A stretch of 64,000 bases of DNA, taken from positions 1 to 64,000 of the IMG/VR virus record IMGVR_UViG_3300032080_000001; one strand, 5' to 3'. The notes beneath the pieces were generated by a model that worked only from the letters and a program-made list of their open reading frames with translations, made no database searches and had not been told where the DNA came from. Positions 1 to 64,000 of the stretch are shown one piece after another. The stretch is from a virus. The first letter of the stretch is position 1; each line of letters opens with the position of its first letter. The translations under genes were made by a program, and so were the position numbers.

Positions 1-124
1 ACCGGTAGTCGCGCGGCGCTTACCGACAAACGCTCTCCGGTGACGCTGTCTCTCCTGAAATCATACAGGGCAGGTCTGCACCGCACCGTTCGACGGGGCG
101 CCCGCGACACCAAATGTACACGTT

Positions 125-152
125 GGGCCTGTCAGCTTCGGTTGACAGGCCC
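125..152 (+). terminator. Stem-loop with UUCG tetraloop overlapping the first promoter
   Basis: A 10-bp perfect inverted repeat (125-134 with 143-152) extends through a G-U and a C-G pair to a UUCG tetraloop, which is a very stable RNA hairpin. It is followed by CTTCGTCG rather than a T-run. Its 3' arm contains the TTGACA of the next promoter, so the hairpin may end transcription of an operon lying before the window while the same DNA starts the next one. Confidence 0.5.
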
Positions 153-171
153 TTCGTCGTACCGGTATATT
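142..171 (+). promoter_or_regulatory. Promoter TTGACA-18-TATATT
   Basis: TTGACA at 142-147 and TATATT at 166-171 are separated by 18 bases, and the spacer ends in ACCGG, giving the motif ACCGGTATATTAC (161-173). Transcription would start near 178, about 35 bases before the GTG at 214. This is one of the best matches to the structural-module promoter class. Confidence 0.7.
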
Positions 172-213
172 ACTGGTAGCCAACACAGTAGACTCAAGTC
201 GAAAGGACGCCCC

Positions 214-510
214 GTGTCGCTCCCGACCATCAACATCCTCACCGAGGTCAAGCACCTGATGCCCGACTCGCTCATGGTGCTGCGCGTCGGCAACCCCGGT
301 TCCTTGGACCCCGCTCAGATGCAGGCGCACCTCGTCCGCGTCCGCGATGCCGTCCGTGGCGCCCAGGAGAATGGGGACTTTCCGCAGGGGAAGTTCGTAA
401 TCATGCGGGACGACATCACCCTCGACGTACTGCCGGAGAAGCTGATGAACGACCTTGGGTGGTACCGTCAGTCGGACGCCGCCTGCCTAACCCCGAACCA
501 GACCCCGTAA
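214..510 (+). CDS. Hypothetical protein, first gene of the terminase-side operon
   Basis: The 98-residue product is not recognised. It is a small, soluble, mixed alpha/beta-looking protein without cysteine pairs, signal peptide or membrane segment. The frame is open from 40, but the start is placed at GTG 214 because a GAAAGGA ribosome-binding site lies at 201-207 and the promoter ends at about 171, so an upstream start would lie before the transcript. The stop is three bases before the next gene, so the two are probably co-transcribed. Confidence 0.6.
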   Translation: MSLPTINILTEVKHLMPDSLMVLRVGNPGSLDPAQMQAHLVRVRDAVRGAQENGDFPQGKFVIMRDDITLDVLPEKLMNDLGWYRQSDAACLTPNQTP

Positions 511-513
511 AAC

Positions 514-1182
514 ATGGCGTTCGAGAAGCTGCGTGCCTCCCCGTGTTTCAAGGAGGCGCACGACAAGTTGGAAGCGGGTATCGCGGCCGAGAAGGTGGCC
601 GCCTGGGCGCAAGACGAGCGGAACTGCTACGACGGCATCAAGCGGGACTCCCTCGTCCGGGCGCTTTACCGCTACAAGAAGAGCGAGGTCCCCGTGACGG
701 CGGCGCAGATCGTCGCCTCAGCAGACCCGCATACCGGGAAGCCCGCGCTCACCGTCTGGAATCGTATCCAGGGCATGGAGCGCGGGCTGAACGAGCTGGA
801 GGAGCTGGAGAAGCTCTACATCCTCCAGCTCACGCGCATCAACCGAGGTGTGACCATCGAGGAGACCATCAACTTCACGAACAAGGATGTACGACGGGAC
901 GTGGAGTTGGCGAAGGACATCCTCACCACGATGACCGAACTCAAGATGAAGCTCGGCGTCTACAAGCAGGCCGACCACAACCTCAACATCACGGCGAGCG
1001 TCCAGAGTACGCACCACCAAGTCATCGAGAGTCTCGACCCCAGCTCTCGGAAGCAGTTGGGAGGGGTAGCCCGGACACTTCTGGAGCAGCTTACGAAGGC
1101 GCTGCCGCCCGCCGCTATTCCGGAAGGGATTCCGGCTGGGGGCAAGGTGGTGGAGGCGGACTACGAGCTGGTGGAGAAGTAG
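514..1182 (+). CDS. Possible small terminase subunit
   Basis: This 222-residue protein is mostly helical. The N-terminal 70 residues are rich in Lys/Arg and could hold a helix-turn-helix, the middle (about 85-150) reads as long helices, and the C-terminus is acidic. That arrangement and the position ahead of the large terminase suit a small terminase subunit, which recognises phage DNA and hands it to the large subunit. No diagnostic motif was seen, and a 2-kb gap containing other genes separates it from the large subunit, so it could be another DNA-binding protein. It abuts the preceding gene with a three-base gap. Confidence 0.4.
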   Translation: MAFEKLRASPCFKEAHDKLEAGIAAEKVAAWAQDERNCYDGIKRDSLVRALYRYKKSEVPVTAAQIVASADPHTGKPALTVWNRIQGMERGLNELEELEKLYILQLTRINRGVTIEETINFTNKDVRRDVELAKDILTTMTELKMKLGVYKQADHNLNITASVQSTHHQVIESLDPSSRKQLGGVARTLLEQLTKALPPAAIPEGIPAGGKVVEADYELVEK

Positions 1183-1212
1183 TCCCAAAACTCGCGGGGT
1201 AAGGCCAAACTT

Positions 1213-1230
1213 CTCCCGCGCTGGCGGGAG
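1213..1230 (+). terminator. Short hairpin after the 514-1182 gene
   Basis: CTCCCGC (1213-1219) pairs with GCGGGAG (1224-1230) around a four-base loop, 31 bases after the preceding stop codon. No T-run follows, so termination is uncertain. Confidence 0.3.
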
Positions 1231-1307
1231 TGATCGACCCCGTGCCCGCAGGGCCGGGTGATCGCGGCCAGCGGGAACCTCAAACGCCTGCGGGAGCAGC
1301 GGCGTCT

Positions 1308-1356
1308 CGTTGTTGTTTAGTACCTGTAGATTGATAGTATAGTACCTATATATTAA
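1308..1356. other. AT-rich tract, possible DNA unwinding element
   Basis: The tract contains TTGTTGTTTAG, TAGATTGATAGTATAG and CTATATATTAA and is strikingly AT-rich against its surroundings. It could be the unwinding element of an origin. It also holds -10-like words (TAGATT, TAGTAT, TATATT), so it could instead or additionally be the promoter for the gene at 1585. Confidence 0.4.
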
Positions 1357-1450
1357 GCGGGCCTTGGCAACTCTCGCTGACCCGAAAGTAAAGTTGTCCT
1401 AACTACCGTCGTAGCGAAGGTTTACGTGAGTTTCGGTGAACAGAACGACC

Positions 1451-1564
1451 TGGCCGGAAAATCGGCCACCTCCCGATGACCTGGCCGGAAAATCGGCCAG
1501 GAAGAAAAACCGAAAGGGCCGGAAAATCGGCCACCTCCGACGCACCCGGCCGGGAGACCGGCCA
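1451..1564. repeat. Four 18-bp palindromic repeats (iteron-like)
   Basis: Copies start at 1451, 1482, 1516 and 1547. The first two are TGGCCGGAAAATCGGCCA, the third differs in its first base, and the fourth is the diverged CGGCCGGGAGACCGGCCA. Each is a near-perfect inverted repeat around a short AT-rich centre. The 31-34 base spacing is about three helical turns, which would place bound proteins on one face of the DNA. The same palindrome recurs twice at 40513-40553. Confidence 0.75.
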
Positions 1565-1584
1565 CCCCACAGGAACGACGACCG

Positions 1585-2091
1585 ATGGACAACACGCCGC
1601 GTATTTATCTCGGAGGCCCGATTCACGGCCTCACCCAGGACCAGGCAAACGGCTGGAGGCAGCAGGCCGCTCACCTCCTCGCCCCGGAGTTCGGGGTGCT
1701 CGACCCGATGGAGAACAAAGTCATCATCGGTACCGACTACTCGCACTACACCGACGAAGAGCTGGTCGTGAAGGACCTGCTCTCCATCCAGCGTGCACGG
1801 GCGGTGCTGCGCTACACGCCCGGCCCCACGCACGGGTCGGACATGGAGACTTTCTTCGCCTCCCACAACCACGGCATTCCCGTCGTGACCTGGGGCCCCG
1901 GCCAGGGCGACCGCAGCAAGTTGTCGCTGTGGCTTCGGCGGTTCACCGTCAAGAACTTCGAGACCCTCGAAGAGGCTGTGGCCTACCTCAAGGGGTACTG
2001 GACGTACCCCGGCGACGGCCTGGCCTCAGTACCCGTCATCGACCACCAGAATCTCGACCTGTTTCGCCCCGTACACCGCCTTGCGGCCTAA
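1585..2091 (+). CDS. Nucleoside 2-deoxyribosyltransferase-like protein
   Basis: The 168-residue protein opens with a beta strand and the IYLGGPIHG loop, and later has PGPTHGSDMETFFA followed by a hydrophobic strand. This matches the Rossmann-like nucleoside 2-deoxyribosyltransferase superfamily, where the early Gly-rich loop binds the sugar and a Glu in the GxxxE-type helix is the nucleophile. Enzymes of this group cleave or exchange the base of (deoxy)nucleosides or nucleotides. A second, diverged relative lies at 61589. ATG 1585 follows GGAACGACGACCG and lies directly after the palindrome cluster. A role in nucleotide salvage, base modification or nucleotide-signal breakdown is possible; the substrate cannot be told. 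Confidence 0.65.
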   Translation: MDNTPRIYLGGPIHGLTQDQANGWRQQAAHLLAPEFGVLDPMENKVIIGTDYSHYTDEELVVKDLLSIQRARAVLRYTPGPTHGSDMETFFASHNHGIPVVTWGPGQGDRSKLSLWLRRFTVKNFETLEEAVAYLKGYWTYPGDGLASVPVIDHQNLDLFRPVHRLAA

Positions 2092-2106
2092 TCTGGAGAC
2101 ACGCAC

Positions 2107-2451
2107 ATGCCCCGTGGAGTGAAGAAGAAGGACCCGAACGCCCCGCTGCCGAGCACGCCCGAGGAGGCGCTGGCGGGCACCCCCACCGAGGACAAGGCCG
2201 AGGTGGCGCGCATCCTGGAGGCGAACGCCGCGCTCCAGGCGGAGCTGGCCGAGGCCAAGAAGGGAAGTGCTCACGCTGCCGCGCCCTCGGGTGCCGAGAC
2301 GCCTTCGTCCCATCCGGACGAGGAGGCGCTGGCTCCGTCTCTACAGGCCGTGATGGAGCGTATCCGCGCGTTCGGCCGCGACGGCTACCTGGGCCACCTG
2401 CGCGTGGCCGAGGCGGACCTGCGCCGCGTCATCGTGGACCTGTCCCGCTGA
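2107..2451 (+). CDS. Hypothetical protein with basic N-terminus and coiled-coil stretch
   Basis: The 114-residue product is not recognised. It starts with a Lys-rich segment (PRGVKKKD), passes through a Pro/Glu-rich linker, then has a short Ala/Glu/Leu helix that could form a coiled coil (about residues 38-58) and a second helical segment at the C-terminus. It follows the deoxyribosyltransferase-like gene by 15 bases with GGAGA before the ATG. It may be an accessory DNA-packaging or head protein, but nothing in it shows this. Confidence 0.6.
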   Translation: MPRGVKKKDPNAPLPSTPEEALAGTPTEDKAEVARILEANAALQAELAEAKKGSAHAAAPSGAETPSSHPDEEALAPSLQAVMERIRAFGRDGYLGHLRVAEADLRRVIVDLSR

Positions 2452-2472
2452 CGCGTGGGAGGATACCGGTAC

Positions 2473-2501
2473 TTGACCAGTACGGTCCGTACCGGTATCT
2501 T
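2473..2501 (+). promoter_or_regulatory. Promoter TTGACC-17-TATCTT
   Basis: TTGACC (2473-2478) and TATCTT (2496-2501) lie 17 bases apart and the spacer ends in ACCGG (motif 2491-2503). A second ACCGGTA motif sits at 2465-2477, overlapping the -35. It would drive the terminase operon from the gene at 2552. Confidence 0.65.
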
Positions 2502-2551
2502 ACTCGTACGACGAGACACGACTACTACCCCTACGACGACCGGAAGACACG

Positions 2552-2971
2552 ATGCACCGAGACACCCAGCGCGCGCTCGCCCTCATCAACAACCAGGGCA
2601 TCACGGAGCAGATGGCGAAGCGCCTCAACAGCCCCGTGCTGTACCGCGACCTGCCGAAGCAGCTCGCCGCCGCGAACGAGCCCGTGCGCCGGATGGTTTC
2701 GGCCATCGCCACGAACCTGACGCGCACCGACCTGTCGGTCGCCGCCTTCGTGGAGCTTCTCATCGAGAAGGGCGTGTTCACCCAGGACGAGTTCAACAAC
2801 AAGGAGGTCGAGGTGACGCAGCGCTTCGCGGAGGCCATGAGCCTCGCCCAGGAGCAGGCACAGGAGGAGGCCGGGGACAAGAAGGTCGAGCGCCTCGTGG
2901 AGCCCGTGGGGGTGCTGACCGAGGCGCCGGAGTCCGAGAGTGTCCCCCGGAGCCGCCTCGTGGAGGGATGA
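2552..2971 (+). CDS. Hypothetical protein upstream of the large terminase
   Basis: The 139-residue protein is not recognised. It is largely helical, with a Gln/Glu/Ala-rich helix at about 88-112, and ends in an acidic, Pro-containing tail. It is the first gene behind the promoter at 2473-2501 and overlaps the next gene by four bases (ATGA), so it is translationally coupled into the packaging operon. A small terminase or packaging accessory role is possible because this is the nearest sizeable gene to the large subunit. Confidence 0.6.
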   Translation: MHRDTQRALALINNQGITEQMAKRLNSPVLYRDLPKQLAAANEPVRRMVSAIATNLTRTDLSVAAFVELLIEKGVFTQDEFNNKEVEVTQRFAEAMSLAQEQAQEEAGDKKVERLVEPVGVLTEAPESESVPRSRLVEG

Positions 2972-3165
2972 TGCACTCTGCGATGGTCTATGTCGTGGGT
3001 GTGCTCCACGACACCACCTGGACCGTCGAGGGCGTCTACACGGACCCGAGAGAGGCCGAGGGCATGTGCCTGACGGCCTCTCACTTCGTTGGCCCGGTGT
3101 CGCTGAACACGCCGCTCCCCGAGAGCGTGCACGACTGGCCCGACCTGCTCTTCCCCGTTCCGTGA
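2968..3165 (+). CDS. Small hypothetical protein
   Basis: The 65-residue product begins with ATGATG, whose first ATG overlaps the preceding TGA, and stops two bases before the terminase ATG. The frame is open much further upstream, but the overlap and the GGAGGG at 2962-2967 fix the start here. The sequence has the look of a small beta-alpha fold with an unusual run of aromatic and acidic residues at its C-terminus. No family was recognised. Confidence 0.6.
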   Translation: MMHSAMVYVVGVLHDTTWTVEGVYTDPREAEGMCLTASHFVGPVSLNTPLPESVHDWPDLLFPVP

Positions 3166-3166
3166 C

Positions 3167-5212
3167 ATGACCCTCGACAGGCAGCTGGTAGGGCTACTGG
3201 ATGAGTTGCGCCGGAAGCTCGACCCCGTGGCACAGAAGCACCTCGAAGACCTCGTCAAGTTGACCTCCGGCCAGCCTGACGAGCTTTTGGCGTTGCTCCG
3301 AGACCTGGCGTCGTTCGACTTCAAGTGGACGCCGGTGGGCATGGAGGAATTCGTCCTCTCGCCGGAGTACATGGGGCTCGACGGCACGCGTGGTCGCATC
3401 TTCCCCCGCCTGCTGGACGACCTCATCGAGTTGTTCGAGGACCCTCTCGGCTACGAGCAGGCTGTGATGATGGGCGGCATCGGGTGGGGCAAGTCCACGC
3501 TCTCCGAAGTTGCCCTCTCCCGGATGGTTTACGAGACCTCCTGCCTTGTGAACCCACAGAAGGCGTACGGCCTCATGGACGGGTCCACCATCGCGTTCAT
3601 CAACGCGTCGGTGAACTTGAAGCAGGCCGAGAAGGTGGTGTTCGAGGGTCTCAAGAACAAGCTCGGCGCCAGTCCTTACTTCAAGGAAAAATTTCCCTTC
3701 GAGAAGGACCTCAAGAAGGAGATGCGCTTCCCCGGTAACCTGCTCATCATGCCTGTGGCGGGCTCGGAGCAGGGCACCGTAGGGTACAACGTGCTCGGCG
3801 GTGTACTGGACGAGGTGAACTTCTGGCAGATTACCGAGAAGTCGAAGCAGAACCGGGGACAGGAGTTCGACCAGGCGCGGCACGTCTACGACATGCTCAT
3901 CCGCCGTATGCAGTCCCGCTTCAACGTGGCCGGTAAGCTGCCCGGCGTGCTGCTCCAGGTCTCGTCGTCTAAATACCCGGACGATTTTACCGAGGAGCGT
4001 GCGCGTGAGGTGGAGCAGGCGATGGCCGACCACCTTGCGGACCCGAAGACGAACGCGCACCCGAAGACGCTGGTGCGCCGGTACTCGACGTGGTCCACGA
4101 AGGACCGCGCGGTGTTCCTGCCCGAGGAGTTCTACCTGTACCGGGGCACGACTTCCGACAAGCCCGCCATCTCCACGAATCGCGATGACTTCGCGGACAA
4201 GGACCCGGAGATGGTGGTGCCGGTGCCGATGGACTTCTACGCGTCATTCAAGCAGGACATCCTCGGGTCACTGCGCGACCTGGGGGGGTTCCCGACGCTC
4301 TCCATTGCCCCGTTCTTCACACAGAAGGACCGGCTGATGGAGGCCATTGAGCGCGGGCGGCGAGCGGGGTTGGTGCACCCGTATACGCTGGATGAGACGA
4401 CGCTCGAAGACGGCGCGTACTTTCTTCGAGAGCGCGTTAAGTTCGACCCGACGAAGTGGTACTACGCGCACGTGGACTTGGCGCTGACGAAGGACCGGGC
4501 GGGCGTGGCCGTCGCCCACGTCGCCGGGTGGAAGGAAGTGCAGCGCGTACGAAACAACGTGCTGGTGACGGAGATGGAACCCATCGTTGTGGTGGACTTC
4601 ATGCTCCGCATCACGCCGCCGGAGCAGGGCGAAATCCAAGTGGCCGAGGTGCGTGCGCTGCTCCTCGAACTGCGCTCGTACGGCTGCAACCTGCGTAAGG
4701 TCACGTACGACCAGTACCAGTCAGCCGAGTCGCGCCAGGCGTTCGAGCGCATGGGCATCGAATCCGACAAGTTCTCGGTCGATACCACGATGGACGCGTA
4801 CCACGCGCTGGCCGAGGCCATCCTGGAGGGTCGCCTCGTCATGTATGATTACGCGCCGTTCGTGGAGGAGTTCGTTCGGCTGGAGAGGAAGACGACCGGG
4901 CGGGGCGAGAAGGTGGACCACCCGCCGAAGGGCTCGAAGGACGTGTCCGATGCCGCTGCGGGTGCCGTCTATCACGCCACGATGGCGCGCCACACCGCGC
5001 AGTTGGACCCGAGCCTGGGCGAGACGACAGACTCCCCGGTGGTGGCTGGCGTGACGCTGTGGGCAACGAAGGACGGACGCACCCTCGAACCCACCGTGGA
5101 CACGGCGGGTCGGCTGCTCCCCGGTAAGAAGCTCCGCACGTTGGACGACGTGATGTGGGGCGAGGTGGCGGAGGATGAGGGGGACGAGGACTTCGTCGTT
5201 GGCTTTGCTTGA
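3167..5212 (+). CDS. terL: Terminase large subunit (DNA packaging ATPase-nuclease)
   Basis: This is the motor that cuts concatemeric DNA and pumps it into the prohead. The 681-residue protein has a Walker A loop GGIGWGKST at about residues 103-111 and a Walker B strand ending in the acidic pair D215-E216 (VLGGVLDE). The C-terminal RNase H-like nuclease shows a strand with D437 (HVDLALTKDRAG) and a later D595 in KDVSDAAAGAVYH. Length and layout fit the family. It starts one base after the preceding stop. It acts on the portal encoded next. Confidence 0.93.
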   Translation: MTLDRQLVGLLDELRRKLDPVAQKHLEDLVKLTSGQPDELLALLRDLASFDFKWTPVGMEEFVLSPEYMGLDGTRGRIFPRLLDDLIELFEDPLGYEQAVMMGGIGWGKSTLSEVALSRMVYETSCLVNPQKAYGLMDGSTIAFINASVNLKQAEKVVFEGLKNKLGASPYFKEKFPFEKDLKKEMRFPGNLLIMPVAGSEQGTVGYNVLGGVLDEVNFWQITEKSKQNRGQEFDQARHVYDMLIRRMQSRFNVAGKLPGVLLQVSSSKYPDDFTEERAREVEQAMADHLADPKTNAHPKTLVRRYSTWSTKDRAVFLPEEFYLYRGTTSDKPAISTNRDDFADKDPEMVVPVPMDFYASFKQDILGSLRDLGGFPTLSIAPFFTQKDRLMEAIERGRRAGLVHPYTLDETTLEDGAYFLRERVKFDPTKWYYAHVDLALTKDRAGVAVAHVAGWKEVQRVRNNVLVTEMEPIVVVDFMLRITPPEQGEIQVAEVRALLLELRSYGCNLRKVTYDQYQSAESRQAFERMGIESDKFSVDTTMDAYHALAEAILEGRLVMYDYAPFVEEFVRLERKTTGRGEKVDHPPKGSKDVSDAAAGAVYHATMARHTAQLDPSLGETTDSPVVAGVTLWATKDGRTLEPTVDTAGRLLPGKKLRTLDDVMWGEVAEDEGDEDFVVGFA

Positions 5213-5231
5213 CCGTACCGGTAGCCTACCG

Positions 5232-5260
5232 TTGCGCTACCGGTTGAGTCTGCTTATCTT
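5232..5260 (+). promoter_or_regulatory. Promoter TTGCGC-17-TATCTT, with upstream ACCGGTA motif
   Basis: TTGCGC (5232-5237) and TATCTT (5255-5260) are 17 bases apart. The motif ACCGGTAGCCTAC lies just upstream at 5217-5229 and TACCGG follows the -10. It would give a short leader for the portal gene at 5294. Confidence 0.5.
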
Positions 5261-5293
5261 TACCGGACTCGGAACCCGAACGATGGAACGCCT

Positions 5294-6853
5294 GTGAACC
5301 TCATTCTGGAGAATCTCCTTGACCGCGTAACGTCGCGCTGGCGCGTGGCGAACCCGGTCGTGCCCGCGAGCCAGACCACCGAGGTCCGGCCCGAGGGCGA
5401 CGACCTGGAGAAGGACCTCCCGCTCGGGTTCGACAACGGGGCGTGGGGCTACTACGTCAGGATGATGAAGCTCGTCCGGTCGCGCCGGGAGCTGTACGCG
5501 ACCTACGACGAGATGGACGAGGAACTCCCCGAGTTCTCTTCGGCCATGAACATCTACGCCGACAATGCCACGCGCGGTGACTCGGACGGGTCCGTGCGGC
5601 TCACGCTCAAGAGCGAAGACGCGCGCGTACAGAAAATCCTCACCGACACGCGCGACCTCCTGCGGCTGGAGGACAAGCTCTGGCCGCTGGCGCGCGACCT
5701 GGCGAAGTACGGCGAGCGGGCGGTCGAGAACATCGTTCACGAGGACACGTTCGACATCATCCGCCTCAAGCCGCTGCCGACCTCGCACATCATCGAGCGG
5801 TACGACGAGTACGGGCGCCCGATGGACCCACCCTTCGCCCAGCTGGACGACAAGGGCGAGCAGGTGGCGACGTTCGAGGACTGGCAGGTCATCTACTTCG
5901 CCAACAAGAAGAGCCTCTCGGACACCTTCGGTACCAGCCTCGCGCGCGCGGCCATCCGCGCGTGGCAGCAGTTGCGGATGATGGAGGACGCCGTCGTGAT
6001 CGCCCGGCTGACTCGGGCGCACAACCGTCTGGCGTACCTGGTGGACACCGGCTCCCTCACCCCGCAGGAGGCGCAGAAGCACCTCCAGAAGGTGAAGGCC
6101 CATCTCTCGAAGCGCCGCACCATCGACCCGAAGACCGGGAAGATGGACACGTCCTACAACCCCATGCAGGTTGAGGCGGACGTGTTCGTGGCGACGAACA
6201 AGGAGTCGAAGGCTGACGTGAAGGTGCTCCAGGGCGACCTGACGGTCGGCAACCTGGCGGACCTGGAGTACTTCCAGCAGAAAATCTTCACCGCGCTCCA
6301 GGTACCGAAGCCGTACCTGGCTCACGAGAAGGACACGCGGACGAAGAGCGTCGTCACCGCGCAGGACATCCAGTTCGCGCGGTCGGTGCGGCGCATCCAG
6401 CAGGTGATGGCCGAGGGGCTGCGCAAGCTGTTCGACTTCGCCCTCCTGCTCAAGGGCATCAACCCGAGGAAGGTGCAGTATACCATCGGGTTCCCTGTCA
6501 TCAGCATCGTGGACGACCTGCGCGTGTGGCAGACCGAGCAGTTGAAGATGCTCGTCGCGCAGATGATGAAGCAGAACTTCTGGCCTTCCGACGAGTGGAT
6601 TTTCATCCATCTACTCGGGTACGACAGCGACGAGGCCAAGCTGGTGCTGCGCGACCAAAAGAAGCCCGACGAGTTCAACGGGCTGTACCAGGCGCCCAAG
6701 GTGGGCGCAACCGCCAACAATGCGAAGACCGGCGAGACGGAATCGGTGGAGTTCGCGGCGCGGTTGGCCGCGCTGGACGAGGGCCAGCGCGAGCAGGTGG
6801 CCGAGGCCATCGAGACGCTGCGGCTCATCACTGACTGGAAGCTGGCTGCGTAA
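5294..6853 (+). CDS. Portal protein (T4 gp20-like)
   Basis: The portal forms the dodecameric ring at one head vertex through which DNA enters and leaves and to which the neck attaches. The 519-residue protein matches the T4-type portal pattern: an N-terminal segment with EMDEELPEFSSAMNIYADNA, a central region, and the stem-clip segment ending with FFQQKIF-like EYFQQKIFTALQVPKPYL followed by a long helical crown. It starts at GTG 5294; a nearby ATG at 5283 is out of frame and closes quickly. It sits between the large terminase and the head maturation genes, as expected. Confidence 0.88.
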   Translation: MNLILENLLDRVTSRWRVANPVVPASQTTEVRPEGDDLEKDLPLGFDNGAWGYYVRMMKLVRSRRELYATYDEMDEELPEFSSAMNIYADNATRGDSDGSVRLTLKSEDARVQKILTDTRDLLRLEDKLWPLARDLAKYGERAVENIVHEDTFDIIRLKPLPTSHIIERYDEYGRPMDPPFAQLDDKGEQVATFEDWQVIYFANKKSLSDTFGTSLARAAIRAWQQLRMMEDAVVIARLTRAHNRLAYLVDTGSLTPQEAQKHLQKVKAHLSKRRTIDPKTGKMDTSYNPMQVEADVFVATNKESKADVKVLQGDLTVGNLADLEYFQQKIFTALQVPKPYLAHEKDTRTKSVVTAQDIQFARSVRRIQQVMAEGLRKLFDFALLLKGINPRKVQYTIGFPVISIVDDLRVWQTEQLKMLVAQMMKQNFWPSDEWIFIHLLGYDSDEAKLVLRDQKKPDEFNGLYQAPKVGATANNAKTGETESVEFAARLAALDEGQREQVAEAIETLRLITDWKLAA

Positions 6854-6864
6854 GAAAGGGACTC

Positions 6865-8418
6865 ATGGCAATCAAGTGGACGAAGTGCCTGGAGCGCGAG
6901 GTCATTCGCCTCAAGGAGGACGAGGGGATGTCGTGGGACGAGGTGGCGGACGCCCTCGGCTTCGACACCAAGCACCAGGCCCGCATCCGCTACAACCGCC
7001 TCAAGGGCGGGCACGCGTTCGACGTGCCCGAGGGTGAGTGCGGCAACACCGGCGCCCCGCAGGAGGCCCTGAGCAGCACGGCGGCCGAGGCGGAGGACAT
7101 GACCTACGAAATCCAGGCGGCGTTCATCCAGAACGACTACTCGTTCGACGGGGAGACGTACCACTTCCCCGTGGCGAACAAGGTGGTGAAGGTGCCGCGC
7201 GAGACCTGGGAGCGTATCATCGCCTTGTACTCGGGCGAGGGCGCGAACGAGGTGCAGGCGGCCATCGCGCGCACCATCGGGATGCACAAGAAGGTGCTGG
7301 AGGCGTGCCTCCGCGCCTACGGCATGTACAAAACGAACGCCCCAGTGACGCGCGAAGCCCTGGCGGAGGCGCGGACGGAGCAGGACCTGGAGCCGCTGTA
7401 CGAGAAGGCCATCGAGGTCCGCGAGGGGCAGTTCATCAAGCGCCTGAACGAGCGGAAGCTGCGGCGCTTGGAGTCGGAGAACCGCCGCCTGAACGAGCGG
7501 ATGGCCGACCACGAGGGGCTCAAGGGCGAACTGCGCGACACCGTGGCCGCTCTCGTGGCCGACTTCCCAGCGTTCTCCCCGCTGGTGCGCGTGGAGCGCG
7601 AGCCCGGCAGCACCGTGCTCGCGATGAAGTTCGACGCCCACTTCGGCATGAACCACTTCGGGGGCTGGGGCGGCCGGTTCACGACGGACACCGCCGCGCG
7701 CTATTTCCGGCAGTACGTCGCGGAGCTGGTGGCGTACCTGGAGGAGAATCCCGCCGTCAGCAACGCGGTGCTGGTGCTGGGCGGTGATATCTTCCACGCC
7801 ATGCTCCAGCAGACGAAGAAGGGCACGCCCCTGGAGCGAGACCGGCCCGACCGGCTGGTGTTCCGCGCGGCCTTCGCCGCCATCCGCGACGGCGTACGCG
7901 CCCTGCTGCGCACCGGCGCGCGGGTGGACCTGCGGGTCATTCCCGGAAACCACGACCACATCTTCGCGGAACTGCTGGAGGAGACGCTGGCGGCACACTT
8001 CGACGGCGTGCCCGGCGTGACCGTGCCGAACGAGTGGGCGAAGCGTAAGTACGTGGTCGTCGGGGACGCAATGCACGTCTTCGACCACGGCGAGGGCTTC
8101 GAGCGCCTGGCCTGGCAGCAGTTTTCGCAGGCGGAACTCATCGCCCGCATGACCGGCCGTCGCGACTTCTTCCGCGTGCAGCGCATCTACCTCTATGTGG
8201 GGCACACCCACCACCTGGAGATGAAGGCGCACGCCGCCCATCTCGAAATCGTGCGCGTGCCCCACGCGGCGCATACGAACGAGTACGAGGAGGGCAAGAT
8301 GCACGCGGGCGAGCCGCAGGGCGTTTTCTTCCGACTCGACGCGGCCGGTCGTATGAAGACGATGGAGCGCGTGTACTTCGCGGACGACGCGGAGGACGAG
8401 GGCGCCCTGGCGGCGTGA
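6865..8418 (+). CDS. Metallophosphoesterase with N-terminal helix-turn-helix
   Basis: The 517-residue protein has three parts. Residues 1-50 look like a helix-turn-helix or SANT-like domain (MSWDEVADALGFDTKHQARIR), with another helical DNA-binding-like segment at about 125-160. Residues about 165-225 form a charged coiled coil. The C-terminal half is a calcineurin-like phosphoesterase: D257-x-H259, GGD308, GNH363-D364-H365 and GH447-T-H449 are the metal-binding motifs. Such enzymes cleave phosphodiesters or phosphomonoesters; family members include SbcD/Mre11 nucleases. It lies between portal and protease, an odd place for an enzyme, so it may act during packaging or be carried in the head. 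The substrate is unknown. Confidence 0.8.
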   Translation: MAIKWTKCLEREVIRLKEDEGMSWDEVADALGFDTKHQARIRYNRLKGGHAFDVPEGECGNTGAPQEALSSTAAEAEDMTYEIQAAFIQNDYSFDGETYHFPVANKVVKVPRETWERIIALYSGEGANEVQAAIARTIGMHKKVLEACLRAYGMYKTNAPVTREALAEARTEQDLEPLYEKAIEVREGQFIKRLNERKLRRLESENRRLNERMADHEGLKGELRDTVAALVADFPAFSPLVRVEREPGSTVLAMKFDAHFGMNHFGGWGGRFTTDTAARYFRQYVAELVAYLEENPAVSNAVLVLGGDIFHAMLQQTKKGTPLERDRPDRLVFRAAFAAIRDGVRALLRTGARVDLRVIPGNHDHIFAELLEETLAAHFDGVPGVTVPNEWAKRKYVVVGDAMHVFDHGEGFERLAWQQFSQAELIARMTGRRDFFRVQRIYLYVGHTHHLEMKAHAAHLEIVRVPHAAHTNEYEEGKMHAGEPQGVFFRLDAAGRMKTMERVYFADDAEDEGALAA

Positions 8419-8422
8419 CCCC

Positions 8423-8451
8423 TTGCGCGTCGATTCTTATACCGGTAGATT
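8423..8451 (+). promoter_or_regulatory. Promoter TTGCGC-17-TAGATT with ACCGG spacer end
   Basis: TTGCGC (8423-8428), a 17-base spacer ending in ACCGG, and TAGATT (8446-8451) match the structural promoter class (motif 8441-8453). It precedes the protease-scaffold gene. Confidence 0.65.
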
Positions 8452-8466
8452 ACTCTTAGAGTACCC

Positions 8467-8496
8467 TTGACAGGTTCGTACGAAGTCGTGTAACTT
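8467..8496 (+). promoter_or_regulatory. Second promoter TTGACA-18-TAACTT
   Basis: TTGACA (8467-8472) and TAACTT (8491-8496) have an 18-base spacer that contains the palindrome TTCGTACGAA. A further ACCGGTACAGTAC motif follows at 8508-8520. Three promoter-like signals in 100 bases ahead of the capsid operon suggest strong late expression. Confidence 0.6.
8475..8484. repeat. TTCGTACGAA palindrome, one of 13 TTCKTAMGAA sites
   Basis: This 10-bp palindrome lies in the promoter spacer. Exact copies of TTCGTACGAA start at 8475, 12533, 27861, 30224, 55917 and 63014; TTCGTAAGAA at 43522, 48334, 50794 and 54131; TTCTTACGAA at 19867 and 29032; TTCTTAAGAA at 26832. A 10-mer is not expected more than about once by chance in a window this size. 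The role is unknown; operator, nuclease-protection or packaging signal are all open. Confidence 0.5.
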
Positions 8497-8546
8497 TGTC
8501 GAGGGCTACCGGTACAGTACCCACACCCTACCGGCTGGAGACGGAC

Positions 8547-9875
8547 GTGAGAAAGTACCCCGAGAGTCTGCCGGATGGGCGGAAGCTCTTCGAGGAGAAG
8601 ATGGAGTTCTTCTTCGCGACGGAGGGCAGCGACCCCATCGACGTGGCAATTCGGGAGCACCTCATCGCGCGCGAGGGAGTCGTCCCCGTGCGCGTCCGCC
8701 TTACGGAGGGCGAGGTCCCGAAGGGCACGCTCGGCGTCATCGAGGGCGTGTTCGGCAAGGCAGACATCATCAACCGCAACCGCCGCTTATACAGTACGCC
8801 TGCGTACGAGGGGGCGGTCGGCCGGGCACAGACGCTCGTCCAGGCGGGGAACTTCCTGGGCGAGGTGGACCACCCGGACTTCGCCACCCTGGCGGGCGGT
8901 GCATTCCGCTACACGAAGGTCTGGATGGACGCCGACCTCGGCAAGTTCGAGGCGGTCATCCTGGACACGGCGGGCGGGCGGCACCTCAAGGGGCTGCTCG
9001 ACGGCGGCGTGGGCGTCCAAATCTCTACCCGTGGCTACGCGTCTTCCAAGGTCGAGAAGCGCAACGTCGGCGGCGTCGAGATTCCCGTCCACATCATCGG
9101 TGAGGACCTCACCTTTGAGGGCATCGACGCGGTGCTCTTTGCCAGCAACATCTTCGGCCGCGTCTCGAACGCGACGACTGAGTCGGCGGCGGGCGCCGAC
9201 GACACTACCAACGAGGAGGAGCGAATGACCCTCGCGGAACTGCGCGAGAAGTACGCCGCCCTCGTCGCGGAAATCGAGTCGGCGGCCCGTGAGGGCTACG
9301 TCGCTACGGCGGACGTGGACGCCAAGATTTCCGAGGCGAAGGAGTCGGCCAAGGCCGAGGCCCTGGAGTCGGCCGAGGTGACGAGCCGCGCCACCGCGCT
9401 GTCGGCCATCCTGGAGGCCGTGAAGCCGTTCCTGCCGGAGGCCGCTGCGGCGACCGCCGACGTACAGGAGAGCGAGGCGCAGAAGAACGCGAAGGCCCTG
9501 TCCGAGCAGGTCGAGGCGCTGAATACGCAGGTCGCGGCGCTGGTGGCCGAGCGGGCGGAGGCAGAGCAGGCCAAGCAGGACGCCGAGGCGAAGGTCGAGC
9601 GCACGCAGGCCATCGCGGAGAAGGTGGATGCCCTGCTGGCGGGCTTCCCCGAGGCCGACCTGGTCAAGCCCGCCCTGCTCAAGGCCGAGAGCGTGGAGCA
9701 GGCCGAGCGCCTGTTCGAGGAGCAGAAGGCCCTCATCGAGGCCGCCGCTGCCCGCGCGAAGGTGAAGAGCAAGAGCGGGCAGCGGGAGACCGGTGCCGAC
9801 GTGCGCCGTCCGGAGACCGAGAGCCTCTCGGCCGAGGAGCGTCGTGAGCGGCGCATCGCCGGGCTGGACGCGTAA
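8547..9875 (+). CDS. Prohead protease fused to scaffold
   Basis: The 442-residue product joins a head maturation protease to a scaffolding domain. The protease half (about 1-215) has GEVDH109P and GVGVQIS160TRG, the catalytic His and Ser regions of the T4 gp21/herpesvirus assemblin-type serine protease. The second half is Ala/Glu/Lys-rich coiled coil (about 225-415), typical of scaffold that fills the prohead and is then digested. GTG 8547 is chosen, with GGAG at 8537-8540; the TTG at 8496 is within the -10 box and so not transcribed usefully. An internal start at 9225 probably yields the scaffold alone. It precedes the major capsid gene. Confidence 0.82.
   Translation: MRKYPESLPDGRKLFEEKMEFFFATEGSDPIDVAIREHLIAREGVVPVRVRLTEGEVPKGTLGVIEGVFGKADIINRNRRLYSTPAYEGAVGRAQTLVQAGNFLGEVDHPDFATLAGGAFRYTKVWMDADLGKFEAVILDTAGGRHLKGLLDGGVGVQISTRGYASSKVEKRNVGGVEIPVHIIGEDLTFEGIDAVLFASNIFGRVSNATTESAAGADDTTNEEERMTLAELREKYAALVAEIESAAREGYVATADVDAKISEAKESAKAEALESAEVTSRATALSAILEAVKPFLPEAAAATADVQESEAQKNAKALSEQVEALNTQVAALVAERAEAEQAKQDAEAKVERTQAIAEKVDALLAGFPEADLVKPALLKAESVEQAERLFEEQKALIEAAAARAKVKSKSGQRETGADVRRPETESLSAEERRERRIAGLDA
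9225..9875 (+). CDS. In-frame internal scaffold protein
   Basis: Inside the protease-scaffold gene, ATG 9225 is in frame and preceded by GAGGAGGA (9213-9220), a better Shine-Dalgarno than most in this window, at normal spacing. Translation from it would give a 216-residue Ala/Glu-rich coiled-coil protein without the protease. Nested, in-frame scaffold genes are known in lambda (Nu3 inside C) and related phages, where free scaffold outnumbers the fusion. That the site is used is inference from the ribosome-binding site and the domain boundary it matches. Confidence 0.6.
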   Translation: MTLAELREKYAALVAEIESAAREGYVATADVDAKISEAKESAKAEALESAEVTSRATALSAILEAVKPFLPEAAAATADVQESEAQKNAKALSEQVEALNTQVAALVAERAEAEQAKQDAEAKVERTQAIAEKVDALLAGFPEADLVKPALLKAESVEQAERLFEEQKALIEAAAARAKVKSKSGQRETGADVRRPETESLSAEERRERRIAGLDA

Positions 9876-9898
9876 GTGCCCTTTCCACGTCCCTGGCT

Positions 9899-9911
9899 AC
9901 CGGTAACGTAC
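9899..9911 (+). promoter_or_regulatory. ACCGGTAACGTAC motif before the major capsid gene
   Basis: The motif carries a TAACGT -10-like box (9904-9909) and is followed by a second CCGGTAG. The -35 region at the expected distance (CTTTCC) is poor. It lies 35 bases ahead of the capsid ATG. Confidence 0.45.
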
Positions 9912-9945
9912 CGGTAGCCGCAAACTCTCAGGAGAAGCACACGAC

Positions 9946-11280
9946 ATGAGCAAGCCCGTTTACCCCGGCTTCCTCCGTGAGGACGCGGAGCGCGAGGCGC
10001 GCCACGCGAAGCTCACCGAGGGCCTGAACGACTTCTACATGAAGTCGGTGGTGGAGCAGTTGATGGACAACGTCGGGGTGGCCGAGGCCGACATGCTGGA
10101 GTCCAACAACTCCACCGCGTCGGTGGCGGTGTTCACCCGCATCGCGAAGCCCCTGATTCGCCGCATCTTCCCCCAGCTGGTGGCGAACCAGCTGGTGTCC
10201 ATCCAGCCCATGACGATGCCGACCTACAAGGTCTTCTTCATGGACTTCATGTACGCCAACGACCGCGCGCCGACCAAGGCGGGCGACCGCCTGGACTACG
10301 AGGGCGGGCAGACCAACCGCTTCTACTCGGGCGGCATCATCAAGGGCGAGAGCCTGGGCACCGGTGACGGCACCAACAAGGTGTTCAACACCAAGCTGTA
10401 CCCGGTGCGCCCCGACTCGCTCACGGTGTACGTGAACTCGGCCGCCGTGACTTCGTACGTGGTGGACGAGGAGACCGGCCGCATCGAGTTCGCCGCCGCC
10501 CCGGCGAACGGCGCCACGCTGCTGGCCGACTACGCCCTGGACATGGAGCACCTCGGCCAGAAGGGTAACGCCAGCATCCCCGAGTTGAAGCTCGGGATGA
10601 CCAGCGCGACCGTGGACGCCGAGGAGTTCAAGCTCAAGGTGAGCTACACGCTGGAGGGCGCGCAGGACCTCAAGGCGTACCACGGCGAGGACATGGAGGA
10701 CCTGCTCACGCAGCAGATGGGCGACGAGATTCGCCGGGAAATCGACCGCAGCATCATCACCGACCTGTACACGAAGGCTTCGGCCGCGAACGTGACCTGG
10801 TCGAAGGCGGTGCCGGACGGTACCAAGATGCAGGACCACTTCGAGACGCTGCTGCACGCGTTCGGTGACGTGAGCACCGAGATTTACAAGAAGCGCCAGC
10901 GTCACGCGAACTTCGCGGTGGTCTCGCCCGACACCCTGAACCTGCTGGACAAGCTGAACACGTTCCGCGTGCTCGGCACCGAGGGTTCGGACTCGTGGAA
11001 GCAGACGGCGCGCCTGGCCGCTGGCCCGGCCGTCATCGGCACCCTGTCGGGGCGCTTCGGCATCATCGTGGACCCGCTGTTCCCGAGCAACAAGGTGCTG
11101 CTCGGCTACAAGGGCGAGTCCTGGGACGAGACCGGGTACGTGTACAGCCCGTACACCGCGTTCCAGACGGACACCTTCATCGACCCGAACACCATGCGTC
11201 CGGTGAAGGGGCTGATGCAGCGGTCGGCCCGTCACCTGGTGAACGGTGACTTCTACGGGACCGTCACCATCGCCAACTAA
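9946..11280 (+). CDS. Major capsid protein (T4 gp23-like, HK97 fold)
   Basis: This 444-residue protein builds the icosahedral shell. The segment LVANQLVSIQPMTMPTYKVFF near residues 82-103 is the hallmark of T4 gp23-type major capsid proteins, as is the C-terminal run with GYVYSPYTAFQTDTFIDPNTMRP. About residues 138-200 hold an inserted beta-rich domain starting GDGTNKVF and ending GATLLADYA, a kind of surface insertion seen in several phage structural proteins that may face outward. It starts at ATG 9946 after CAGGAGAAGC. It is the first gene after the protease-scaffold, and the operon then ends at a hairpin. Confidence 0.92.
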   Translation: MSKPVYPGFLREDAEREARHAKLTEGLNDFYMKSVVEQLMDNVGVAEADMLESNNSTASVAVFTRIAKPLIRRIFPQLVANQLVSIQPMTMPTYKVFFMDFMYANDRAPTKAGDRLDYEGGQTNRFYSGGIIKGESLGTGDGTNKVFNTKLYPVRPDSLTVYVNSAAVTSYVVDEETGRIEFAAAPANGATLLADYALDMEHLGQKGNASIPELKLGMTSATVDAEEFKLKVSYTLEGAQDLKAYHGEDMEDLLTQQMGDEIRREIDRSIITDLYTKASAANVTWSKAVPDGTKMQDHFETLLHAFGDVSTEIYKKRQRHANFAVVSPDTLNLLDKLNTFRVLGTEGSDSWKQTARLAAGPAVIGTLSGRFGIIVDPLFPSNKVLLGYKGESWDETGYVYSPYTAFQTDTFIDPNTMRPVKGLMQRSARHLVNGDFYGTVTIAN

Positions 11281-11294
11281 GCGTACCTGGCGCT

Positions 11295-11316
11295 ACCGGT
11301 ACGCTGAGGTTAGATT
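11295..11316 (+). promoter_or_regulatory. ACCGGTA motif and TAGATT box after the capsid gene
   Basis: ACCGGTACGCTGA begins at 11295 and TAGATTAC lies at 11311-11318, 17 bases after a weak TGGCGC. It could start transcription of the neck genes, but the following hairpin overlaps it. Confidence 0.4.
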
Positions 11317-11349
11317 ACGGGGGCGGGGGATTCCCCTCGCTCCCGTAAT
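11313..11349 (+). terminator. Hairpin between capsid and neck genes
   Basis: GATTACGGG with following GCG pairs with CGC and CCCGTAATC across a GC-rich centre that itself folds (GGGGATTCCCC). No T-run follows, so it may reduce rather than stop read-through or act as an mRNA-stabilising stem between the highly expressed capsid gene and the neck genes. Confidence 0.5.
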
Positions 11350-11385
11350 CGTTCAGCCTGGACTCTCAACCACCGAACCAAACCA

Positions 11386-11598
11386 ATGGCCGAGACGAAG
11401 AACGAGACTCCCGCGAAGGAGTCGATGTACCGCAACCGCACCAAGGTGACGCAAATCGTCTATCCTCGGGGCCAGTGGGACAAGCGCATCGTGCATCCGG
11501 GCCACACCGTGTGCCTGACCGAGGCGCAGCACAAGCGGTACTTCTCGCTGTTCGAGGCCGTCAAGCAGGGCGAGAAGCCCGAGACGGCGAAGAAGTAA
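11386..11598 (+). CDS. Small basic hypothetical protein
   Basis: The 70-residue product is Lys-rich at both ends, with a central beta-type segment (TKVTQIVYPRGQWDKRIVHPGHTVCL) and a C-terminal helix. It was not recognised. Its position between the capsid protein and the connector suits a small head-decoration or head-completion protein, but nothing confirms this. ATG 11386 is the first in the frame. Confidence 0.55.
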   Translation: MAETKNETPAKESMYRNRTKVTQIVYPRGQWDKRIVHPGHTVCLTEAQHKRYFSLFEAVKQGEKPETAKK

Positions 11599-11619
11599 CC
11601 CACCAGAAGGAGCTACCCT

Positions 11620-12303
11620 GTGCCGCTCAAGAAGGATGACCTCAAGGTAGAACTGCGGTCGCGGCTCGGGGACCCTTCCGTAGCGGAACTCCCGGACGCG
11701 CAGGTCGAGCACGCTCTCGACGCCGCGTTGCGGGAGTTTTCGCGTTTCCGGCCCTCGCAGGAGTTCGTGCAGCTCTCCCTGGCCGCGCGCGGCACGACGT
11801 ACCCGCTTCCTGCGGGTGTAACGGGCGTGTCGGACCTGTGGATGATGCCGATCGGGTCCGGGGTCCTCGACCCGCTCCAGTTCAAGCTCGCCCTTGCGAG
11901 CTACGAAGTAGAGACGCTCTACGCCCTCGGAGCCTACGCCGCCGACGACCTGGCGCTGGCCTGGGAGGTGGAGCAGCGGCAGGGCACGGACGGGTCGGAG
12001 CTGCCGCCCGTGCTGACGCTGTTCCCCCCGCCTGCCTTCGACGCCGTCGCGTTCATGCGTGCCGAGCGTACGCGCACGTGGGAGAACGTGGGGCCGCAGG
12101 AGAAGGAAGCGCTGTTGACGTACGCGCGCGGCGAGGCGCTGGAGTACATCGGCCGCAAGCGGTCCCGGAGTGTGAACAAGATTCCCACGGCCGCCGGGAC
12201 ACTGTCGCTGAACACCGGCTACAACGACCGCGCGGACGGGCGCCAGTTCAAGAAGGACTTCTACGCGATGATGGGCGGCGGCGCCACCGTCGCCCTCGGA
12301 TAA
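11620..12303 (+). CDS. Head-tail connector/neck protein
   Basis: The 227-residue protein starts with a helical segment typical of gp6/gp15-type adaptor proteins (LKVELRSRLGDPSVAELPDAQVEHALDAAL), which dock on the portal in many phages. The rest is mixed. It starts at GTG 11620 with AAGGAG at 11607-11612. Position after the capsid gene and before other neck genes supports a connector role; the assignment is by N-terminal pattern and gene order rather than by a full match. Confidence 0.6.
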   Translation: MPLKKDDLKVELRSRLGDPSVAELPDAQVEHALDAALREFSRFRPSQEFVQLSLAARGTTYPLPAGVTGVSDLWMMPIGSGVLDPLQFKLALASYEVETLYALGAYAADDLALAWEVEQRQGTDGSELPPVLTLFPPPAFDAVAFMRAERTRTWENVGPQEKEALLTYARGEALEYIGRKRSRSVNKIPTAAGTLSLNTGYNDRADGRQFKKDFYAMMGGGATVALG

Positions 12304-12312
12304 GGAGCGCGG

Positions 12313-12789
12313 ATGCTGACGCAGGAGGAGTTCTCGGATATTCACAACGCGGTGCTCGAAGCGATGGGCTTCGTGGCCCTCCCGGTCACGCTGTACCGCG
12401 TAAGTCCCGCGCAGGAGTTCGACCCGCTGTACCAGGAGGCCAAGGATGGCGAGGAGGCGATGGTCCCGTGGGCGACCGTTCATGCCTCGATGCGCTTCAA
12501 GCCGGACGAGGAATTCCTCACCAAGGCGGGGCTTCGTACGAATGCCGACATCCTCGCCTTCATCCCGCGCGGGCACATCCTTGCCTGGGAGGCCGAGAGC
12601 GGACAGGTGTTCAAGCTGGAGCAGGGCATGGAGCTGGAGTTCGGCGGCATCCGCTACTCGGTGGACCGGGAGCCGCGCACCGACCCGCTGCCGATGCTCA
12701 TGCCGGGAGGCGCGGTAAGCCAGGACTACATCGGGATGGTGGTGATGGGCACCGTGAAGGCGGACACGCATCCGCTGGCGGAGGGCTGA
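12313..12789 (+). CDS. Probable head-closure or head-tail joining protein
   Basis: The 158-residue protein is beta-rich, with a middle segment reading MRFKPDEEFLTKAGLRTNADILAFI and then repeated strands ending in a Gly-rich loop. That size, composition and place between the connector and a gp10-like protein fit a head-completion protein that closes the portal after packaging. The TGA overlaps the next ATG. The call rests mainly on gene order. Confidence 0.5.
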   Translation: MLTQEEFSDIHNAVLEAMGFVALPVTLYRVSPAQEFDPLYQEAKDGEEAMVPWATVHASMRFKPDEEFLTKAGLRTNADILAFIPRGHILAWEAESGQVFKLEQGMELEFGGIRYSVDREPRTDPLPMLMPGGAVSQDYIGMVVMGTVKADTHPLAEG

Positions 12790-13310
12790 TGCCGAACGCG
12801 AACTACAATGCGCAGTTTAACCGGGGCTCCCTCCGACTCTCCGGCGACTGGCAGCGGGCGAGGAAGACCTTCCACGGCCTCGGCTTCAAGATGAACAAGG
12901 TCACGCACGGGCGTACCATGCGGGAGGAGGCTGAACTCGTCGCCGCACGCATCAAACGCAACATCAAGAATCAGACATACGCGAGCGAGGGGCGGCACGC
13001 GCCGCTGGCCGAGTCCACGAAGGAAAACAAGAAGAACCCGAGCAACCGGGACAAGATTCTGTTGGACACCGAGGAGTTCGTGAACTCCATCGGCGTCTTC
13101 CAGAACGGCTACCGCACCTGGGTGGTCGGCGTCCAAGGCGACGGGGAGCTGCTCGCCCGCGTGATGGCGAACGAGTTCGGAGCCCCGAGCCGACACCTCC
13201 CGGCGCGCTCCACTTTCCGCATCGAGATGGAGCGCATCAAGGCGGAGGGCCGTCTGGAGAAGCTGGACAAGGCGTTCAAGAACCTGCTGAAAGGGAAGCA
13301 CGTCCCATGA
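12789..13310 (+). CDS. HK97 gp10-like tail-completion or minor virion protein
   Basis: The 173-residue protein has the pattern of HK97 gp10/P2 gpS-type virion morphogenesis proteins: a basic helical start, a segment about AARIKRNIKNQTYASEG, a GxxxxV strand region (RTWVVGVQGDGELLARVMANEFGA) and a C-terminal helical basic tail after PARSTFR. The frame is open upstream, but ATG 12789 overlaps the preceding TGA and begins the conserved part. Such proteins sit at the tail end that meets the head. Confidence 0.6.
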   Translation: MPNANYNAQFNRGSLRLSGDWQRARKTFHGLGFKMNKVTHGRTMREEAELVAARIKRNIKNQTYASEGRHAPLAESTKENKKNPSNRDKILLDTEEFVNSIGVFQNGYRTWVVGVQGDGELLARVMANEFGAPSRHLPARSTFRIEMERIKAEGRLEKLDKAFKNLLKGKHVP

Positions 13311-14020
13311 CCGCACCGCTGGACCCCACGTACGACCCGCTGCGCGAGTACGACACCGCCGTCGTGCAGAAGCTCGGCGCCCAGGTGGTCACGCCTGCGG
13401 GCGCGCGGCCGTACTACGCGGTGGCGGTGCCGGGCATTTCGGGAGCGGTGCACGTGAACGTGGGCCTGCCCGAGGACTGGTACAAGAACTTCTCGCTCCC
13501 GGCCGTCAACGTGCGGCGCGGTGCCATTCTCCCGGCGCCGTCGCGCCTCCTCCCGAACTTCCGCGCGCGGGAGAGGAGCACGAACCCGGAGACGCCGAAC
13601 ACCTGGAACGTCCAGGCCGTGCCGCCGCAGCCCGTGAACATACTCTACGAGGTGGAGCTGGCGGCGACGAGCGAGGCGCACATGAACCGCCTGACGACGT
13701 ACCTCATGGCGGCGGTTCCGGCGTCTCACTGGGGAACGTTCCTCACCGTGTTCGGGACGTTCACGAACTACCACGGCACGGGGATGCGGGACAAGACCGA
13801 CTACGCGACGAAGGACGGGCGGCAGTTCCTCTACTGCTTCGACTACACCGTCGAAGGATGGTTCGTCCCGAGTCTCGCGTGCGAGAAGGTGCCCGAAATC
13901 CTCTCCACGGACATCGCCCTGGAGACGCACCGGTCGCGCGACGACCTACGCGGTCAGACGCCGGTTGAAGAGACGGAGGCCGTCGAGGTCATCCACATTC
14001 ATACGAACGCGCCGGAGTGA
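13307..14020 (+). CDS. Possible tail terminator protein
   Basis: The 237-residue protein overlaps the preceding stop by four bases. It is mostly beta-rich, with a central segment VNILYEVELAATSEAHMNRLTTYLM that resembles the strand-helix core of small tail-terminator folds, and a Glu-rich C-terminal tail. Its place right before the sheath cluster suggests that it caps the tail tube or sheath at the head end. No family motif was recognised with confidence. Confidence 0.45.
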   Translation: MTAPLDPTYDPLREYDTAVVQKLGAQVVTPAGARPYYAVAVPGISGAVHVNVGLPEDWYKNFSLPAVNVRRGAILPAPSRLLPNFRARERSTNPETPNTWNVQAVPPQPVNILYEVELAATSEAHMNRLTTYLMAAVPASHWGTFLTVFGTFTNYHGTGMRDKTDYATKDGRQFLYCFDYTVEGWFVPSLACEKVPEILSTDIALETHRSRDDLRGQTPVEETEAVEVIHIHTNAPE

Positions 14021-14028
14021 GCCGGGTC

Positions 14029-14057
14029 TTGTCTTGCGCGTTCATACGCGGTATATT
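14029..14057 (+). promoter_or_regulatory. Promoter TTGTCT-17-TATATT
   Basis: TTGTCT (14029-14034) and TATATT (14052-14057) have a 17-base spacer ending in GCGG. The degenerate motif continues with TTACCC. It would transcribe the sheath operon from the gene at 14128. Confidence 0.55.
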
Positions 14058-14127
14058 ACCCTTAGTGTACCAGTAGCTTACCGGCCGGGTGCGGTGCCGC
14101 CGGGCCAACCGACGAAAAGGAAATCTG

Positions 14128-14388
14128 ATGCCGAACCCGATTGCCCTGTCCGACGTGCAGGTGCGGCGACTCGTCAGCGCGCAGGAGGCCATCCAGGCCG
14201 CGACCGTCGAGGCGCAGCGCGCCCACGCGGCGCTGGTGAACACCCGCGCGCACATGGACAGCCTCCTGGAGGTCATCTTCGACGCCCACGGCGTCCCCGC
14301 CACGGCGACAGTGGACCTCCAGAACGGGGTCATCGTGTTGACGGAGGACTACGAGGATGCCGGGACACTTGTGACCGACACCCCGTAA
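14128..14388 (+). CDS. Small hypothetical protein, helical
   Basis: The 86-residue product is a helical N-terminal half (Ala/Gln/Val-rich, residues 10-48) followed by a short beta-type C-terminus. The start is ATG 14128 after AAAAGGAAA, not the upstream GTG-type extension that would begin in the promoter leader. It precedes a second small gene and the sheath. No family was recognised. Confidence 0.55.
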   Translation: MPNPIALSDVQVRRLVSAQEAIQAATVEAQRAHAALVNTRAHMDSLLEVIFDAHGVPATATVDLQNGVIVLTEDYEDAGTLVTDTP

Positions 14389-14415
14389 GCGGCACGCCGC
14401 CGAGAGGAGAACCGT

Positions 14416-14727
14416 ATGGCGCAGCAGCGCAAGAAGAGAGACCCGGCCACCGCCGAGGGGGATGAAACCCCGGTGGCGTCCGTCGTGGAGACCGAGGCGA
14501 CGGAGGTGACTCCAATCGCGGTCGAGGTCATGCCGGTGGAGGAAACTGCCCCGGCCCAGGTGCGTGTCGTGAACATCTCCCTCGACACCCCCGAGTACGT
14601 CCCGCTCGCCAACGGGGCACTTCACCGTCTGGACCCGAAGGGCGCCATCGACGTGGCGCTCGCGGACGTGACGGAGGCAACGCGTCAGGTGGAGTCCACC
14701 GGCCGCATCGTCATCAACCCCCTGTAA
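14416..14727 (+). CDS. Small hypothetical protein upstream of the sheath
   Basis: The 103-residue product has a charged, disordered-looking N-terminal 50 residues rich in Ala, Glu, Val and Thr, and a compact C-terminal part (VRVVNISLDTPEYVPLANGALHRL) that looks beta-stranded. GAGAGGAGAACC precedes the ATG. Function not recognised; it may be a tail-assembly or minor virion protein because it is co-transcribed with the sheath. Confidence 0.55.
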   Translation: MAQQRKKRDPATAEGDETPVASVVETEATEVTPIAVEVMPVEETAPAQVRVVNISLDTPEYVPLANGALHRLDPKGAIDVALADVTEATRQVESTGRIVINPL

Positions 14728-14745
14728 GCTGGAGACCAAGCACAC

Positions 14746-16296
14746 ATGGCTGAACTGCTTTCGCCTGGCGTGTTCCCGGTCGAGGTGGACTTCTCTGCGT
14801 ACATCCAGGGACAGAGCACCTCGACCTTCGGCATCGCTGGCGTCTTCGAGAAGGGTCCCATCGGGGAGGCCGTCCTCGTGGGCTCGCTGGACGAGGCCGT
14901 CGCGAAGTTCGGGAGCTACCTGAACGGCCGCTACGGGCTCTTCGCGCTCAAGAACTTCTTCGAGAACGGCGGCTCGCGTGCGTACGTCGTGCGCGTCGTG
15001 CACTACGCGGCCGGGGTGGCGACCTCGGCGCTCGCGTCGCTGAACATCGTGGACCGCGCGGGCACCCCGCTCAACACGCTCAAGGTCGAGGCCCTGACCC
15101 CCGGCGTGTGGGGCAACAACCTGACCACCCGCATCGAGGCGAGCACCGCCTACGCGACCACCGGGTTCAACCTGGTGGTGCGCCTGAACGGCACGGTCGT
15201 GGAGACGCACAAGGACCTGCTCATCGGCTCGGCCAACGCCGTGTCCGAGGACTACGTCGAGAAGCGCATCAACGGCGTGTCGGAGTTCATCCGGGTCACG
15301 GACCTGGCGTCGGCCACGGCCGCGCCGAACAACCTCCCGAAGCTGACGGTGGCGGCGAGCGGCGACCCGCTGGCGTCGGGCGCGGACGGCGTGACCGGCC
15401 TGGTCCCCTCGGACTTTCTCGGGGACGTGGTGAGCGGCGCGCCGGGTCTGGCCGCCTTCGACGGCGTGGACGTGAACTTCCTCGCCATCCCCGGCGAGAG
15501 CGCCACCGCCACGGGCCAGACGCTCGCGGCCGGGCTCATCGCCTACGCCGAGGCCCGCAAGGACCTCATCGCCATCGTGGAGGCTCCGCAGGGCCTCAAG
15601 CCCTCGGGCATCGTGGACTTCCGCATGGCGACCGGCACCTTCTCGGGCAGCGGGTCGGCCTTCAACTCCAGCTACGGCGCGCTGTACGGTCCGTGGCTCA
15701 AGGGCAAGCACCCCGTGACCGGCCGCGACATCGTGCTGCCGCCCTCGGGCTTCGTGGCGGGCATCTACGCGCGCAACGACCGCCAGGGCGCCGTGTGGAC
15801 CGCCCCGGCCGGGCTGAACCGCGCCACGGTCATCGGCGCGAACGGCCCCGAGGTGAAGGTGTCGAAGGCCGACGTGGACGTGGCCTACCCGAAGGGCGTG
15901 AACCTCATCCTGCCCGTGGTGGGGGCGCTGACGGTGGACGGCCAGAAGACGCTCCTGCTCAAGGGGTCGAAGCTGGACCGCGTGAACGTGCGGCGCCTGA
16001 TGGCCTTCACGGAGAAGGGCGTGCAGGACGCCTCGCAGTTCCTGCTGTTCGAGCCCAACAACCCGGCGACGTGGAACGCCTTCATTCGCCTGGTCGAGCC
16101 GTTCGTGCGGGGCATCAAGCAGGGCGGCGGGTTCGAGGACTACCGCATCGTGTGCGACGCCAGCATCAACACTCCGGCGGTGGTCAACCGGAACGAGATG
16201 AAGGCGCGTGTGCAGGTCATCCCCGTGGGGACGGCGGAGTTCATCACGGTGGAGTTCGCCATCGCCCCGACCGGGACGGACTTCTCCGAGGCGTAA
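14746..16296 (+). CDS. Contractile tail sheath protein
   Basis: This 516-residue protein forms the outer sheath that contracts and drives the tube through the host envelope. The N-terminus LLSPGVFPVEVDFSAYIQGQ and the following GVFEKGPIGEAVLV are the typical opening of phage sheath proteins, and SLDEAVAKFGSY plus FALKNFFENGGSRAYVVRVV are the next conserved blocks. The C-terminal domain (about 390-516) with FNAFIRLVEPFVRGI-type helices followed by a strand matches the conserved sheath core. The protein shows the presence of a myovirus tail. GGAGACC precedes the ATG. Confidence 0.93.
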   Translation: MAELLSPGVFPVEVDFSAYIQGQSTSTFGIAGVFEKGPIGEAVLVGSLDEAVAKFGSYLNGRYGLFALKNFFENGGSRAYVVRVVHYAAGVATSALASLNIVDRAGTPLNTLKVEALTPGVWGNNLTTRIEASTAYATTGFNLVVRLNGTVVETHKDLLIGSANAVSEDYVEKRINGVSEFIRVTDLASATAAPNNLPKLTVAASGDPLASGADGVTGLVPSDFLGDVVSGAPGLAAFDGVDVNFLAIPGESATATGQTLAAGLIAYAEARKDLIAIVEAPQGLKPSGIVDFRMATGTFSGSGSAFNSSYGALYGPWLKGKHPVTGRDIVLPPSGFVAGIYARNDRQGAVWTAPAGLNRATVIGANGPEVKVSKADVDVAYPKGVNLILPVVGALTVDGQKTLLLKGSKLDRVNVRRLMAFTEKGVQDASQFLLFEPNNPATWNAFIRLVEPFVRGIKQGGGFEDYRIVCDASINTPAVVNRNEMKARVQVIPVGTAEFITVEFAIAPTGTDFSEA

Positions 16297-16337
16297 GCCT
16301 CATCATCTGCGGTCGCGCCCGTAGTGCGCCGGTGAGT

Positions 16338-16350
16338 ACCGGTACACTAC
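16338..16350 (+). promoter_or_regulatory. ACCGGTACACTAC motif before the tail tube gene
   Basis: The exact motif carries a TACACT -10 box (16343-16348) 38 bases ahead of the tube ATG. The -35 region (CGTAGT) is poor, as for several motif copies. It would allow separate expression of the abundant tube protein. Confidence 0.5.
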
Positions 16351-16387
16351 GGGTCCGTCCGATTCACCCACAGGAGCACACGAGAGC

Positions 16388-16876
16388 ATGAACAAGGCGA
16401 GCGTGCAGCCCCAGTCTCTGATGCAGAAGTGGCAGTTCGGCATCGAGATTGGCGGCCTGGAGAAGGCGTGGGCATACTTCACCAAGACGGACTTCCCCGA
16501 AATCGAGTTCGATGAGGTGGAGTTCAACCCGGCGGGCTCGATGTTCGCCACGAAGTCGGCGGGCCGGGCGAAGTTCAACGACATCACGATGGAGAAGGGC
16601 GTACCGCAGGACGCGGGCGACCTGGAGGACTCCATCCTGAACTGGGTGAAGCTGTGCATCACGGCGGCGGCCATGACCGGTGGCGTGCCCAAGCAGTACA
16701 TGAAGGACATCGACCTGGTGCGGTACGACCGCCAGGGGAACCCCATCAAGCGGTTCCGCCTGTACGGGGCGTGGGTCAAGAGCGCCAAGTTCGGTGAGGG
16801 CGAGGGTTCCTCGTCCGACAACGAGATGGAGAGCATGACCATCGCGTACCAGTACTTCGACACGGTCGCGGCGTAA
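16388..16876 (+). CDS. Tail tube protein
   Basis: The 162-residue protein is the inner tube subunit. The sequence WQFGIEIGGLEKAWAYFTKTDFPEIEFDEVEF and the later KRFRLYGAWVKSAKFGEGEGSSSDNEMESMTIAYQYF segments are the strand pattern of T4 gp19/P2 FII-type tube proteins, which carry a conserved loop-helix and a terminal pair of beta strands. Size and position right after the sheath match. The CDS is followed by a strong hairpin. Confidence 0.85.
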   Translation: MNKASVQPQSLMQKWQFGIEIGGLEKAWAYFTKTDFPEIEFDEVEFNPAGSMFATKSAGRAKFNDITMEKGVPQDAGDLEDSILNWVKLCITAAAMTGGVPKQYMKDIDLVRYDRQGNPIKRFRLYGAWVKSAKFGEGEGSSSDNEMESMTIAYQYFDTVAA

Positions 16877-16908
16877 GCCGCGCGGCGCGTCGGCCTCGTA
16901 CGAATCTC

Positions 16909-16946
16909 AAGAGCCAGCCTCGTTCACGCGGGGCTGGCTCTTGCGT
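16909..16946 (+). terminator. Rho-independent-type hairpin after the tube gene
   Basis: AAGAGCCAGCC (16909-16919) pairs perfectly with GGCTGGCTCTT (16932-16942) across a 12-base loop, followed by GCGTTT. It lies 33 bases after the tube stop. Confidence 0.75.
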
Positions 16947-16983
16947 TTGGCACCCCGTCACTGTTATCTTACCGGTACAGTAC
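16941..16983 (+). promoter_or_regulatory. Promoter TTGCGT-18-TATCTT plus ACCGGTACAGTAC
   Basis: TTGCGT (16941-16946) and TATCTT (16965-16970) are 18 bases apart, and the exact motif ACCGGTACAGTAC follows at 16971-16983 with its own TACAGT box. The two signals overlap the end of the terminator and serve the chaperone operon. Confidence 0.55.
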
Positions 16984-17024
16984 AGGCACACTACTACGCA
17001 ACCTGAGTGGAGAACGGATACGCG

Positions 17025-17732
17025 ATGCCGACGATTTCACTGCCCCTCGGTACGACCGCCGAGATTCGCGGTATGACGGGCCGGGACGAGGACCTCCTGC
17101 TGAACCCCAAGAAGGCCCGCTCCGGCGAGGCCGTGGACGACATCCTCTCGAACTGCACGCTCAAGCTGACGTTCCCGGACGGGCGCGTCGTGAGCCCGGT
17201 GCAGGCGGGGGACGTGAAGCGCCTCAAGTCTCCGGACCGCCTGGCGCTGCTCATCGGCGTGCGCCGCGAGTCCTTCGGAGATGCGCTGGTGGCGGAGCTG
17301 ACCGACCCGCAGACGGGGGAGAAGTTCAACGCCACGGTGGACCTGGCGACCCTGGAGGAGAAGCCCGCCCCGTTCAACGCGGACGGCGGCGTCATCGACC
17401 AGGGCCCGTACGATATCACGCTGTCGAACGGCAAGCGCCTGTCGGTGGACTTCCTCGACGGCAAGAAGGAGCTGCTGCTCGCGAAGGCCGACCCGGCGAG
17501 CGTGCTGACCAGCGCGATGTACCACCGCATCGTGGAGGTCGAGGGCGTACACAAGAACGATATCCGCAACTGGCTGCTAGACCTGCCGGTGCGCGAGCGC
17601 AACGAGCTTCGGGAGAAGCTGGCGGCTCTGGACTGCGGCCCGGTGACGGCCGTGACTGCCGACGCGCCGAGCGGCGTGGAGGTGCAGTTCGACATCCAGG
17701 AGCAGCGCAGTTTTTTCTTCCCGACGACGTAA
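17025..17732 (+). CDS. Tail assembly chaperone, zero-frame product
   Basis: The 235-residue product is a tail assembly chaperone, the protein that coats the tape measure protein while the tube grows (lambda gpG, Mu gp41). The frame begins with ATG 17025 after GGAG; GTG 17007 is an alternative. The protein ends FFFPTT right after the heptamer TTTTTTC. Its place between tube and tape measure is diagnostic for the chaperone slot, and the overlapping extended product at the same locus supports it. Confidence 0.75.
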   Translation: MPTISLPLGTTAEIRGMTGRDEDLLLNPKKARSGEAVDDILSNCTLKLTFPDGRVVSPVQAGDVKRLKSPDRLALLIGVRRESFGDALVAELTDPQTGEKFNATVDLATLEEKPAPFNADGGVIDQGPYDITLSNGKRLSVDFLDGKKELLLAKADPASVLTSAMYHRIVEVEGVHKNDIRNWLLDLPVRERNELREKLAALDCGPVTAVTADAPSGVEVQFDIQEQRSFFFPTT

Positions 17733-17902
17733 TCGACCCGGACGATTACGACCCTCGGGAAGACGCATTCTACCTCGCGTACGGGGGCCTACGCTGGCCC
17801 CCGGACGCCGTTCTGGACCTACCTATCCCGCTCCGGCGCTGGTTCGTGCGGCGGTTGGAGGTGCAGAAGAAGTACGAGGAAAAGCAAGCCCGCCAGAAAT
17901 AA
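17025..17902 (+). CDS. Tail assembly chaperone, -1 frameshift product
   Basis: A -1 slip on T TTT TTC (17711-17717) moves ribosomes to a frame that stays open to the TAA at 17900-17902, adding 61 residues with a basic C-terminal tail that ends KKYEEKQARQK. The fusion is join(17025..17717, 17717..17902), 292 residues. In the slip both tRNA-Phe anticodons can re-pair on TTT TTT. Tail chaperone pairs made by -1 frameshift between the tube and tape measure genes are a known conserved feature. The sole support is the slippery site, the open frame and the gene order. Confidence 0.8.
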
Positions 17903-17920
17903 CACTGGCGGGCGTCTTCT
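17889..17920 (+). terminator. Hairpin overlapping the frameshift-product stop
   Basis: CCCGCCAG (17889-17896) pairs with CTGGCGGG (17905-17912) around an 8-base loop that contains the TAA stop of the frameshift product, and TCTTCTC follows. It may be a leaky terminator limiting tape measure expression; ribosomes finishing the fusion would disrupt it. Confidence 0.5.
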
Positions 17921-17987
17921 CACGAAGAACCCGACCACCGATTCCCTCCGTTGACGATTAAGCCGGGTTCTGCGGGCACGTAGGTAC

Positions 17988-20900
17988 ATGAACCAGCTTA
18001 ATCTCGGGATTACAATCGCCCTCCGTGACGCCTTCTCGTTCCGCGCGAAGGCCATCGAGAGTGCGTTCCGGAACCTGGATTCGCGGGCTTATGGTGCAGC
18101 CCGCAGTATCCGGGAGTCCGTAGGCAACATCGAGCTTGGCTTTGCCACCGCCTTCCGCAGCATTGCGGCGGGCGCAGCCGTGTTGTCGGTCCTGGTGTAC
18201 CCGACACGGCAGGCTCTCGCCTTCGGCAAGGCCCTGAGCGAGGTCGCGACCATCGCGGACGAGGCGAACAGCAACATCGCCAAGCTCCGGGACACCATCA
18301 TCGACCAGTCCCTCCGGTACCCCACGTCCCTCGTCAACCAGACGCAGGCGGCGTACGAGGCGGTGTCGGCGGGCTTCCTGCGCACGGTGGACGCCGCGTA
18401 CATCGCGGAGGAGGCCACCAAGACGGCGGTCACGACAATGGCCACGACCGCGACGACCCTCAAGGGCACCGTCGCGCTGATGAACTCGTACAACATGAGC
18501 GCGGACCAGGCGGGCCGCGTGTCTGACCTGCTCTTCCAGACGGTGCGCTTCGGCGTGGTCCGCATGGAGGAGTTGGCGCACAATATCGGCATGGTGTCGG
18601 CGGCGGCGGCCACGTCGGGCGAGTCCATCGAGAACTTGCTCGGCACGTACGCCGGGTTCACGCTCGGCGGCCTGTCGCCCGAGCAGAGCGCGCAGTACAG
18701 CCGCCAGCTGTACTTGTCCATCATCAAGCCGACGAAGCAGGCCGTTGGCGAGGCGGCCAAGTACGGTATCACGCTCAACAAGGAGTACTTCCTGTCGAAG
18801 GGCGGGCTGTTCGGCTCGCTGATCGACATGGCCACGCGGTCCGGCGCACTTCGCCGCGATGGCACGCTCGGGGACCCCGCCAGCTTCTTCCGGATGCTCT
18901 CGGGTCGTCAGGCGGCGGCCGGTGCGTCGGTGCTGCTCCAGAAGCGGTCCTTCATCGCCAACATCCTTGAGCAGATGAAGGTGGACGAGGTCTTCGATGA
19001 CTTCGGCGTCAAGATGACGCACCGCGAGTACGCGCTCCAGCAGCGCGCGCAGTCGCTGGACTACCAGTTGGACCAGTTGAAGTCCACGGTCGGCACGCTC
19101 GCGGCCGTGCTGGGCGAGGCGACGGCGAACGTCATCTCGCCCATCGCGCGCGCAGTGAACGCCATCCTCGGGCCCGTGACGCGCCTGGTGAACGCCTACC
19201 CAGTCATCGGCAAGGTCATCACGGGTCAGGTGTTTGCCTGGGGCGCGGCGCTCATGTGGTGGGGCGCCATCCAGATGCAGAACATCAAGCGGAGTTGGAC
19301 GTTCCTCCGCCTGCTCGCGCGCTTCCGCCGCGAGTACACCATGTTGTTCGGTCTGCGCATCCCCTTGTCGCAGCTCGGGTGGGTGCTTTCGGGCACCGTG
19401 ATGCAGTTGGTGCTGGGGGCGGTGCTCATCCACCGCGCGTGGAAGAAGAACGTGGGCGGGCTCGCGGACACCGTGCGCCACCTCGTTCTGGTCTTCCGCG
19501 CCTTGACTGAGAATTTCCGCACGCAGTACGGCGTGTGGGGCAAGATGTCGGTCGAGCTGAACAACCAGTTGAAGAGTGAGGGCATCCTCACGACGTTCAA
19601 GCTGTGGTTCGCCTGGCTCACCCGCTTCAAGTACTTCGGGAAGGGCTTCGGCACCGGCATGGGCCGCTGGTTCGATGACCTGGGGGACGGCATCACCAGC
19701 GTGGTCACGGCCCTCGGCAGACTGGTGGGGTTCGCGACCGGGCCGATAGGCACGTCCATCAAGGGGTTCTTCGCGGGCCTCAACCCGAAGACGAACACCA
19801 TCCACGAGTGGCGCGTCGCCGGGGAGCGTCTCGGTCGGCTAGTGGGCTTCCTGCTGACCATTTCGCTTCTTACGAAGACGTGGACCTCGACGCTGCTGAC
19901 GGCGCGCATCTTGGGCTACGCCCTGCTGGCGCCGTTCAAGATGCTCAAGTGGTTGTTCTGGTCCGGGCCGAAGGCGTTCCTGCGGAACATGCGGGACGCC
20001 ATCAGCGGCATCAAGCGGGCGGCGCTGAACCTGTGGGGCCTGCTCGCGCGCGTCTTCCGGCTTCTCGCGCGCCCGTTCCGTCGCACCGCGTCTCCGGACG
20101 CGCAGGGGCCCTCCACGGCACTGACGCGTCGCACGGGCGTGGTGCTGCGCGACGAAGGTAAGGAGCGGGCGTCCAGGGCAGGGAAGAGGGACTGCTGCGG
20201 CCCCATGCTGCGGCTGCTGACCCGTATCGCGAACAACACCGGCGCCATGCGCAGCATGATGGCGCGGACGGGCGGGCACGGACTCGGGGGTGGTCGCGGA
20301 GGTAGTCGCGGGGGCCGCCGGGGGCGGCGCGGGGCGGTGGAGATGGTCCACGTCGGCAACGGCGTATACGCGCCCGCAGGGGAGCGTAACCCGCACGCTG
20401 TCGGGACGCGCCCGAACATGGGGTGGTCGTACGGGCGGCGGGACTCTACGGTTTACGAGGGGCGCGCTCCGGAGGAGCCGCGTGCCGCTATCCCGGCGCG
20501 CACGGGCGGCCCCCGCCTGCTCGGCCCGGTGGCCCAGCCGGGTCCCCGCAACGTGCAACGCCCGCGCACGCTGCGGCTGTCGCACCAGGGTGGGGTGTGG
20601 GTGAACCCGCCCGAGAGTCCCACGCTTACGTCGGGTGGCAAGCGCTCGCGGAAGCGGGGCGTGTGGCTGCGTAACTTCTTCTCCAATGCGGCGTCGGCGG
20701 CACCCGAAGAGTCGTTCCAGCCGAGGGGACTACTCTCGGCTGGTGGCCCGGCTCGCCGCGTCGGGCGCTTCGCGCGCCTCGGCGGGCGGATGGGGCGCGT
20801 CGGACGCGGCCTGGGCGGCGCAGCGCGCGGCATTGGCGGCGCTGCGATGGGGGTCGGGGACATGATGACCGGCGGTGCCGTGAGCGGCATCGTCAACACC

Positions 20901-22163
20901 GTGTCGAGCGCGGCGCAGGGCGTGTCCGCCCTGGCAGGCGCCTTCGGCGGCCTGGGAGGCATCATCAAGGGCGTCGGCGCGGCCTTCAAGTTCGCGATGG
21001 GCCCGTGGGGCATCGCCATCATGGCCATCATCGCCGTCATCATCTTGCTCTGGAAGCACTGGGACAAGGTGAAGGTGGTGGTGATGCGGATGTGGGAGAA
21101 GGTGCACGGCTTCTTCAAGCGGGCGCCGGGGTGGGTGGCCATGTTGTTCGGCCCCATCGGACTCCTCATCAAGTACTGGGACAAGGTGAAGCTCGTCGCC
21201 GTCGCGGTGTGGGACGGCATCAAGAGCGGCATCGCGAAGCTCAAGGGGCCGTTCGACTGGCTGGTGGACAAGCTCAAGGCCATCGGCCGCGCCATCGGTC
21301 TCATTGGCGAGGACCCGTGGCAGGGCGTGAAGGACGGCGTCCAGCGGGGTGACATCTACGCGCAGATGCACCGCAGTGCGACGGGGCCGACTGTCCAGCA
21401 GGGCCAGGCCCTCATGGAGCGGTATCAGTCCTACCTGCGTGAGTTCGTGGGCGAGTACCAGGCTGGGGACTTCGAGCGCGACCCGGCCGCGCGGCAGGCG
21501 AAGCAGACGTACATGGCCTTCGCCCGCCGCATGGTGGACGACTACAACATCCTGCGGCGCCAGATGCACGGCGGCTTCTCGTTCGCGGTCGAGGACGAGT
21601 GGATTAACCGCGTGGTGCGCGAGGCCACCGGACGCGCCAGCCCGTTCGCGGTACAGCGGGTCGGGGAGGACGGCGGCAACAACCAGGTGGGCGACCCCGA
21701 GAGTGACGACCAGCAGGCCGAGCAGACGGACGCGCTCCAGGACATCCGGAGCAACACGTCCCGCAGTGCGGCCCTGCTCGACGCCATTCGGCGGGGCGGC
21801 GCGACGCGGCCGTGGGAGGGGCAGAAGTGGCCCGAGAACGTGCAGGACCCGTACGCCGAGTTCTCGCAGTCGCGCATCGAGGCCCTCGCAGCGGAGCGCA
21901 CGCGCGGCTCTCGCGGCGGAGGGCAGGTGGGCTCGAAGACGTTCGAGCAGAGCCTCGCGGACTGGACGGGGATGGTGCGGTCGCTCCAGCAGAAGGTGGA
22001 ACAGCTGGGCAACATCACCATCCATCCGGCGCAGGTGAAGATTGGTAGCCGGGTCGTCGCGGACATCGCGCTGGAGGCGAACCAGCGGTCGTCCCGCGAA
22101 GCGGTGGAGCGTGGGCCGAATGTCACGGCCCCGCAGCCTGGCGTGTACCCCGTGAACCGGTAA
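17988..22163 (+). CDS. Tail tape measure protein
   Basis: At 1391 residues this is the longest gene; the tape measure sets tail length at roughly 0.15 nm per residue, which would give a tail near 0.2 micrometres. The N-terminus has the repeated helical pattern with SLRYPTSLVNQTQAAYEAVSAGF, typical of TP901/Mu-type tape measures. Several hydrophobic segments occur, the clearest at about 1002-1020 (GIAIMAIIAVIILLW), and HWDKVKVVVMRMWEKV / KYWDKVKLVAVAVWDGI are a repeated motif. Residues about 762-783 are an unusual Gly/Arg-rich linker. It follows the chaperone gene as expected. Confidence 0.88.
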   Translation: MNQLNLGITIALRDAFSFRAKAIESAFRNLDSRAYGAARSIRESVGNIELGFATAFRSIAAGAAVLSVLVYPTRQALAFGKALSEVATIADEANSNIAKLRDTIIDQSLRYPTSLVNQTQAAYEAVSAGFLRTVDAAYIAEEATKTAVTTMATTATTLKGTVALMNSYNMSADQAGRVSDLLFQTVRFGVVRMEELAHNIGMVSAAAATSGESIENLLGTYAGFTLGGLSPEQSAQYSRQLYLSIIKPTKQAVGEAAKYGITLNKEYFLSKGGLFGSLIDMATRSGALRRDGTLGDPASFFRMLSGRQAAAGASVLLQKRSFIANILEQMKVDEVFDDFGVKMTHREYALQQRAQSLDYQLDQLKSTVGTLAAVLGEATANVISPIARAVNAILGPVTRLVNAYPVIGKVITGQVFAWGAALMWWGAIQMQNIKRSWTFLRLLARFRREYTMLFGLRIPLSQLGWVLSGTVMQLVLGAVLIHRAWKKNVGGLADTVRHLVLVFRALTENFRTQYGVWGKMSVELNNQLKSEGILTTFKLWFAWLTRFKYFGKGFGTGMGRWFDDLGDGITSVVTALGRLVGFATGPIGTSIKGFFAGLNPKTNTIHEWRVAGERLGRLVGFLLTISLLTKTWTSTLLTARILGYALLAPFKMLKWLFWSGPKAFLRNMRDAISGIKRAALNLWGLLARVFRLLARPFRRTASPDAQGPSTALTRRTGVVLRDEGKERASRAGKRDCCGPMLRLLTRIANNTGAMRSMMARTGGHGLGGGRGGSRGGRRGRRGAVEMVHVGNGVYAPAGERNPHAVGTRPNMGWSYGRRDSTVYEGRAPEEPRAAIPARTGGPRLLGPVAQPGPRNVQRPRTLRLSHQGGVWVNPPESPTLTSGGKRSRKRGVWLRNFFSNAASAAPEESFQPRGLLSAGGPARRVGRFARLGGRMGRVGRGLGGAARGIGGAAMGVGDMMTGGAVSGIVNTVSSAAQGVSALAGAFGGLGGIIKGVGAAFKFAMGPWGIAIMAIIAVIILLWKHWDKVKVVVMRMWEKVHGFFKRAPGWVAMLFGPIGLLIKYWDKVKLVAVAVWDGIKSGIAKLKGPFDWLVDKLKAIGRAIGLIGEDPWQGVKDGVQRGDIYAQMHRSATGPTVQQGQALMERYQSYLREFVGEYQAGDFERDPAARQAKQTYMAFARRMVDDYNILRRQMHGGFSFAVEDEWINRVVREATGRASPFAVQRVGEDGGNNQVGDPESDDQQAEQTDALQDIRSNTSRSAALLDAIRRGGATRPWEGQKWPENVQDPYAEFSQSRIEALAAERTRGSRGGGQVGSKTFEQSLADWTGMVRSLQQKVEQLGNITIHPAQVKIGSRVVADIALEANQRSSREAVERGPNVTAPQPGVYPVNR

Positions 22164-22167
22164 GAAT

Positions 22168-22905
22168 ATGAAGCTCTCTCTCCCGTCGCCCTCCGGGGCG
22201 CTGTCTTCGGTCGGGAAGCTCGGGAACAGCAGTGCCGCGATGGTCCTGGGTGCCGCCAACAGCCTTGCAGGCGGTGCCCTGGTCAGCGCGGTCGCCAACA
22301 GCCCCATCGGCAAGGGGCTGCTGGCGGCCGGGTGGAAGTACGCGGCGACCGGCGGACAGACCGTGCAGGGGGTGCTCGCCTGGTTCATGCCGGACGGGTC
22401 CCCGAAGTACTTCAAGTTCCCGATGAACCCCTCGGACATTCAGGAGTCGCTGAGTCCTGAGTGGGCGGACATCAAGGTACCGGGGCAGAACCGCCCCGTG
22501 TACCAGTTCATCAACGGCGGGGAGCGTGAACTCACCTTCACGCTCCACTTCTTCTACGACAACCCGGACCGCCGGACCATCACGCGGCAGCTGGACGAGC
22601 TGCGGTCACTCACCCAGCGCCCGTACGTGTACAGCACGGGTGCCGCAAGTGGGCCGCCCCCTGTATATTTGTACTTCGGGCAGTACATCCAGGGGCAGCG
22701 GTTCATCGTGTCGAAGCTGAACATCAAGGTCTTCGACCTCTTCGACCCGGCCTTCCTCCTCCCGCTGCGGGCGGAAGTGGAGGTGAGCCTCAAGGAAGCG
22801 CTGGACCCGGCACTCACGACCGAGAACGACCCCCGGAAGCGCTTGAATGTGCGCTCCGTGAATGCGGTGAACGCCATCGTGGGGGCCATCGGCAATCCGT
22901 TCTAA
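22168..22905 (+). CDS. Contractile injection system tube-type baseplate protein
   Basis: The 245-residue protein resembles the CIS-tube/gp53-like family (Afp7-type) that links the tape measure end of the tube to the baseplate hub: a Gly/Ala-rich N-terminal helix region, then FKFPMNPSDIQESLSPEWADI, a Phe/Pro block typical of the family, and a beta-rich body. It is right after the tape measure and before the LysM-like and hub genes, as in related contractile systems. The N-terminal hydrophobic stretch (about 20-55) could be a membrane-like helix. Confidence 0.65.
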   Translation: MKLSLPSPSGALSSVGKLGNSSAAMVLGAANSLAGGALVSAVANSPIGKGLLAAGWKYAATGGQTVQGVLAWFMPDGSPKYFKFPMNPSDIQESLSPEWADIKVPGQNRPVYQFINGGERELTFTLHFFYDNPDRRTITRQLDELRSLTQRPYVYSTGAASGPPPVYLYFGQYIQGQRFIVSKLNIKVFDLFDPAFLLPLRAEVEVSLKEALDPALTTENDPRKRLNVRSVNAVNAIVGAIGNPF

Positions 22906-22908
22906 CCC

Positions 22909-23217
22909 GTGGGCTACGACATGGCGTTTTCTTCGACATCCCGCTACCGGTACAGTACCCTCATTCAGACCGGGGCCGACGTGTTCTACGGGCCTCGCGG
23001 GCGCTTCTCGACGGCGCCGTCCGTGGACGACGCGTACTACACCGTGCGCGCCGAGGACGACCTGACCCGCGTGGCGGCCCGGATGCTGGGTGATGCCCGC
23101 TATTGGTGGGTGGTGGCAGACTTCAACGACATCGTGGACCCCTTCACCTCGCTGGTGGAGGGGGCGGAGCTTCGCGTGCCGTCCAGGCGGCGGCTGTTCA
23201 TGGAGGTGTTGCGCTAA
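22909..23217 (+). CDS. Small LysM-like baseplate protein (gpX-type)
   Basis: The 102-residue protein has the gpX/LysM-like signature: a segment DDLTRVAARMLGDARYWWVVADFNDIVDPFTSLVEGAELRVP, where a helix pair is followed by a turn as in LysM domains used in tail baseplates. It starts at GTG 22909, three bases after the previous stop; ATG 22921 is an alternative. The TAA overlaps the next ATG. Oddly the motif ACCGGTACAGTAC lies within this coding sequence (22946-22958). Confidence 0.7.
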   Translation: MGYDMAFSSTSRYRYSTLIQTGADVFYGPRGRFSTAPSVDDAYYTVRAEDDLTRVAARMLGDARYWWVVADFNDIVDPFTSLVEGAELRVPSRRRLFMEVLR

Positions 23218-24863
23218 TGTCCGACCCGACAGGCGGCGCTAGTCTCGGGGGCGTCAATCGCGCTACGAATACGGCGAACACAACGCAGATGCTGGCGGGT
23301 ATCAGCGTCACCGCCAACCAGGGCGGGGACGCACTCGCGCTCGCGGAGAGTCCCGGCTACCCGGTGTTCTACGTGGACGTGAAGCGACGCGGCAAGGAGG
23401 GGAAGATGAGCTTCGCCATCCTCCCCACGTCGTTCGAGTACGTGTCGTCCATCCACAACTCGGACAAGCTGGAGTTCACGGTCCCCGACCCGTCGTATTT
23501 CCTCATCGACAGCGAGTGGCTCCAGGAGGACTTGAAGACGACGGTGGAGTTCTCGTTCGGGTTCGAGCACGTGGGCCACATGAGTCCCGTGCAGTCGCTC
23601 GTCTTCTTCCGGCAGGGCCCGAGCTTCGAGCAGGGGTCGGAGGTGCAGACGACCATTGTGGCGTACGACAAGGGCGTGTTCCTGGCGCTGCCCACCGTCC
23701 CCCGCACCATTACGAAGAAGGGGACGCGCGGCGGGCAGGACGTGCTCTTGACGTACAATGAGGTGGTGGAGAACGTCGTGAATGAGGTCAACACCTTGTT
23801 CAAGGACCACCTCGACCATCCGCTCCGCGTGGACACCGGCGGGCACGAGTTCCGAGGGCGGTTCTTCCGCATGGCGCAGCACGCGGGCTCCGCGCTGGAG
23901 TACCTCATCTGGCTGCGGAAGTTCGCGGAGGAGCAGACCGGGACGGAGCGGCAGACCATCGAGGTGTTCGTCAAGGGTAACACTGTGTACTTCCGCCCCG
24001 CACAGAAGCGGGTGAACCCCATCGCCGTGTACGACTACTTCTCGGTCATCGACGGCGAGCGGCTGCTGTCGTTCAAGCCGGAGGTGAATCTCGTTCTTAC
24101 GCGGAAGACCCTCCCGGACGTGGATAGCGTCACCGGCCAGGCGACCGAGACCACGGTGAGCAACCGGCAGAACGCGCCCGACCGCCCGCGCCAGACGGGG
24201 TTCGTAAGCACCAGCGGCGCGAACATGACGCAGGTGGTCACGCCCGCGCGCACGGGCGACCAGCCGCGCGCGACGGCGCAAGCCGACGACGTGGTCTACA
24301 CGCACACCTACAAGGCGGGCGAGACACTAGCCAGCATCGGTGCGCAGTACGGGGTCACGGCCGACGAGGTGTTCGCGCAGAACGCCGACGCCCTCGGCGG
24401 TGACAAGGCGGCACCGAAGTTTACGCCCGGCATGACGCTGAACATCCGCACCGAAAATCCGGCGCGGAGCCAGGCGAGCGCCAACGTGACGCCGGAGAAC
24501 CGCATCCGGGCCGCGCTCTCGTACGTCTACGAAGAGGACGAGGTCGTGAAGGCCACGGCCACCGTCATCGGGGACCCGCGCCTCGAAGCGGGCTGGCCCA
24601 TCGTCGTGCGGAACGTCGGCAAGAAGTGGGAAGGGCTGTGGTACATCGAAGAGGTGAAGCACAAGTTCGAGACCGGCGGCTACATCTGCGAGATGAGCCT
24701 GACACGAGACGGGTTCGCCATCGCGGAAGAGATGGAGGAGAGCACCGGCGAGAAGATTCTGGAGACGGACGCGCAGGACGCGCAGACGCAGCGCCAGACA
24801 CAGTCGCGCGAGGTCATCAACACGAGCGGCGCCGACATGACGCAGACCCGGACGAGGAACTGA
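23217..24863 (+). CDS. Baseplate hub protein (gpD-like) with LysM insertion
   Basis: The 548-residue protein has the gpD/gp27-like hub pattern: a beta-rich N-terminal part, KHEF-type central block, and a C-terminal segment beginning after the LysM, with IRAALSYVYEEDEVVKATATV. Residues about 360-412 form a LysM domain (TYKAGETLASIGAQYGVTADEV), unusual inside a hub. Hubs of this type carry the spike and connect to the tube. The frame is open upstream, but the ATG overlaps the preceding TAA. C-terminal tail is Glu/Gln-rich. Confidence 0.78.
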   Translation: MSDPTGGASLGGVNRATNTANTTQMLAGISVTANQGGDALALAESPGYPVFYVDVKRRGKEGKMSFAILPTSFEYVSSIHNSDKLEFTVPDPSYFLIDSEWLQEDLKTTVEFSFGFEHVGHMSPVQSLVFFRQGPSFEQGSEVQTTIVAYDKGVFLALPTVPRTITKKGTRGGQDVLLTYNEVVENVVNEVNTLFKDHLDHPLRVDTGGHEFRGRFFRMAQHAGSALEYLIWLRKFAEEQTGTERQTIEVFVKGNTVYFRPAQKRVNPIAVYDYFSVIDGERLLSFKPEVNLVLTRKTLPDVDSVTGQATETTVSNRQNAPDRPRQTGFVSTSGANMTQVVTPARTGDQPRATAQADDVVYTHTYKAGETLASIGAQYGVTADEVFAQNADALGGDKAAPKFTPGMTLNIRTENPARSQASANVTPENRIRAALSYVYEEDEVVKATATVIGDPRLEAGWPIVVRNVGKKWEGLWYIEEVKHKFETGGYICEMSLTRDGFAIAEEMEESTGEKILETDAQDAQTQRQTQSREVINTSGADMTQTRTRN

Positions 24864-24864
24864 T

Positions 24865-25968
24865 ATGCAGCGGCTCTACGGTAAGTACCGAGGCATTTGC
24901 CGCGACAACAACGACCCCCGCAAGGTCGGGCGCATCCGGGCCGAGGTACCGTTCCCCCTCGGCACCGGCCCCGACGCGTGGTCCGTGTGGGCGTGGCCGT
25001 CACTCCCGCCCGGCGTGTTCGACGTGCCGAACGAGGGAGACGGCGTCTGGATTGAGTTTGAGGCCGGGGACATCAACTCCCCCATCTGGAGCGGCATCTG
25101 GTACAAGGGCGACGGAGAGACTTCGGACGCGCCGTGGCAGGTTGACCACCCGCCGCTCACGGACATGGCAGGCGTCGAAGTCGATTGGGACAAGCGCGAC
25201 CACACCGAGGCCGCGAACCCGTTGGACGACTTCGAGCACAAGGAGTACCACGACCACACGAGCCTCTTCTACTCGCCGCACCGGCGCGGCACGTACACGG
25301 CTACGGGGCATTCCTTGGAGTTCAACGACCACCCCGGCCTCGAAGGCGTGGTGCGCCTGTCGGAGCGGTTCGGGCGCCTGGTGGAGATGACCGCGCGGGG
25401 TGTGCTGCGGCTGCGGAGCCACCTCTACCCCGCCTCGACGCAGGAGTGGCAAGACCTGAACGGGGCTTTCGTGGACGCGTCCCACTCCATCACGCTCCAG
25501 GATAAGGGGAAGGACAACGCGGCTCAGTTCGTAGAGATTCGCGACATGGCGGGCGCGCAGGTGAAGTTGAACTCGACGCCCGGAGAGGAGAGCATCCTCG
25601 TCCAGGACTTTTGGGGGCAGCGGCTGCTCGTCTCCTCGAAGAGCGGCGCACAGTTCATCGAGCTTCGCGACAAGGCTGACCAGAAGGTGGTGCTGGACCC
25701 GGTGGACGGCTCCGTTCGCGTGTCCGACTCCCACGGCAACTTCATCCTCTTGGCGGACGGCAAAGTCGTCATCAGCGTGCCAACCGGGAAGACGGTCCAC
25801 GTCGGCGGCGAGGGCGGGCAGGAACTCGCGACGAAGGCGTTCGTGCAGCAGCAGTACAACACGCACACGCACCTCTCCGGCGCACCGGGCTCGCCCACGT
25901 CGCCGCCGATGGTGCAGTCCCCGCTGGTGCCGGGGAACGACATCACCAAAAAGCAAAAGTCGGAGTAG
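24865..25968 (+). CDS. Baseplate central spike protein (VgrG/gpV-like OB-fold)
   Basis: The 367-residue protein starts with RLYGKYRGICRDNNDPRKVGRIRAEVPF and GDGVWIEFEAGDINSPIW, the OB-fold of gpV/gp5-type spikes. The C-terminus contains a beta-helix-like repeated pattern and ends with THTHLSGAPGSPTSPPM, the same ending seen in many phage spike proteins that coordinate a metal or carry a tip. The spike pierces the outer layer of the host. ATG 24865 lies one base after the stop of the hub gene. Confidence 0.78.
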   Translation: MQRLYGKYRGICRDNNDPRKVGRIRAEVPFPLGTGPDAWSVWAWPSLPPGVFDVPNEGDGVWIEFEAGDINSPIWSGIWYKGDGETSDAPWQVDHPPLTDMAGVEVDWDKRDHTEAANPLDDFEHKEYHDHTSLFYSPHRRGTYTATGHSLEFNDHPGLEGVVRLSERFGRLVEMTARGVLRLRSHLYPASTQEWQDLNGAFVDASHSITLQDKGKDNAAQFVEIRDMAGAQVKLNSTPGEESILVQDFWGQRLLVSSKSGAQFIELRDKADQKVVLDPVDGSVRVSDSHGNFILLADGKVVISVPTGKTVHVGGEGGQELATKAFVQQQYNTHTHLSGAPGSPTSPPMVQSPLVPGNDITKKQKSE

Positions 25969-25972
25969 CGAC

Positions 25973-26230
25973 ATGGCTTTGACGAAGGCAGGACTCAAGG
26001 CGGCCATCATCGCGGCTCTGGATGCTGTGTCCCCCACGGGGACAACGGACCAGGGTGTGAGCGGGGCCGCCATCCGGGCGCAGTACGCGGACGCCGAGGC
26101 GGACGCCATCCTCAACTACTTCATGCAAAACGCGGAGGTAGTGAGTCTCTCGCCCCTCCCCGTGACGCACCCGATGGGTCCGGGCACGGTGAATCCGTTC
26201 ACGCTCCCGGCGGGCACCACGCTCAAGTGA
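25973..26230 (+). CDS. Small hypothetical baseplate-region protein
   Basis: The 85-residue product is Ala/Gly-rich, with a helical N-terminal half and a Pro/Thr-rich C-terminal tail. It follows the spike by four bases and precedes a fiber-like gene. No family was recognised. Confidence 0.5.
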   Translation: MALTKAGLKAAIIAALDAVSPTGTTDQGVSGAAIRAQYADAEADAILNYFMQNAEVVSLSPLPVTHPMGPGTVNPFTLPAGTTLK

Positions 26231-26245
26231 GAGAAAGGACGATGA

Positions 26246-27400
26246 ATGAGCGCCACGACTCTTCGGGACGCCATCAAGTCGCAGTTGGACACGGCGCTCG
26301 GGACGCTCACCGGGACTCCGGACACCGCCCGATTGAGCATTGCAAACGCCTTCGCGCAGGCCGTCTACGCTGACGCCAGCCTGGTCAACGGCACGGCTAC
26401 CGGCGCGACGGCCGCCGCGCTGGGTCTGGTGAAGATTTCCGGCACCCCCACGGACGCGTCCAACCCGGTCGTCTACGTGAAGGAGCAGGCGGACACCCTG
26501 CTCTCCGGTAAGGCGTCCCTCGCTGCGAACACGTTCACCGGCTTCCAGACGGTGAAGGTCGGCGCGCAGAGTCTCGTGTTGCAGGAGCCCGACACGACGA
26601 CCACCCACACTTATATCGCCTGGAAGGACAGCACGGGCACCCGCCGGGGCTACATCGGCATCCCGTCGAACGGCTCTCCCACGATGGAGTGGGGCAACGA
26701 GAACCTGAACGGCAGCATCAACCTCAAGACCAACGGCACCGGCCAGGTGCAGGTCAACGGGTTCAACGTTCGGAGTGCCTCCTCGCTGAACACCGGGACC
26801 CTCTCGGACACCCTGCTGTCGTCGAACGTCGTTCTTAAGAACGCGACCAACACATTCGCGGCCTACCAGGAGTTCGTGTGGGGCACGGCCGTGGACTGGC
26901 TGCTCGCCGGGCGAATCCCGACCGATACCTCTACCTTCCGCCGGGTGGTCCTGCGGATGGACGGCCAGATGGAGTGGGGGAACGGGGCAGGGGTGCGCGA
27001 CGTGACGCTGCGTCGCTCGGGCGTCGGGAAGCTGGAGGTGAGCGGCGACCTCCGCATCGTCGGAACCCTCACGGCGGGACAAATCGCGGGCACGCGGCAG
27101 ACCATCGCGCAGAGCACGGCCACCTGTGCCATCGACTGGACCGTCGGGATGGCCGCCGCCGTGACGCTGTCCACCGGCGTGACCGCCGTCACCCTGACCA
27201 ACCCCGTGGCGGGGGCGACCTACACCCTGGAGGTCATCCAGGACGCGACGGGCGGGCGGGGCTTCACCGGCTGGCCTGCCTCCGTCCTGTGGGCGGGCGG
27301 CGCGGCCTACACCCCCACCCTGACGCCCAACAAGCGAGACCTCGTCACGCTCTACTGGAACGGCACGAACTACCTCGGGGCGTTCTACAAGGACTACTGA
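26246..27400 (+). CDS. Tail fiber-like protein
   Basis: The 384-residue protein is Gly/Thr/Asn-rich and beta-repetitive, typical of fiber or receptor-binding proteins. The C-terminal 120 residues (VTLSTGVTAVTLTNPVAG..., GTNYLGAFYKDY) look like a compact fold widely used at fiber tips. The middle holds a module (MEWGNG, RDVTLRRSG, LEVSGDL) related to one in the fiber at 31875. ATG 26246 is chosen because ATG 26242 is in another frame. Confidence 0.6.
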   Translation: MSATTLRDAIKSQLDTALGTLTGTPDTARLSIANAFAQAVYADASLVNGTATGATAAALGLVKISGTPTDASNPVVYVKEQADTLLSGKASLAANTFTGFQTVKVGAQSLVLQEPDTTTTHTYIAWKDSTGTRRGYIGIPSNGSPTMEWGNENLNGSINLKTNGTGQVQVNGFNVRSASSLNTGTLSDTLLSSNVVLKNATNTFAAYQEFVWGTAVDWLLAGRIPTDTSTFRRVVLRMDGQMEWGNGAGVRDVTLRRSGVGKLEVSGDLRIVGTLTAGQIAGTRQTIAQSTATCAIDWTVGMAAAVTLSTGVTAVTLTNPVAGATYTLEVIQDATGGRGFTGWPASVLWAGGAAYTPTLTPNKRDLVTLYWNGTNYLGAFYKDY

Positions 27401-27406
27401 CCCCGG

Positions 27407-27435
27407 TTGACCGGTGGCCCCAAGACCGCTATTCT
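27407..27435 (+). promoter_or_regulatory. Promoter TTGACC-17-TATTCT
   Basis: TTGACC (27407-27412) and TATTCT (27430-27435) are 17 bases apart. The exact motif ACCGGTACACTAC follows at 27443-27455. Both precede the gp25 gene at 27474. Confidence 0.55.
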
Positions 27436-27473
27436 TGAGGCTACCGGTACACTACCATTACCTTGGACGCAGC

Positions 27474-27878
27474 ATGGCCTTCGACCGCACTTCTCTTTAC
27501 GGCGCGGGGTTCAACTACCCGTTTGCCTTCGACAGCAACACCGGCGGCGCGCAGGTGGTGACGGCGGTGGACAGCGTCCGCGCCAGCCTGCTGCGCCTCT
27601 TCGACACGGCACCGGGCGAGGAGTTTATGAACCCGGCATACGGGTGTGCTCTCAAGAGCCTCCTGTTCGAGCCGGACACGGACATCCTCCGGGCGCTGGC
27701 CGAGCAGGTGGTGCGTCAGGCGGTCGCCCGGTGGGAGCCGCGCATCGCGGAGGTGCTCCGCGTGGACGTAGAGACGGACCCGAGCAACGAGCACGCGATG
27801 ACTCTCCGCGTGTACTTCCGGCTCATCGAGAGCCAGACCATCGACAACATGGTCTACCCTTTCGTACGAACGGCGTAA
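27474..27878 (+). CDS. Baseplate wedge protein (gp25/gpW-like)
   Basis: The 134-residue protein has the gp25/gpW family pattern: GAGFNYPFAFD, then VDSVRASLLRLFDTAPGEEFMNPAYGCALKSLLFEPDTD. In T4, gp25 binds the sheath-initiating baseplate wedge. The ORF is open to 27414, but ATG 27474 lies after the promoter signals. The nine bases before the stop contain the TTCGTACGAA palindrome (27861-27870). Next gene seven bases on. Confidence 0.82.
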   Translation: MAFDRTSLYGAGFNYPFAFDSNTGGAQVVTAVDSVRASLLRLFDTAPGEEFMNPAYGCALKSLLFEPDTDILRALAEQVVRQAVARWEPRIAEVLRVDVETDPSNEHAMTLRVYFRLIESQTIDNMVYPFVRTA

Positions 27879-27884
27879 GAACCG

Positions 27885-29642
27885 ATGCCCCTCATCCGCT
27901 ACACTGCGAAGGACTTCGACGCCCTCAAGTCCGCAATGCTCGCGCAGCTTCCCGTCCTTGCCCCGGCGTGGACGAACCTGAACGAGGGCGAACTCGGCAT
28001 GGCGCTCCTGAACCTGCTCGCAGGGAGTGGGGACATGCTCGGGTACTACATCGACCGGTTGCAGGACGAGATGTACCTGCCGACCGCCACCCTGCGGGAG
28101 TCGGTGATGAAGCTGACGCGGCTCATCGACTACAAGCTCTCGCGTCCGGTCGCGGCGAAGACGGTGCTGCGCTTCTCGCTGCCTTCGGCGGCCGGGGCGA
28201 GCCTCGTCATCCCCGCGTACACCCAGGCGCGGACGGCCGACGGAGCGGTTTTCACCACGAAGGCAGCGGCAACGCTCTTCGCCGGGACCACCTTCGTGGA
28301 CGTGGAGGCGTACCAGGGCGAATTCGTGTCGGATACGTTCACTGGCAACGGCGCGGACGTGCAGACGTTCTTGCTGGCGAAGAACAACGTCGCGCAGAAC
28401 TTCCTCGACGTGTTCGTCAGCAACGTGCTCTGGACCGAGGACAACTCCACGGTCAGCCCGAAGGAGACGAGCGTGTACGAGGTGCAGACGGACGTGAACG
28501 AGAACGCCGTCCTGCGCTTTTCCCGCTTCATGGGGGACGTGCCCTCGCAGAACGCCACCGTCCAGGTGAATTACATCAGCACACGTGGCGCGGCCGGTAA
28601 CATCGGCGCGGGGCTGGTCACGACCCTGGTCAGCACCATTTCGGGCGGGCAGAACCTCGCCGTCACGAACACGACCGTGGCCTCGGGCGGCAAGGACCGA
28701 GAGACGCTGGACGAGGCGCGGGTGAATGCCCCGCGCCAGCTCCGTACGCTCAATCGGGCCGTGACGCTCCAGGACTACGTGGACCTGCTGGAGACCTTCC
28801 CGAAGGTCGCGAAGGCCCAGGCCATCAACCACAACGGCTACGTGGAGTGCTACGTGGCTCCGGACGACGGTGCGAGCCTGTTCATTCCGTCGTACAACGG
28901 GTTCACCCTGAACGGCAACGTGAACGGCGGCACGCTCGCGCCTGGGCTGCTCGTGTACGTGCAGGTGACGGTGAAGGACGCCAACGGCGGCGAGACGACG
29001 ACGTGGGAGTACAACCCCGCCGACCGGGCTGTTCTTACGAAGTACAAGTCCTTCACGACCGGGGGCTCCGGCACGGCCAGCATCACCGTGAACCGGGGCA
29101 CGCTCCCGGCGGGCGCCACGGCGTGGCGGGTGTACGTCGGCACCAGCCCGACGACGATGCGCCTGGCCACCGAGAGTTCGTTGGTGCTTAGCGCGTACAA
29201 CATCACGGCACTCCCCGCCGGGACGCAGCCGCTGGCTCCGACCGTCAACACGACGGGCGTGCGCGCGGAGTCGGGTGCCGTCTCGCTGCGGCAGGCAGCG
29301 GAGTCGTTTCTGGAGGACCGGAGGGCCATCGGGACGAACTTCGCCCTGTTCAACCCGACGTACGTGCCGGTCAACGTGACGGCGACCATCACGGTCTACT
29401 CGAACTTCTCGCAGGTGGCCGTGAAGGGCGCTGTGCAGGAGGCGCTGGCGGACTTGTTCTCCTTCGATTCGCAGCGATTCGAGGAGGACGTGACGCTCGC
29501 CTCGCTCTACATGGCCATTATGGGCGTCGAGGGCGTTCGTACTGTCGCGTTCACCGCGCCCTCCGGTGACGTGGCCATCGCGAACGGGCAGCTTGCTACA
29601 TTGGGTACGGTCGCGCTCACGATGCAGGGAGGGGTAGTGTAA
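27885..29642 (+). CDS. Baseplate J-like protein with inserted domain
   Basis: The 585-residue protein begins PLIRYTAKDFDALKSAMLAQLPVL and contains the NAPRQLRTLNRAVTLQDYVDLLETFPKVAKAQAIN block, the core pattern of gpJ/gp6-type wedge proteins that form the outer baseplate ring. Residues about 344-455 are a Thr/Gly-rich, Ig-like or FN3-like insertion (GTLAPGLLVYVQVTV and later GTLPAGATAWRVYVGTS) that interrupts the J fold. The protein ends with the usual alpha/beta cap. The stop overlaps the start of the next gene. Confidence 0.8.
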   Translation: MPLIRYTAKDFDALKSAMLAQLPVLAPAWTNLNEGELGMALLNLLAGSGDMLGYYIDRLQDEMYLPTATLRESVMKLTRLIDYKLSRPVAAKTVLRFSLPSAAGASLVIPAYTQARTADGAVFTTKAAATLFAGTTFVDVEAYQGEFVSDTFTGNGADVQTFLLAKNNVAQNFLDVFVSNVLWTEDNSTVSPKETSVYEVQTDVNENAVLRFSRFMGDVPSQNATVQVNYISTRGAAGNIGAGLVTTLVSTISGGQNLAVTNTTVASGGKDRETLDEARVNAPRQLRTLNRAVTLQDYVDLLETFPKVAKAQAINHNGYVECYVAPDDGASLFIPSYNGFTLNGNVNGGTLAPGLLVYVQVTVKDANGGETTTWEYNPADRAVLTKYKSFTTGGSGTASITVNRGTLPAGATAWRVYVGTSPTTMRLATESSLVLSAYNITALPAGTQPLAPTVNTTGVRAESGAVSLRQAAESFLEDRRAIGTNFALFNPTYVPVNVTATITVYSNFSQVAVKGAVQEALADLFSFDSQRFEEDVTLASLYMAIMGVEGVRTVAFTAPSGDVAIANGQLATLGTVALTMQGGVV

Positions 29643-30646
29643 TGTCGGACGGCTTTGACACGGCGGGGGAACTCCCTCCGGAGGAGCCGCCCCCGGAGTT
29701 GGGCGACGGTGACCCGGCCGGTGGAGGCAGTGAGGTTGGGGCTTTTGACCCCACCCCCCCGCCAGGGTACCTGCTCGCCAAGGTAAAGGGTCTCCTTCCC
29801 GGCTACACCGTACGGACGGCCCTGGGCGGTCCCTCGCCGGTGACGGCCGACGCGCTGGGCGTGGCCTCGGTGCAGCTGCCCACAGGGGCGGAGGAGGACC
29901 TGACAGTGTGGAGCACGACAGGCGACCCGGCGGGGACCGTGCATGCCGTCGCGGGTGCCACGGTCGTTTACGCCACCCTGATGGCGGACTGGATGTACTC
30001 CCGCCTGCCGGACATGCTGCGCGCCCGCGACGAGGTGGCCGGGTCGCCGCTGCGGCAGCTGGTGCGGGTCCTCGGGTTCGGAATGCAGGACGTGCGGGAC
30101 CTGGCCGACACGGCGGTGGACTTCATTGACGTGGACACCTGTCCGGCGGACCAGCTACCCCTGCTTGGGAACCTGCTCGGATTTGAGTTCCCCTACGACC
30201 TCGCGGAGGACATGCAGCGGAACTTCGTACGAAGCATCGTGAGCATGTACCGCATCAAGGGGACGCCGCTCGCACTCAAGTTCGTGGTGAACCGCCTCAT
30301 CGCGGGGAAGGGCTTCAAGCTCGACATCGTGAACGAGGACGTGGTCGGCAAGACGTTCGACCTGAGTCTAACGGCCGAGGACGGGGCGGAGTCTTCCGAC
30401 GCGCTCCAGAGCAAGATTACCTACCTGGTCGGGCTGTACTCCCCCGCCGGGATGGTCCCTCGCGTGGTAGTGGTCTACTACTACGACGAACAGGTGGACA
30501 GCACGCGGCGCTCCGACGCCACCCACACGACCGTCGAGTACACCCGGTGGGGGTTCAACCTGGCCGGGCACACGTTCAACACGCGGAAGAGCAGCGGCTC
30601 GGTCGTGTCCTTCAACAACCTCGGGCAGCAGACACTCTCCATTTAG
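29642..30646 (+). CDS. Tail protein I-like baseplate protein
   Basis: The 334-residue protein has the gpI pattern: LADTAVDFIDVDTCPADQLPLLGNLLGFEFPYDLAEDMQRNFVRSIVSMYRIKGTPLALKFVVNRL. gpI forms the baseplate edge that carries fibers. An acidic, Pro-rich N-terminal extension of about 45 residues (EPPPELGDGDPAGGG) and a beta-rich domain at about 50-105 are additions. The start codon overlaps the previous stop. Position after gpJ is standard. Confidence 0.78.
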   Translation: MSDGFDTAGELPPEEPPPELGDGDPAGGGSEVGAFDPTPPPGYLLAKVKGLLPGYTVRTALGGPSPVTADALGVASVQLPTGAEEDLTVWSTTGDPAGTVHAVAGATVVYATLMADWMYSRLPDMLRARDEVAGSPLRQLVRVLGFGMQDVRDLADTAVDFIDVDTCPADQLPLLGNLLGFEFPYDLAEDMQRNFVRSIVSMYRIKGTPLALKFVVNRLIAGKGFKLDIVNEDVVGKTFDLSLTAEDGAESSDALQSKITYLVGLYSPAGMVPRVVVVYYYDEQVDSTRRSDATHTTVEYTRWGFNLAGHTFNTRKSSGSVVSFNNLGQQTLSI

Positions 30647-30674
30647 CTGCTTCCTGTGACCCGTACGACCTTGG

Positions 30675-30701
30675 CGGGGCTGGACTAACCAGCCCCGTTT
30701 T
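30675..30701 (+). terminator. Rho-independent terminator after the baseplate operon
   Basis: CGGGGCTGG (30675-30683) pairs perfectly with CCAGCCCCG (30689-30697), a 9-bp stem with a five-base loop, followed by TTTT. This is the best terminator in the window. Confidence 0.85.
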
Positions 30702-30703
30702 CG

Positions 30704-30733
30704 TATCTTACAGGTAAGCTACAGGTACTGTAC
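30704..30733 (+). promoter_or_regulatory. TATCTT box and two ACAGGTA motif variants
   Basis: TATCTT (30704-30709) is followed by ACAGGTAAGCTAC (30710-30722) and ACAGGTACTGTAC (30721-30733), two head-to-tail variants of the ACCGG motif with A at position 3. It lies directly after the terminator and 25 or more bases before the next ATG. Confidence 0.5.
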
Positions 30734-30755
30734 CCCTCAGCACACGGCGACTACG

Positions 30756-31322
30756 ATGCGCGGTGATTGGCAAGATTTTGCGGTGCACCCGGACGGGCGA
30801 CGGGAACTCGTGGACGAGGGCCAGAACCTCATCCTGAACTCGGCCTACGTCCTCATGGCCCTGGCAATGACGCAGGACGCGTCCGTCTCGGGGCTACTGT
30901 GGTGGGCCGTGGGGGACGGCAACCTCGGCGCCACGACGGGCGAGACGACGACCTGGGATGCCGGGGTCGCCAGCGGCACCATCAAGCCCGCCGCCACCGA
31001 CACGCAGCTGCTCCGTGAGACATTCCGGAAGGCTATTCAGCCCTCGGATATCGTTTTCGTGGACGACGCGGGCAACGTGAGCGTGGCCCCGACGAACCGA
31101 CTGCGCATCAAGGTGACGCTGGACTACAACGAGCCCGTGGGCGGCGGAAAGCTGCGCGAGTGGTCGCTGTTCGGAGGCTCCACGGCGGCCTTGAGCGCCA
31201 GCAACCCGAAGCCGGTCAGCAGCGCCGCGAACAGCGGTTACGCGGTGAACCGCAAGGTCCACAAGACGTACGACAAGCTCACCTCCGTGCAGCTTGAGCG
31301 TCAGTTGATTCTCACATTTTGA
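30756..31322 (+). CDS. Tail-fiber-associated protein of unknown fold
   Basis: The 188-residue product begins MRGDWQDFAVHPDGRRELVDEG, then a helix with LNSAYVLMALAM, a Gly/Thr-rich centre, and a beta-rich C-terminal half ending in LERQLILTF. It resembles small proteins that follow gpI in other phages, which are fiber-related. Function is inferred from position only. The following gene starts four bases after this stop. Confidence 0.5.
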   Translation: MRGDWQDFAVHPDGRRELVDEGQNLILNSAYVLMALAMTQDASVSGLLWWAVGDGNLGATTGETTTWDAGVASGTIKPAATDTQLLRETFRKAIQPSDIVFVDDAGNVSVAPTNRLRIKVTLDYNEPVGGGKLREWSLFGGSTAALSASNPKPVSSAANSGYAVNRKVHKTYDKLTSVQLERQLILTF

Positions 31323-31326
31323 CGCG

Positions 31327-31864
31327 ATGAATACGCCTGGCGTTTACCGCATTCAGAACGTCCTGACCGGGGGCGTCTACATCGGTTCGACCGCTCGGTC
31401 GATACGGAAGCGGCTGTGGGAGCACCGGAGAAAGCTGGAGTTGGGTGGACATGTTAACCCGAAGCTACAGGCAGCGTGGAACAAATACGGCGCGGACGCT
31501 TTCGTGTTTGAACCGCTGGTGGCGCTCGCTCCGGAAGAGACTCGGGAGTTTGAGCAGCGTGCTCTCGACCACTTCGCAAGCTCGGGCCGCAGCTACAACC
31601 TGGCGAGGGACGCGCGGGGAGCAATGAAGGGTCGGCGGCACTCTGCTAAGACGAAGGAGCAGCTTTCGCGCGCGCAGTGGCAAGCCGCTCTCGGAAGAAC
31701 ACCGGCGGTCCATCAGCAAGGGCGGTCAAGGCTTGAAACGTTCCGACGCGACGAAAGAACGGATTCGACAGGCGCGTCTTGGAAAGAAGCACTCGCTTGA
31801 AACACGCGAGAAAATCAAGGAAGGTCTACGGCAACGCCGAGCCTCCACTACTTTGACCTTCTAA
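31327..31864 (+). pseudogene. GIY-YIG homing endonuclease disrupted by a one-base frameshift
   Basis: The first 117 residues carry a GIY-YIG nuclease domain (GVYRIQNVLTGGVYIGSTARSIRKRLWEHRR with NPKLQAAWNKYG and the catalytic Glu region FEQRALDH), then a NUMOD3 DNA-binding motif (GRRHSAKTKEQLSRAQ). In the recorded frame the protein ends at 31800 with unrelated sequence. If T31678 is removed the frame continues as a second and third NUMOD3-like repeat (GKPLSEEHRRSISKG, GKKHSLETREKIKEG) to the TAA at 31862-31864, for 178 residues. It is free-standing, sits between fiber genes, and has no good ribosome-binding site. It may be a decaying mobile gene, or the extra base a sequencing error or a +1 slip. 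Confidence 0.75.
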
Positions 31865-31874
31865 GGGGTCGCGC

Positions 31875-33911
31875 ATGGCCAACATCTCCAAGGATACCTT
31901 CAACGCCGCTAACGGCTACCAGAAGGTCATCTTCACTCAGCAGGGCGCGCTCCTCGACTTCGACTTCAACGAGGCGCAGGACATCATCCGCGAGCGCGTG
32001 CAGGCCGTCGTCAGCCAGCTGGCGGATGGCGTGTCCGTGCTCGGCTCTGCGGGTCGGGTTACCCCGGCCGTCTCCGCGCTCGCCCGTATGGTGGACGTGG
32101 CGGCGGGCGTGGCGTTCAACGGCGGCGTCGTCGTCCGCATCCCCGCGACGACCAACCTACAGGTCTTCGACAACGCCACCACGTCGGGCAGCGCGAGCAG
32201 CCTCGTGTACGTCGAGTGGTGGGACGCCGAGGTGGACTACACCGGAGACGCGAACCTCAAGCCGACTGATACGGGCCTCGGCAACGGCCACGCGCGCCTC
32301 AAGCGGACCGTCCAGGTGAAGGCCAACGTCGGCTCGACCGCGCTCCCGACCCCGGTGGCCGGGCACAACGTGTTCGCCCTGGCGACCGTTACTCACAACT
32401 TCACCACCAACGGTACGGTGGTCCTGGCCTCCGACGTGGCGCAGAGCCCCTACGGCGTCACGCCGGGAGAGCTGGCGGGTTACGGCGCCGCGCGCACGCT
32501 GCGGCTCGTCTCGAATGGCCCGGCCAACGGCGTGGCGCACGAGCGCGACACCCGCGCGACGTACACGTCGGGCAAGCTGCTGAGTCTTAAGAACGCCGGA
32601 GTGGAGAAGGCGTTCCTGGACTTCGCGGGCGCCCTCACGCTGCTCGGCGGGCTGACGGCGACCACCGGCACGTTCAGCAGCAACGTCAGTATTACCGGCA
32701 ACTTGACCATCTCCGGCACCGTGGACGGCGTGGACGTATCCGCGCACGCGCACGACGGGACGACGGTAGGCGGGCCGAAGGTTGCGCACGCTAACCTCAC
32801 CGGGTTGGCGGTCGGGGATGACCATGCGCAGTACGTGCACATCAGCACCGCGCGCACCGTCAGCGCCGTGCACACGCTCAACCCGGCCGTAGCCGGGGCG
32901 CCGTTTCTCCTGGGGGCCAACGCTCAGGGGCAGTTGGTGGTGGGGCTGAACGCAGACAAGCTGGATGGGTACGACGGGTCTCAGCTCGCCGCACTCGCGG
33001 AGGCCGAGACCGTCACCGGGTCGTGGACGTTCAATGCGAACGTGCTGGCCCCGGCGGGCGTCACCTTCGACGGGGTGGACCTGTCGGCCGTCAAGGACGG
33101 GAGCACCGGCATCGACCACGCGAAGCTGACCGGACTGACCGGGACCGACCACCACACGCAGTACGTGCACATCTCGACGGCCCGAACCATCGCGGCCGTG
33201 CACACGTTCAACCCGGCGGTTGCCGGGGCTCCCTTCCTCCTGGGCGCCAACGCGTCCGGGCAGCTGGTCACGGGGCTGAACGCCGAGAGGCTGGGCGGGC
33301 AAACGCTCGCCAACCTGGACGCGCGCTACCTGGCGCTCGCGGGAGGGACAGTCACGGGAGTGACCTCGTTCTCCGCGCAGACCAACGTGAAGGGCGACCT
33401 GTCCCTGTTCCTCACGGGGGACACGCAGGCGCGCCTCTACATTCGGTCGTCGGACGGCTCGCTCGCGTGGGGGCAGGGTGGCTCGACTACCCAGGACACG
33501 ACGCTCGCGCGCTCGGGAGCTTCCGCCCTGACGCTGACCGGGCATCTGTCGGTGACGGGTCGCCTGCGGTCGCCTGGCAACTTCTTGGACAGCGCGACGG
33601 CCAACGCTGCCATCTCGGCCACGGGCAGCATCCCGGTGGCGAACGTCGGCAAGCGGGCACTGGTGGTTCGCCTGAACGTTGACCCCGGCGCGTACAGCGG
33701 CAACTACGACGTGTACGTGTACGCGGACAACAACACCACGTCCACGTCCCTCGCGAAGTGGCAGGGGCAGACGGGCGTGCTTACGGACCCCATCCCGTGG
33801 CACTTCCGCAACGACCGGTCGGACGAGACGCTGTACGTCCAGGTGGTGAAGGCGACCACGGGGACCGCGCACACCTTCACGGTGACGCTGTCCGCCGAGC
33901 GGTTCGCGTAA
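31875..33911 (+). CDS. Long tail fiber protein with internal duplication
   Basis: The 678-residue protein has an N-terminal domain of about 200 residues (STRDTFN-like MANISKDTFNAANGYQKVIFTQQG) seen in fiber-attachment proteins. The middle is repetitive: two near-identical 50-residue units at about 316-366 and 427-477 (QYVHISTARTxxAVHTxNPAVAGAPFLLGANAxGQLV). A module LAWGQGGSTTQDTTLARSGASALTLTGHL also occurs in diverged form in the fiber at 26246. The C-terminus is a compact beta domain. It is likely a receptor-binding fiber. Confidence 0.62.
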   Translation: MANISKDTFNAANGYQKVIFTQQGALLDFDFNEAQDIIRERVQAVVSQLADGVSVLGSAGRVTPAVSALARMVDVAAGVAFNGGVVVRIPATTNLQVFDNATTSGSASSLVYVEWWDAEVDYTGDANLKPTDTGLGNGHARLKRTVQVKANVGSTALPTPVAGHNVFALATVTHNFTTNGTVVLASDVAQSPYGVTPGELAGYGAARTLRLVSNGPANGVAHERDTRATYTSGKLLSLKNAGVEKAFLDFAGALTLLGGLTATTGTFSSNVSITGNLTISGTVDGVDVSAHAHDGTTVGGPKVAHANLTGLAVGDDHAQYVHISTARTVSAVHTLNPAVAGAPFLLGANAQGQLVVGLNADKLDGYDGSQLAALAEAETVTGSWTFNANVLAPAGVTFDGVDLSAVKDGSTGIDHAKLTGLTGTDHHTQYVHISTARTIAAVHTFNPAVAGAPFLLGANASGQLVTGLNAERLGGQTLANLDARYLALAGGTVTGVTSFSAQTNVKGDLSLFLTGDTQARLYIRSSDGSLAWGQGGSTTQDTTLARSGASALTLTGHLSVTGRLRSPGNFLDSATANAAISATGSIPVANVGKRALVVRLNVDPGAYSGNYDVYVYADNNTTSTSLAKWQGQTGVLTDPIPWHFRNDRSDETLYVQVVKATTGTAHTFTVTLSAERFA

Positions 33912-33927
33912 TCTTTCGTCCCTCGCT

Positions 33928-33940
33928 ACCGGTAGAGTAA
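33928..33940 (+). promoter_or_regulatory. ACCGGTAGAGTAA promoter motif with leaderless start
   Basis: TAGAGT (33933-33938) follows ACCGG and lies only seven bases before ATG 33946, so transcription would begin at or next to the start codon. There is no Shine-Dalgarno and no good -35. Confidence 0.55.
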
Positions 33941-33945
33941 CGGTA

Positions 33946-36900
33946 ATGCCCATCGTCAGTGGTGTCATCGTCATCGGCACGCCCTGGCTCCAGAGCCGGA
34001 CACGCGGCGTCGTCATCGCGGAAGTACTGTCGCGCTTTTATCCGCGCTACGCGCCGGTGCCTCCGGCCGGGCCGCCCGTTTCACCCTCGGCGGCTACGGC
34101 GGCCGAAGAGCAGGCTATCGACCTGGCGTGGTCGAACGGGGCGGCGCTTCCGAGCGTGACGGAGATTTGGGTCTCGAACGACGGGGTGGGCGGCTGGGCG
34201 CTACTCGCCACCGTGCCGCTCGCGCAGACCACGTACAAGCACTTCACCGGCGCGTTCAACGTCACCCGGTTCTACCGGTTCCGGCACGTCAACGTGACCG
34301 ACAACTCGGCGTACACGGCGGTCGTCTCGGCCACGTCGCAGGTGGACCTGCCGGGAGGGGCGCCGTCGAGCTTGGCCGCCACGGTGCCGACGACACGTCC
34401 GGCGGGGGAGACCACGGCCACCGTGAGCTGGGCCAACAGCGACGCCACGGCGGCGACGCGGATTTATCGGCGTCCGGTCGGCGGCACGTTCGCCCTCGTG
34501 AACACCGCCGCTCCGACCGCCGCGTCGTGGCTGGACAGCGGGCTTGTCCCGAACACGGCTTACGAGTGGCAGGCCGTTCACGAGAAGAGCGGCGTACTGT
34601 CCTCGCTCTCGAACATCGCCAGCGCCACAACGCTGGTGGACGGGCCCGACGCGGACCCCACCAGCCTGGTCGCGACGGGCGGGACCGGCGTGGCGGGGCA
34701 GGGCAAGAACAACCTCACCTGGACCAACGGTGACGCGACGGCGCTGACGTACATCTACGCGGCGACGGCTTCGGGGGGCACCCTCTCACTGGTTGGCACG
34801 GTCGGGACAGGGGTATCGTCCTTCACGCACGCGGTGGGCGCGTTCGCGGCGGTGCGGTACTACAAGGTACGCCACTTCAAGAACGGCGTCTACTCGGTCA
34901 ACTACTCGAACGAGTCGAGCGCCACGTCGGGGCAAGACATCCCCGATGCCGACCCGACCGGGCTGGCCGTGGTTGTGCCCGCGCGGCCGACCGGCGAGAC
35001 GCAGCTGGTGCTGAACTGGACCAACGGCGATGCTACGGCGCAGACCCGCATCTACCGGGGCGGCGCGCTGCTCACGACGGTGGCGGCCGGGGTGGTCACG
35101 TTCACGGACACGGGGCGCACGCCCAACACGGCGTACTCGTACCAGGTTGAGCACCTCAAAAACTCCGTGGCGAGCGGGCGCACGGCGGCGGTGAGCGGCA
35201 CGACCCTCGTGGACGGCCCTGACGCGCCGCCGACCAGCCTCACGGCCGGAAACCCCGGCGCGGGCCAGGTGAACTTGACCTGGACCAACGGCGACGCGAC
35301 GGCGGCCACGGAGGTGTACCGCACCGTCAACGGGGTCGATACCCTGGTCGCTACGGTTGCGGCGGGCGTGGCGGCGTACATCGACGCGCCCGGCGGTAAC
35401 ACGGTTGTCGCCTACAAGGTGCGACACATGAAGAACGCCGTCGTCTCGGCGTACTCGAACTCGGCCAGCCTGACGACGCTCGCCGCGCCGGGAGCGCCGA
35501 CACTCTCCAGCGTCACCGCGCAGCCGGGGCAGTTCACGCTCGCGTGGACGAACAGCGACCCGGCGGCCACCCCGGTGGTCTTCCGCTCTGCGGACGGCAG
35601 CACGTTCACCGAAGTGGCCGCCCTCGCGGCGGCGACGGCGGGGTACACCGACAACGGCGCCTACGCCGAGCTGACGGTGCGCTACTTCAAGGTGGCCGCG
35701 CGTAAGAACGGCTTCGACGTGTTCTCGGGCACCTTGAGCGCGACGACCCCGGACATCCCCAACGCTCCGCCGACTGCGCTGGCCGGGGCGAACAACGGGG
35801 CGGGCAACGTCACGCTCACCTGGACCAACGGCGACGCGACGGCGGCCACGGAGGTGCTGCGGGCGGGCACCGTCATCGCGACGGTGGCGCCGGGGACGGC
35901 GGTGTACGCGTACAACCAGGGCGCGAACGCCACCTACAGCTACACCGTGCGGCACGCGAAGAACGGGTACACCTCGGCGCAGTCGAACGCGGCCAGCATC
36001 ACGACGGGTAAGCAGCCCGCCGGGGCGCCGACGCTGACGGGCGTGACCGGGGGTGACGGGCGCTTCGACCTCGCCTGGACGAATGCGGACGTGTACTCGC
36101 AGGTCGAAGTGTACGGCGCATTCAATAGCGGGTCTTACTCGCTCTTGACGACGCTGGCTGCGGGCACGGCGAGTTACGCGCTCACCGGGCGGCCGAAGGA
36201 CCAGCAGGGGCAGTTCTACCTGCGGCACAAGAACGACGGGTACGCTTCCGCGAACTCGGCGTCCTTGACGGCCTACACGAACAACCCGCCGGTGGCCGCG
36301 TCCGGCCTCGTCGTGCAGAACGTGGCGTGGAACTACGGCGAAGCCCGGTGGACGGTAAACGACACCGGAGCCGACACCAGCATGGGGCTGTACTACCGCG
36401 TGCAGGGTGCGGGTCCGTGGTCGGCGGTGGCTTCGTGGGGTCTCGACAGCGCGGCCGTGGGCTCCGTGTTCAACGTGGCGCTCCCGGCACTCATGCCGCA
36501 GACCACTTACGAGGTGCTGGTTGAGCTGTACCGGCGAGACCGGGGCGGGCGGGACTGGTGGGTGGATTCGTCGGTCGTGGCGTTCACGACGCCCCAGCTT
36601 CCCGTGCCGTCCACGGTGTCGTCGTCGTACCTCGGGGCGGACAATAACGCGCGGGGAGGCGACTACGCGTTTTCCTGGACGCGGGGCGCGACAGGCGTCG
36701 TCACGGAGTGGGCCCTCACGCGCCCTTCGGACGGCGCGTGGCTCGCCAACGGCGAGTGGCCGCTCGACGCCACCGGCGGGGAGGCCGACGCGAACATCGG
36801 GCCCAACACGGCCATCACCGCGTGGGTTCGGCACCGCAAGGCATGGGGCGGCACGACGGTGTACTCGGCGTGGTTGTCGGTGTTCTCCGGCACTACGCCC

Positions 36901-37863
36901 GGCGACAACCTGAGTGGCGTGAGCGCGGGCGGCGGCACGGTCAACAACGTGCGGTTCCTGCGGAACAACGCGACGACCCTGTGGTTCCTGTGGGACGAGG
37001 CAGGCAACTCTCAGCCCGACAACAACGCCTACGACTGGGAGATTTACTACCCGAGCGGGGCGCTGCACTCCTCCGGGTACGAGGGGCGGACGGGCGCGAC
37101 GTGGTTCCACTTCGCCAGCGAGACGCAGACCGGTGTGTGGATGGGACGCGTCCGGTGGCGGGTGAACGGGTACGTCGGGCCGTGGCAGTCGGCCACGTTC
37201 AACAACGGCACGCCGGTGCCGACCCTACAGGTGTTCGATGTGTCCGCCTGTATGGGGGATGTGCCGCAGTACATGGCCCGCATCGTGTGGACGGCCACCG
37301 ACGTGGAGACGGAGGTGCAGCTCTACAACACGAGCACTGGCGCGTGGGGCACGCTGTACCCGCCGGAGCCCAAGGGCGCGAACGGGCTGTACCACGTCGG
37401 CGTCACGGAAGAGCCCACGCACATCCTCGCGGGGCCGGGCACCGTGACCTACCGCGCACGGCACCTTAAGAACGGGTCTTACTCGGCCTGGTCTGCGAGC
37501 GCCAGCGCGACTATCGGTACGCTGAACTGCAACGTTCCGCCGAGCGCTCCGCCCAGCGGGCTGACGGCGACGAACACCTCGGTGTGTTCGGGGACGACCC
37601 CGGTCTACCGGGCGGTGCTGAACTGGACCAACGGGGATACGACGGCGCAGACGCGGGTCTATCGAGGGTCCACGCTTGTCACCACGGCAGTGGCGGGCGG
37701 GGCGACGTACACGGTTAACAATGCGCCGACCGGCACCTACACCTACACCGTCCGGCACTACAAGAACGGCGTGGAGTCCACCGGGTCGAGCTACACACTG
37801 ACGGTAGGGGCGATGGACTGCTCCTCCACCGGCGGAGGTGGCGGGAGTTCGCAGTTCCAGTAA
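33946..37863 (+). CDS. Giant fibronectin-III-like repeat protein (adhesin/fiber)
   Basis: This 1305-residue protein is built of about 12-13 FN3-like units of 80-90 residues. Each unit carries a variant of LTWTNGDATAxTxIYR, seen for example in LNWTNGDATAQTRIYR, LTWTNGDATAATEVYR and LAWTNSDPAATPVVFR. Two units hold a 39-base identical stretch 540 bases apart (35278-35316 and 35818-35856), a sign of recent duplication. Phage FN3 proteins usually attach to the tail or capsid surface and bind carbohydrate. No signal peptide or anchor is seen. The C-terminus ends in Gly/Ser. It may be a giant side fiber or an antenna-type virion protein. Confidence 0.72.
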   Translation: MPIVSGVIVIGTPWLQSRTRGVVIAEVLSRFYPRYAPVPPAGPPVSPSAATAAEEQAIDLAWSNGAALPSVTEIWVSNDGVGGWALLATVPLAQTTYKHFTGAFNVTRFYRFRHVNVTDNSAYTAVVSATSQVDLPGGAPSSLAATVPTTRPAGETTATVSWANSDATAATRIYRRPVGGTFALVNTAAPTAASWLDSGLVPNTAYEWQAVHEKSGVLSSLSNIASATTLVDGPDADPTSLVATGGTGVAGQGKNNLTWTNGDATALTYIYAATASGGTLSLVGTVGTGVSSFTHAVGAFAAVRYYKVRHFKNGVYSVNYSNESSATSGQDIPDADPTGLAVVVPARPTGETQLVLNWTNGDATAQTRIYRGGALLTTVAAGVVTFTDTGRTPNTAYSYQVEHLKNSVASGRTAAVSGTTLVDGPDAPPTSLTAGNPGAGQVNLTWTNGDATAATEVYRTVNGVDTLVATVAAGVAAYIDAPGGNTVVAYKVRHMKNAVVSAYSNSASLTTLAAPGAPTLSSVTAQPGQFTLAWTNSDPAATPVVFRSADGSTFTEVAALAAATAGYTDNGAYAELTVRYFKVAARKNGFDVFSGTLSATTPDIPNAPPTALAGANNGAGNVTLTWTNGDATAATEVLRAGTVIATVAPGTAVYAYNQGANATYSYTVRHAKNGYTSAQSNAASITTGKQPAGAPTLTGVTGGDGRFDLAWTNADVYSQVEVYGAFNSGSYSLLTTLAAGTASYALTGRPKDQQGQFYLRHKNDGYASANSASLTAYTNNPPVAASGLVVQNVAWNYGEARWTVNDTGADTSMGLYYRVQGAGPWSAVASWGLDSAAVGSVFNVALPALMPQTTYEVLVELYRRDRGGRDWWVDSSVVAFTTPQLPVPSTVSSSYLGADNNARGGDYAFSWTRGATGVVTEWALTRPSDGAWLANGEWPLDATGGEADANIGPNTAITAWVRHRKAWGGTTVYSAWLSVFSGTTPGDNLSGVSAGGGTVNNVRFLRNNATTLWFLWDEAGNSQPDNNAYDWEIYYPSGALHSSGYEGRTGATWFHFASETQTGVWMGRVRWRVNGYVGPWQSATFNNGTPVPTLQVFDVSACMGDVPQYMARIVWTATDVETEVQLYNTSTGAWGTLYPPEPKGANGLYHVGVTEEPTHILAGPGTVTYRARHLKNGSYSAWSASASATIGTLNCNVPPSAPPSGLTATNTSVCSGTTPVYRAVLNWTNGDTTAQTRVYRGSTLVTTAVAGGATYTVNNAPTGTYTYTVRHYKNGVESTGSSYTLTVGAMDCSSTGGGGGSSQFQ
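35278..35316 (+). repeat. 39-bp exact repeat inside the FN3 gene (copy 1)
   Basis: This stretch is identical to 35818-35856, exactly 540 bp away, and encodes the conserved WTNGDATAATEV core of two FN3 units. Nucleotide identity across this length, not only protein identity, points to recent unit duplication or gene conversion. Confidence 0.8.
35818..35856 (+). repeat. 39-bp exact repeat inside the FN3 gene (copy 2)
   Basis: Partner of 35278-35316; see that entry. Homologous recombination between the copies would remove two whole units in frame, since 540 is divisible by three. Confidence 0.8.
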
Positions 37864-37873
37864 GCAGCACCGT

Positions 37874-37904
37874 GCGCCGCCCGACATCAGGGCGGCGCCC
37901 TTCT
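37874..37904 (+). terminator. Hairpin after the FN3 gene
   Basis: GCGCCGCCC (37874-37882) pairs with GGGCGGCGC (37890-37898) across a seven-base loop and is followed by CCTTCTTC. It separates the fiber genes from the lysis genes. Confidence 0.75.
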
Positions 37905-37921
37905 TCATCACCAGCTACAGG

Positions 37922-37927
37922 TAAGTT
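37922..37927 (+). promoter_or_regulatory. TAAGTT -10 box with leaderless start
   Basis: ACAGG precedes TAAGTT, and ATG 37934 lies six bases after the box inside ACCGGTATG. The -35 region is poor (CTTCTT). As at 33946, the transcript would begin at or next to the start codon. Confidence 0.5.
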
Positions 37928-37933
37928 ACCGGT

Positions 37934-38518
37934 ATGCAGGATATTACGGCACTCAAGGCACTCATTCCGGCCCTGGCGGGCCTTCCGGCGCGCCCGAAGC
38001 GCGTCGTGCTTCACTGGACGGGCGGCGGTCCCACGGCCAACGACATCGACAAGGCGCACTACCACTTCATCGTCAACCGCGATGGCACGGTGGTGCGGGG
38101 AGCGCACACGGTCGCGCAGAACATGAAGCAGTTGTCCGCGCGCGACAGCTACGCCGGGCACACCGGCGGCTTCAACAGCTTCTCCATCGGCGTCTCGTTC
38201 GCGGGGATGGCGGACTCGGGGCCGGTGACGGCGAAGCACCCGAAGGGGGTGTTCGGGCCGTACCCACTGACCGAGGCGCAGGTGCGGGCGGGCCTCATCT
38301 TCGTGGCGCTACTCTGCAAGACCTACGGGCTCGACCCGAAGAACGTGAACCATGTCTTCACCCACTACGAGGCGTGGACGGTGCACAAGGTCAAGGGGCA
38401 GATGAACGACCAGAAGTTCGACATCACCATGCTCCAGTTCATGCCGTCGCTGGGCAAGGACCAGGTCGGGCCCTGGCTGCGGGAGAACGCCGCGCTGCAC
38501 CTCAAAGAGCTTGCGTAG
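37934..38518 (+). CDS. N-acetylmuramoyl-L-alanine amidase (endolysin)
   Basis: The 194-residue protein is a type-2 amidase that cleaves the bond between muramic acid and the peptide in peptidoglycan to lyse the host. Zinc ligands are H27 (VVLHWTGG), H144 (FTHYEAW) and D163 (QKFDI), with the fold strands HYHFIVNRDGTVVRG and AGHTGGFNSFSIGVSF between. There is no signal peptide, so it would need the holin encoded next to reach the wall. It is the minimum length of the domain, with no extra wall-binding domain. Confidence 0.88.
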   Translation: MQDITALKALIPALAGLPARPKRVVLHWTGGGPTANDIDKAHYHFIVNRDGTVVRGAHTVAQNMKQLSARDSYAGHTGGFNSFSIGVSFAGMADSGPVTAKHPKGVFGPYPLTEAQVRAGLIFVALLCKTYGLDPKNVNHVFTHYEAWTVHKVKGQMNDQKFDITMLQFMPSLGKDQVGPWLRENAALHLKELA

Positions 38519-38521
38519 GGC

Positions 38522-38550
38522 TTGCGCTACCGGTAGTATACCGGTAGATT
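38522..38550 (+). promoter_or_regulatory. Promoter TTGCGC-17-TAGATT with tandem ACCGGTA motifs
   Basis: TTGCGC (38522-38527) and TAGATT (38545-38550) have a 17-base spacer; ACCGGTAGTATAC (38529-38541) and ACCGGTAGATTTG (38540-38552) are tandem motifs within it. It would drive the holin gene. Confidence 0.65.
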
Positions 38551-38566
38551 TGAGGCGCTTTCTGTA

Positions 38567-39178
38567 GTGCGACCCCGGCCGGTGCGGGGGTCAGACGGCT
38601 CCGTGCTTTCTACCCCCGACTCGGCTAACTTTTCAATGCTGTCGTTTCCTTTCTTCAAGCTCGGCTACTTCACGGACAACGTTCCGGCGAAGGCCAGTCT
38701 GGCAACCGGCGCTGTCTTCATCGAGCGCCTGTGTGCCTATTCTCCTGATGCGTGCGCCTTCCTCGGTGGCATCCACCAGTCCGTCAAGGCGCTCCTGCTG
38801 CTGATGGCCCTCGACCTGCTGACGGGGGTCATGGCCGCCCGTGCGGAGGGGCAGCGCATCCAGAGCCGCCGATTCGGCCTGGGCGCCCAGCGTAAGTTCG
38901 GGATGCTGCTGGTGATTTACGCGGCCCACCTGCTTGACGGCGTGTTCGGCACGGGGAGTGCCATTTTCGTCGGGGCGACGTGGTGGTACATCGCGACCGA
39001 GACCATCTCGTTCTACGAGAACGCGGACCGCATGGGCGTGCCGATGCCGCCGGGGTTGAAGCGGCTGATGGAGACCGTGCTCCAGAAGGCGAATGACACG
39101 CTCGGGGCGCTGACGCCTACCTCGGCCAAGCCTGCGTCTGAGGTGGTGAGACCGGCGGAGAACGCGCCGGACGCGTAA
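38567..39178 (+). CDS. Phage holin (holin-4 type)
   Basis: The up to 203-residue protein has the phage holin-4 pattern: a membrane helix KALLLLMALDLLTGVMAA, a basic loop EGQRIQSRRFGLGAQRK, a second hydrophobic helix FGMLLVIYAAHLLDGVFG and a third around ATWWYIATETISFYENADRMGVPMP. Holins of this type form the inner membrane hole that releases endolysin. GTG 38567, GTG 38603 and ATG 38636 are all in frame; the first has GAGG 11 bases upstream and is used here, but ATG 38636 would give a shorter N-terminus of usual type. The C-terminal tail is soluble and acidic. Confidence 0.75.
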   Translation: MRPRPVRGSDGSVLSTPDSANFSMLSFPFFKLGYFTDNVPAKASLATGAVFIERLCAYSPDACAFLGGIHQSVKALLLLMALDLLTGVMAARAEGQRIQSRRFGLGAQRKFGMLLVIYAAHLLDGVFGTGSAIFVGATWWYIATETISFYENADRMGVPMPPGLKRLMETVLQKANDTLGALTPTSAKPASEVVRPAENAPDA

Positions 39179-39204
39179 GAGCCGCGTGACTTTAGTATGC
39201 AAGA

Positions 39205-39230
39205 CCCCGCCTTCACCGGCGGGGTTTTCT
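39205..39230 (+). terminator. Rho-independent terminator after the holin
   Basis: CCCCGCC (39205-39211) pairs with GGCGGGG (39218-39224) around a six-base loop and is followed by TTTTCTTGTT. It closes the lysis operon. Confidence 0.8.
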
Positions 39231-39249
39231 TGTTAGTAAGAACGGCCGC

Positions 39250-39293
39250 ACCGGTAAACTACCCTTGACAAAGCGGTGTGACCCTATTAGCTT
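39250..39293 (+). promoter_or_regulatory. Promoter TTGACA-17-TAGCTT preceded by ACCGGTAAACTAC
   Basis: TTGACA (39265-39270) and TAGCTT (39288-39293) have a 17-base spacer ending in TGACCCTAT. The ACCGGTAAACTAC motif (39250-39262) lies immediately upstream. The two promoter classes are back to back, marking the switch from the structural to the replication module. Confidence 0.7.
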
Positions 39294-39340
39294 ACTCTCA
39301 CGTTGAAGGTACGGGCACTTACGACTGGTGGAGGACGCAC

Positions 39341-39532
39341 ATGAACGCACGGCACTTGGGCATCGCCCTTACTTTCGGTCACATTGCCGCCGACGTAGCG
39401 ATGGGTGGCGGGCACCTGGTGGTGGACGCGGCCCTCTGGCTGGCGCTTGCCCTCGGGTTCGGGAAGGTCGTGAGCACGTGGTGGGCGCGGCGCCACACCG
39501 CCGGGGCGTGCTGTGTTCACGGGCAGCACTGA
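39341..39532 (+). CDS. Small membrane protein
   Basis: The 63-residue product has two hydrophobic stretches: a short N-terminal one (about 7-22, Gly/Ala/His-containing) and a stronger one at about 27-45 (VVDAALWLALALGFGKVV), then a basic C-terminus with two adjacent cysteines. ATG 39341 is preceded by GGAGG at 39330-39334. The long frame upstream falls within the promoter. It is the first gene of the module after the holin. Function unknown; it may be an early host-interaction or second lysis-linked membrane protein. Confidence 0.6.
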   Translation: MNARHLGIALTFGHIAADVAMGGGHLVVDAALWLALALGFGKVVSTWWARRHTAGACCVHGQH

Positions 39533-39553
39533 GCGCTTCCGTACCGATACGGC

Positions 39554-39582
39554 TTGCTTTTCTGGTAGGGTACTGTTAGCCT
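39554..39582 (+). promoter_or_regulatory. Weak promoter-like TTGCTT-17-TAGCCT
   Basis: TTGCTT (39554-39559) and TAGCCT (39577-39582) are 17 bases apart, with CTGGTAGGGTAC between them, a diverged ACCGG-type motif. The next gene is 130 bases downstream, so the leader is long. Confidence 0.35.
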
Positions 39583-39662
39583 GTATGTAACGTACTCCGA
39601 ACATCCGGGCAATCTGCCGCTGTACCACGGTCTAAGATGTGCACTGTCAAGCTGATGGCACC

Positions 39663-39683
39663 GTAGCTGTACAACACAGCTAC
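39663..39683 (+). promoter_or_regulatory. Leader hairpin before the ribbon-helix-helix gene
   Basis: GTAGCTGT (39663-39670) pairs with ACAGCTAC (39676-39683) across a five-base loop, 30 bases before the ATG. It could be an operator for the following regulator or an mRNA stem. It is a perfect inverted repeat, so DNA or RNA recognition is possible. Confidence 0.4.
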
Positions 39684-39712
39684 ACGACGCGCAACGAACG
39701 ACGGAGGACACG

Positions 39713-39955
39713 ATGGCTCGCACAAACCTTGACGCAACTTCGGTTTACCACAACGCCGCGCAGGGCGAGGCGCTCAAGAAGGCGGCGGCGCTGGAGAACC
39801 GGAGCGTATCGAACTTCCTGCTGAACCTCGGCATCCAGAAGGCCGCCGAGATGGGCATTCCGGTCTTCAACGTGAGCGCGGTGGAGGAGCCGGAGACCCG
39901 GCCGCGCAAGCTGGCGGTCGGTGGCGGGGGCAAGAATCGGCGGTCTCGGCGTTAA
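39713..39955 (+). CDS. Ribbon-helix-helix-like DNA-binding protein
   Basis: The 80-residue product has the ribbon-helix-helix size and pattern: a strand (TNLDATSVYHNAAQGEAL region), then helix KKAAALENRSVSNFLLNLGIQKAAEMG with the usual S-V-S-N-F helix pair, and a basic tail KNRRSRR. RHH proteins are dimeric repressors or regulators of inverted repeats. GGAGGACACG precedes the ATG. The leader holds a perfect inverted repeat. It could regulate the replication module or bind one of the palindrome families in this genome. Confidence 0.6.
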   Translation: MARTNLDATSVYHNAAQGEALKKAAALENRSVSNFLLNLGIQKAAEMGIPVFNVSAVEEPETRPRKLAVGGGGKNRRSRR

Positions 39956-40007
39956 TCCGCTGCGGCGACCGCCGCGCACCTGATGGACTCTGACGGGAGA
40001 GGCACCT

Positions 40008-41249
40008 GTGGCGCAAGCTGCACTTTCGGTCGGGGTGTCCAACCGAGACACCCCGGCTGACGCCACGTACCAGGCGTTCTTTGGTACGCGGTCCGGGCCG
40101 TTCGTCCCGATGTTGTCAGGGCTGCTCCGCGCACTTGGAGCAGCTTCTCTTTCGGACGGCGCTACCGGTACACTACTGTTATTGTACAGTGAGTACGTCC
40201 CGATGTCGCTCCGGAACGGGCACCTCGGGGACGATGGCTGGGTGATGGTGTGGCCGTCAAAGGAGCGGCTGGCCGAGGAGACGGGGAGGCGGCGCTCGAC
40301 GGTGAAGGAGCACCTTGCGGCGCTCGAAGCCCTCGGGGCTATCCGCCGCTCCAGAGAGCGGGTGAACGGACGCACGGGGGTGCTGTGGGTGCGCCCCACC
40401 CCCGCCCTCCTCGCGCACCTGGAGGCGAGGCCGGAGGTGCAGGCCACCCTGCGTCAGCGATTCAAGAGGCGCTACGACCCGCAGGTGACGCCCATCGAGT
40501 CGAGGTTCTTCCTGGCCGAAAATTCGGCCAGCACCTGGCCGGAAAACCGGCCACAACGGAAGAGTACTACGACCGAAGAAGAAGTAAACAGCAACACGCC
40601 GCAGGGGCGCCGCGCAGAGGACCGGACGCCGCTGGCGGAAATGGCCTGGCCGGAGGGCTGGGACGAGGGGCGGTTCGCCCGCTGGTTCGAGTACACGCAT
40701 GACGAAACGGTAGCCGACGTGAAGAGCATCTACGCGAGAATGGCCGAACTGCGGCAGACGCAGGACGCGGCCGAGGACGAGAGCGCCGAGGCCCGCGAAA
40801 AGCGGTTGGCGAAGCCGAAGTCGCAGCGGATGAACGGGGGCAGGAAGCAGGCGCCCAAGGTCGCGCGCACCGACACAGCGTCCGCTCTGATGCGGGACTT
40901 TAAGGCGCTGGTCACGACGAACTTCCCCAACGCGTACAACCCGCCGAACGACGTGAAGGCGCTTTCGCAGATGCGCATGCTCCTCGACCGGTACGGCGAG
41001 GCCGAGGTCCGGCGGCTCATGGAGTTCGTCGCTGACCCGACAACGTGGGGGCGTATCAAGACCAAGTGGCCGAAAATCGAGCTGTTTCAGCCCACTCCTG
41101 GTTGGCTGCTGGCCTGGAGCGAGTCGCTACTCCAGTGGATGAAGAGCGGCGCCCCCGATGCGGGGCAGGCTACCGGTCCGAAGCGCAGCGGCGGAGCCGA
41201 GGTTTACGACCGCGCTACGACCGACGCGAAGGGTCGCTCGACGTTCTGA
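40008..41249 (+). CDS. Replication initiator-like winged-helix protein
   Basis: The 413-residue protein has an N-terminal winged-helix region (GWVMVWPSKERLAEETGRRRSTVKEHLAALEALGAIRRSRERVNGRTGVLWV, about 84-135) as in replication and Rep proteins that recognise origins. The middle is Ser/Thr/Glu-rich, and a C-terminal helical domain follows from about 295. Two palindromes of the origin type are embedded at 40513-40553, encoding AENSASTWPENRP. This resembles lambda O, whose gene contains the origin repeats. GTG 40008 follows GGGAGAGG. A promoter-like motif (40164-40176) also lies inside the gene. The upstream frame around 1451 codes the same WPENRP words by chance of the repeat. Confidence 0.65.
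   Translation: MAQAALSVGVSNRDTPADATYQAFFGTRSGPFVPMLSGLLRALGAASLSDGATGTLLLLYSEYVPMSLRNGHLGDDGWVMVWPSKERLAEETGRRRSTVKEHLAALEALGAIRRSRERVNGRTGVLWVRPTPALLAHLEARPEVQATLRQRFKRRYDPQVTPIESRFFLAENSASTWPENRPQRKSTTTEEEVNSNTPQGRRAEDRTPLAEMAWPEGWDEGRFARWFEYTHDETVADVKSIYARMAELRQTQDAAEDESAEAREKRLAKPKSQRMNGGRKQAPKVARTDTASALMRDFKALVTTNFPNAYNPPNDVKALSQMRMLLDRYGEAEVRRLMEFVADPTTWGRIKTKWPKIELFQPTPGWLLAWSESLLQWMKSGAPDAGQATGPKRSGGAEVYDRATTDAKGRSTF
40513..40553. repeat. Two 18-bp palindromes inside the initiator gene
   Basis: TGGCCGAAAATTCGGCCA (40513-40530) and TGGCCGGAAAACCGGCCA (40536-40553) are inverted repeats of the same consensus, TGGCCGRAAAWYCGGCCA, as the four copies at 1451-1564. The start-to-start spacing is 23 bases. 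Their occurrence within the candidate initiator gene suggests autoregulation or an internal origin. Confidence 0.78.
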
Positions 41250-41256
41250 CCAGCTA

Positions 41257-41282
41257 CCGGTGCTCTACACGCAGAGCACCGG
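41257..41282 (+). terminator. Hairpin after the initiator gene
   Basis: CCGGTGCTCT (41257-41266) pairs perfectly with AGAGCACCGG (41273-41282) around a six-base loop. No T-run follows directly; the next promoter starts at 41294. Confidence 0.6.
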
Positions 41283-41293
41283 CGCTTGACCCC

Positions 41294-41322
41294 TTGACAA
41301 AAGTAGCTGACCCTATTAAACT
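41294..41322 (+). promoter_or_regulatory. Promoter TTGACA-17-TAAACT, leaderless ligase start
   Basis: TTGACA (41294-41299), a spacer ending in TGACCCTAT, and TAAACT (41317-41322) lie so that transcription would start at about 41329, the A of the ligase ATG. There is no Shine-Dalgarno. Confidence 0.7.
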
Positions 41323-41328
41323 GTTCGT

Positions 41329-42888
41329 ATGACGCAGACGTTTCGAGAGGGGGACCAAGTGGCGGTCCAAGGTGCGCTGCCCCGCGAAGAGGCTAAAGTC
41401 GTTCGTGTGTTTGGTGACTTCGCAGATTTGCCGCCTACCCGTGCAATTGTGCAGTACGCGTCGGGGCGGCGCGGCGTGCGGTCCCTTAGTGAACTCAAGC
41501 CGCTACACCCAGTGACACCTGCCGAGGAGAACACACCCCGCGTGACTACCGTAGATAGCGAGAACGGACCTTTTAAGCTCGCCTTCCCGCAGATGAAGCC
41601 GGGCATGCGCGTGCAAGAGGTGAACCTGCACGGCCAGACGATGCACGGCCGCATTCTTGGGAAGATAAATGCGTCCAAGGAGTTGCTGGTCCTTTTCGAC
41701 GGCAACACGCAGCCTTTAACGGTGCCTGCGGGGGCGGTCTCCGTACTCCCGGCGGACCCGTTGGACCAGATTCACCCGATGCTGGCGAAGAACCTGGACG
41801 ACTACAAGAGCCTCTCTCTCGACCAGTTGCTCCAGGATGACTCGTGGGGCGCCGAGGAGAAGTACGACGGCGAACGGACCATCCTCGCGGTGAACCTGAC
41901 CGGCCAGTCCTTCCGCGCAACGACGCGCGTAGTCGGTAAGAATACTGGCACGCTCGGAGAGAACACGGCTCGTTTGCCGCATCTCAAAGGGCTATTCCCG
42001 GTGCCCGAGGAGGGCACTACGGTCTTCGATGGCGAGCTGATGCACGAGAACGGCTTTCAAGCTCTCCGGAGCATCATGGGGAGCGACCCTGCGCTCGCTG
42101 TCGAGAAGCAGCGCGACCTGGGCTTCGTCGGCGTGCGTCTGTTCGACATCCTCTGGTTTGGCGGCAACGACCTGCGGGGGATGGAGTTCAAACAGCGGCG
42201 GGTGGTGCTGGAGACATGGTTCCGGGAGTCGTGGACGTGGCTCCAGGCGAACTACCCGATGACGCACGCCCTGTTCGCGGAGCACGTGTCCCTTTCGCCA
42301 CTCAAGTGGACGGCGGACGAGAAGCAGCATCTCCTTGAAACGGTGCTCGACGCGGGAGGTGAGGGCATAATGCTCAAGCACGCCCGTGGGCGGTACACCG
42401 ATACGACGGTCTCCGGCCAGCGGTCGGCGGACCTGCTCAAGGTGAAGCCGTTCGCGGAGACCGATGTCATCGTGGTGGGTTTCGAGGAAGGGAAGGGGCA
42501 GTTCAACACCGACAAGTACGGCGCCATTCACGTCGCGCAGTGGGTACCGCGCGACCGGGTGACGGCGGAGATGGCGAAGAACGAGTACGTGGCAGCGAAC
42601 GGTTTCGGCCTGCACAACAACGTCAGCGCACTCTACGACGACGCTTCCCGGTCCGGCCTGTTCCGGACGCACATGCTGGTTTACATGGGCACCACCGGCG
42701 GCTTCACGCAGGAGCAGGAGCAGGCGTTCCGCGCGGCGCCGGGGGATTTCATCGGCAAGGCGATGGAGGTCTCCTACCAGGAGAACGGCCGCTGGCCGAA
42801 GACGGGGCGACTCCGCCACTCCCACTTCGTGCGGATGCGCGATGACAAGAGCACCGATGACTGCACGTATGAGCCGAACACTGCGTGA
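41329..42888 (+). CDS. ATP-dependent DNA ligase with N-terminal SH3-like extension
   Basis: The 519-residue protein seals nicks in replicated or repaired DNA. The ligase motifs are motif I with K178 (EEKYDGERT), motif III VFDGEL, motif IIIa VRLFDILW, motif IV GGEGIMLKHA and motif V LLKVKPFAETDVIVVGF. The C-terminal 90 residues look like an OB-fold. The first about 145 residues are an extra region of two beta-rich SH3-like units (FREGDQVAVQGALP and KPGMRVQEVNLHGQTMHGRI) not usual in phage ligases. The transcript seems leaderless. It overlaps the next gene by 20 bases. Confidence 0.88.
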   Translation: MTQTFREGDQVAVQGALPREEAKVVRVFGDFADLPPTRAIVQYASGRRGVRSLSELKPLHPVTPAEENTPRVTTVDSENGPFKLAFPQMKPGMRVQEVNLHGQTMHGRILGKINASKELLVLFDGNTQPLTVPAGAVSVLPADPLDQIHPMLAKNLDDYKSLSLDQLLQDDSWGAEEKYDGERTILAVNLTGQSFRATTRVVGKNTGTLGENTARLPHLKGLFPVPEEGTTVFDGELMHENGFQALRSIMGSDPALAVEKQRDLGFVGVRLFDILWFGGNDLRGMEFKQRRVVLETWFRESWTWLQANYPMTHALFAEHVSLSPLKWTADEKQHLLETVLDAGGEGIMLKHARGRYTDTTVSGQRSADLLKVKPFAETDVIVVGFEEGKGQFNTDKYGAIHVAQWVPRDRVTAEMAKNEYVAANGFGLHNNVSALYDDASRSGLFRTHMLVYMGTTGGFTQEQEQAFRAAPGDFIGKAMEVSYQENGRWPKTGRLRHSHFVRMRDDKSTDDCTYEPNTA

Positions 42889-43528
42889 CCTGACCCCGGC
42901 CGACCTCCAGCGGGCGAACATCCCCGAGAGGTACTGGAGCGCGACGTTCAAGGACGTACCGAAGGGGGCCGAGCACTGGGGCCCGGTGAAGACCTACCTG
43001 ACGGACCTGGAGTCCTTCCTCGACAACGGGGAGGGACTCTACCTCTGGTCCGTCGAGAACGGAACCGGCAAGACGGCGCTCGCGACGCTCATCCTGCGCC
43101 GCGCGCTGCGGCTGGGGTACACCGGCTACTACACGCGGTCCGAGGCGGCGAAGCGGGCGATGCAGGTGCCTGAGCGCGTGCTATTCGATGAGGCGACCAC
43201 GGTGGAGCAGCGTCTCCGCGCGGTGGACGTGCTGGTGTTGGACGACTTCGGCAAGGAGTACCGCTCGCAGAACGGCAGTATGTTCACCGAGAGCGCCATC
43301 GAGGACCTGGTGCGCGAACGCGTCCAGCGGCGCAAGGTGACGCTCTACACGGCGAACATTCCGCCGCGCAAGCTCGCGGATAACGGGCTGTTCACGGTGG
43401 ACCTCGCGGACGTACTTCGCGAGAGCGTGGGACACATCGAAGTGGTCGGCCCCGACCGGGGCGGGAAGTTGTGGCGCCGGGACGCCGCCACGGACCTCAT
43501 GGACCGCCTGTACGACGGGGATTCGTAA
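42869..43528 (+). CDS. DnaC-like helicase loader ATPase
   Basis: The 219-residue protein is an AAA+ ATPase that would load the replicative helicase. Walker A is WSVENGTGKTALATL and Walker B is VLVLDDFGKEYRS; LADVLRESVGHIEVVGPDRG is the sensor region. ATG 42869 is chosen because it follows the start pattern MSRTLRDLTPADL; ATG 42842 and 42857 are upstream in-frame options. It precedes the DnaB-like helicase gene by four bases, a standard pairing. The end of the gene contains TTCGTAAGAA (43522-43531). Confidence 0.8.
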   Translation: MSRTLRDLTPADLQRANIPERYWSATFKDVPKGAEHWGPVKTYLTDLESFLDNGEGLYLWSVENGTGKTALATLILRRALRLGYTGYYTRSEAAKRAMQVPERVLFDEATTVEQRLRAVDVLVLDDFGKEYRSQNGSMFTESAIEDLVRERVQRRKVTLYTANIPPRKLADNGLFTVDLADVLRESVGHIEVVGPDRGGKLWRRDAATDLMDRLYDGDS

Positions 43529-43532
43529 GAAC

Positions 43533-44813
43533 ATGGATTACGGCAAGTTGGCCATTGCGAGGGCGCTGACCGACCAGAGTGTCGGAGCGTTCCTCGACCG
43601 GGACGTGCGCCCGGATATGATGCCGACCCCGGAGGACGGGGCGGTGCTCAAGTTCATTCTCGACTTCTTCCGGCAGCACCAGGCGGTGCCCGCGCCCCGG
43701 ACGGTCGAGACGCAGTTCCCCGGCTACGCTCTCGGGTACGCGCCGGACCCCGCGACGGCGTACGTGGACGCCATCGTGAAGCAGCACGTCCGCGTGCGGG
43801 CGCAGGAGGAGATTCTTCACGACGTGAAGCTCTTCCAGCACGGAGACCCACTCCAGGTCGCAGCGGGACTCCAGACGAAGCTCGCGCGGCTCTCCTCTCT
43901 CACGGAGGGGAACCGGGTTAAGCTGTACAACGAGCACGCGAGCGGGCGCTTCGCGCGGTACTTGAACCGCAAGAATCGCGTGGGCCTGCTCGGTATTCCG
44001 ACCCCGTGGTCGTCGCTGGACGACCTGACGCAGGGGTGGCTTCCCGAGATGTACGTCGGCGTGGCGGCGCGGCCCAAGACAGGTAAGACGTTCTGGATGC
44101 TCCGTGTGGCGTTGGCCGCGTGGCAGGCGGGGTACAAGGTCCTGTTCGTCAACAAGGAGTTGCCGGACGAGATGATGGAGAACCGCTCCGACGCCATCGG
44201 GGCGAAGCTCCCGTATGAGAAGCTCCGCACCGGCGCCCTCACGATGTTCGAGGAGCAGCGGCTGGAGCAGTACCTCAAGGACCTTGAGGCGAACCCGCCG
44301 TCCGACTGGTGGTGGCTGCACGACGTGTCGAACGTCTCGGCCATCCGGGCGAAGGTGGAGGAGTACAAGCCGGACATCGTGTTCATCGACGGCGCGTACC
44401 TGCTCGAAGACGAGATGGGCGGCCGGACGGAACGTGAGCAGCAGAAGAACCTGTCGCGAAACATCAAGCGCCTCGCACAGAAGACGAAGCTGCCGGTCAT
44501 CATTTCCATCCAGTTGAACCGGGACGGAGACCAGAAGAAGAGCAAGACGCAGTTGACCATGTCGAACGTGTACGGCTCTGACGCCTTCGCGCAGGACGTG
44601 GACCTGCTCATCGGCCTGGAGCAGTCGGACGACCAGCGGATGAACCGACAGCTCCAGATTACTCCGCTTGCCGTCCGCGAGGCCGAGGGCAAGCCCATCA
44701 TCGTGGGCTGGGACTTCGACACGATGGAGTCGCCGGACTACGGCTATCCGTCGAGCGTGGCCGGGATGGCGAACGACAAGGATGACGACGACGTGTTGAC
44801 CTTCAAGGACTGA
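43533..44813 (+). CDS. DnaB-like replicative helicase
   Basis: The 426-residue protein matches the DnaB C-terminal ATPase: Walker A AARPKTGKTFWML, Walker B PDIVFIDGAYLL, followed by NLSRNIKRLAQKTKLPVIISIQLNRDGD, VYGSDAFAQDVDLLIGLEQ as the later conserved blocks. The N-terminal 100 residues look like the helical DnaB N-domain. It would unwind DNA at the phage fork with the loader encoded before it. It starts four bases after the loader stop within ATGGATTACGG. Confidence 0.85.
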   Translation: MDYGKLAIARALTDQSVGAFLDRDVRPDMMPTPEDGAVLKFILDFFRQHQAVPAPRTVETQFPGYALGYAPDPATAYVDAIVKQHVRVRAQEEILHDVKLFQHGDPLQVAAGLQTKLARLSSLTEGNRVKLYNEHASGRFARYLNRKNRVGLLGIPTPWSSLDDLTQGWLPEMYVGVAARPKTGKTFWMLRVALAAWQAGYKVLFVNKELPDEMMENRSDAIGAKLPYEKLRTGALTMFEEQRLEQYLKDLEANPPSDWWWLHDVSNVSAIRAKVEEYKPDIVFIDGAYLLEDEMGGRTEREQQKNLSRNIKRLAQKTKLPVIISIQLNRDGDQKKSKTQLTMSNVYGSDAFAQDVDLLIGLEQSDDQRMNRQLQITPLAVREAEGKPIIVGWDFDTMESPDYGYPSSVAGMANDKDDDDVLTFKD

Positions 44814-44823
44814 GGGTTAGATT
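44796..44823 (+). promoter_or_regulatory. Promoter-like TTGACC-16-TAGATT before a structured RNA
   Basis: TTGACC (44796-44801) at the end of the helicase gene and TAGATT (44818-44823) are 16 bases apart. The expected start, about 44830, is just before the long paired arm at 44833. It could make a separate small RNA. Confidence 0.45.
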
Positions 44824-44829
44824 CGTTTT

Positions 44830-44923
44830 ATCAAGGCGCCGTGCAGAAAGGCTCCTGCCGTTGAGAGGCGGCGGGGCGGTCCTCCCCAGGTCCGCGAAGT
44901 GGCCTTACCCTGTACGGCGCTTT
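44830..44923 (+). ncRNA. Candidate structured RNA with 14-bp closing stem
   Basis: Arm 44833-44846 pairs with 44910-44923 over 14 positions (two G-U pairs), enclosing about 60 bases. Inside, AAGGC near 44848 pairs with GCCTT near 44903, and smaller hairpins are possible (GCCG/CGGC and GCGG/CCGC around a GGGG/CCCC stem). The layout suggests a multi-branch fold. A promoter-like TTGACC-16-TAGATT lies just upstream, and the next promoter begins at 44934. It may be a small RNA, an attenuator or a 3' end of the helicase operon. No family was recognised. Confidence 0.35.
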
Positions 44924-44933
44924 GCTGTACCCC

Positions 44934-44962
44934 TTGACAAATGTACATGACTCTATTAACTT
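44934..44962 (+). promoter_or_regulatory. Promoter TTGACA-17-TAACTT
   Basis: TTGACA (44934-44939), spacer ending TGACTCTAT, TAACTT (44957-44962). The sequence from here to the next ATG is a diverged copy of 39265-39340, including the CACGTTG and GGTACGG words and CTTACGA. Confidence 0.7.
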
Positions 44963-45006
44963 ACTGGCACGTTGCTGGTACGGTGTGCTTACGAACGGAG
45001 ACAAGC

Positions 45007-45237
45007 ATGTTGGTAGACGCTAAGGGATATCTCACCCGCGAAGGGTGGGAGGCTTTCGGGTTCGAGGCGCACGGGAAAGTGCCGGGCTTCTACTACCACC
45101 GCGAACTCGGCCTGGAGTTCGACATGAACGCCGCGCGGAGCCCCGCAGGCTTTGTGAAGTGGGTGTTCGTAATGGGCAAGGCCGAAGGGAGCCGGGAGAA
45201 GCTCCGTCAGATACAGCGCATGCTGGGGGTTCTATGA
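45007..45237 (+). CDS. Small hypothetical protein before the primase
   Basis: The 76-residue product is basic with two aromatic clusters (REGWEAFGFEAHG, PGFYYHRELGLEF) and a C-terminal helix. ATG 45007 is used because GGAGACAAGC precedes it; the longer upstream frame lies within the promoter. It overlaps the primase ATG by four bases and is part of the replication operon. Function not recognised. Confidence 0.55.
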   Translation: MLVDAKGYLTREGWEAFGFEAHGKVPGFYYHRELGLEFDMNAARSPAGFVKWVFVMGKAEGSREKLRQIQRMLGVL

Positions 45238-46331
45238 ACGCGGACAGCATCGTCTATGTACTGGAGGAGCTGGGCTCCCCGCGCGTGAAGAACCTCGGCA
45301 AGAACGTGCAGGCGTCCTGTCCGCTGGCTCCGTGGAACCACGGGTCGGGGAGTGACGCCTCCATGAAGCTCGGCGTGCTCGTCACGCAGGGGATGAGCCC
45401 GGCGAACTGCTTCTACCCCGGCTGCTTCCACGGCACGCTGCTGGAGTTGGTGGACGCCGTCGCGACGAAGAAAATCACAGACGGAGACTGGGAACTCGGC
45501 GGCGACGAGGTCTCTAACCTCAAGGCATTCGTAATGCTCGCGGAGGAGACCGACGAGGTGGACCTCTCCGGCGGTCGCGGCGCGGCCGTCGTGGAGCCCA
45601 TCCCACAGGACGTACTCGCCCTGGTCGGCGGCGGCTCCCCCTACTGGACGGAGCGGGGCGTCGGCCTGGTGACGGCGGACTTGTGGAAGCTCGGGGAGGG
45701 GAAGGGCCGTGCGTTCATCCCGCTCATCGACCGTCAGGGACAGGTCGTCGCCGTGAAGGGCCGCCTGCTGCCGGGCGAGGAGTACGACGAAATGCCCGGC
45801 ACGGGGAAGGCGCGCTCGGCCAAGTACCGGCTCTTCCCGGCGAGCTTCCCCTCCGGCGACTACCTTGTCGGGGAGCACCTGCTCACGAAGCCGGTGGACT
45901 TCCTGGTGGTTGTGGAGTCGGAGGCGGACGCCATCCTGCTGAACGAGTGGTTCCTCGACCCTGCGTTCCGTGACGCGTTCCCGTTCGGGCAGGCCACGGA
46001 CGGTGCGCTCGCGGTGTCCACGGCGGGCGGCGAGTTCACTGCGCGGCAGGTGCAGAAGATGGTCGAGGCCCTGACGGCGCAGGGTGAGGTCGCGGTCGGC
46101 ATGGACGCCGACCACGCTGGGCGACTCGCCACGCGGAAACTGGTGGACGCGCTGCGGAAGCGTGTACCCCGTGTGTCGGAAATCGAGTGGGAGCGGAAGG
46201 ACCCGTCCGATGACGACGACGGGAACGGCGGGAAGCTCTCCCGCGATGTGGTCAAGGCTGACGCGCGGCGGTCCATCGAGACGCGCATGGACTGGTTCCA
46301 GAAACGCATCACCGCCGCGCTCCGTACTTGA
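45234..46331 (+). CDS. DNA primase (DnaG-type, zinc and TOPRIM)
   Basis: The 365-residue protein makes RNA primers. The N-terminus has cysteine/histidine residues (SCPLAPWNH... NCFYPGCFHG) that resemble a zinc-binding element, then a TOPRIM-type region: DFLVVVESEADAILLNEW with the catalytic Glu, GMDADHAG with the acidic pair, and KDPSDDDD as the last acidic motif. The frame is open upstream, but ATG 45234 fits the operon overlap. It is shorter than typical DnaG because no helicase-binding domain is visible. Confidence 0.8.
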   Translation: MNADSIVYVLEELGSPRVKNLGKNVQASCPLAPWNHGSGSDASMKLGVLVTQGMSPANCFYPGCFHGTLLELVDAVATKKITDGDWELGGDEVSNLKAFVMLAEETDEVDLSGGRGAAVVEPIPQDVLALVGGGSPYWTERGVGLVTADLWKLGEGKGRAFIPLIDRQGQVVAVKGRLLPGEEYDEMPGTGKARSAKYRLFPASFPSGDYLVGEHLLTKPVDFLVVVESEADAILLNEWFLDPAFRDAFPFGQATDGALAVSTAGGEFTARQVQKMVEALTAQGEVAVGMDADHAGRLATRKLVDALRKRVPRVSEIEWERKDPSDDDDGNGGKLSRDVVKADARRSIETRMDWFQKRITAALRT

Positions 46332-46356
46332 CAAACCGGTAGCATACCGGTACATT
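46328..46356 (+). promoter_or_regulatory. Promoter TTGACA-17-TACATT with two ACCGGTA motifs
   Basis: TTGACA (46328-46333) and TACATT (46351-46356) are 17 bases apart; the spacer is filled by two ACCGGTA motifs (46335, 46346). It overlaps the primase stop and drives the single-strand-binding gene. Confidence 0.75.
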
Positions 46357-46436
46357 CCCGGTGTCTGAGCAAAGGCCAGACATCGAGCAACCCAACAGAG
46401 TGACCGCTACGGCACTCACACAGGAGACAACACCGT

Positions 46437-47150
46437 ATGAGCTTCGTCATCCAGAGCGGCTTCGACCAGGTGGACCGCATCGGTCTCGAAATCGAGGCGC
46501 GCAAGGCGCAGCAGAGCAATGGCGGCCAGTACCGCTTCTTCATGAGGTCGGGCGAGGAGAAGAAGGTCATCTTCCTCACCTCGAACCCGCCGGTCATCAA
46601 GGAGCACAACATCAAGCTGAACGGCAAGTGGGGGAACACCTTCACCTGCCTCGCGCAGATGGGTCAGGCGTGCCCTCTGTGCGATTCCGGCGACCGGCCG
46701 AGTGATGTGGGCTTCTTCTCCATCATCGACCGCACGGAGTTCACGGACAAGAACGGCGTGAAGCGCGCCGACAGCGTGAAGGTCTTCCCCGCGAAGTACA
46801 AGGTGCTCGCGCAGTTGAAGAAGTTCGCGCTCAAGTACGAGAAGACCGGCGGGCTGGTCGGCCGCGAGTTCGAGGTGTCGCGCTCCAGCGACAAGGCGCC
46901 CTCGACGGGCGACACGTTCATCCCCGAAGGGGTGTTCGACACCGACGAGATGGTGGCGCTCATCAACAAGCAGCGCGCGAAGGTGAAGACGCAGGACGGC
47001 ACGCCGCTCAAGCCCATCGCCTCGCTGGCGGACGTGGTGCCCGACTGGCGCGAGTACCTGGCGCCGAAGGAGGCGTCGGCCATCCGCGCGCTGCTCGGCC
47101 AGAAGGCCGACGAGTCGGACGAGGACGACAACGTGAACTTCGACGACTGA
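46437..47150 (+). CDS. Single-stranded DNA-binding protein
   Basis: The 237-residue protein resembles T4 gp32-like and T7-type ssDNA-binding proteins: a basic N-terminus, an OB-like core (VIFLTSNPPVIKEHNIKLNGKWGNTF), a cysteine cluster CLAQMGQACPLCDSGD that may bind zinc, and an acidic C-terminal tail SDEDDNVNFDD, typical for partner binding. It would coat single-stranded DNA at the fork and interact with primase, helicase and polymerase. CACAGGAGACAACACCGT precedes the ATG. Confidence 0.75.
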   Translation: MSFVIQSGFDQVDRIGLEIEARKAQQSNGGQYRFFMRSGEEKKVIFLTSNPPVIKEHNIKLNGKWGNTFTCLAQMGQACPLCDSGDRPSDVGFFSIIDRTEFTDKNGVKRADSVKVFPAKYKVLAQLKKFALKYEKTGGLVGREFEVSRSSDKAPSTGDTFIPEGVFDTDEMVALINKQRAKVKTQDGTPLKPIASLADVVPDWREYLAPKEASAIRALLGQKADESDEDDNVNFDD

Positions 47151-47186
47151 GCCCCGAAGGCTCGGACAGGTGACGTAAGAACGGAC

Positions 47187-47214
47187 GGGCGCGTGCGGCA
47201 CGCGCCCGCCTTCT
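47187..47214 (+). terminator. Hairpin after the ssDNA-binding gene
   Basis: GGGCGCGTG (47187-47195) pairs with CACGCGCCC (47199-47207) across a three-base loop and is followed by GCCTTCTT. Confidence 0.75.
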
Positions 47215-47222
47215 TAGGCCCC

Positions 47223-47282
47223 TTGACAAGTGCTGGTGTAACGTACCCACTACGGGTACTACACCCTTACGAACGGTAAACG
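47223..47282 (+). promoter_or_regulatory. Leader with TTGACA before DNA polymerase
   Basis: TTGACA (47223-47228) is clear and the region ends CTTACGAACGGTAAACG before the ATG, but no TANNNT box lies 17 bases downstream; TACCCA at spacing 15 is the nearest. Either the -10 is atypical or an activator is used. Confidence 0.4.
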
Positions 47283-49883
47283 ATGCGCGTAGTGAGGACG
47301 CTTCCGGGGTGGAAGGACCTGCTGTACAAGCTCTGGAACAGCCGGGACAAGGATGGACTTCACGTCATCGGGTTCGACACCGAGACGCTGGACAGGGGAT
47401 TCCCTGACGTGCAAATCGTCGGCTTCTCGGCCGCGTGGTACGAGTGGAACCAGTTCGGCATCCTGGACAAGAATCGCGCGTACGTGCCGGTCGGCCACGC
47501 CACCGGCGAGTTGCAGATTACACTCGTGGAGGTGGTGCCGGGGCTTAAGGCGTTGCTGGAGGATGGTTCCGTCGAGGTCACGGGGCAGAACCTCAAGTAC
47601 GACGCGAAGGTGGTGCGCCTGCTCGGCATCGAACTTACCGAGAACGTGTTCGATACCCTTATCGCGTCGTGGCTGCTGAACACTAACGGTGTCGGCTCGA
47701 AGCTCCAGGTGTTGCTGGGGGAGGGGGAGCACGGGTTGAAGGCCCTGTCGAAGCACCTCCTCAAGAAGGAGATGACGGAGCTTACTGAGCTTGCGCCGAG
47801 GGAGAAGTATACGCGGGGCGGCGTCGAGTTCGAGACGCTGCGCGTGGACCTGGTCCCCATCGAAGACCAGTACGACCCGGTGAGCGGTGCGCTGGTGAAG
47901 AAGGGCATCGCGAACTACGCGGGTGACGACGCCGAGCGGGTGCTCGACCTGCGCGAACTCTTCAAGCCACAGTTGGACGAGGACCCGAGGACGCGGCGCG
48001 TGTACTACGCCATCCAGCGGGAGTTCATCTTCGTGCTGGTGGACATGGAGTCCTTCGGCGTCGAGCTGGACGAAGACCTGCTGGCCGACATGCGCGTGCG
48101 CATCGAGGCGGAGCTGGTCCTGGTGAAGGAGAGCATGTACCGCCAGCGCCGGGGCGAGGACTTCCCCGCTTTCGCGGACGCGGCCCTCGTCAAGAAGTTC
48201 GTGGAGCAGTGGGACGAGTACGAGGCGCGGTTCACGCTCGGAAAGGACCACCCCAACTACCCGAAGAAGGTGGTGGAGAAGGGTCCGCGCGGCAACAAGA
48301 CCACGTCGCTGGAGCCCGCGTCGAAGGCAACCGTTCGTAAGAACCTTATCGACGCGTTCGGTCTCCAGGGGCACCCGGTCGTGGACAAGGTCCGGGATGA
48401 CAAGTTGCGCCCCGAGGTGAAGATGTTCCCGCACCTCGCGCACAAAATCTTCAACCCCAGCTCGGTCAACGAGCTGAACAAGGTCCTGTTCCAGGAGCAG
48501 GGGTTGGCGCCCATCGGAGAGCGCGGCGCGAATGGCCTGTTCTCCACGAAGGCCGAGTACGTCGAGGTCTGGAAGAACTACGGCGACCCGCTGGCGAAGG
48601 AGCTGGACCGTCTCCGGGAAATCGACAAGCTGCGCGGCACGTACCTCGTCGGCATGGTGGCGCTGCTCTCGGCCGACCGGCGCCTGCGCGGGCGCATGAA
48701 CCAGGGCGGGACGCGGACCGGGCGGCTCTCGATGTCCGACCCGAACCTCCAGAACCAGCCGAACAATAAGGAGTTCCCCATCCGCCAGTCGTTCGTGGCG
48801 ATGGGGCTCACGGCTTCCGCCGTGACGATTCACGACTGGTACCTGGATGACAAGGGGAAGAAGACGAAGCCGAAGCACCTAACGGTGCAGGCGCTTGCCC
48901 CGGACGACCCGAAGCATCAGGCGTGGACCGCGCGCACTGGTGTCGTGCTCGACGGCGGCTACGAAATCCGGGAGAAGCAGGTCGTCCGCTGGTGGGGCAC
49001 GCGTCCCCCGTACGTGCTGTTCGTGGGCGACTACTCGCAGCTGGAAATCTGCCTGCTCGCGCACGAGTCCTCTGACGAGAAGCTGGTGACGGCCGTGAAG
49101 GAGGGGCAGGACATCCACGCGCTGACGGCGCAGGCGGTGTTCGACGCCATCCCGAAGACGATGTCTCTGGAGGACGTGAAGAAGAACTTCCCTGACCTGC
49201 GCAAGAAGGCGAAGCCCATCAACTTCGGCATCCTGTACGGGATGGGGCCGCAGAAGCTTGCGGGGACGCTCGGCATCTCGGTGGAGGAGGCGAAGGACAT
49301 CATCGAGAACCGCTACATGAGCTTCTACGTCGGCGTGGCGCGGTGGATTCAGAAGATGCACACCTTCGCCGTTGCGAACGGGTTCGTGACGACGGCAGTG
49401 GGGAGGAAGCGGCACCTGCCTGCCGCGCAGTTGCCGAGAGACGGTGAGACGTTGGGGTACAAGAACTCCATGCTCATCTCGAAGGCGAAGCGGCAGGCGC
49501 AGAATACTCCCATTCAGGGACTCGCGGCGGACCTGGTCGCGCTCGCGATGCGTGACCTCCGGCGGCGGTTCAAGAGCCTGGTGATTCAGGACCTCGCCTC
49601 GGAGATGCTGGTGGGAGCGAACGGCGAGCAGCCTACGCCGATGCCGGTGACGCTTCCTGGCCTGACGCACTGGGGCGCGGGGCCGGACGAGCTGTGGGGC
49701 AACTGGGTGCGCTCCCTCCTCCAGGTGCACGACGAGCTGGTGCAGGAGGCCCACCCCGCCGTCGCGAACTGGGTTGCGACGGAGTCGGTGGAGCTGATGG
49801 AGAACGCCGGGGGTATGTCGCTACGCGTCCCGATTCACGTGGACGCCGCCCTCGGTACCGATTGGTTCCTGACGAAGGAGTAA
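47283..49883 (+). CDS. DNA polymerase, family A (Pol I-like)
   Basis: The 866-residue polymerase copies the phage genome. The 3'-5' exonuclease is intact: D32-x-E34 (FDTETLD), GQNLKYDAKV and YAGDDAERVLDL for the second and third exonuclease motifs. The polymerase domain has motif A DYSQLEICLLAHESSDE, motif B KKAKPINFGILYGMG with the Lys-x3-Lys-type region, and motif C LLQVHDELVQEAHP. A block at about 500-560 between the thumb and motif A (containing KPKHLTVQALAPDDP) is an insertion relative to T7-like polymerases. No N-terminal 5'-3' exonuclease domain is present. An in-gene TTCGTAAGAA lies at 48334. Confidence 0.92.
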   Translation: MRVVRTLPGWKDLLYKLWNSRDKDGLHVIGFDTETLDRGFPDVQIVGFSAAWYEWNQFGILDKNRAYVPVGHATGELQITLVEVVPGLKALLEDGSVEVTGQNLKYDAKVVRLLGIELTENVFDTLIASWLLNTNGVGSKLQVLLGEGEHGLKALSKHLLKKEMTELTELAPREKYTRGGVEFETLRVDLVPIEDQYDPVSGALVKKGIANYAGDDAERVLDLRELFKPQLDEDPRTRRVYYAIQREFIFVLVDMESFGVELDEDLLADMRVRIEAELVLVKESMYRQRRGEDFPAFADAALVKKFVEQWDEYEARFTLGKDHPNYPKKVVEKGPRGNKTTSLEPASKATVRKNLIDAFGLQGHPVVDKVRDDKLRPEVKMFPHLAHKIFNPSSVNELNKVLFQEQGLAPIGERGANGLFSTKAEYVEVWKNYGDPLAKELDRLREIDKLRGTYLVGMVALLSADRRLRGRMNQGGTRTGRLSMSDPNLQNQPNNKEFPIRQSFVAMGLTASAVTIHDWYLDDKGKKTKPKHLTVQALAPDDPKHQAWTARTGVVLDGGYEIREKQVVRWWGTRPPYVLFVGDYSQLEICLLAHESSDEKLVTAVKEGQDIHALTAQAVFDAIPKTMSLEDVKKNFPDLRKKAKPINFGILYGMGPQKLAGTLGISVEEAKDIIENRYMSFYVGVARWIQKMHTFAVANGFVTTAVGRKRHLPAAQLPRDGETLGYKNSMLISKAKRQAQNTPIQGLAADLVALAMRDLRRRFKSLVIQDLASEMLVGANGEQPTPMPVTLPGLTHWGAGPDELWGNWVRSLLQVHDELVQEAHPAVANWVATESVELMENAGGMSLRVPIHVDAALGTDWFLTKE

Positions 49884-49887
49884 GACG

Positions 49888-50247
49888 ATGGTGAAGCGTA
49901 TGGATGGGGGTGCGGGGGAGACTGTGGTGCCGCGCATCCAGCCGGGCACCACGGTGACGTGGACTTCCCAAGGAGGAAGCCACCAGAAGGAGAAGACGGG
50001 GACTGTGCTGGGGTTCGTCCCGGCGTGGGTGAACGCTCGGTACCTCGCGAGCGCGGAGTTCGCCGCGCTGCCGCAGCACACGCCCCGGCGCCGGTTCGAC
50101 GGACTCACTTCGGCGGTGGACCGGTACATCGTGGAGGTGCCGCGTACCGGCGCCAAGGGGCAGGCGCTCCCCGCGTATTTCTACGCGCCGCTGGCGGACG
50201 TGCTGGAGCGGCAGAACAAGGACAAGGTCACTCTGGAGGTAGGGTGA
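49888..50247 (+). CDS. Small beta-rich hypothetical protein
   Basis: The 119-residue product is beta-strand rich and basic, beginning with PGTTVTWTSQGG and TVLGFVPAWV, which look SH3-like, similar in style to the N-terminal units of the ligase and the gene at 51131. It follows the polymerase by four bases. No family was recognised; a small nucleic-acid-binding barrel is possible. Confidence 0.5.
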   Translation: MVKRMDGGAGETVVPRIQPGTTVTWTSQGGSHQKEKTGTVLGFVPAWVNARYLASAEFAALPQHTPRRRFDGLTSAVDRYIVEVPRTGAKGQALPAYFYAPLADVLERQNKDKVTLEVG

Positions 50248-50549
50248 TGGCTTCCGCCTCTAAGACCGCGCGCGTGCGGGAGATGCTGAACCATCCCAAG
50301 CATCACCCGAGCGACCGGGACCGCGTCTCCGAAGAGTTGCGGGAGCGCACAGGCAGCGTGAACGACGGACGGCCCCTGGTGGTGTTCCTGTACATGCTGC
50401 TCCGTGACCACGTGCTGCCGGGCGACATCGAGAAGATGATGCGCGGCCTGTCGGACGCCGAGGCGCGGGGCATCCACGCCTTCGAGTTCACGAACGGCCA
50501 CCTGGCGCGCTACGCCCAGGACCTCGCGGACCGCCTGGAGGGCGAGTGA
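50247..50549 (+). CDS. Small helical hypothetical protein
   Basis: The 100-residue product is alpha-helical and charged (VREMLNHPKHHPSDRDRVSEELRERTG...), with no membrane segment. The ATG overlaps the preceding TGA. The C-terminus is acidic. No function can be assigned. Confidence 0.5.
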   Translation: MASASKTARVREMLNHPKHHPSDRDRVSEELRERTGSVNDGRPLVVFLYMLLRDHVLPGDIEKMMRGLSDAEARGIHAFEFTNGHLARYAQDLADRLEGE

Positions 50550-50800
50550 CCGTCCACCCGTACGACCACGACTACTACGAAGGGCTCGCGCACAACAACC
50601 AGGGGTGCAACCGCCCGCCACCGGGCTGGTGGTGCTCCCGCGAGCCCGACCACGACGGACCGTGTGCGGCGCGGCCAGTGCCGCCCAAACCGAAGCCGCC
50701 GGGGCTGGTAGATGTGCGGGACTACGGTGCGCCGGTAGGCGGATTCCCGTGGCTGCTGCTCCTGGTCGCCGTCGCGGCGCTCATCCCTTCCTGTTCGTAA
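50546..50800 (+). CDS. C-terminally anchored small membrane protein
   Basis: The 84-residue protein (GTG start) has a Cys-containing N-terminal part (GCNRPPPGWWCSREPDHDGPCAARP) with several Cys/His, a Pro/Lys linker (VPPKPKPPG) and a terminal hydrophobic helix (PWLLLLVAVAALIPS). It looks like a tail-anchored membrane protein with a small, possibly metal-binding head. Overlaps its predecessor by four bases; TTCGTAAGAA spans its stop (50794-50803). Function unknown; it may act at the host membrane. Confidence 0.5.
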   Translation: MTVHPYDHDYYEGLAHNNQGCNRPPPGWWCSREPDHDGPCAARPVPPKPKPPGLVDVRDYGAPVGGFPWLLLLVAVAALIPSCS

Positions 50801-50807
50801 GAAGGCC

Positions 50808-51134
50808 ATGCGCAAGAAGACCTACAGCATCGACTACGACGACACCTTCACCTCGGACCCGGACGCGTTCACGGACATCGCGAACGTCCTCCGGAACCGG
50901 GGGCACGAAGTCATCATCACGTCGCAGCGGTGCGAGAAGTACGAGGCGGACATGCGGAAGGTCGTTGGCCAGACCCTTCCCATCGTGTTCGCGTCCGGGA
51001 TGAGTAAGGAGGCCGCCGCGCGTCTTCACGGCTACGCGGTGGACGTGTGGATGGATGACGTACCGTGGTCGGTGGACAACGCGCGGACGTATGGCGGCTG
51101 CGTCGGGGAAAGCTGGCCGACGAGGCACGTATGA
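50808..51134 (+). CDS. HAD-superfamily phosphatase-like protein
   Basis: The 108-residue protein has YSID9-Y-D11-D-T13, the DxDxT nucleophile motif of the haloacid dehalogenase superfamily, followed by a helix and GHEVIITSQRCEKYE, the motif II strand-Ser/Thr region. A later VDVWMDDVPW gives the acidic motif IV. The size is small for a HAD enzyme, so it has no cap domain. It may dephosphorylate nucleotides or small sugars. It overlaps the next gene by four bases. Confidence 0.6.
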   Translation: MRKKTYSIDYDDTFTSDPDAFTDIANVLRNRGHEVIITSQRCEKYEADMRKVVGQTLPIVFASGMSKEAAARLHGYAVDVWMDDVPWSVDNARTYGGCVGESWPTRHV

Positions 51135-51391
51135 CGCTCGCAGACGCGGAAGGCACCGCTCTCAACATCGGGGCGGACGTGGCCTTCTACTTCGCGGACG
51201 CGGAGGTAAAGCGGGGAACGGTTGTCAGCCTGTCTCAGTCGGTGTGGGAGCATCGACACGGCCTGTTTACCGGGGACGCGTATATCGTACTTAAGCCGGG
51301 CGGGAAGAAGTACAAGCGGCGCGCGAGCACAGTCATCGTGCTTTCTCCCCAAGACGCCGGACGGCGAGTAGACGCGACAGGGGACCGGTAA
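51131..51391 (+). CDS. Small SH3-like hypothetical protein
   Basis: The 86-residue product is beta-rich with TALNIGADVAFYFADAEVKRGTVV and KPGGKKYKRRASTVIVL, a pattern similar to the SH3-like units in the ligase. It overlaps its predecessor, and its stop is 12 bases before the next promoter. No function was recognised. Confidence 0.5.
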   Translation: MTLADAEGTALNIGADVAFYFADAEVKRGTVVSLSQSVWEHRHGLFTGDAYIVLKPGGKKYKRRASTVIVLSPQDAGRRVDATGDR

Positions 51392-51402
51392 GAATGTACC
51401 CC

Positions 51403-51431
51403 TTGACAAACAGCCGGTGAAACGTTACATT
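51403..51431 (+). promoter_or_regulatory. Promoter TTGACA-17-TACATT
   Basis: TTGACA (51403-51408) and TACATT (51426-51431) have a 17-base spacer. ATG 51442 lies 10 bases after the box, so the leader would be only a few bases long. Confidence 0.75.
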
Positions 51432-51441
51432 CGAGCTTGTC

Positions 51442-52869
51442 ATGGATGAACAGACTCTTATCGTAGACCGGCACCTTTGGGTGCATGAGAACCACCCGCT
51501 CGCGGCGAGTATCCGCAAGCGGATGGTTTTCGCGAATCCGGTTTACGAGAACGCCCAGCGGGCGGGGCGGCGTGTGCCGGACGGCGTGGAGAAGGAAATC
51601 GTCCTGTACGAGAAGGTCGGGGTGTACTACCGCTTCCCGCGTGCACTGGTCCACAAGCTACGCGACCGGTTTCCCGTAGTAGACCGGACGGTCGTGGGAG
51701 AGGCAGTGGACATGCCGGTGCTGGTGTCCCCGCGTGACTACCAGGTCGGCGTGCTCGACACCGTGGAGACGGCGCTCCGCGCCAACTACGGCACCGTGAT
51801 GCAGGCAGAAGCTGGGTGGGGCAAGACCATCGGGTCGCTCATTCTGGCGTCGAAGCTCGGGCGGAAGACACTCATCATGGTCCACAAGGAGTTCCTGATG
51901 ACCCAGTGGGTCGAGCGAATCCTGGGGACCGAGGCGGGTCGTAAGAAGCTCGGGGTCAAGGCGAAGCCGAAAGAGGTGCTCGGTCCCGCTCTCGGGTTGG
52001 ACCCCGATGAGGTGGGCATCGTGCAGCAGGACCGCGTCGAGTGGCGCGGAAAGAAAATCGTGGTGGCGATGGTGCAGAGTCTCGCGGCGCGCGAATACGA
52101 AGCAGAGTTCTACGAGAGCTTCGGGCTCATCATCACCGACGAGACGCACCGCGCGGCGGCCCCGACATTCCAAAAGGCTATCACGCTGTTCCCGGCGGCG
52201 AAGCGGCTGGGGGTGACGGCGACGCCGAAGAGGAAGGACGGGTTGGAGGACATCTTCTTCTACCACATTGGCTCCATCTCGGCGCGGGGCAAGGTCCCTC
52301 GGGTCACGCCGCGCATCCAGGTGGTGAAGATGCCGGTGGCGCCGACGCCGGAGGAAGAGAAGAAGATGAAGCGGTTCGGGAAGTGGGACAACGTGCGGGT
52401 CATCGACTACATCACAACCCACCCCTCCCGGAACGCGAAGCTGGTGCAGCTGCTTCTCCAGGCGGCGAGCAAGGGCCGCAAGATTCTGGTACTCTCCGAG
52501 CGGCGGGCGCACCTGGAACTGCTCAAAGAAGAGTTCGTGACGGCCGCGCAGGCGCAGGAGGCTCCGTATTCGACCGACTTCTACGTCGGCGGGATGGACC
52601 TCACGGCGCGGACGCGGGCCGAGCAGATGCAGGTTCTCTTCGCCACCTGGCAGATGGCGGAGGAGGGGCTGGACATCGCCAGCTTGGACACGCTGTTGAT
52701 GGCGACTCCGCGCACCGGCATCGAGCAGGCCGTAGGGCGCATCCAGCGCATCAAGGAAGGCAAGAAGACGCCGGTGGTCGTGGACCCGGTGGACAACCAT
52801 ATCCCGCCGCTCAAGAAGCGCTACGACAAGCGGGACGACGAATACCGTAAACTCGGGTGGGCAGCATGA
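51442..52869 (+). CDS. SF2 DNA helicase (UvsW-like)
   Basis: The 475-residue protein is a superfamily 2 helicase like T4 UvsW, which acts in recombination and fork repair. Walker A is AEAGWGKTIGS, motif II is DETH in FGLIITDETHRAA, motif III VTATPKRK, and motif VI PRTGIEQAVGRIQRIK. An N-terminal domain of about 100 residues precedes the motor, as in UvsW. It heads its own transcription unit. The start is nearly leaderless. Confidence 0.82.
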   Translation: MDEQTLIVDRHLWVHENHPLAASIRKRMVFANPVYENAQRAGRRVPDGVEKEIVLYEKVGVYYRFPRALVHKLRDRFPVVDRTVVGEAVDMPVLVSPRDYQVGVLDTVETALRANYGTVMQAEAGWGKTIGSLILASKLGRKTLIMVHKEFLMTQWVERILGTEAGRKKLGVKAKPKEVLGPALGLDPDEVGIVQQDRVEWRGKKIVVAMVQSLAAREYEAEFYESFGLIITDETHRAAAPTFQKAITLFPAAKRLGVTATPKRKDGLEDIFFYHIGSISARGKVPRVTPRIQVVKMPVAPTPEEEKKMKRFGKWDNVRVIDYITTHPSRNAKLVQLLLQAASKGRKILVLSERRAHLELLKEEFVTAAQAQEAPYSTDFYVGGMDLTARTRAEQMQVLFATWQMAEEGLDIASLDTLLMATPRTGIEQAVGRIQRIKEGKKTPVVVDPVDNHIPPLKKRYDKRDDEYRKLGWAA

Positions 52870-53513
52870 CCGCACCTGCCGTAAGTCTTAACCTGTACGA
52901 ACAGAGCGTTCTTCAAGACCTCGACCTGACAGCTTCCGAACTGGAGAGCCTACTCTCCCGGATGGACAAGGACGTGGTCGGGGAGTCGCTACCGATGAGT
53001 ACGGCGGCCATAGCGGACGCGTACCGTCACGCGCACTACGCGGAGAAGTACGCCAGCGAAGCGAAGGGCCGCATTCGAGTCGAATTGCTCGCCCGGCTGG
53101 GCGCAGGGAAAGAGGACGCGAAGGGCACGGTCGCCTTTCAAGGTTCTACGGCCCGCATCGAGGCTCGACCCCGTACGGCCGCAAAGATGGACGAGGCCGC
53201 GATGACGGCCCTGCTCCAGACGAGGGGGCTGTACGACGAGGCGACCGACGAGACCGTGGCGGTGAACGTGGCTGGGCTCCTCGACGCCATGAGGATGGTG
53301 ACGGACTTCCTCGATAGTAAGGGTCTGGACACGGCGGCGCGGATGCTGAACAACGCGCTCACCGCGAACCTGACCATCACGAAGACCGTCAACGAGAAGA
53401 AGGTGGAGAAGCTCGCTAAGGCGGGCAAGTTGGACCCTCAAGAGGCGGCGGCGTGCTACACGACGACCACCACCTATGCTCTGTACGATGTGACGCAAGG
53501 CTCAACCCCATGA
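52866..53513 (+). CDS. Hypothetical protein after the helicase
   Basis: The 215-residue product is mixed, with a helical N-terminal half and a C-terminal region containing repeated Asn/Thr/Ala (LNNALTANLTITKTVNEKKVEKLAKAGKL). The ATG overlaps the helicase stop (ATGA). It is not recognised; it may be a recombination accessory protein because of its position between UvsW-like and RecA-like genes. Confidence 0.55.
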   Translation: MTAPAVSLNLYEQSVLQDLDLTASELESLLSRMDKDVVGESLPMSTAAIADAYRHAHYAEKYASEAKGRIRVELLARLGAGKEDAKGTVAFQGSTARIEARPRTAAKMDEAAMTALLQTRGLYDEATDETVAVNVAGLLDAMRMVTDFLDSKGLDTAARMLNNALTANLTITKTVNEKKVEKLAKAGKLDPQEAAACYTTTTTYALYDVTQGSTP

Positions 53514-54127
53514 CCCCCCTGACTATGACCCCACGAAAGCGCAAGAAGTCCGAGCGGGAGCTTGCGCGTAACATCGAGTACCAGAAGGAGTACTACGCCG
53601 CCAACCGCGACGAACTCCTCAAGAAGAAGAAGGAGCGGTACCAGGGTGACCCCGAGTACCGGCGCGGCATCAAGGTGCGGGCAAAGCGCAAGCGGTGGCT
53701 GGAGGAGAGGCCGGAACAGAAGGAGTTCCCGCCCTTCGGTATCCTGGCCGAGCTGGAGCCGAAGGGCTCCATCGAGGTGAAGGTGAAGGACCGCCACGAC
53801 GCCCGCCACGGTCAGACCGTCTCGGTGCCCGTCTTCTCGACCGGCGCGGTGGCCGAGCTGCTCGGCCGGGCGCCGGAGGTGCTTCGCCTCTGGTGGAAGC
53901 GCAAGCAGATTCCCGAGCCGTACCACCGGGGTTCGATGGTCCCGGAGAACATGGTGAAGGGGCGCAACCCGCGCCTGTTCACTCTGGACGAGATGCGGGC
54001 CATCGACAACGTGAAGGAGATGCTCAACCTCCCCAGCCGGGGGAGCAGCCACGCGCTGTTCTCGGACAGGCTGACGGAGGAGTTCGAGAAGATGGACCAG
54101 GGTCTCTACCAGGTCCCGAACGCGTAA
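53510..54127 (+). CDS. MerR-like helix-turn-helix protein, possible regulator
   Basis: The 205-residue protein has a very basic N-terminus (RKRKKSERELARNIEYQKEYYAANRDELLKKKKERY) and, from about 110, a helix-turn-helix of the MerR/excisionase kind (FSTGAVAELLGRAPEVLRLWWKRKQIPEPYHR...NPRLFTLDEMRAI), which binds DNA through a wing. The ATG overlaps the previous stop by four bases. Its target is not known; the scattered palindromes and the ACCGG promoter motifs are candidates. Confidence 0.6.
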   Translation: MTPLTMTPRKRKKSERELARNIEYQKEYYAANRDELLKKKKERYQGDPEYRRGIKVRAKRKRWLEERPEQKEFPPFGILAELEPKGSIEVKVKDRHDARHGQTVSVPVFSTGAVAELLGRAPEVLRLWWKRKQIPEPYHRGSMVPENMVKGRNPRLFTLDEMRAIDNVKEMLNLPSRGSSHALFSDRLTEEFEKMDQGLYQVPNA

Positions 54128-54148
54128 GCGTTCGTAAGAAGACGCACT

Positions 54149-54180
54149 CCGAGGGGTTCTTACGAGCCCCTCGGTCGCTT
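54149..54180 (+). terminator. Hairpin after the MerR-like gene
   Basis: CCGAGGGG (54149-54156) pairs with CCCCTCGG (54167-54174) and is followed by TCGCTTT. The loop carries TTCTTACGA, and TTCGTAAGAA precedes the stem at 54131, so a longer inverted repeat also exists. Confidence 0.65.
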
Positions 54181-54188
54181 TCTGCCCC

Positions 54189-54217
54189 TTGACAAGTGCC
54201 GGTGCTACGCCTATACT
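54189..54217 (+). promoter_or_regulatory. Promoter TTGACA-17-TATACT
   Basis: TTGACA (54189-54194) and TATACT (54212-54217) have a 17-base spacer and the best -10 of the set. ACCGGTACACC follows at 54219. Confidence 0.8.
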
Positions 54218-54257
54218 CTACCGGTACACCCGACGAACCCGAACGACGAGAACCTAG

Positions 54258-54581
54258 ATGCCCCCCACTCCGCCCACCGCGCAGACCCCGAAGATTTGGG
54301 TCGAGCGGACCTTCCCGCAGGGCCAGGGCCAGACCTACGAGGAAACTCACCTCGAAGCCCGGACCTTCGCTTCCGTCCCGGCGCGCGTCACCGCCGAGGT
54401 CTCCCGCACCATCAACATGGGGAACTTCGAGTCCATCCGCATCGCGGTGGGCGTCGAGCTTCCGTGCTACCTCGAAGAGGTCGCGGCGGGGCTGCACGAG
54501 GCGTCCTACATCGCCTCGAATTTCCTGGAGGCCGAGAAGGACGCCATCTACCAGGCGCTACAGGGTCCCGGCGGCACCTGA
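54258..54581 (+). CDS. Hypothetical protein before the RecA-like gene
   Basis: The 107-residue product begins with a Pro/Thr-rich stretch, then a beta-rich segment (EVSRTINMGNFESIRIAVGVELPCYLEEV) and a C-terminal helix. The Asn-Phe-Glu-Ser pattern and Pro-Cys pair look like a small fold seen in other phage replication clusters, but the function is unknown to me. It is the first gene of its operon. The ATG follows GAACCTAG, a weak ribosome-binding site. Confidence 0.5.
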   Translation: MPPTPPTAQTPKIWVERTFPQGQGQTYEETHLEARTFASVPARVTAEVSRTINMGNFESIRIAVGVELPCYLEEVAAGLHEASYIASNFLEAEKDAIYQALQGPGGT

Positions 54582-54615
54582 CCCTCCCGCGTCCATCCCA
54601 AGGAATGAGCGACAC

Positions 54616-55902
54616 ATGGCAAACGCAGTTCAGCAGAAGAAGAACCTCATGGCGGCGCTCGGCGCGGTCAACAAGGCGTACGGGGCGGGCACCATCGCGC
54701 TCGCCTCTCAGGTCGCCTTCGCGCACCTGACGCGCATCCCGACCGGCATCTTCTCCCTCGACATGGAAATCGGGGGCGGCCTGCCGAAGGGACGCTTCAC
54801 GATGGTCGTGGGCGAGGAGGCGACCGCGAAGACCACGCTCTTCCTCTTCATCGCGGCAAACTTCCAGCACACTTGCCGGAAGTGCCTCTCGCCGTTCCAG
54901 TGGTACACCGACGAGGAGGTAGACCCGGCGACGGGCGAAATCCTCAAGCAGGACATGGTCGTGACGGAGGCGTGCGCCTGCGGCGCGAACGAGCCGCACA
55001 CCGTCGCACTGTTCGACTCCGAGGGGCACTTCGACCCGATGTGGGCGGCGAGCCTCGGCGTGGACGTTCCCACGCTCATCGTCATCCAGCCGCAGCATGC
55101 GGAGCAGGGCGTGGACGTGGTCAACAAGCTCCTGCGGACCGGGGAGCTGGACCTCGTCGGCATCGACTCCGTGGCGATGATGACGCCCGGCGTCGAGGTG
55201 GAGGAGAGCGCCGAGAAGATGACGGTGGGCAGCATGGCCCGCATCTGGAACAAGGCTATGCGCACTTTCCAGGCGAGCCTCAACTCGCTCGGGATGAACA
55301 ACCCGAACAAGCCCGCCATCTACATGGTGAACCAGTTCCGTGAGAAGGTCGGCGTGATGTACGGCGACCCGACGACCTGGCCGGGCGGCAAGGGGCAGAA
55401 CTTCGCGTCGAGCATCATCATCTCGATGCGGCGCGGGAAGGCCATCGACCAGAACGGAAACGTCGGGGGCAAGGATGATACGAAGGTCGGGAGTGAGTTC
55501 TTCTTCAAGACCGAGAAGAACAAGGTCTTCCCGCCCCTCAAGAAGGGGTCGTTCAAGCTGTACAGCACCGACGTGCCCGCGCTCGGCGTGCGCAAGGGGT
55601 CGGTGAACAACTTCGAGCAGATGATGGGGTACGCGGTGAAGCTCGGCGTCATCAAGCAGAGCGGGGCGTGGTACGACCTGACTTCCACGTTCGGGGACGC
55701 GTTCAAGAACCCTCTCTCGAAGAACGGCACGTTCCAGGGCCTCGACTCGGTGGTCTCCTTCCTCCAGCAGGACAAGGCCAAGGTGAAGACGGTCAGCGAC
55801 CGCATCCTGGCCGAGGTGAAGATGCAGAATCGGGGTGCGCTGCCGTCGAGCGGAGACGAGCCCGAGGTGGTAGACCTGGTGCCGGACGAGGCGGCGGCTT
55901 AA
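54616..55902 (+). CDS. RecA/UvsX-like recombinase with zinc-type insertion
   Basis: The 428-residue protein has a RecA fold: Walker A GEEATAKTTLFLF (about 72-84) and Walker B LDLVGIDSVAMM. Between Walker A and the next core strand a Cys-rich insertion of about 45 residues carries C87-x2-C90 and C120-x-C122, likely binding zinc. The C-terminus is acidic (EPEVVDLVPDEAAA). It should drive strand exchange for repair and recombination-dependent replication with the UvsW-like helicase. The long upstream frame is shadow; ATG 54616 fits the fold and has GGAATGAG upstream. Confidence 0.8.
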   Translation: MANAVQQKKNLMAALGAVNKAYGAGTIALASQVAFAHLTRIPTGIFSLDMEIGGGLPKGRFTMVVGEEATAKTTLFLFIAANFQHTCRKCLSPFQWYTDEEVDPATGEILKQDMVVTEACACGANEPHTVALFDSEGHFDPMWAASLGVDVPTLIVIQPQHAEQGVDVVNKLLRTGELDLVGIDSVAMMTPGVEVEESAEKMTVGSMARIWNKAMRTFQASLNSLGMNNPNKPAIYMVNQFREKVGVMYGDPTTWPGGKGQNFASSIIISMRRGKAIDQNGNVGGKDDTKVGSEFFFKTEKNKVFPPLKKGSFKLYSTDVPALGVRKGSVNNFEQMMGYAVKLGVIKQSGAWYDLTSTFGDAFKNPLSKNGTFQGLDSVVSFLQQDKAKVKTVSDRILAEVKMQNRGALPSSGDEPEVVDLVPDEAAA

Positions 55903-55949
55903 CGGCCGCTCCTCCTTTCGTACGAACAGAGACGAGCAAAGGACGAGCA

Positions 55950-56240
55950 GTGGCGACGACGAACGAAATCCTGATGGCCGCGCTAGAGCGCGAGGTGAAA
56001 GCGGCCCAGGGCAAGCTGCGCACAGCGCTGGGCGAGGGGCTCAAGGAGTACAACGAGCGGTTTTCTTCCTACAACGGCCTTCCCGAGTACCAGCGCGCGC
56101 ACCAGGAGGAGCCGAAGCTGCGGAGCACGGTGGACACGTACATCGCCCGCCTTACTGAGGCGCGGGACTACTACGACCAGGTCATGGAGCAGTACCAGAC
56201 CGCGCGCCACGCGGTCGTACGCGAGAGGAGCACCGTATGA
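55950..56240 (+). CDS. Small helical hypothetical protein
   Basis: The 96-residue protein is almost wholly helical and charged, likely a coiled coil (EREVKAAQGKLRTALGEGLKEYNERF and LTEARDYYDQVMEQYQTARHAVV). GTG 55950 follows AAAGGACGAG. The stop overlaps the ThyX start. It may be a helper for the neighbouring enzymes, but function is not shown. TTCGTACGAA lies in the leader at 55917. Confidence 0.5.
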   Translation: MATTNEILMAALEREVKAAQGKLRTALGEGLKEYNERFSSYNGLPEYQRAHQEEPKLRSTVDTYIARLTEARDYYDQVMEQYQTARHAVVRERSTV

Positions 56241-57187
56241 CTACGAAGGGCCCCGAGTACCAGGACCTGCCGCTCACGCGAGCTTCGGTGCCCGCCCTGG
56301 ATGACTTGCTCGGCAAGGCGGCTCACGTGGGACCCTACGGGTGGGTGCGCGCGCTCGACTACATGGGAAGTGACGCGGCCGTCGTGGAAGCAGCGCGGCA
56401 GTCGTACTACCAACTGGCGGGGAAGCGCCTGGCCGACGACCGGCACCTGCTGCGCTACCTGATGCGGCACTGGCACACGACGCCGTTCGAGATGGCCGTC
56501 ATCAAGTTCCACGTGCGCGCGCCGCTGTATGTGGTGCGGCAGTGGTTCCGGCACCGGACCGGCTCGTTCAACGAGTACAGCTTCCGGTACAGCGAGGCGC
56601 TGCCGTACATCGAGGAGACCGGGGAAGGAAACTTCCGCCTCCAGAGCACGGCGAACAAGCAGGGCTCGGGCGGCATCCTGGGAGAGCAAAAGAACGCGGA
56701 CCTTACAGAAGCCTCGGCATTCGAGGAGAGCCGGACGGCGTACGCGGAATTACTGGAGGCGGGGGTTGCGCGCGAGCAGGCCCGCAAGGTCCTCCCGATG
56801 GCGCAGTACACCGAGTTCGTGTGGAAGGTGGACCTCCACAACCTGCTCAACTTCCTGCGGCTGCGGCTGGACGAGCACGCGCAGGAGGAGATTCGTGAAT
56901 TCGCGGAAGCGGTCGCGGCCTTCGTTACGGCCTGGGTGCCGCACGCGTGGGAGGCGTTCGTGGACTACCGCCTGGAGTCGATGACCCTCACGCGGCTGGA
57001 CATCGAGGTGATGCAGCATCTCGCTTGGTCGGACGCAGAGAGCGCGATGCAGGCGGCCGAGAAGTTTGGCTGGCTCGTCACGCTTCCGGACGGGTCGTGG
57101 AAGACGGTGCGCGAGCGCAGCGAGTTCGAGGTGAAGATGAAGCGCCTCGGCGTAGGGGTCCCCTGGCTGGAGGGGAGCGCGGCATGA
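56237..57187 (+). CDS. thyX: FAD-dependent thymidylate synthase ThyX
   Basis: The 316-residue enzyme makes dTMP from dUMP with FAD and methylene-tetrahydrofolate. The motif R105HRTGSFNEYSFRY118 is the ThyX signature. The protein is longer than usual (about 220-260 residues), with an extended C-terminal helical region and N-terminus. It provides dTMP for phage DNA together with dUTPase and dNMP kinase genes downstream. The ATG overlaps the previous stop by four bases and the stop overlaps the micro-ORF start. Confidence 0.93.
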   Translation: MTTKGPEYQDLPLTRASVPALDDLLGKAAHVGPYGWVRALDYMGSDAAVVEAARQSYYQLAGKRLADDRHLLRYLMRHWHTTPFEMAVIKFHVRAPLYVVRQWFRHRTGSFNEYSFRYSEALPYIEETGEGNFRLQSTANKQGSGGILGEQKNADLTEASAFEESRTAYAELLEAGVAREQARKVLPMAQYTEFVWKVDLHNLLNFLRLRLDEHAQEEIREFAEAVAAFVTAWVPHAWEAFVDYRLESMTLTRLDIEVMQHLAWSDAESAMQAAEKFGWLVTLPDGSWKTVRERSEFEVKMKRLGVGVPWLEGSAA

Positions 57188-57246
57188 GCACCCCGCGCGA
57201 GGCGGCGGCAGCGGTGTTCTACCTGGACTTCAACTACACGGGATGA
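57184..57246 (+). CDS. Translationally coupled 20-residue micro-ORF
   Basis: ATG 57184 overlaps the ThyX TGA, and its own TGA (57244-57246) overlaps the ATGATG of the next gene. The 20-residue product is MSTPREAAAAVFYLDFNYTG. Both junctions are ATGA-type overlaps like those used throughout this operon, so ribosomes leaving ThyX could re-initiate here and pass on. It may be a coupling device rather than a functional peptide. Confidence 0.45.
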   Translation: MSTPREAAAAVFYLDFNYTG

Positions 57247-57446
57247 TGAGCAACGGACTACGCATCGAGGTGCGCTACGGCAAGAACGAGCTGTGGCCGA
57301 GTGGCGCGCAGAAGGCCCGCGCACTGCGGGGCATTCAGGAGTTCGCGGAAGCCCTCGACCTGGGTGCCGTGACGATGGACGCGGACCAGGAGGAGCAGGA
57401 ATACCTCCTTCTCTTTACCGCAGGAGACCAGCCGGAGCACGCCTGA
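57243..57446 (+). CDS. Small hypothetical protein
   Basis: The 67-residue product is acidic at the C-terminus, with a helical middle (AQKARALRGIQEFAEAL). It starts at ATGATG (57243 or 57246), overlapping the micro-ORF stop, and its TGA overlaps the next ATG. Function unknown. Confidence 0.5.
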   Translation: MMSNGLRIEVRYGKNELWPSGAQKARALRGIQEFAEALDLGAVTMDADQEEQEYLLLFTAGDQPEHA

Positions 57447-57841
57447 TGAAGCGGCTCAAGAACGGCACCACCATTGAGGTGACGGAGCGGTCGGGGCAGG
57501 TGCGACAAATCGGTCACGTGCAGGGAGAAACGTTCGTGGCGTTCCGGCGGGACGAGGAGCGCCACCTCTTCCGGGGAGGCTCGGAGACCGCGCAGGACGC
57601 GAGGGAGAACGGCACGGCGGCGTGGGGCTTGGACCTGTCCGCGATGCGGCAGTTGCACGAGAACCACGGCATCCAGTACGTCGAAATCCCGACCGCGCGC
57701 GGCACGTACCGCGCGAAGATGGAGACGGTCATCGGTCCGAAGAGCTTCCAGAAGGAGTTCAGCGGACACCGAGTGCAAACGTTTCTGCCGCTGGGGTACT
57801 GGACGCTGACGCGCGGGGACGCGCGAAAGAAGAGCGCATGA
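57446..57841 (+). CDS. Hypothetical beta-rich protein
   Basis: The 131-residue product has a beta-type N-terminus (TIEVTERSGQVRQIGHVQGETFVAFRRDEERHLFRGG) and a mixed C-terminus. It was not recognised. Overlap of its start and stop with its neighbours places it in the middle of a closely coupled set of small genes downstream of thyX. Confidence 0.5.
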   Translation: MKRLKNGTTIEVTERSGQVRQIGHVQGETFVAFRRDEERHLFRGGSETAQDARENGTAAWGLDLSAMRQLHENHGIQYVEIPTARGTYRAKMETVIGPKSFQKEFSGHRVQTFLPLGYWTLTRGDARKKSA

Positions 57842-58026
57842 ACGAGGCGGTCGCGGACTACTGGTTCGAGAACTACATCGACAAGCACTGCACCCTCTGC
57901 GGCAACAGCGGCGTCATTGACACGACCGGCGTGACTACGGCCGCCGGGGTGCCGGTCGGTCGTAAGAACTACTGCGGTTGCCCGAACGGGCAGCAGAAGC
58001 GCGCACTCAAGGCCAGCATCGTATGA
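57838..58026 (+). CDS. Small zinc-knuckle protein
   Basis: The 62-residue product has C18-T-L-C21-G-N-S-G and C46-G-C48-P-N-G, a four-cysteine pattern for one zinc ion, between a helical start and a basic end. Small zinc-binding proteins in phages often bind host proteins or nucleic acids. The ATG overlaps the preceding TGA. It is the first of three consecutive CxxC proteins. Confidence 0.6.
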   Translation: MNEAVADYWFENYIDKHCTLCGNSGVIDTTGVTTAAGVPVGRKNYCGCPNGQQKRALKASIV

Positions 58027-58262
58027 ACGGCATCATCTACATCACGGCCGAGGAACACTCAGGGCACCCGCTCAACATCGAGCATACGCACACCAAGCCG
58101 CCGGTCATTCGGGAAGACGACGACACCGGAGCGGGCGGCATCGTCCTCCCACTCGCGGTGGCCCAGGAGGCGAAGGTGACGTGCGTCGTCTGCGGCGTGC
58201 GCCTCATCGAAGGTGAGGACTACGTGGTCCAGGAAGACGAGGTGGAGCCGTGGCGAACCTGA
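58023..58262 (+). CDS. Small CxxC-containing hypothetical protein
   Basis: The 79-residue product has a His-rich N-terminal part (EEHSGHPLNIEHTHTKPP) and C54-V-V-C57 near the end, so a metal site of Cys and His is possible. The start overlaps the preceding stop. The C-terminus is acidic. No family was recognised. Confidence 0.5.
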   Translation: MNGIIYITAEEHSGHPLNIEHTHTKPPVIREDDDTGAGGIVLPLAVAQEAKVTCVVCGVRLIEGEDYVVQEDEVEPWRT

Positions 58263-58435
58263 ACATTACGGCGCGCGGGCACCATAATCACCGGCTGTAC
58301 CTCTCGCTGCCGACTACCCTGGCGCCCGTAGCCGTGACCGGAACGGTACACTGGGACGTATGGTGTGCCACTTGCGGGGTGTTCTTGCCCGAGACGGAGT
58401 ACGACGCGGAGGTGGCGCGTGCCCCTCGGGAGTAG
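58250..58435 (+). CDS. Small CxxC-containing hypothetical protein
   Basis: The 61-residue product (GTG start, overlapping its predecessor by 13 bases) has His-rich N-terminal residues (RGHHNHRLYLSLP) and DVWCATCGVFL. The pair of cysteines with the histidines could bind a metal. It overlaps the next gene by 17 bases. Function unknown. Confidence 0.45.
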   Translation: MANLNITARGHHNHRLYLSLPTTLAPVAVTGTVHWDVWCATCGVFLPETEYDAEVARAPRE

Positions 58436-58844
58436 GCGGGAGCCGCGCTTCCTGGGCGAGGACCCGAACGAGCGGCGCAAGAAAGGCTTCACCCGACACG
58501 AGAAGAAGCTCGCCAAGGACCTCGGGGGCGTCACGACGGTCGGGTCCGGCAACAAGGGTATGAAGGGCGACGTACACGGCGGCGACCGGGACGCAGGGCA
58601 GCGCATCATGGCTGAGGCCAAGAGCACCCAGGCCCGCCAGATCGCGCTCAAGCTGGACTGGCTGGAGAAGTTGGTCAACGAGGCGTTCGACGCGAGAATG
58701 GAGCCCGCGCTGTTCCTGCGGTTCGACAGCCTGGGCTCGTCCAACTATCAGGACTGGGCGGTCATCCCGAAGAACCGCTACCTGGAGTTGCTCGAACAGG
58801 AGGCCAGCCAGCGCCGCGCCTCCGGCTCTTCGCACGAACCCTAG
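58419..58844 (+). CDS. Holliday-junction resolvase-like PD-(D/E)XK nuclease
   Basis: The 141-residue protein has the pattern GSGNKGMKGDVHGGD followed by IMAEAKSTQARQIALKLDWLEKL and a strand (PALFLRFDS), which resembles small PD-(D/E)XK nucleases, with the GD, E-x-K and later acidic positions. Phages use such enzymes to resolve recombination or replication branches. GTG 58419 with GGAGG at 58408 is preferred over upstream frames. A promoter-like motif follows its stop. The assignment is from motif order and neighbourhood. Confidence 0.55.
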   Translation: MPLGSRREPRFLGEDPNERRKKGFTRHEKKLAKDLGGVTTVGSGNKGMKGDVHGGDRDAGQRIMAEAKSTQARQIALKLDWLEKLVNEAFDARMEPALFLRFDSLGSSNYQDWAVIPKNRYLELLEQEASQRRASGSSHEP

Positions 58845-58845
58845 T

Positions 58846-58905
58846 ACCGGTAGAGTACCGGCTCCGCCATGCGGGGTTGACAACTCTCCTTGATGCGATT
58901 ACATT
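58846..58905 (+). promoter_or_regulatory. ACCGGTAGAGTAC motif and promoter TTGACA-17-TACATT
   Basis: The motif ACCGGTAGAGTAC lies at 58846-58858 and a separate promoter TTGACA (58877-58882) with TACATT (58900-58905) at 17 bases follows. The start would be near 58912, before ATG 58923. Confidence 0.7.
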
Positions 58906-58922
58906 CCACTACGAGTAAGACG

Positions 58923-59516
58923 ATGTACTACTTGAAGCCGGGCGACGTTACCGTGCTCGGAATCTCCGGGCAGATGGGGAACGGCAAGAGCACGTTGACG
59001 CAGGTGGCGGTCGAGGAGTACGGGTTCGTCCCGCAGTCTCTCGCGCGCCACTTCAAGGTGGACGCCGTCGCGAAGGACGGCCGTAACCCCGCAAGCATCT
59101 TCGGTCCGCACAAGGACCCGGAGGACCGGGACGTGTTGCAGAAGCGCGGGACGGAGGAGGGGCGGATGGTCTACGGCGAGGACGTGTGGCTGCGGCACGC
59201 CGAGGCGCATATGTTCGACCTGGCCGAGCACGGGGTGAAGCTCATCGTCGTGCCCGACGTGCGGTTTCCGAACGAGGTGCGGTGGGTGCAGAGCCTCGGA
59301 GGGAAGGTCTACCGCGTGTTCGGTCGCAAGCCCGAGATGACTGAGGGGCACGAGAGCGAGACCGCCCTGAACGGCTGGAGCTGGCAGAGCCCGGACGGCG
59401 GACGCGGCTTCGACAGCATGCTGGCGAACAGCACCACGCTGGAGGACTTGCAGCGGCAGATGCGGGCGTGCCTGGAGACGGACTACAACCTTCGGAGACT
59501 ACTGAGGACGGCCTAA
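58923..59516 (+). CDS. Deoxynucleoside monophosphate kinase-like protein
   Basis: The 197-residue protein has a P-loop GISGQMGNGKSTLTQVA and the segment VVPDVRFPNEVRWVQSLGGKVYRVFGR, as in T4 gp1-type dNMP kinases. It would phosphorylate dNMPs to dNDPs, supplying nucleotides with ThyX and dUTPase. ATG 58923 is used because the transcript begins at about 58912; an upstream frame is in the promoter. It stands at the head of its operon. The middle is typical for the family's lid and NMP-binding parts. Confidence 0.72.
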   Translation: MYYLKPGDVTVLGISGQMGNGKSTLTQVAVEEYGFVPQSLARHFKVDAVAKDGRNPASIFGPHKDPEDRDVLQKRGTEEGRMVYGEDVWLRHAEAHMFDLAEHGVKLIVVPDVRFPNEVRWVQSLGGKVYRVFGRKPEMTEGHESETALNGWSWQSPDGGRGFDSMLANSTTLEDLQRQMRACLETDYNLRRLLRTA

Positions 59517-59518
59517 CG

Positions 59519-59830
59519 ATGCTCACATCGACGCCTGAGCGGGTAGCTATAGGGCTACGCGACTACATCGCCTGGGAGAGCCGCGCGGTCGCGGACGTGG
59601 AGGTGCGGACGCGGCTCGGACGCCGGTGTGAGGTGCTCATTTCCATGAAGGCGAGCGAGGCGTTGCCCTCCCCCAAGCACCTGGAGCGGGACCTGACGGA
59701 CATGCTCCCCGAGGGGTACACCCTGACGATGAACTGGAAGGCGGATGAACCCGACCGACGAAAGAAGCACCCTGCCAAGCGGAATGCCCGTAAGCGACCG
59801 CCGCCTCGAAAGGGCCGCCGCCGTGAGTGA
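59519..59830 (+). CDS. Small basic hypothetical protein
   Basis: The 103-residue product ends in a very basic tail (DEPDRRKKHPAKRNARKRPPPRKGRRRE), suggesting nucleic acid binding. The N-terminal part is mixed. ATG 59519 follows the previous stop by two bases. The last eight bases overlap the dUTPase start. No family recognised. Confidence 0.55.
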   Translation: MLTSTPERVAIGLRDYIAWESRAVADVEVRTRLGRRCEVLISMKASEALPSPKHLERDLTDMLPEGYTLTMNWKADEPDRRKKHPAKRNARKRPPPRKGRRRE

Positions 59831-60362
59831 GCGCGCCCGTTTCGCGCACCCCGCGCACGTCGCCCGCTGGCACCGGCTGCACGCGGACGCCGAGCTTCCG
59901 GCGCGCGGCACCCCGCACGCCGCCGGGTACGACCTCAAGGCGTACCTACTCGGCTCGCCGGTGCAGATGACGCAGGGTCCCGAGCTGTTCACGCGGCATG
60001 CGGACACGGAGGCGGAGACGCCGTTCATCGCGCTGATGCCGGGGCAGCGTGCTGTCATCCCCACCGGTCTGCGCGTAGCGCTGCCCGAGAGCGTGGTGAT
60101 GGACGTGCGCCCGCGCAGCGGCACGAGCCTGCGGAAGGGGCTGGAAATCGTGAACGCCCCCGGCACGATTGACGAGGACTACCGGGGCGAGGTGGGCATC
60201 ATCGTGAAGAACGCAACCTCCGCGATGCTGTTTATCGAGCACGGCGAGCGCATCGCCCAGGTGGTCTTCCTCCGGGTCGAACACCCGTTCTTCGAGGACG
60301 CCGACGCGCTGGACGAGACCGAGCGCGGAAACGGCGCCTTCGGCTCTACCGGAGTGAAGTGA
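59823..60362 (+). CDS. dut: dUTPase
   Basis: The 179-residue enzyme hydrolyses dUTP to dUMP, preventing uracil incorporation and feeding ThyX. All five trimeric dUTPase motifs are visible: AGYDLKA, RPRSGTSLRKGLEIVN, GTIDEDYRGEVGIIV, GERIAQVVF and RGNGAFGSTG. Start GTG 59823 gives an eight-base overlap with the preceding gene; in-frame ATGs at 59745 and 59784 are upstream options. A region around residues 40-60 (LFTRHADTEAETPF) is a short insertion. It is in the nucleotide-metabolism operon. Confidence 0.9.
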   Translation: MSERARFAHPAHVARWHRLHADAELPARGTPHAAGYDLKAYLLGSPVQMTQGPELFTRHADTEAETPFIALMPGQRAVIPTGLRVALPESVVMDVRPRSGTSLRKGLEIVNAPGTIDEDYRGEVGIIVKNATSAMLFIEHGERIAQVVFLRVEHPFFEDADALDETERGNGAFGSTGVK

Positions 60363-60619
60363 TGACCATGACGACTACGAATCTGCTGCTCCTCCTCCTC
60401 GCCGCCTACCTCTGGTTTCAGGGCGGCCTCGGCTGGGCGGCGTGGCACGAACTCAAGGGAGGGCTCAAGCTGACCCTCCTCGGCAAGTCCATCATCGTGG
60501 CGGCGAGCCCCATCTTCACGGCCATCTCCTTCGGGGCGATGGCGCTGGAGGGGTTCAATGTCAACGTCCTCCAGCCCTGGCGGGACTGGCGGAACCGTAG
60601 AAAGGGCATAGGCGCGTGA
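60362..60619 (+). CDS. Two-helix small membrane protein
   Basis: The 85-residue product has a hydrophobic N-terminal helix (NLLLLLLAAYLWF) and a second (SIIVAASPIFTAISFGAMAL), then a basic C-terminus (WRDWRNRRKGIGA). The ATG overlaps the dUTPase TGA. It could be a membrane protein acting on the host. Function unknown. Confidence 0.6.
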   Translation: MTMTTTNLLLLLLAAYLWFQGGLGWAAWHELKGGLKLTLLGKSIIVAASPIFTAISFGAMALEGFNVNVLQPWRDWRNRRKGIGA

Positions 60620-61512
60620 GCGCATTCCTCAAGGCCATCGCCAAGAACAACGCCAAGAAGCGCACCGGCTACGCGGTCCCGCTCATCGAAGAGCACTTAC
60701 TACTCACCGACTTGAGCGAGGACCGCCGCGACAAGATGTTCCACCCGTCTTCCCTGGCGGGTGGCTTTTGTCCACGCGAGTGGTCGCTCTATAACTATCA
60801 CCCCGAGGGGTACACCATCCGCGAGGGTTCGGTAGACCCGCGCCTCGGCCGCATCTTCGGGAATGGCCACGACGTGCACGCCCGCATCCAGTCGTACCTC
60901 GGCGCCCACCTGTGGGGGCTGTGGGTCCGCCGGGTCGATTGGGACAAGCAGAATGACCGCCCGGTGCTGGAGACCCACAAGGGGTTCCGGCCGAGCGGCA
61001 ACGGATGGACCTATGCCGAGGTGAAGCTGCGGCACGAGCCGCACCGCATCCTCGGGAGCACGGACGGGCTGCTGCACATCGACGGCGAGAAGTGGGGCCT
61101 CGAAATCAAGAGCATCAACCCGGACGGCTACCGCTGGCTCCAGGACAAGCCGAGGGTGGTTCATACGAATCAGGTGCTCATTTACGAGCACGCGCTGGAG
61201 TGGGAGCGCACGGCCTCCGGCAAGAAGCACCGGGACGCATTCGACGCATTGCCCCTACGCGGCTTTATCGTCCTGTATGAGAACAAGGGCACGCAGGAGT
61301 TGAAGGAGTACGTCGTGCCCTTCGACGCGCAGCAGGTCGAGGCGTTCATGCAGAGCCGCTTGCTGCTGATGGATGAGGCACTGGAGTTCGAGCGGTCCGG
61401 GGAGCACCCGGCGTGCACGTGCGACGTGGGGAAGGAGTCGCCGCTGTGCAAGGCGTTCCCCGACCCGAACCGCTTCGCCAACTTGTTCAACAAGCTCGTC
61501 GCCTCGCCTTGA
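60616..61512 (+). CDS. Cas4/AddB-like PD-(D/E)XK nuclease with cysteine cluster
   Basis: The 298-residue protein has GGFC52PREWSLYNY near the N-terminus and C267-x-C269...C278 near the C-terminus, a four-cysteine arrangement like the Fe-S cluster of Cas4 and AddB nucleases. The nuclease motifs are GSTD150G, LE163IK165S and a following Gln/Tyr pair (NQVLIYEHALE). Such enzymes degrade or process DNA ends in recombination. GTG 60616 overlaps the preceding stop by four bases. No Cas1/Cas2 gene is near, so a recombination role (lambda exo-like) is more likely than CRISPR. Confidence 0.7.
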   Translation: MSAFLKAIAKNNAKKRTGYAVPLIEEHLLLTDLSEDRRDKMFHPSSLAGGFCPREWSLYNYHPEGYTIREGSVDPRLGRIFGNGHDVHARIQSYLGAHLWGLWVRRVDWDKQNDRPVLETHKGFRPSGNGWTYAEVKLRHEPHRILGSTDGLLHIDGEKWGLEIKSINPDGYRWLQDKPRVVHTNQVLIYEHALEWERTASGKKHRDAFDALPLRGFIVLYENKGTQELKEYVVPFDAQQVEAFMQSRLLLMDEALEFERSGEHPACTCDVGKESPLCKAFPDPNRFANLFNKLVASP

Positions 61513-61537
61513 CAAAACGGCGTGACCCTATTATCTT
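61509..61537 (+). promoter_or_regulatory. Promoter TTGACA-17-TATCTT
   Basis: TTGACA (61509-61514) overlaps the preceding stop; spacer ends TGACCCTAT; TATCTT at 61532-61537. Member of the TGACYCTAT class. Confidence 0.75.
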
Positions 61538-61588
61538 GGGTGACGCTTCTTCTTAAAGCCACGCTAACGGTACACTGACGGTACGCTG

Positions 61589-62026
61589 ATGATTCGAGTC
61601 TACCTGGCGGGCGGTCTCAAGACGGACTGGCAGCAGAACGTCATCGACGCTTTCGCGGATGACCGCGAGGTCGAGTTCCTGGACCCACGAGAAGTGAGTC
61701 CGGACGGGGGAGGGATGCTGTTCCTCGCCGCGCAGGTAGAGCGGGAGTGGCTCGACCGCGCGGACATCGTATTTGGTTACGTCGAGGTGGCGAATACGGT
61801 CCCCATCGGACTTGCCGCCGAGTTTGGGTACATCGCCGGAAAGCGGCGCGCGATGACCGGCTCTGCGCCCACGCTCATCCTGGTGAACCAGCTTGAGACG
61901 AGGGGCATGGAGTGGGTTGCCTTCTTCGTGCAGCCCGACCAGTACACTACGTCGCTCGGCCGAGGGCTGGACTTGCTGCGGCACGCTGTCGAGGCGCACC
62001 GGCCCCATCAGCGAAAGGCGGCGTGA
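61589..62026 (+). CDS. Second nucleoside 2-deoxyribosyltransferase-like protein
   Basis: The 145-residue protein opens MIRVYLAGGLKTDWQ and has FLDPREVSPDG, then DRADIVFGYVEVANTVPIGLAAEFGYIAG, the helix with a Glu at the nucleophile position. It is of the same superfamily as the gene at 1585 but diverged. It heads a promoter-driven operon with a SLOG-like gene following by one base. Substrate unknown: nucleosides, NAD-like molecules or nucleotide signals are all possible. Confidence 0.62.
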   Translation: MIRVYLAGGLKTDWQQNVIDAFADDREVEFLDPREVSPDGGGMLFLAAQVEREWLDRADIVFGYVEVANTVPIGLAAEFGYIAGKRRAMTGSAPTLILVNQLETRGMEWVAFFVQPDQYTTSLGRGLDLLRHAVEAHRPHQRKAA

Positions 62027-62027
62027 T

Positions 62028-62603
62028 ATGGCGCGCCTCCTGGTGTCTGGAAGTCGCCACATCGTCAACCCCGAGGCGGTGTCAACCATCCTCGACACGG
62101 TTGTCGAGCTGATGGGATTCCCCCTCGATACGGTGGGCTATTTCGACACACTGTGGGGGGTGTCCCTCGCGGCAGGTGAGTGGGTACAGGCAAGGGGCCA
62201 CCCCGAGAGGGTGTTCTACTCCGTTACTGAGGCCGTGAAATGGGTAGCGGCGGACCCGGAGAGTGCTCTGGTCTACATCTACGACGACCCGAGTGACACG
62301 GGGGTGATGGACGAAGCGCGGCGTAGAGGCGTGGCGGTACTGGAATACTTCGTAGACCGGGAAGCCACTAGCCCGCCAGAGGCGGCTCCGGACCCGAACG
62401 TCGAGGCGGCCCTCGTTCGGGAGATACAGGCGCACCTCGACGCGGAGATACTGCGCGAACAGGACTACTGGGCAGCTACGAAGAAAACTGCTGCGGTAGA
62501 TACGCTCTTCGAGCAGGCGTTCGCCAAGTGGGGCGCAGTCCGTCCCGAGGATGCCTTCAACCGGTTCGCTAAGAACCCACTTGACGGGTGGGAGTTCAAA
62601 TGA
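62028..62603 (+). CDS. SLOG-like Rossmann protein
   Basis: The 191-residue protein begins MARLLVSGSRHIVNPEA, similar to the GSR loop of the SLOG/YspA group that binds nucleotide ligands. LVYIYDDPSDTGVMDEARRRGVAVLEY is the next Rossmann strand-helix. It ends with a helical region. The start lies one base after the neighbouring gene's stop. In other systems SLOG domains occur beside deoxyribosyltransferase-like enzymes, so a joint nucleotide-ligand role is plausible. Confidence 0.55.
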   Translation: MARLLVSGSRHIVNPEAVSTILDTVVELMGFPLDTVGYFDTLWGVSLAAGEWVQARGHPERVFYSVTEAVKWVAADPESALVYIYDDPSDTGVMDEARRRGVAVLEYFVDREATSPPEAAPDPNVEAALVREIQAHLDAEILREQDYWAATKKTAAVDTLFEQAFAKWGAVRPEDAFNRFAKNPLDGWEFK

Positions 62604-63217
62604 CGCTGAACGACAACTGGCTCGGCTTCGGGCGATGGAACGAGGAGTTTGCTGCCACCGCCGCGCAGGTGGACACGGCGGGGCTGTACGGGCCCCTGCG
62701 GGGCGTCACGGAAATCGAGTTCGGCCGCCTGCGGCGTGCTCTGCGCTGTACGGTGACGCCCTTCGACGGCGGTTACCACGTCTACGACCCGAAGGGTCGG
62801 GAAGGGGTACCCGAGGACGCGCTTCCGGGGGAGTTCGTGAACCTGGACGACGGCGCCGCCACCACGCGCTGTTACTGCGAGGACTTCCTCCTGCCGGGTG
62901 GCGCGCGTGGTGAGGGCGACGAGGCCCGGTCCGGCGAGGAGAGCGGCCGACCGTGTAAACACATCCTAGCAGCGTGCCTTGCTCACCCCGAGCATCGCAA
63001 GCAGCTGGAGCCCTTCGTACGAACGATGGAGCACCAGGACCGCGTCGCGGCAGCGGCTAAGAAGACCGTCACCGGCGAGGAGGCCGAGGCGGTGGCCCTG
63101 GCCGAGGAGGAAGGTGTGGGCCGCCTGCATGCACAGGTGGCTCTTACGGAAGCGAAGGGCGACGTGGACGCGGCGCGTAACCTCCTCCGTCAACGGGCGA
63201 AATGGATGCTACGATGA
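62600..63217 (+). CDS. SWIM zinc finger protein with UBA-like C-terminus
   Basis: The 205-residue protein has C91-Y-C93 and C119-K-H121, the CxCx(n)CxH pattern of a SWIM zinc finger (RCYCEDFLLP... PCKHILAACL). The C-terminus (EAVALAEEEGVGRLHAQVALTEAKGDVDAARNLL) looks like a UBA or EF-Ts-type three-helix fold that binds protein partners. SWIM domains bind DNA or proteins and are known in recombination helpers. The TTCGTACGAA palindrome lies within (63014). The ATG overlaps the preceding stop by four bases. Confidence 0.62.
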   Translation: MTLNDNWLGFGRWNEEFAATAAQVDTAGLYGPLRGVTEIEFGRLRRALRCTVTPFDGGYHVYDPKGREGVPEDALPGEFVNLDDGAATTRCYCEDFLLPGGARGEGDEARSGEESGRPCKHILAACLAHPEHRKQLEPFVRTMEHQDRVAAAAKKTVTGEEAEAVALAEEEGVGRLHAQVALTEAKGDVDAARNLLRQRAKWMLR

Positions 63218-63423
63218 ACAAAGAGCGACCGACTCTCACTGGGGCCCTGCTGTACAGTGTGGAGGCAGTGCCCGGCATGACCGCGAGCCAGTGGGCCTCG
63301 CGTCTGGACGAAGACCCCGCCACCGTCTCCAGCCTTCTCCTTCGGCTGTACCGACGAGGGGCGGTGGAACGACGCTGTTGCGGACCGCGCGGCGGCTTCA
63401 CCTACCATCCGGGTGCGGAGTGA
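63214..63423 (+). CDS. Small winged-helix-like protein
   Basis: The 69-residue product has a MarR-like winged-helix pattern (GMTASQWASRLDEDPATVSSLLLRLYRRGAVERRCCGPRGGFTYHP), with helix-turn-helix then wing. The start overlaps the preceding TGA; ATG 63202 is an alternative. It may regulate phage transcription or bind DNA with the neighbouring SWIM protein. Confidence 0.5.
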   Translation: MNKERPTLTGALLYSVEAVPGMTASQWASRLDEDPATVSSLLLRLYRRGAVERRCCGPRGGFTYHPGAE

Positions 63424-63431
63424 GAAAAGTG

Positions 63432-63701
63432 ATGACTGAGTACTTCCTCGCTGCGTACGAGGGCATTCGTGCGCTGCGGAGTGGCTGGAAGCTGCGGGAC
63501 TTGCGCGGCACGCTGCGCGGCCCGATTCGAGATTTCAAAGGCAACGTGCTGTCGTGGTGCCACTTCTGTAACCAGGGCATATACGAGGGCGAGGGCATCT
63601 ATGCCCCGCCAGAGAAGCTGGGGTGGGACGGCCCGTACGTGGCGGTCGAAGTCTGCCCTCGCTGCCTGCGGGGGCCCACCGACGACAACGAGAACACATG
63701 A
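63432..63701 (+). CDS. Small zinc-ribbon-like protein
   Basis: The 89-residue product has WCHFCNQG and, at the C-terminus, VCPRCLRG, two CxxC pairs spaced about 40 residues apart, the pattern of a zinc ribbon. The N-terminus is helical. ATG 63432 is used; GTG 63420 would overlap the previous stop. Function unknown, perhaps nucleic acid binding. Confidence 0.55.
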   Translation: MTEYFLAAYEGIRALRSGWKLRDLRGTLRGPIRDFKGNVLSWCHFCNQGIYEGEGIYAPPEKLGWDGPYVAVEVCPRCLRGPTDDNENT

Positions 63702-64000
63702 ACGAAATCGAGCGTAAGTACTTGGCGTCCTACCAGCTCGCGTTTTTCAACGGCGAGATGGAGAAGGACCTGACCGTGAAGCAGGGGTACATTGTGGCCC
63801 TGTCGTTCATGGAGTGGCGCCTCCGCGCGACAGACTACCACATCCCCGCCAAGGGGCTGCGGTTCCACACGGCGTTCAAGTTCGGCAACGGCTTCGTGCG
63901 CAAGGAGTACGAGTGGGAGATTCCGGGATGGGCCTGGAAGACGCTCTCGGTGCTCGTGTCGAACTGGCTGTCGAAGACGCGGTACTCGCGCGGTGGCTGG
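63698..64000 (+). CDS. Hypothetical protein, cut by the window end
   Basis: The frame from ATG 63698, overlapping the preceding TGA, stays open to the end of the window (101 residues). The product is aromatic-rich (SYQLAFFNGEM, SFMEWRLRATDYHIP, EYEWEIPGWAWK). No conserved family is visible. The 3' end is not in this window. Confidence 0.6.
   Translation, partial: MNEIERKYLASYQLAFFNGEMEKDLTVKQGYIVALSFMEWRLRATDYHIPAKGLRFHTAFKFGNGFVRKEYEWEIPGWAWKTLSVLVSNWLSKTRYSRGGW

Follow-up and report, generated by a model that had tools for sequence, protein, structure and literature searches.

The genome of an uncultured 124-kb phage appears to carry two sets of iterons for its own replication initiator. 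One set, at 40.5 kb, is within the initiator gene and likely forms the primary origin. The other set lies in a non-coding segment at positions 1183-1584 and probably serves as a late origin of the SPP1 oriR kind, as a fork barrier, or as both. Judged from its sequence, 1183-1584 is very probably a second place where the phage's own initiator grips the genome.

Genome and Gene Context

The window is the whole stretch of DNA that was analysed, i.e. positions 1 to 64,000 of an IMG/VR record of 123,873 bases. The record begins and ends with the same 127 bases (window positions 1-127 and L160:19747-19873), from which a circle of 123,746 bp was computed here; the 127-base terminal repeat is probably an assembler overlap. 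Because the record closes to a circle, coordinate 1 of the window is arbitrary. The genome has a GC content of 66% and encodes a tail sheath, a T4-type portal, an integrase and a replication gene set.

The gene at positions 514-1182 (+ strand) occupies the terminase-small-subunit (terS) position: relatives of it are found directly upstream of TerL in L052, L068, L082, L085 and L253/L254. Family searches gave no match for its product. The non-coding segment follows, and between it and the terminase large subunit gene (terL, positions 3167-5212, + strand, phrog_2) are three small + strand genes (1585-3165) at positions 1585-2091 (deoxyribosyltransferase-like), 2107-2451 and 2455-3165. The window's terL is uninterrupted; the terL sequences of L068, L253, L082 and L078 are interrupted by about 1 kb near residue 105-120, in the Walker A region, and that of L068 is interrupted at two further places. 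These interruptions are probable introns or inteins.

A tyrosine-type integrase is encoded at L160:18194-19504 and is followed by an apparent 5' half of tRNA-Arg(CCT) at L160 about 19541-19585, a candidate attP (integrase and tRNA half together, about 122.2-123.6 kb of the record). A search of GTDB contigs for an exact match to the tRNA half gave none. The phage also encodes a tmRNA with the predicted tag ATRNDVVAVNAIPAYAQA, a tRNA-Lys and a tRNA-Leu (record positions 77689-78085, 79596-79668 and 82095-82179, respectively).

The Non-coding Array

An AT-rich tract is present at about positions 1307-1356, close to where the first-pass annotation had placed one (about 1308-1356). Nowhere in the 123.9-kb record is the AT content higher over 30, 40, 50 or 100 bp, and nearest-neighbour stability over 40 and 100 bp is also at its lowest here. 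By these properties the tract is a candidate DNA-unwinding element, or a promoter.

About 95 bp from this tract begins an array of four 18-bp palindromes spaced 31, 34 and 31 bp apart, all given on the + strand. Iterons 1 and 2, at positions 1451-1468 and 1482-1499, are identical (TGGCCGGAAAATCGGCCA). Iteron 3, at positions 1516-1533 (GGGCCGGAAAATCGGCCA), is without the outer T, and in the divergent iteron 4, at positions 1547-1564 (CGGCCGGGAGACCGGCCA), both the outer base and the centre are altered. The earlier description of four near-perfect 18-bp palindromes at 31-34 bp spacing thus holds, except that the outer arms of sites 3 and 4 are imperfect. The window contains seven matches to the 16-bp core at three or fewer mismatches, where 0.8 are expected, and no shuffle reached seven. 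All 12 arm positions are matched at four sites in the closed genome and at none in 20 order-3 shuffles. A chance origin of the palindromes was rejected, as the site counts are far above those of the shuffles.

Sites 3-4 are 81% identical to sites 1-2, which has the appearance of a 65-bp duplication; the equal spacing of the array is therefore partly inherited. The cumulative GC-skew has its minimum at 2.7 kb, and this was discarded as origin evidence because the skew climbs across a genome that is coded mostly on one strand.

The Candidate Initiator Gene and its Iterons

The open reading frame at positions 40008-41249 (+ strand) encodes a candidate initiator, an O-like winged-helix replication protein (phrog_270, E 2e-10). 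It is the sole phrog_270 match in the record. The product also matches phrog_1032, 428, 391, 345 and 678 (replication-initiation/O-like PHROGs), and Pfam HTH_36 and RP-C, both above cut-off. Downstream on the + strand (within 42842-46331) are genes for a DnaC-like helicase loader (42842-43528), a DnaB-like helicase (43533-44813) and a primase (45045-46331); DNA polymerase and UvsX-like genes are also found downstream. No close relatives of the initiator were found in IMG/VR, cultured phages or GTDB genomes, where the remaining matches are weak winged-helix ones with E-values up to 5. The predicted structure of the protein had a mean pLDDT of 41.6 and was therefore left unused.

The palindrome occurs twice in this gene, as had been noted before. 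Iteron A (TGGCCGAAAATTCGGCCA, positions 40513-40530, + strand) is directly behind the winged-helix codons, and iteron B (TGGCCGGAAAACCGGCCA, positions 40536-40553, + strand) is 23 bp downstream of A in a different reading frame. The difference in frame indicates that the DNA, not the protein, is under selection. The flank at positions 40554-40600 (+ strand) is purine-rich and relatively AT-rich (51% AT), and the best 46-bp window near the in-gene iterons has an AT content at the 99th percentile of the genome.

A matrix was built from the two in-gene sites alone and run over the closed 123,746-bp genome. It gave exactly three further matches, at positions 1451, 1482 and 1516, i.e. iterons 1 to 3 of the array; iteron 4 is below the matrix threshold. 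The first-pass annotation had connected the palindromes with the winged-helix gene at 40 kb, and this connection is strongly supported, the gene being of the O-like/phrog_270 replication-initiator type.

The array is 39 kb from the initiator gene, between the terS-position gene and terL. This location invites the reading that the terminase small subunit binds the array as a pac/cos site at which packaging starts, since in two related phages an array stands directly 3' of the terS-position gene. However, the same motif is present in the initiator gene 39 kb away, the L052 version is inside the initiator genes of ten other phages, and the array is missing from relatives with the same terS/terL order. 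The motif goes with replication genes and is not tied to the terminase; the packaging reading fails and is very improbable.

The Related Locus in L052

L052 is a relative whose TerL and portal are 59% and 57% identical to those of the window phage, with the terS-position gene in the same order. Between this gene and terL come an AT-rich tract (positions 6914-6957), where the AT content of the locus over 40 bp is highest, then a conserved block, and, about 80 bp from the tract, three palindromes that are unlike the window's in sequence. These are GGGTGGCAAATTTGTCACCC and two variants of it, at spacings of 32 and 31 bp. The conserved segment corresponds to positions 1319-1404 of the window (+ strand) and includes the AT tract and the block TGACCCG..G.AAA..TGTCC. 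Its local alignment score of 38 was reached by none of 500 dinucleotide shuffles. No counterpart of the three small genes at 1585-3165 was found in L052, and an O-like initiator is absent from its 23.9-kb contig. The pattern of the leader block has 13 matches in IMG/VR besides the L052 contig, none with a comparable array and none encoding a relative of TerL, the portal, the terS-position gene or the initiator.

The L052 locus bears on two further explanations. One is that the 40.5-kb pair is the only origin and the array a passive remnant, copied from that pair or from another phage. The duplicated appearance of the array and its divergent fourth site would suit such a remnant, but L052 keeps the AT tract, the conserved block and the array in place despite a differing palindrome sequence, and this explanation is improbable. 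The other is that the palindromes act in RNA, as hairpins or terminators of the 1585 gene's leader. A + strand hairpin of 6-7 pairs with an AAAA loop can form from the first palindromes; however, the region has no + strand terminator-like sites, and the conserved leader has no Rfam match and folds no better than shuffles (minimum free energy z-score 0.6 in the window, i.e. not below the shuffles, and a weak -1.1 in L052). In addition, the third L052 palindrome is in the opposite orientation, so that the + strand has A-C mismatches where G-U would be expected; this is easier to reconcile with a site bound as double-stranded DNA than with an RNA hairpin. With these results the hairpin explanation fails and is extremely improbable.

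Iterons in Other O-like Genes

IMG/VR was scanned for the L052 palindrome as a sequence pattern. Clustered cases, i.e. open frames of 150 codons or more that hold at least two related palindromes near each other, were picked before the family scan, so the initiator outcome was not selected for. Leaving aside L052 and a contig in which the sites are dispersed, clusters of L052-type palindromes were found in ten contigs. The frames that hold them are of replication-initiator type in every case; PHROGs identify nine, and the remaining one (L221) is identified by the Pfam domains DnaD_N and HTH_36. With the matrix matches, the in-gene iterons of other O-like phages and the 10/10 contigs with L052-type clusters taken together, the palindromes of the window are, judged from sequence, almost certainly initiator iterons. 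The exact window palindrome has 43 matches across IMG/VR, all single and scattered, and none clustered.

In IMGVR_UViG_3300043499_000086 (G012; L177, L199, L206, L213, L228), about 40 copies of GGGTGACANNNNTGTCACCC are scattered across 52.8 kb. These resemble a stoperator-like or parS-like regulon whose palindrome is nearly that of the L052 iterons. Short arrays of similar palindromes are also found 3' of portal genes in other phages (L125:7906-7960, L131:7576-7630 and L079:11474-11540), with a 27- or 33-bp period.

Six cultured O-like genes, those of Vibrio phages 1.054.O, PVA1, pYD38-B and 381E49-1, Caulobacter phage Sansa and Salmonella phage SI5, have in-gene repeats after the winged helix. 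These repeats are about 18-23 bp long, with a spacing of 17-24 bp. Two more distant TerL and terS relatives, G022 and G019, have private palindromes inside O-like genes, with 22-bp and 33-43-bp spacing.

A second array was not found in the whole genomes of lambda and five of the cultured O-like phages (SI5 left out), in the ten IMG/VR O-like records (several of which are fragments), or in the available sequence of G022 and G019. It is likewise absent from other examined relatives that share the terS/terL order. As yet only the window phage and L052 have been seen to carry the non-coding array, and its absence from the other O-like phages examined indicates that it is not a general need.

The first-pass annotation had proposed 1183-1584 as a replication origin. 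This is partly supported: lambda and all other O-like phages examined keep their iterons inside the initiator gene, and the window phage has its own in-gene pair (40513-40553). The canonical lambda-type origin is more likely this pair, on the placement of its sequence, and 1183-1584 is better called a second, non-coding array, with SPP1 oriR as its nearest described counterpart.

Proposed Function of the Two Iteron Sets

In the proposed mechanism, dimers of the O-like winged-helix initiator would bind the palindromes at both sets. The in-gene iterons, at the location of lambda's origin, may serve as the primary origin. Initiator bound to the non-coding array would open the AT tract and lead to a late start of replication, and/or would stall incoming forks and thereby lead to recombination-driven concatemer synthesis for packaging. 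Initiator binding, strand opening, initiation, fork stalling and timing are inferred from the sequence layout. A point against a two-site reading is the iteron spacing, which is 31-34 bp in the intergenic array vs 23 bp in the gene.

The array may instead bind the initiator without starting replication, either by titration or handcuffing (copy control) or as an operator for a downstream late-gene promoter. The array has the same sites without lambda's tight AT-tract junction and is upstream of a rightward gene run, and the AT tract could be a promoter. Ectopic copies of the lambda origin are reported to block lambda growth (PMC4488673). However, no sigma-70-like promoter was found at the AT tract (the host's promoter type may differ). 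Moreover, no other DNA of the genome is less stable than this tract, which is conserved along with the array. Titration or an operator function is rather unlikely, and a late origin and/or fork barrier is preferred.

It is tentatively suggested that some large phages form a sublineage in which a second origin or fork trap, as a dedicated module, keeps its place between terS and terL while the sequence of its iterons is exchanged together with the initiator. Such a module could couple the mode of replication to the packaging genes, and palindrome-binding O-type initiators might then represent interchangeable specificities. With site/initiator pairs of two specificities at one locus, initiator-iteron recognition could be read from sequence.

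Comparison with Lambda and SPP1

In lambda, O dimers bind the iterons and the adjoining AT-rich DNA is opened (PMC5043065, PMC7466680). The lambda iterons are annotated at positions 39034-39118 inside O, with spacing of 20, 24 and 23 bp. The segment 40513-40600 of the window phage resembles this arrangement: the gene belongs to the initiator family, and 18-19-bp inverted-repeat iterons, often with an AAAA centre, are behind the DNA-binding domain, with the 23-bp spacing of the pair inside lambda's 20-24 bp range. There are, however, only two in-gene iterons, compared with four in lambda, and the distant non-coding array (1451-1564), which is outside the initiator gene, is an addition. The AT tract adjoins the iterons in lambda, whereas the two are 80-95 bp apart at the window and L052 arrays. 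The window phage has a DnaC-like loader and its own DnaB-like helicase, unlike lambda, which uses P with the host DnaB. The O-like phages of Vibrio, Caulobacter and Salmonella share the repeats of about 18-23 bp in the initiator gene after the winged helix, but the five whole genomes scanned (the same Vibrio phages and Sansa) have no second array.

The two-array layout is known from SPP1 but was found in none of the lambda-type phages examined; in the literature searched, SPP1 was the sole two-origin phage of this kind found. SPP1 gp38 binds repeats in its own gene 38 (oriL) and in a late-region segment (oriR). Both have an AT-rich element, that of oriR being an AT-rich DNA-unwinding element. 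In SPP1 the run of late genes is broken by oriR and three accompanying moron genes, and fork stalling at gp38-bound oriR has been proposed as the trigger of the switch to concatemer synthesis (PMC6316719, PMC3485210).

The differences between the two phages are that the SPP1 sites are described as direct repeats and those of the window phage are palindromes, and that SPP1 is a 44-kb siphovirus whereas the window phage has 124 kb, a tail sheath, a T4-type portal and an integrase. The likeness is in the layout. In both, one initiator has two site arrays, shared between the initiator gene and a distant non-coding segment of the late region beside an AT-rich tract, and three small extra genes accompany SPP1 oriR and the window array and break the late gene order. 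A second, unrelated-looking lineage with the SPP1 layout would make the proposed theta-to-sigma switch testable as a general strategy.
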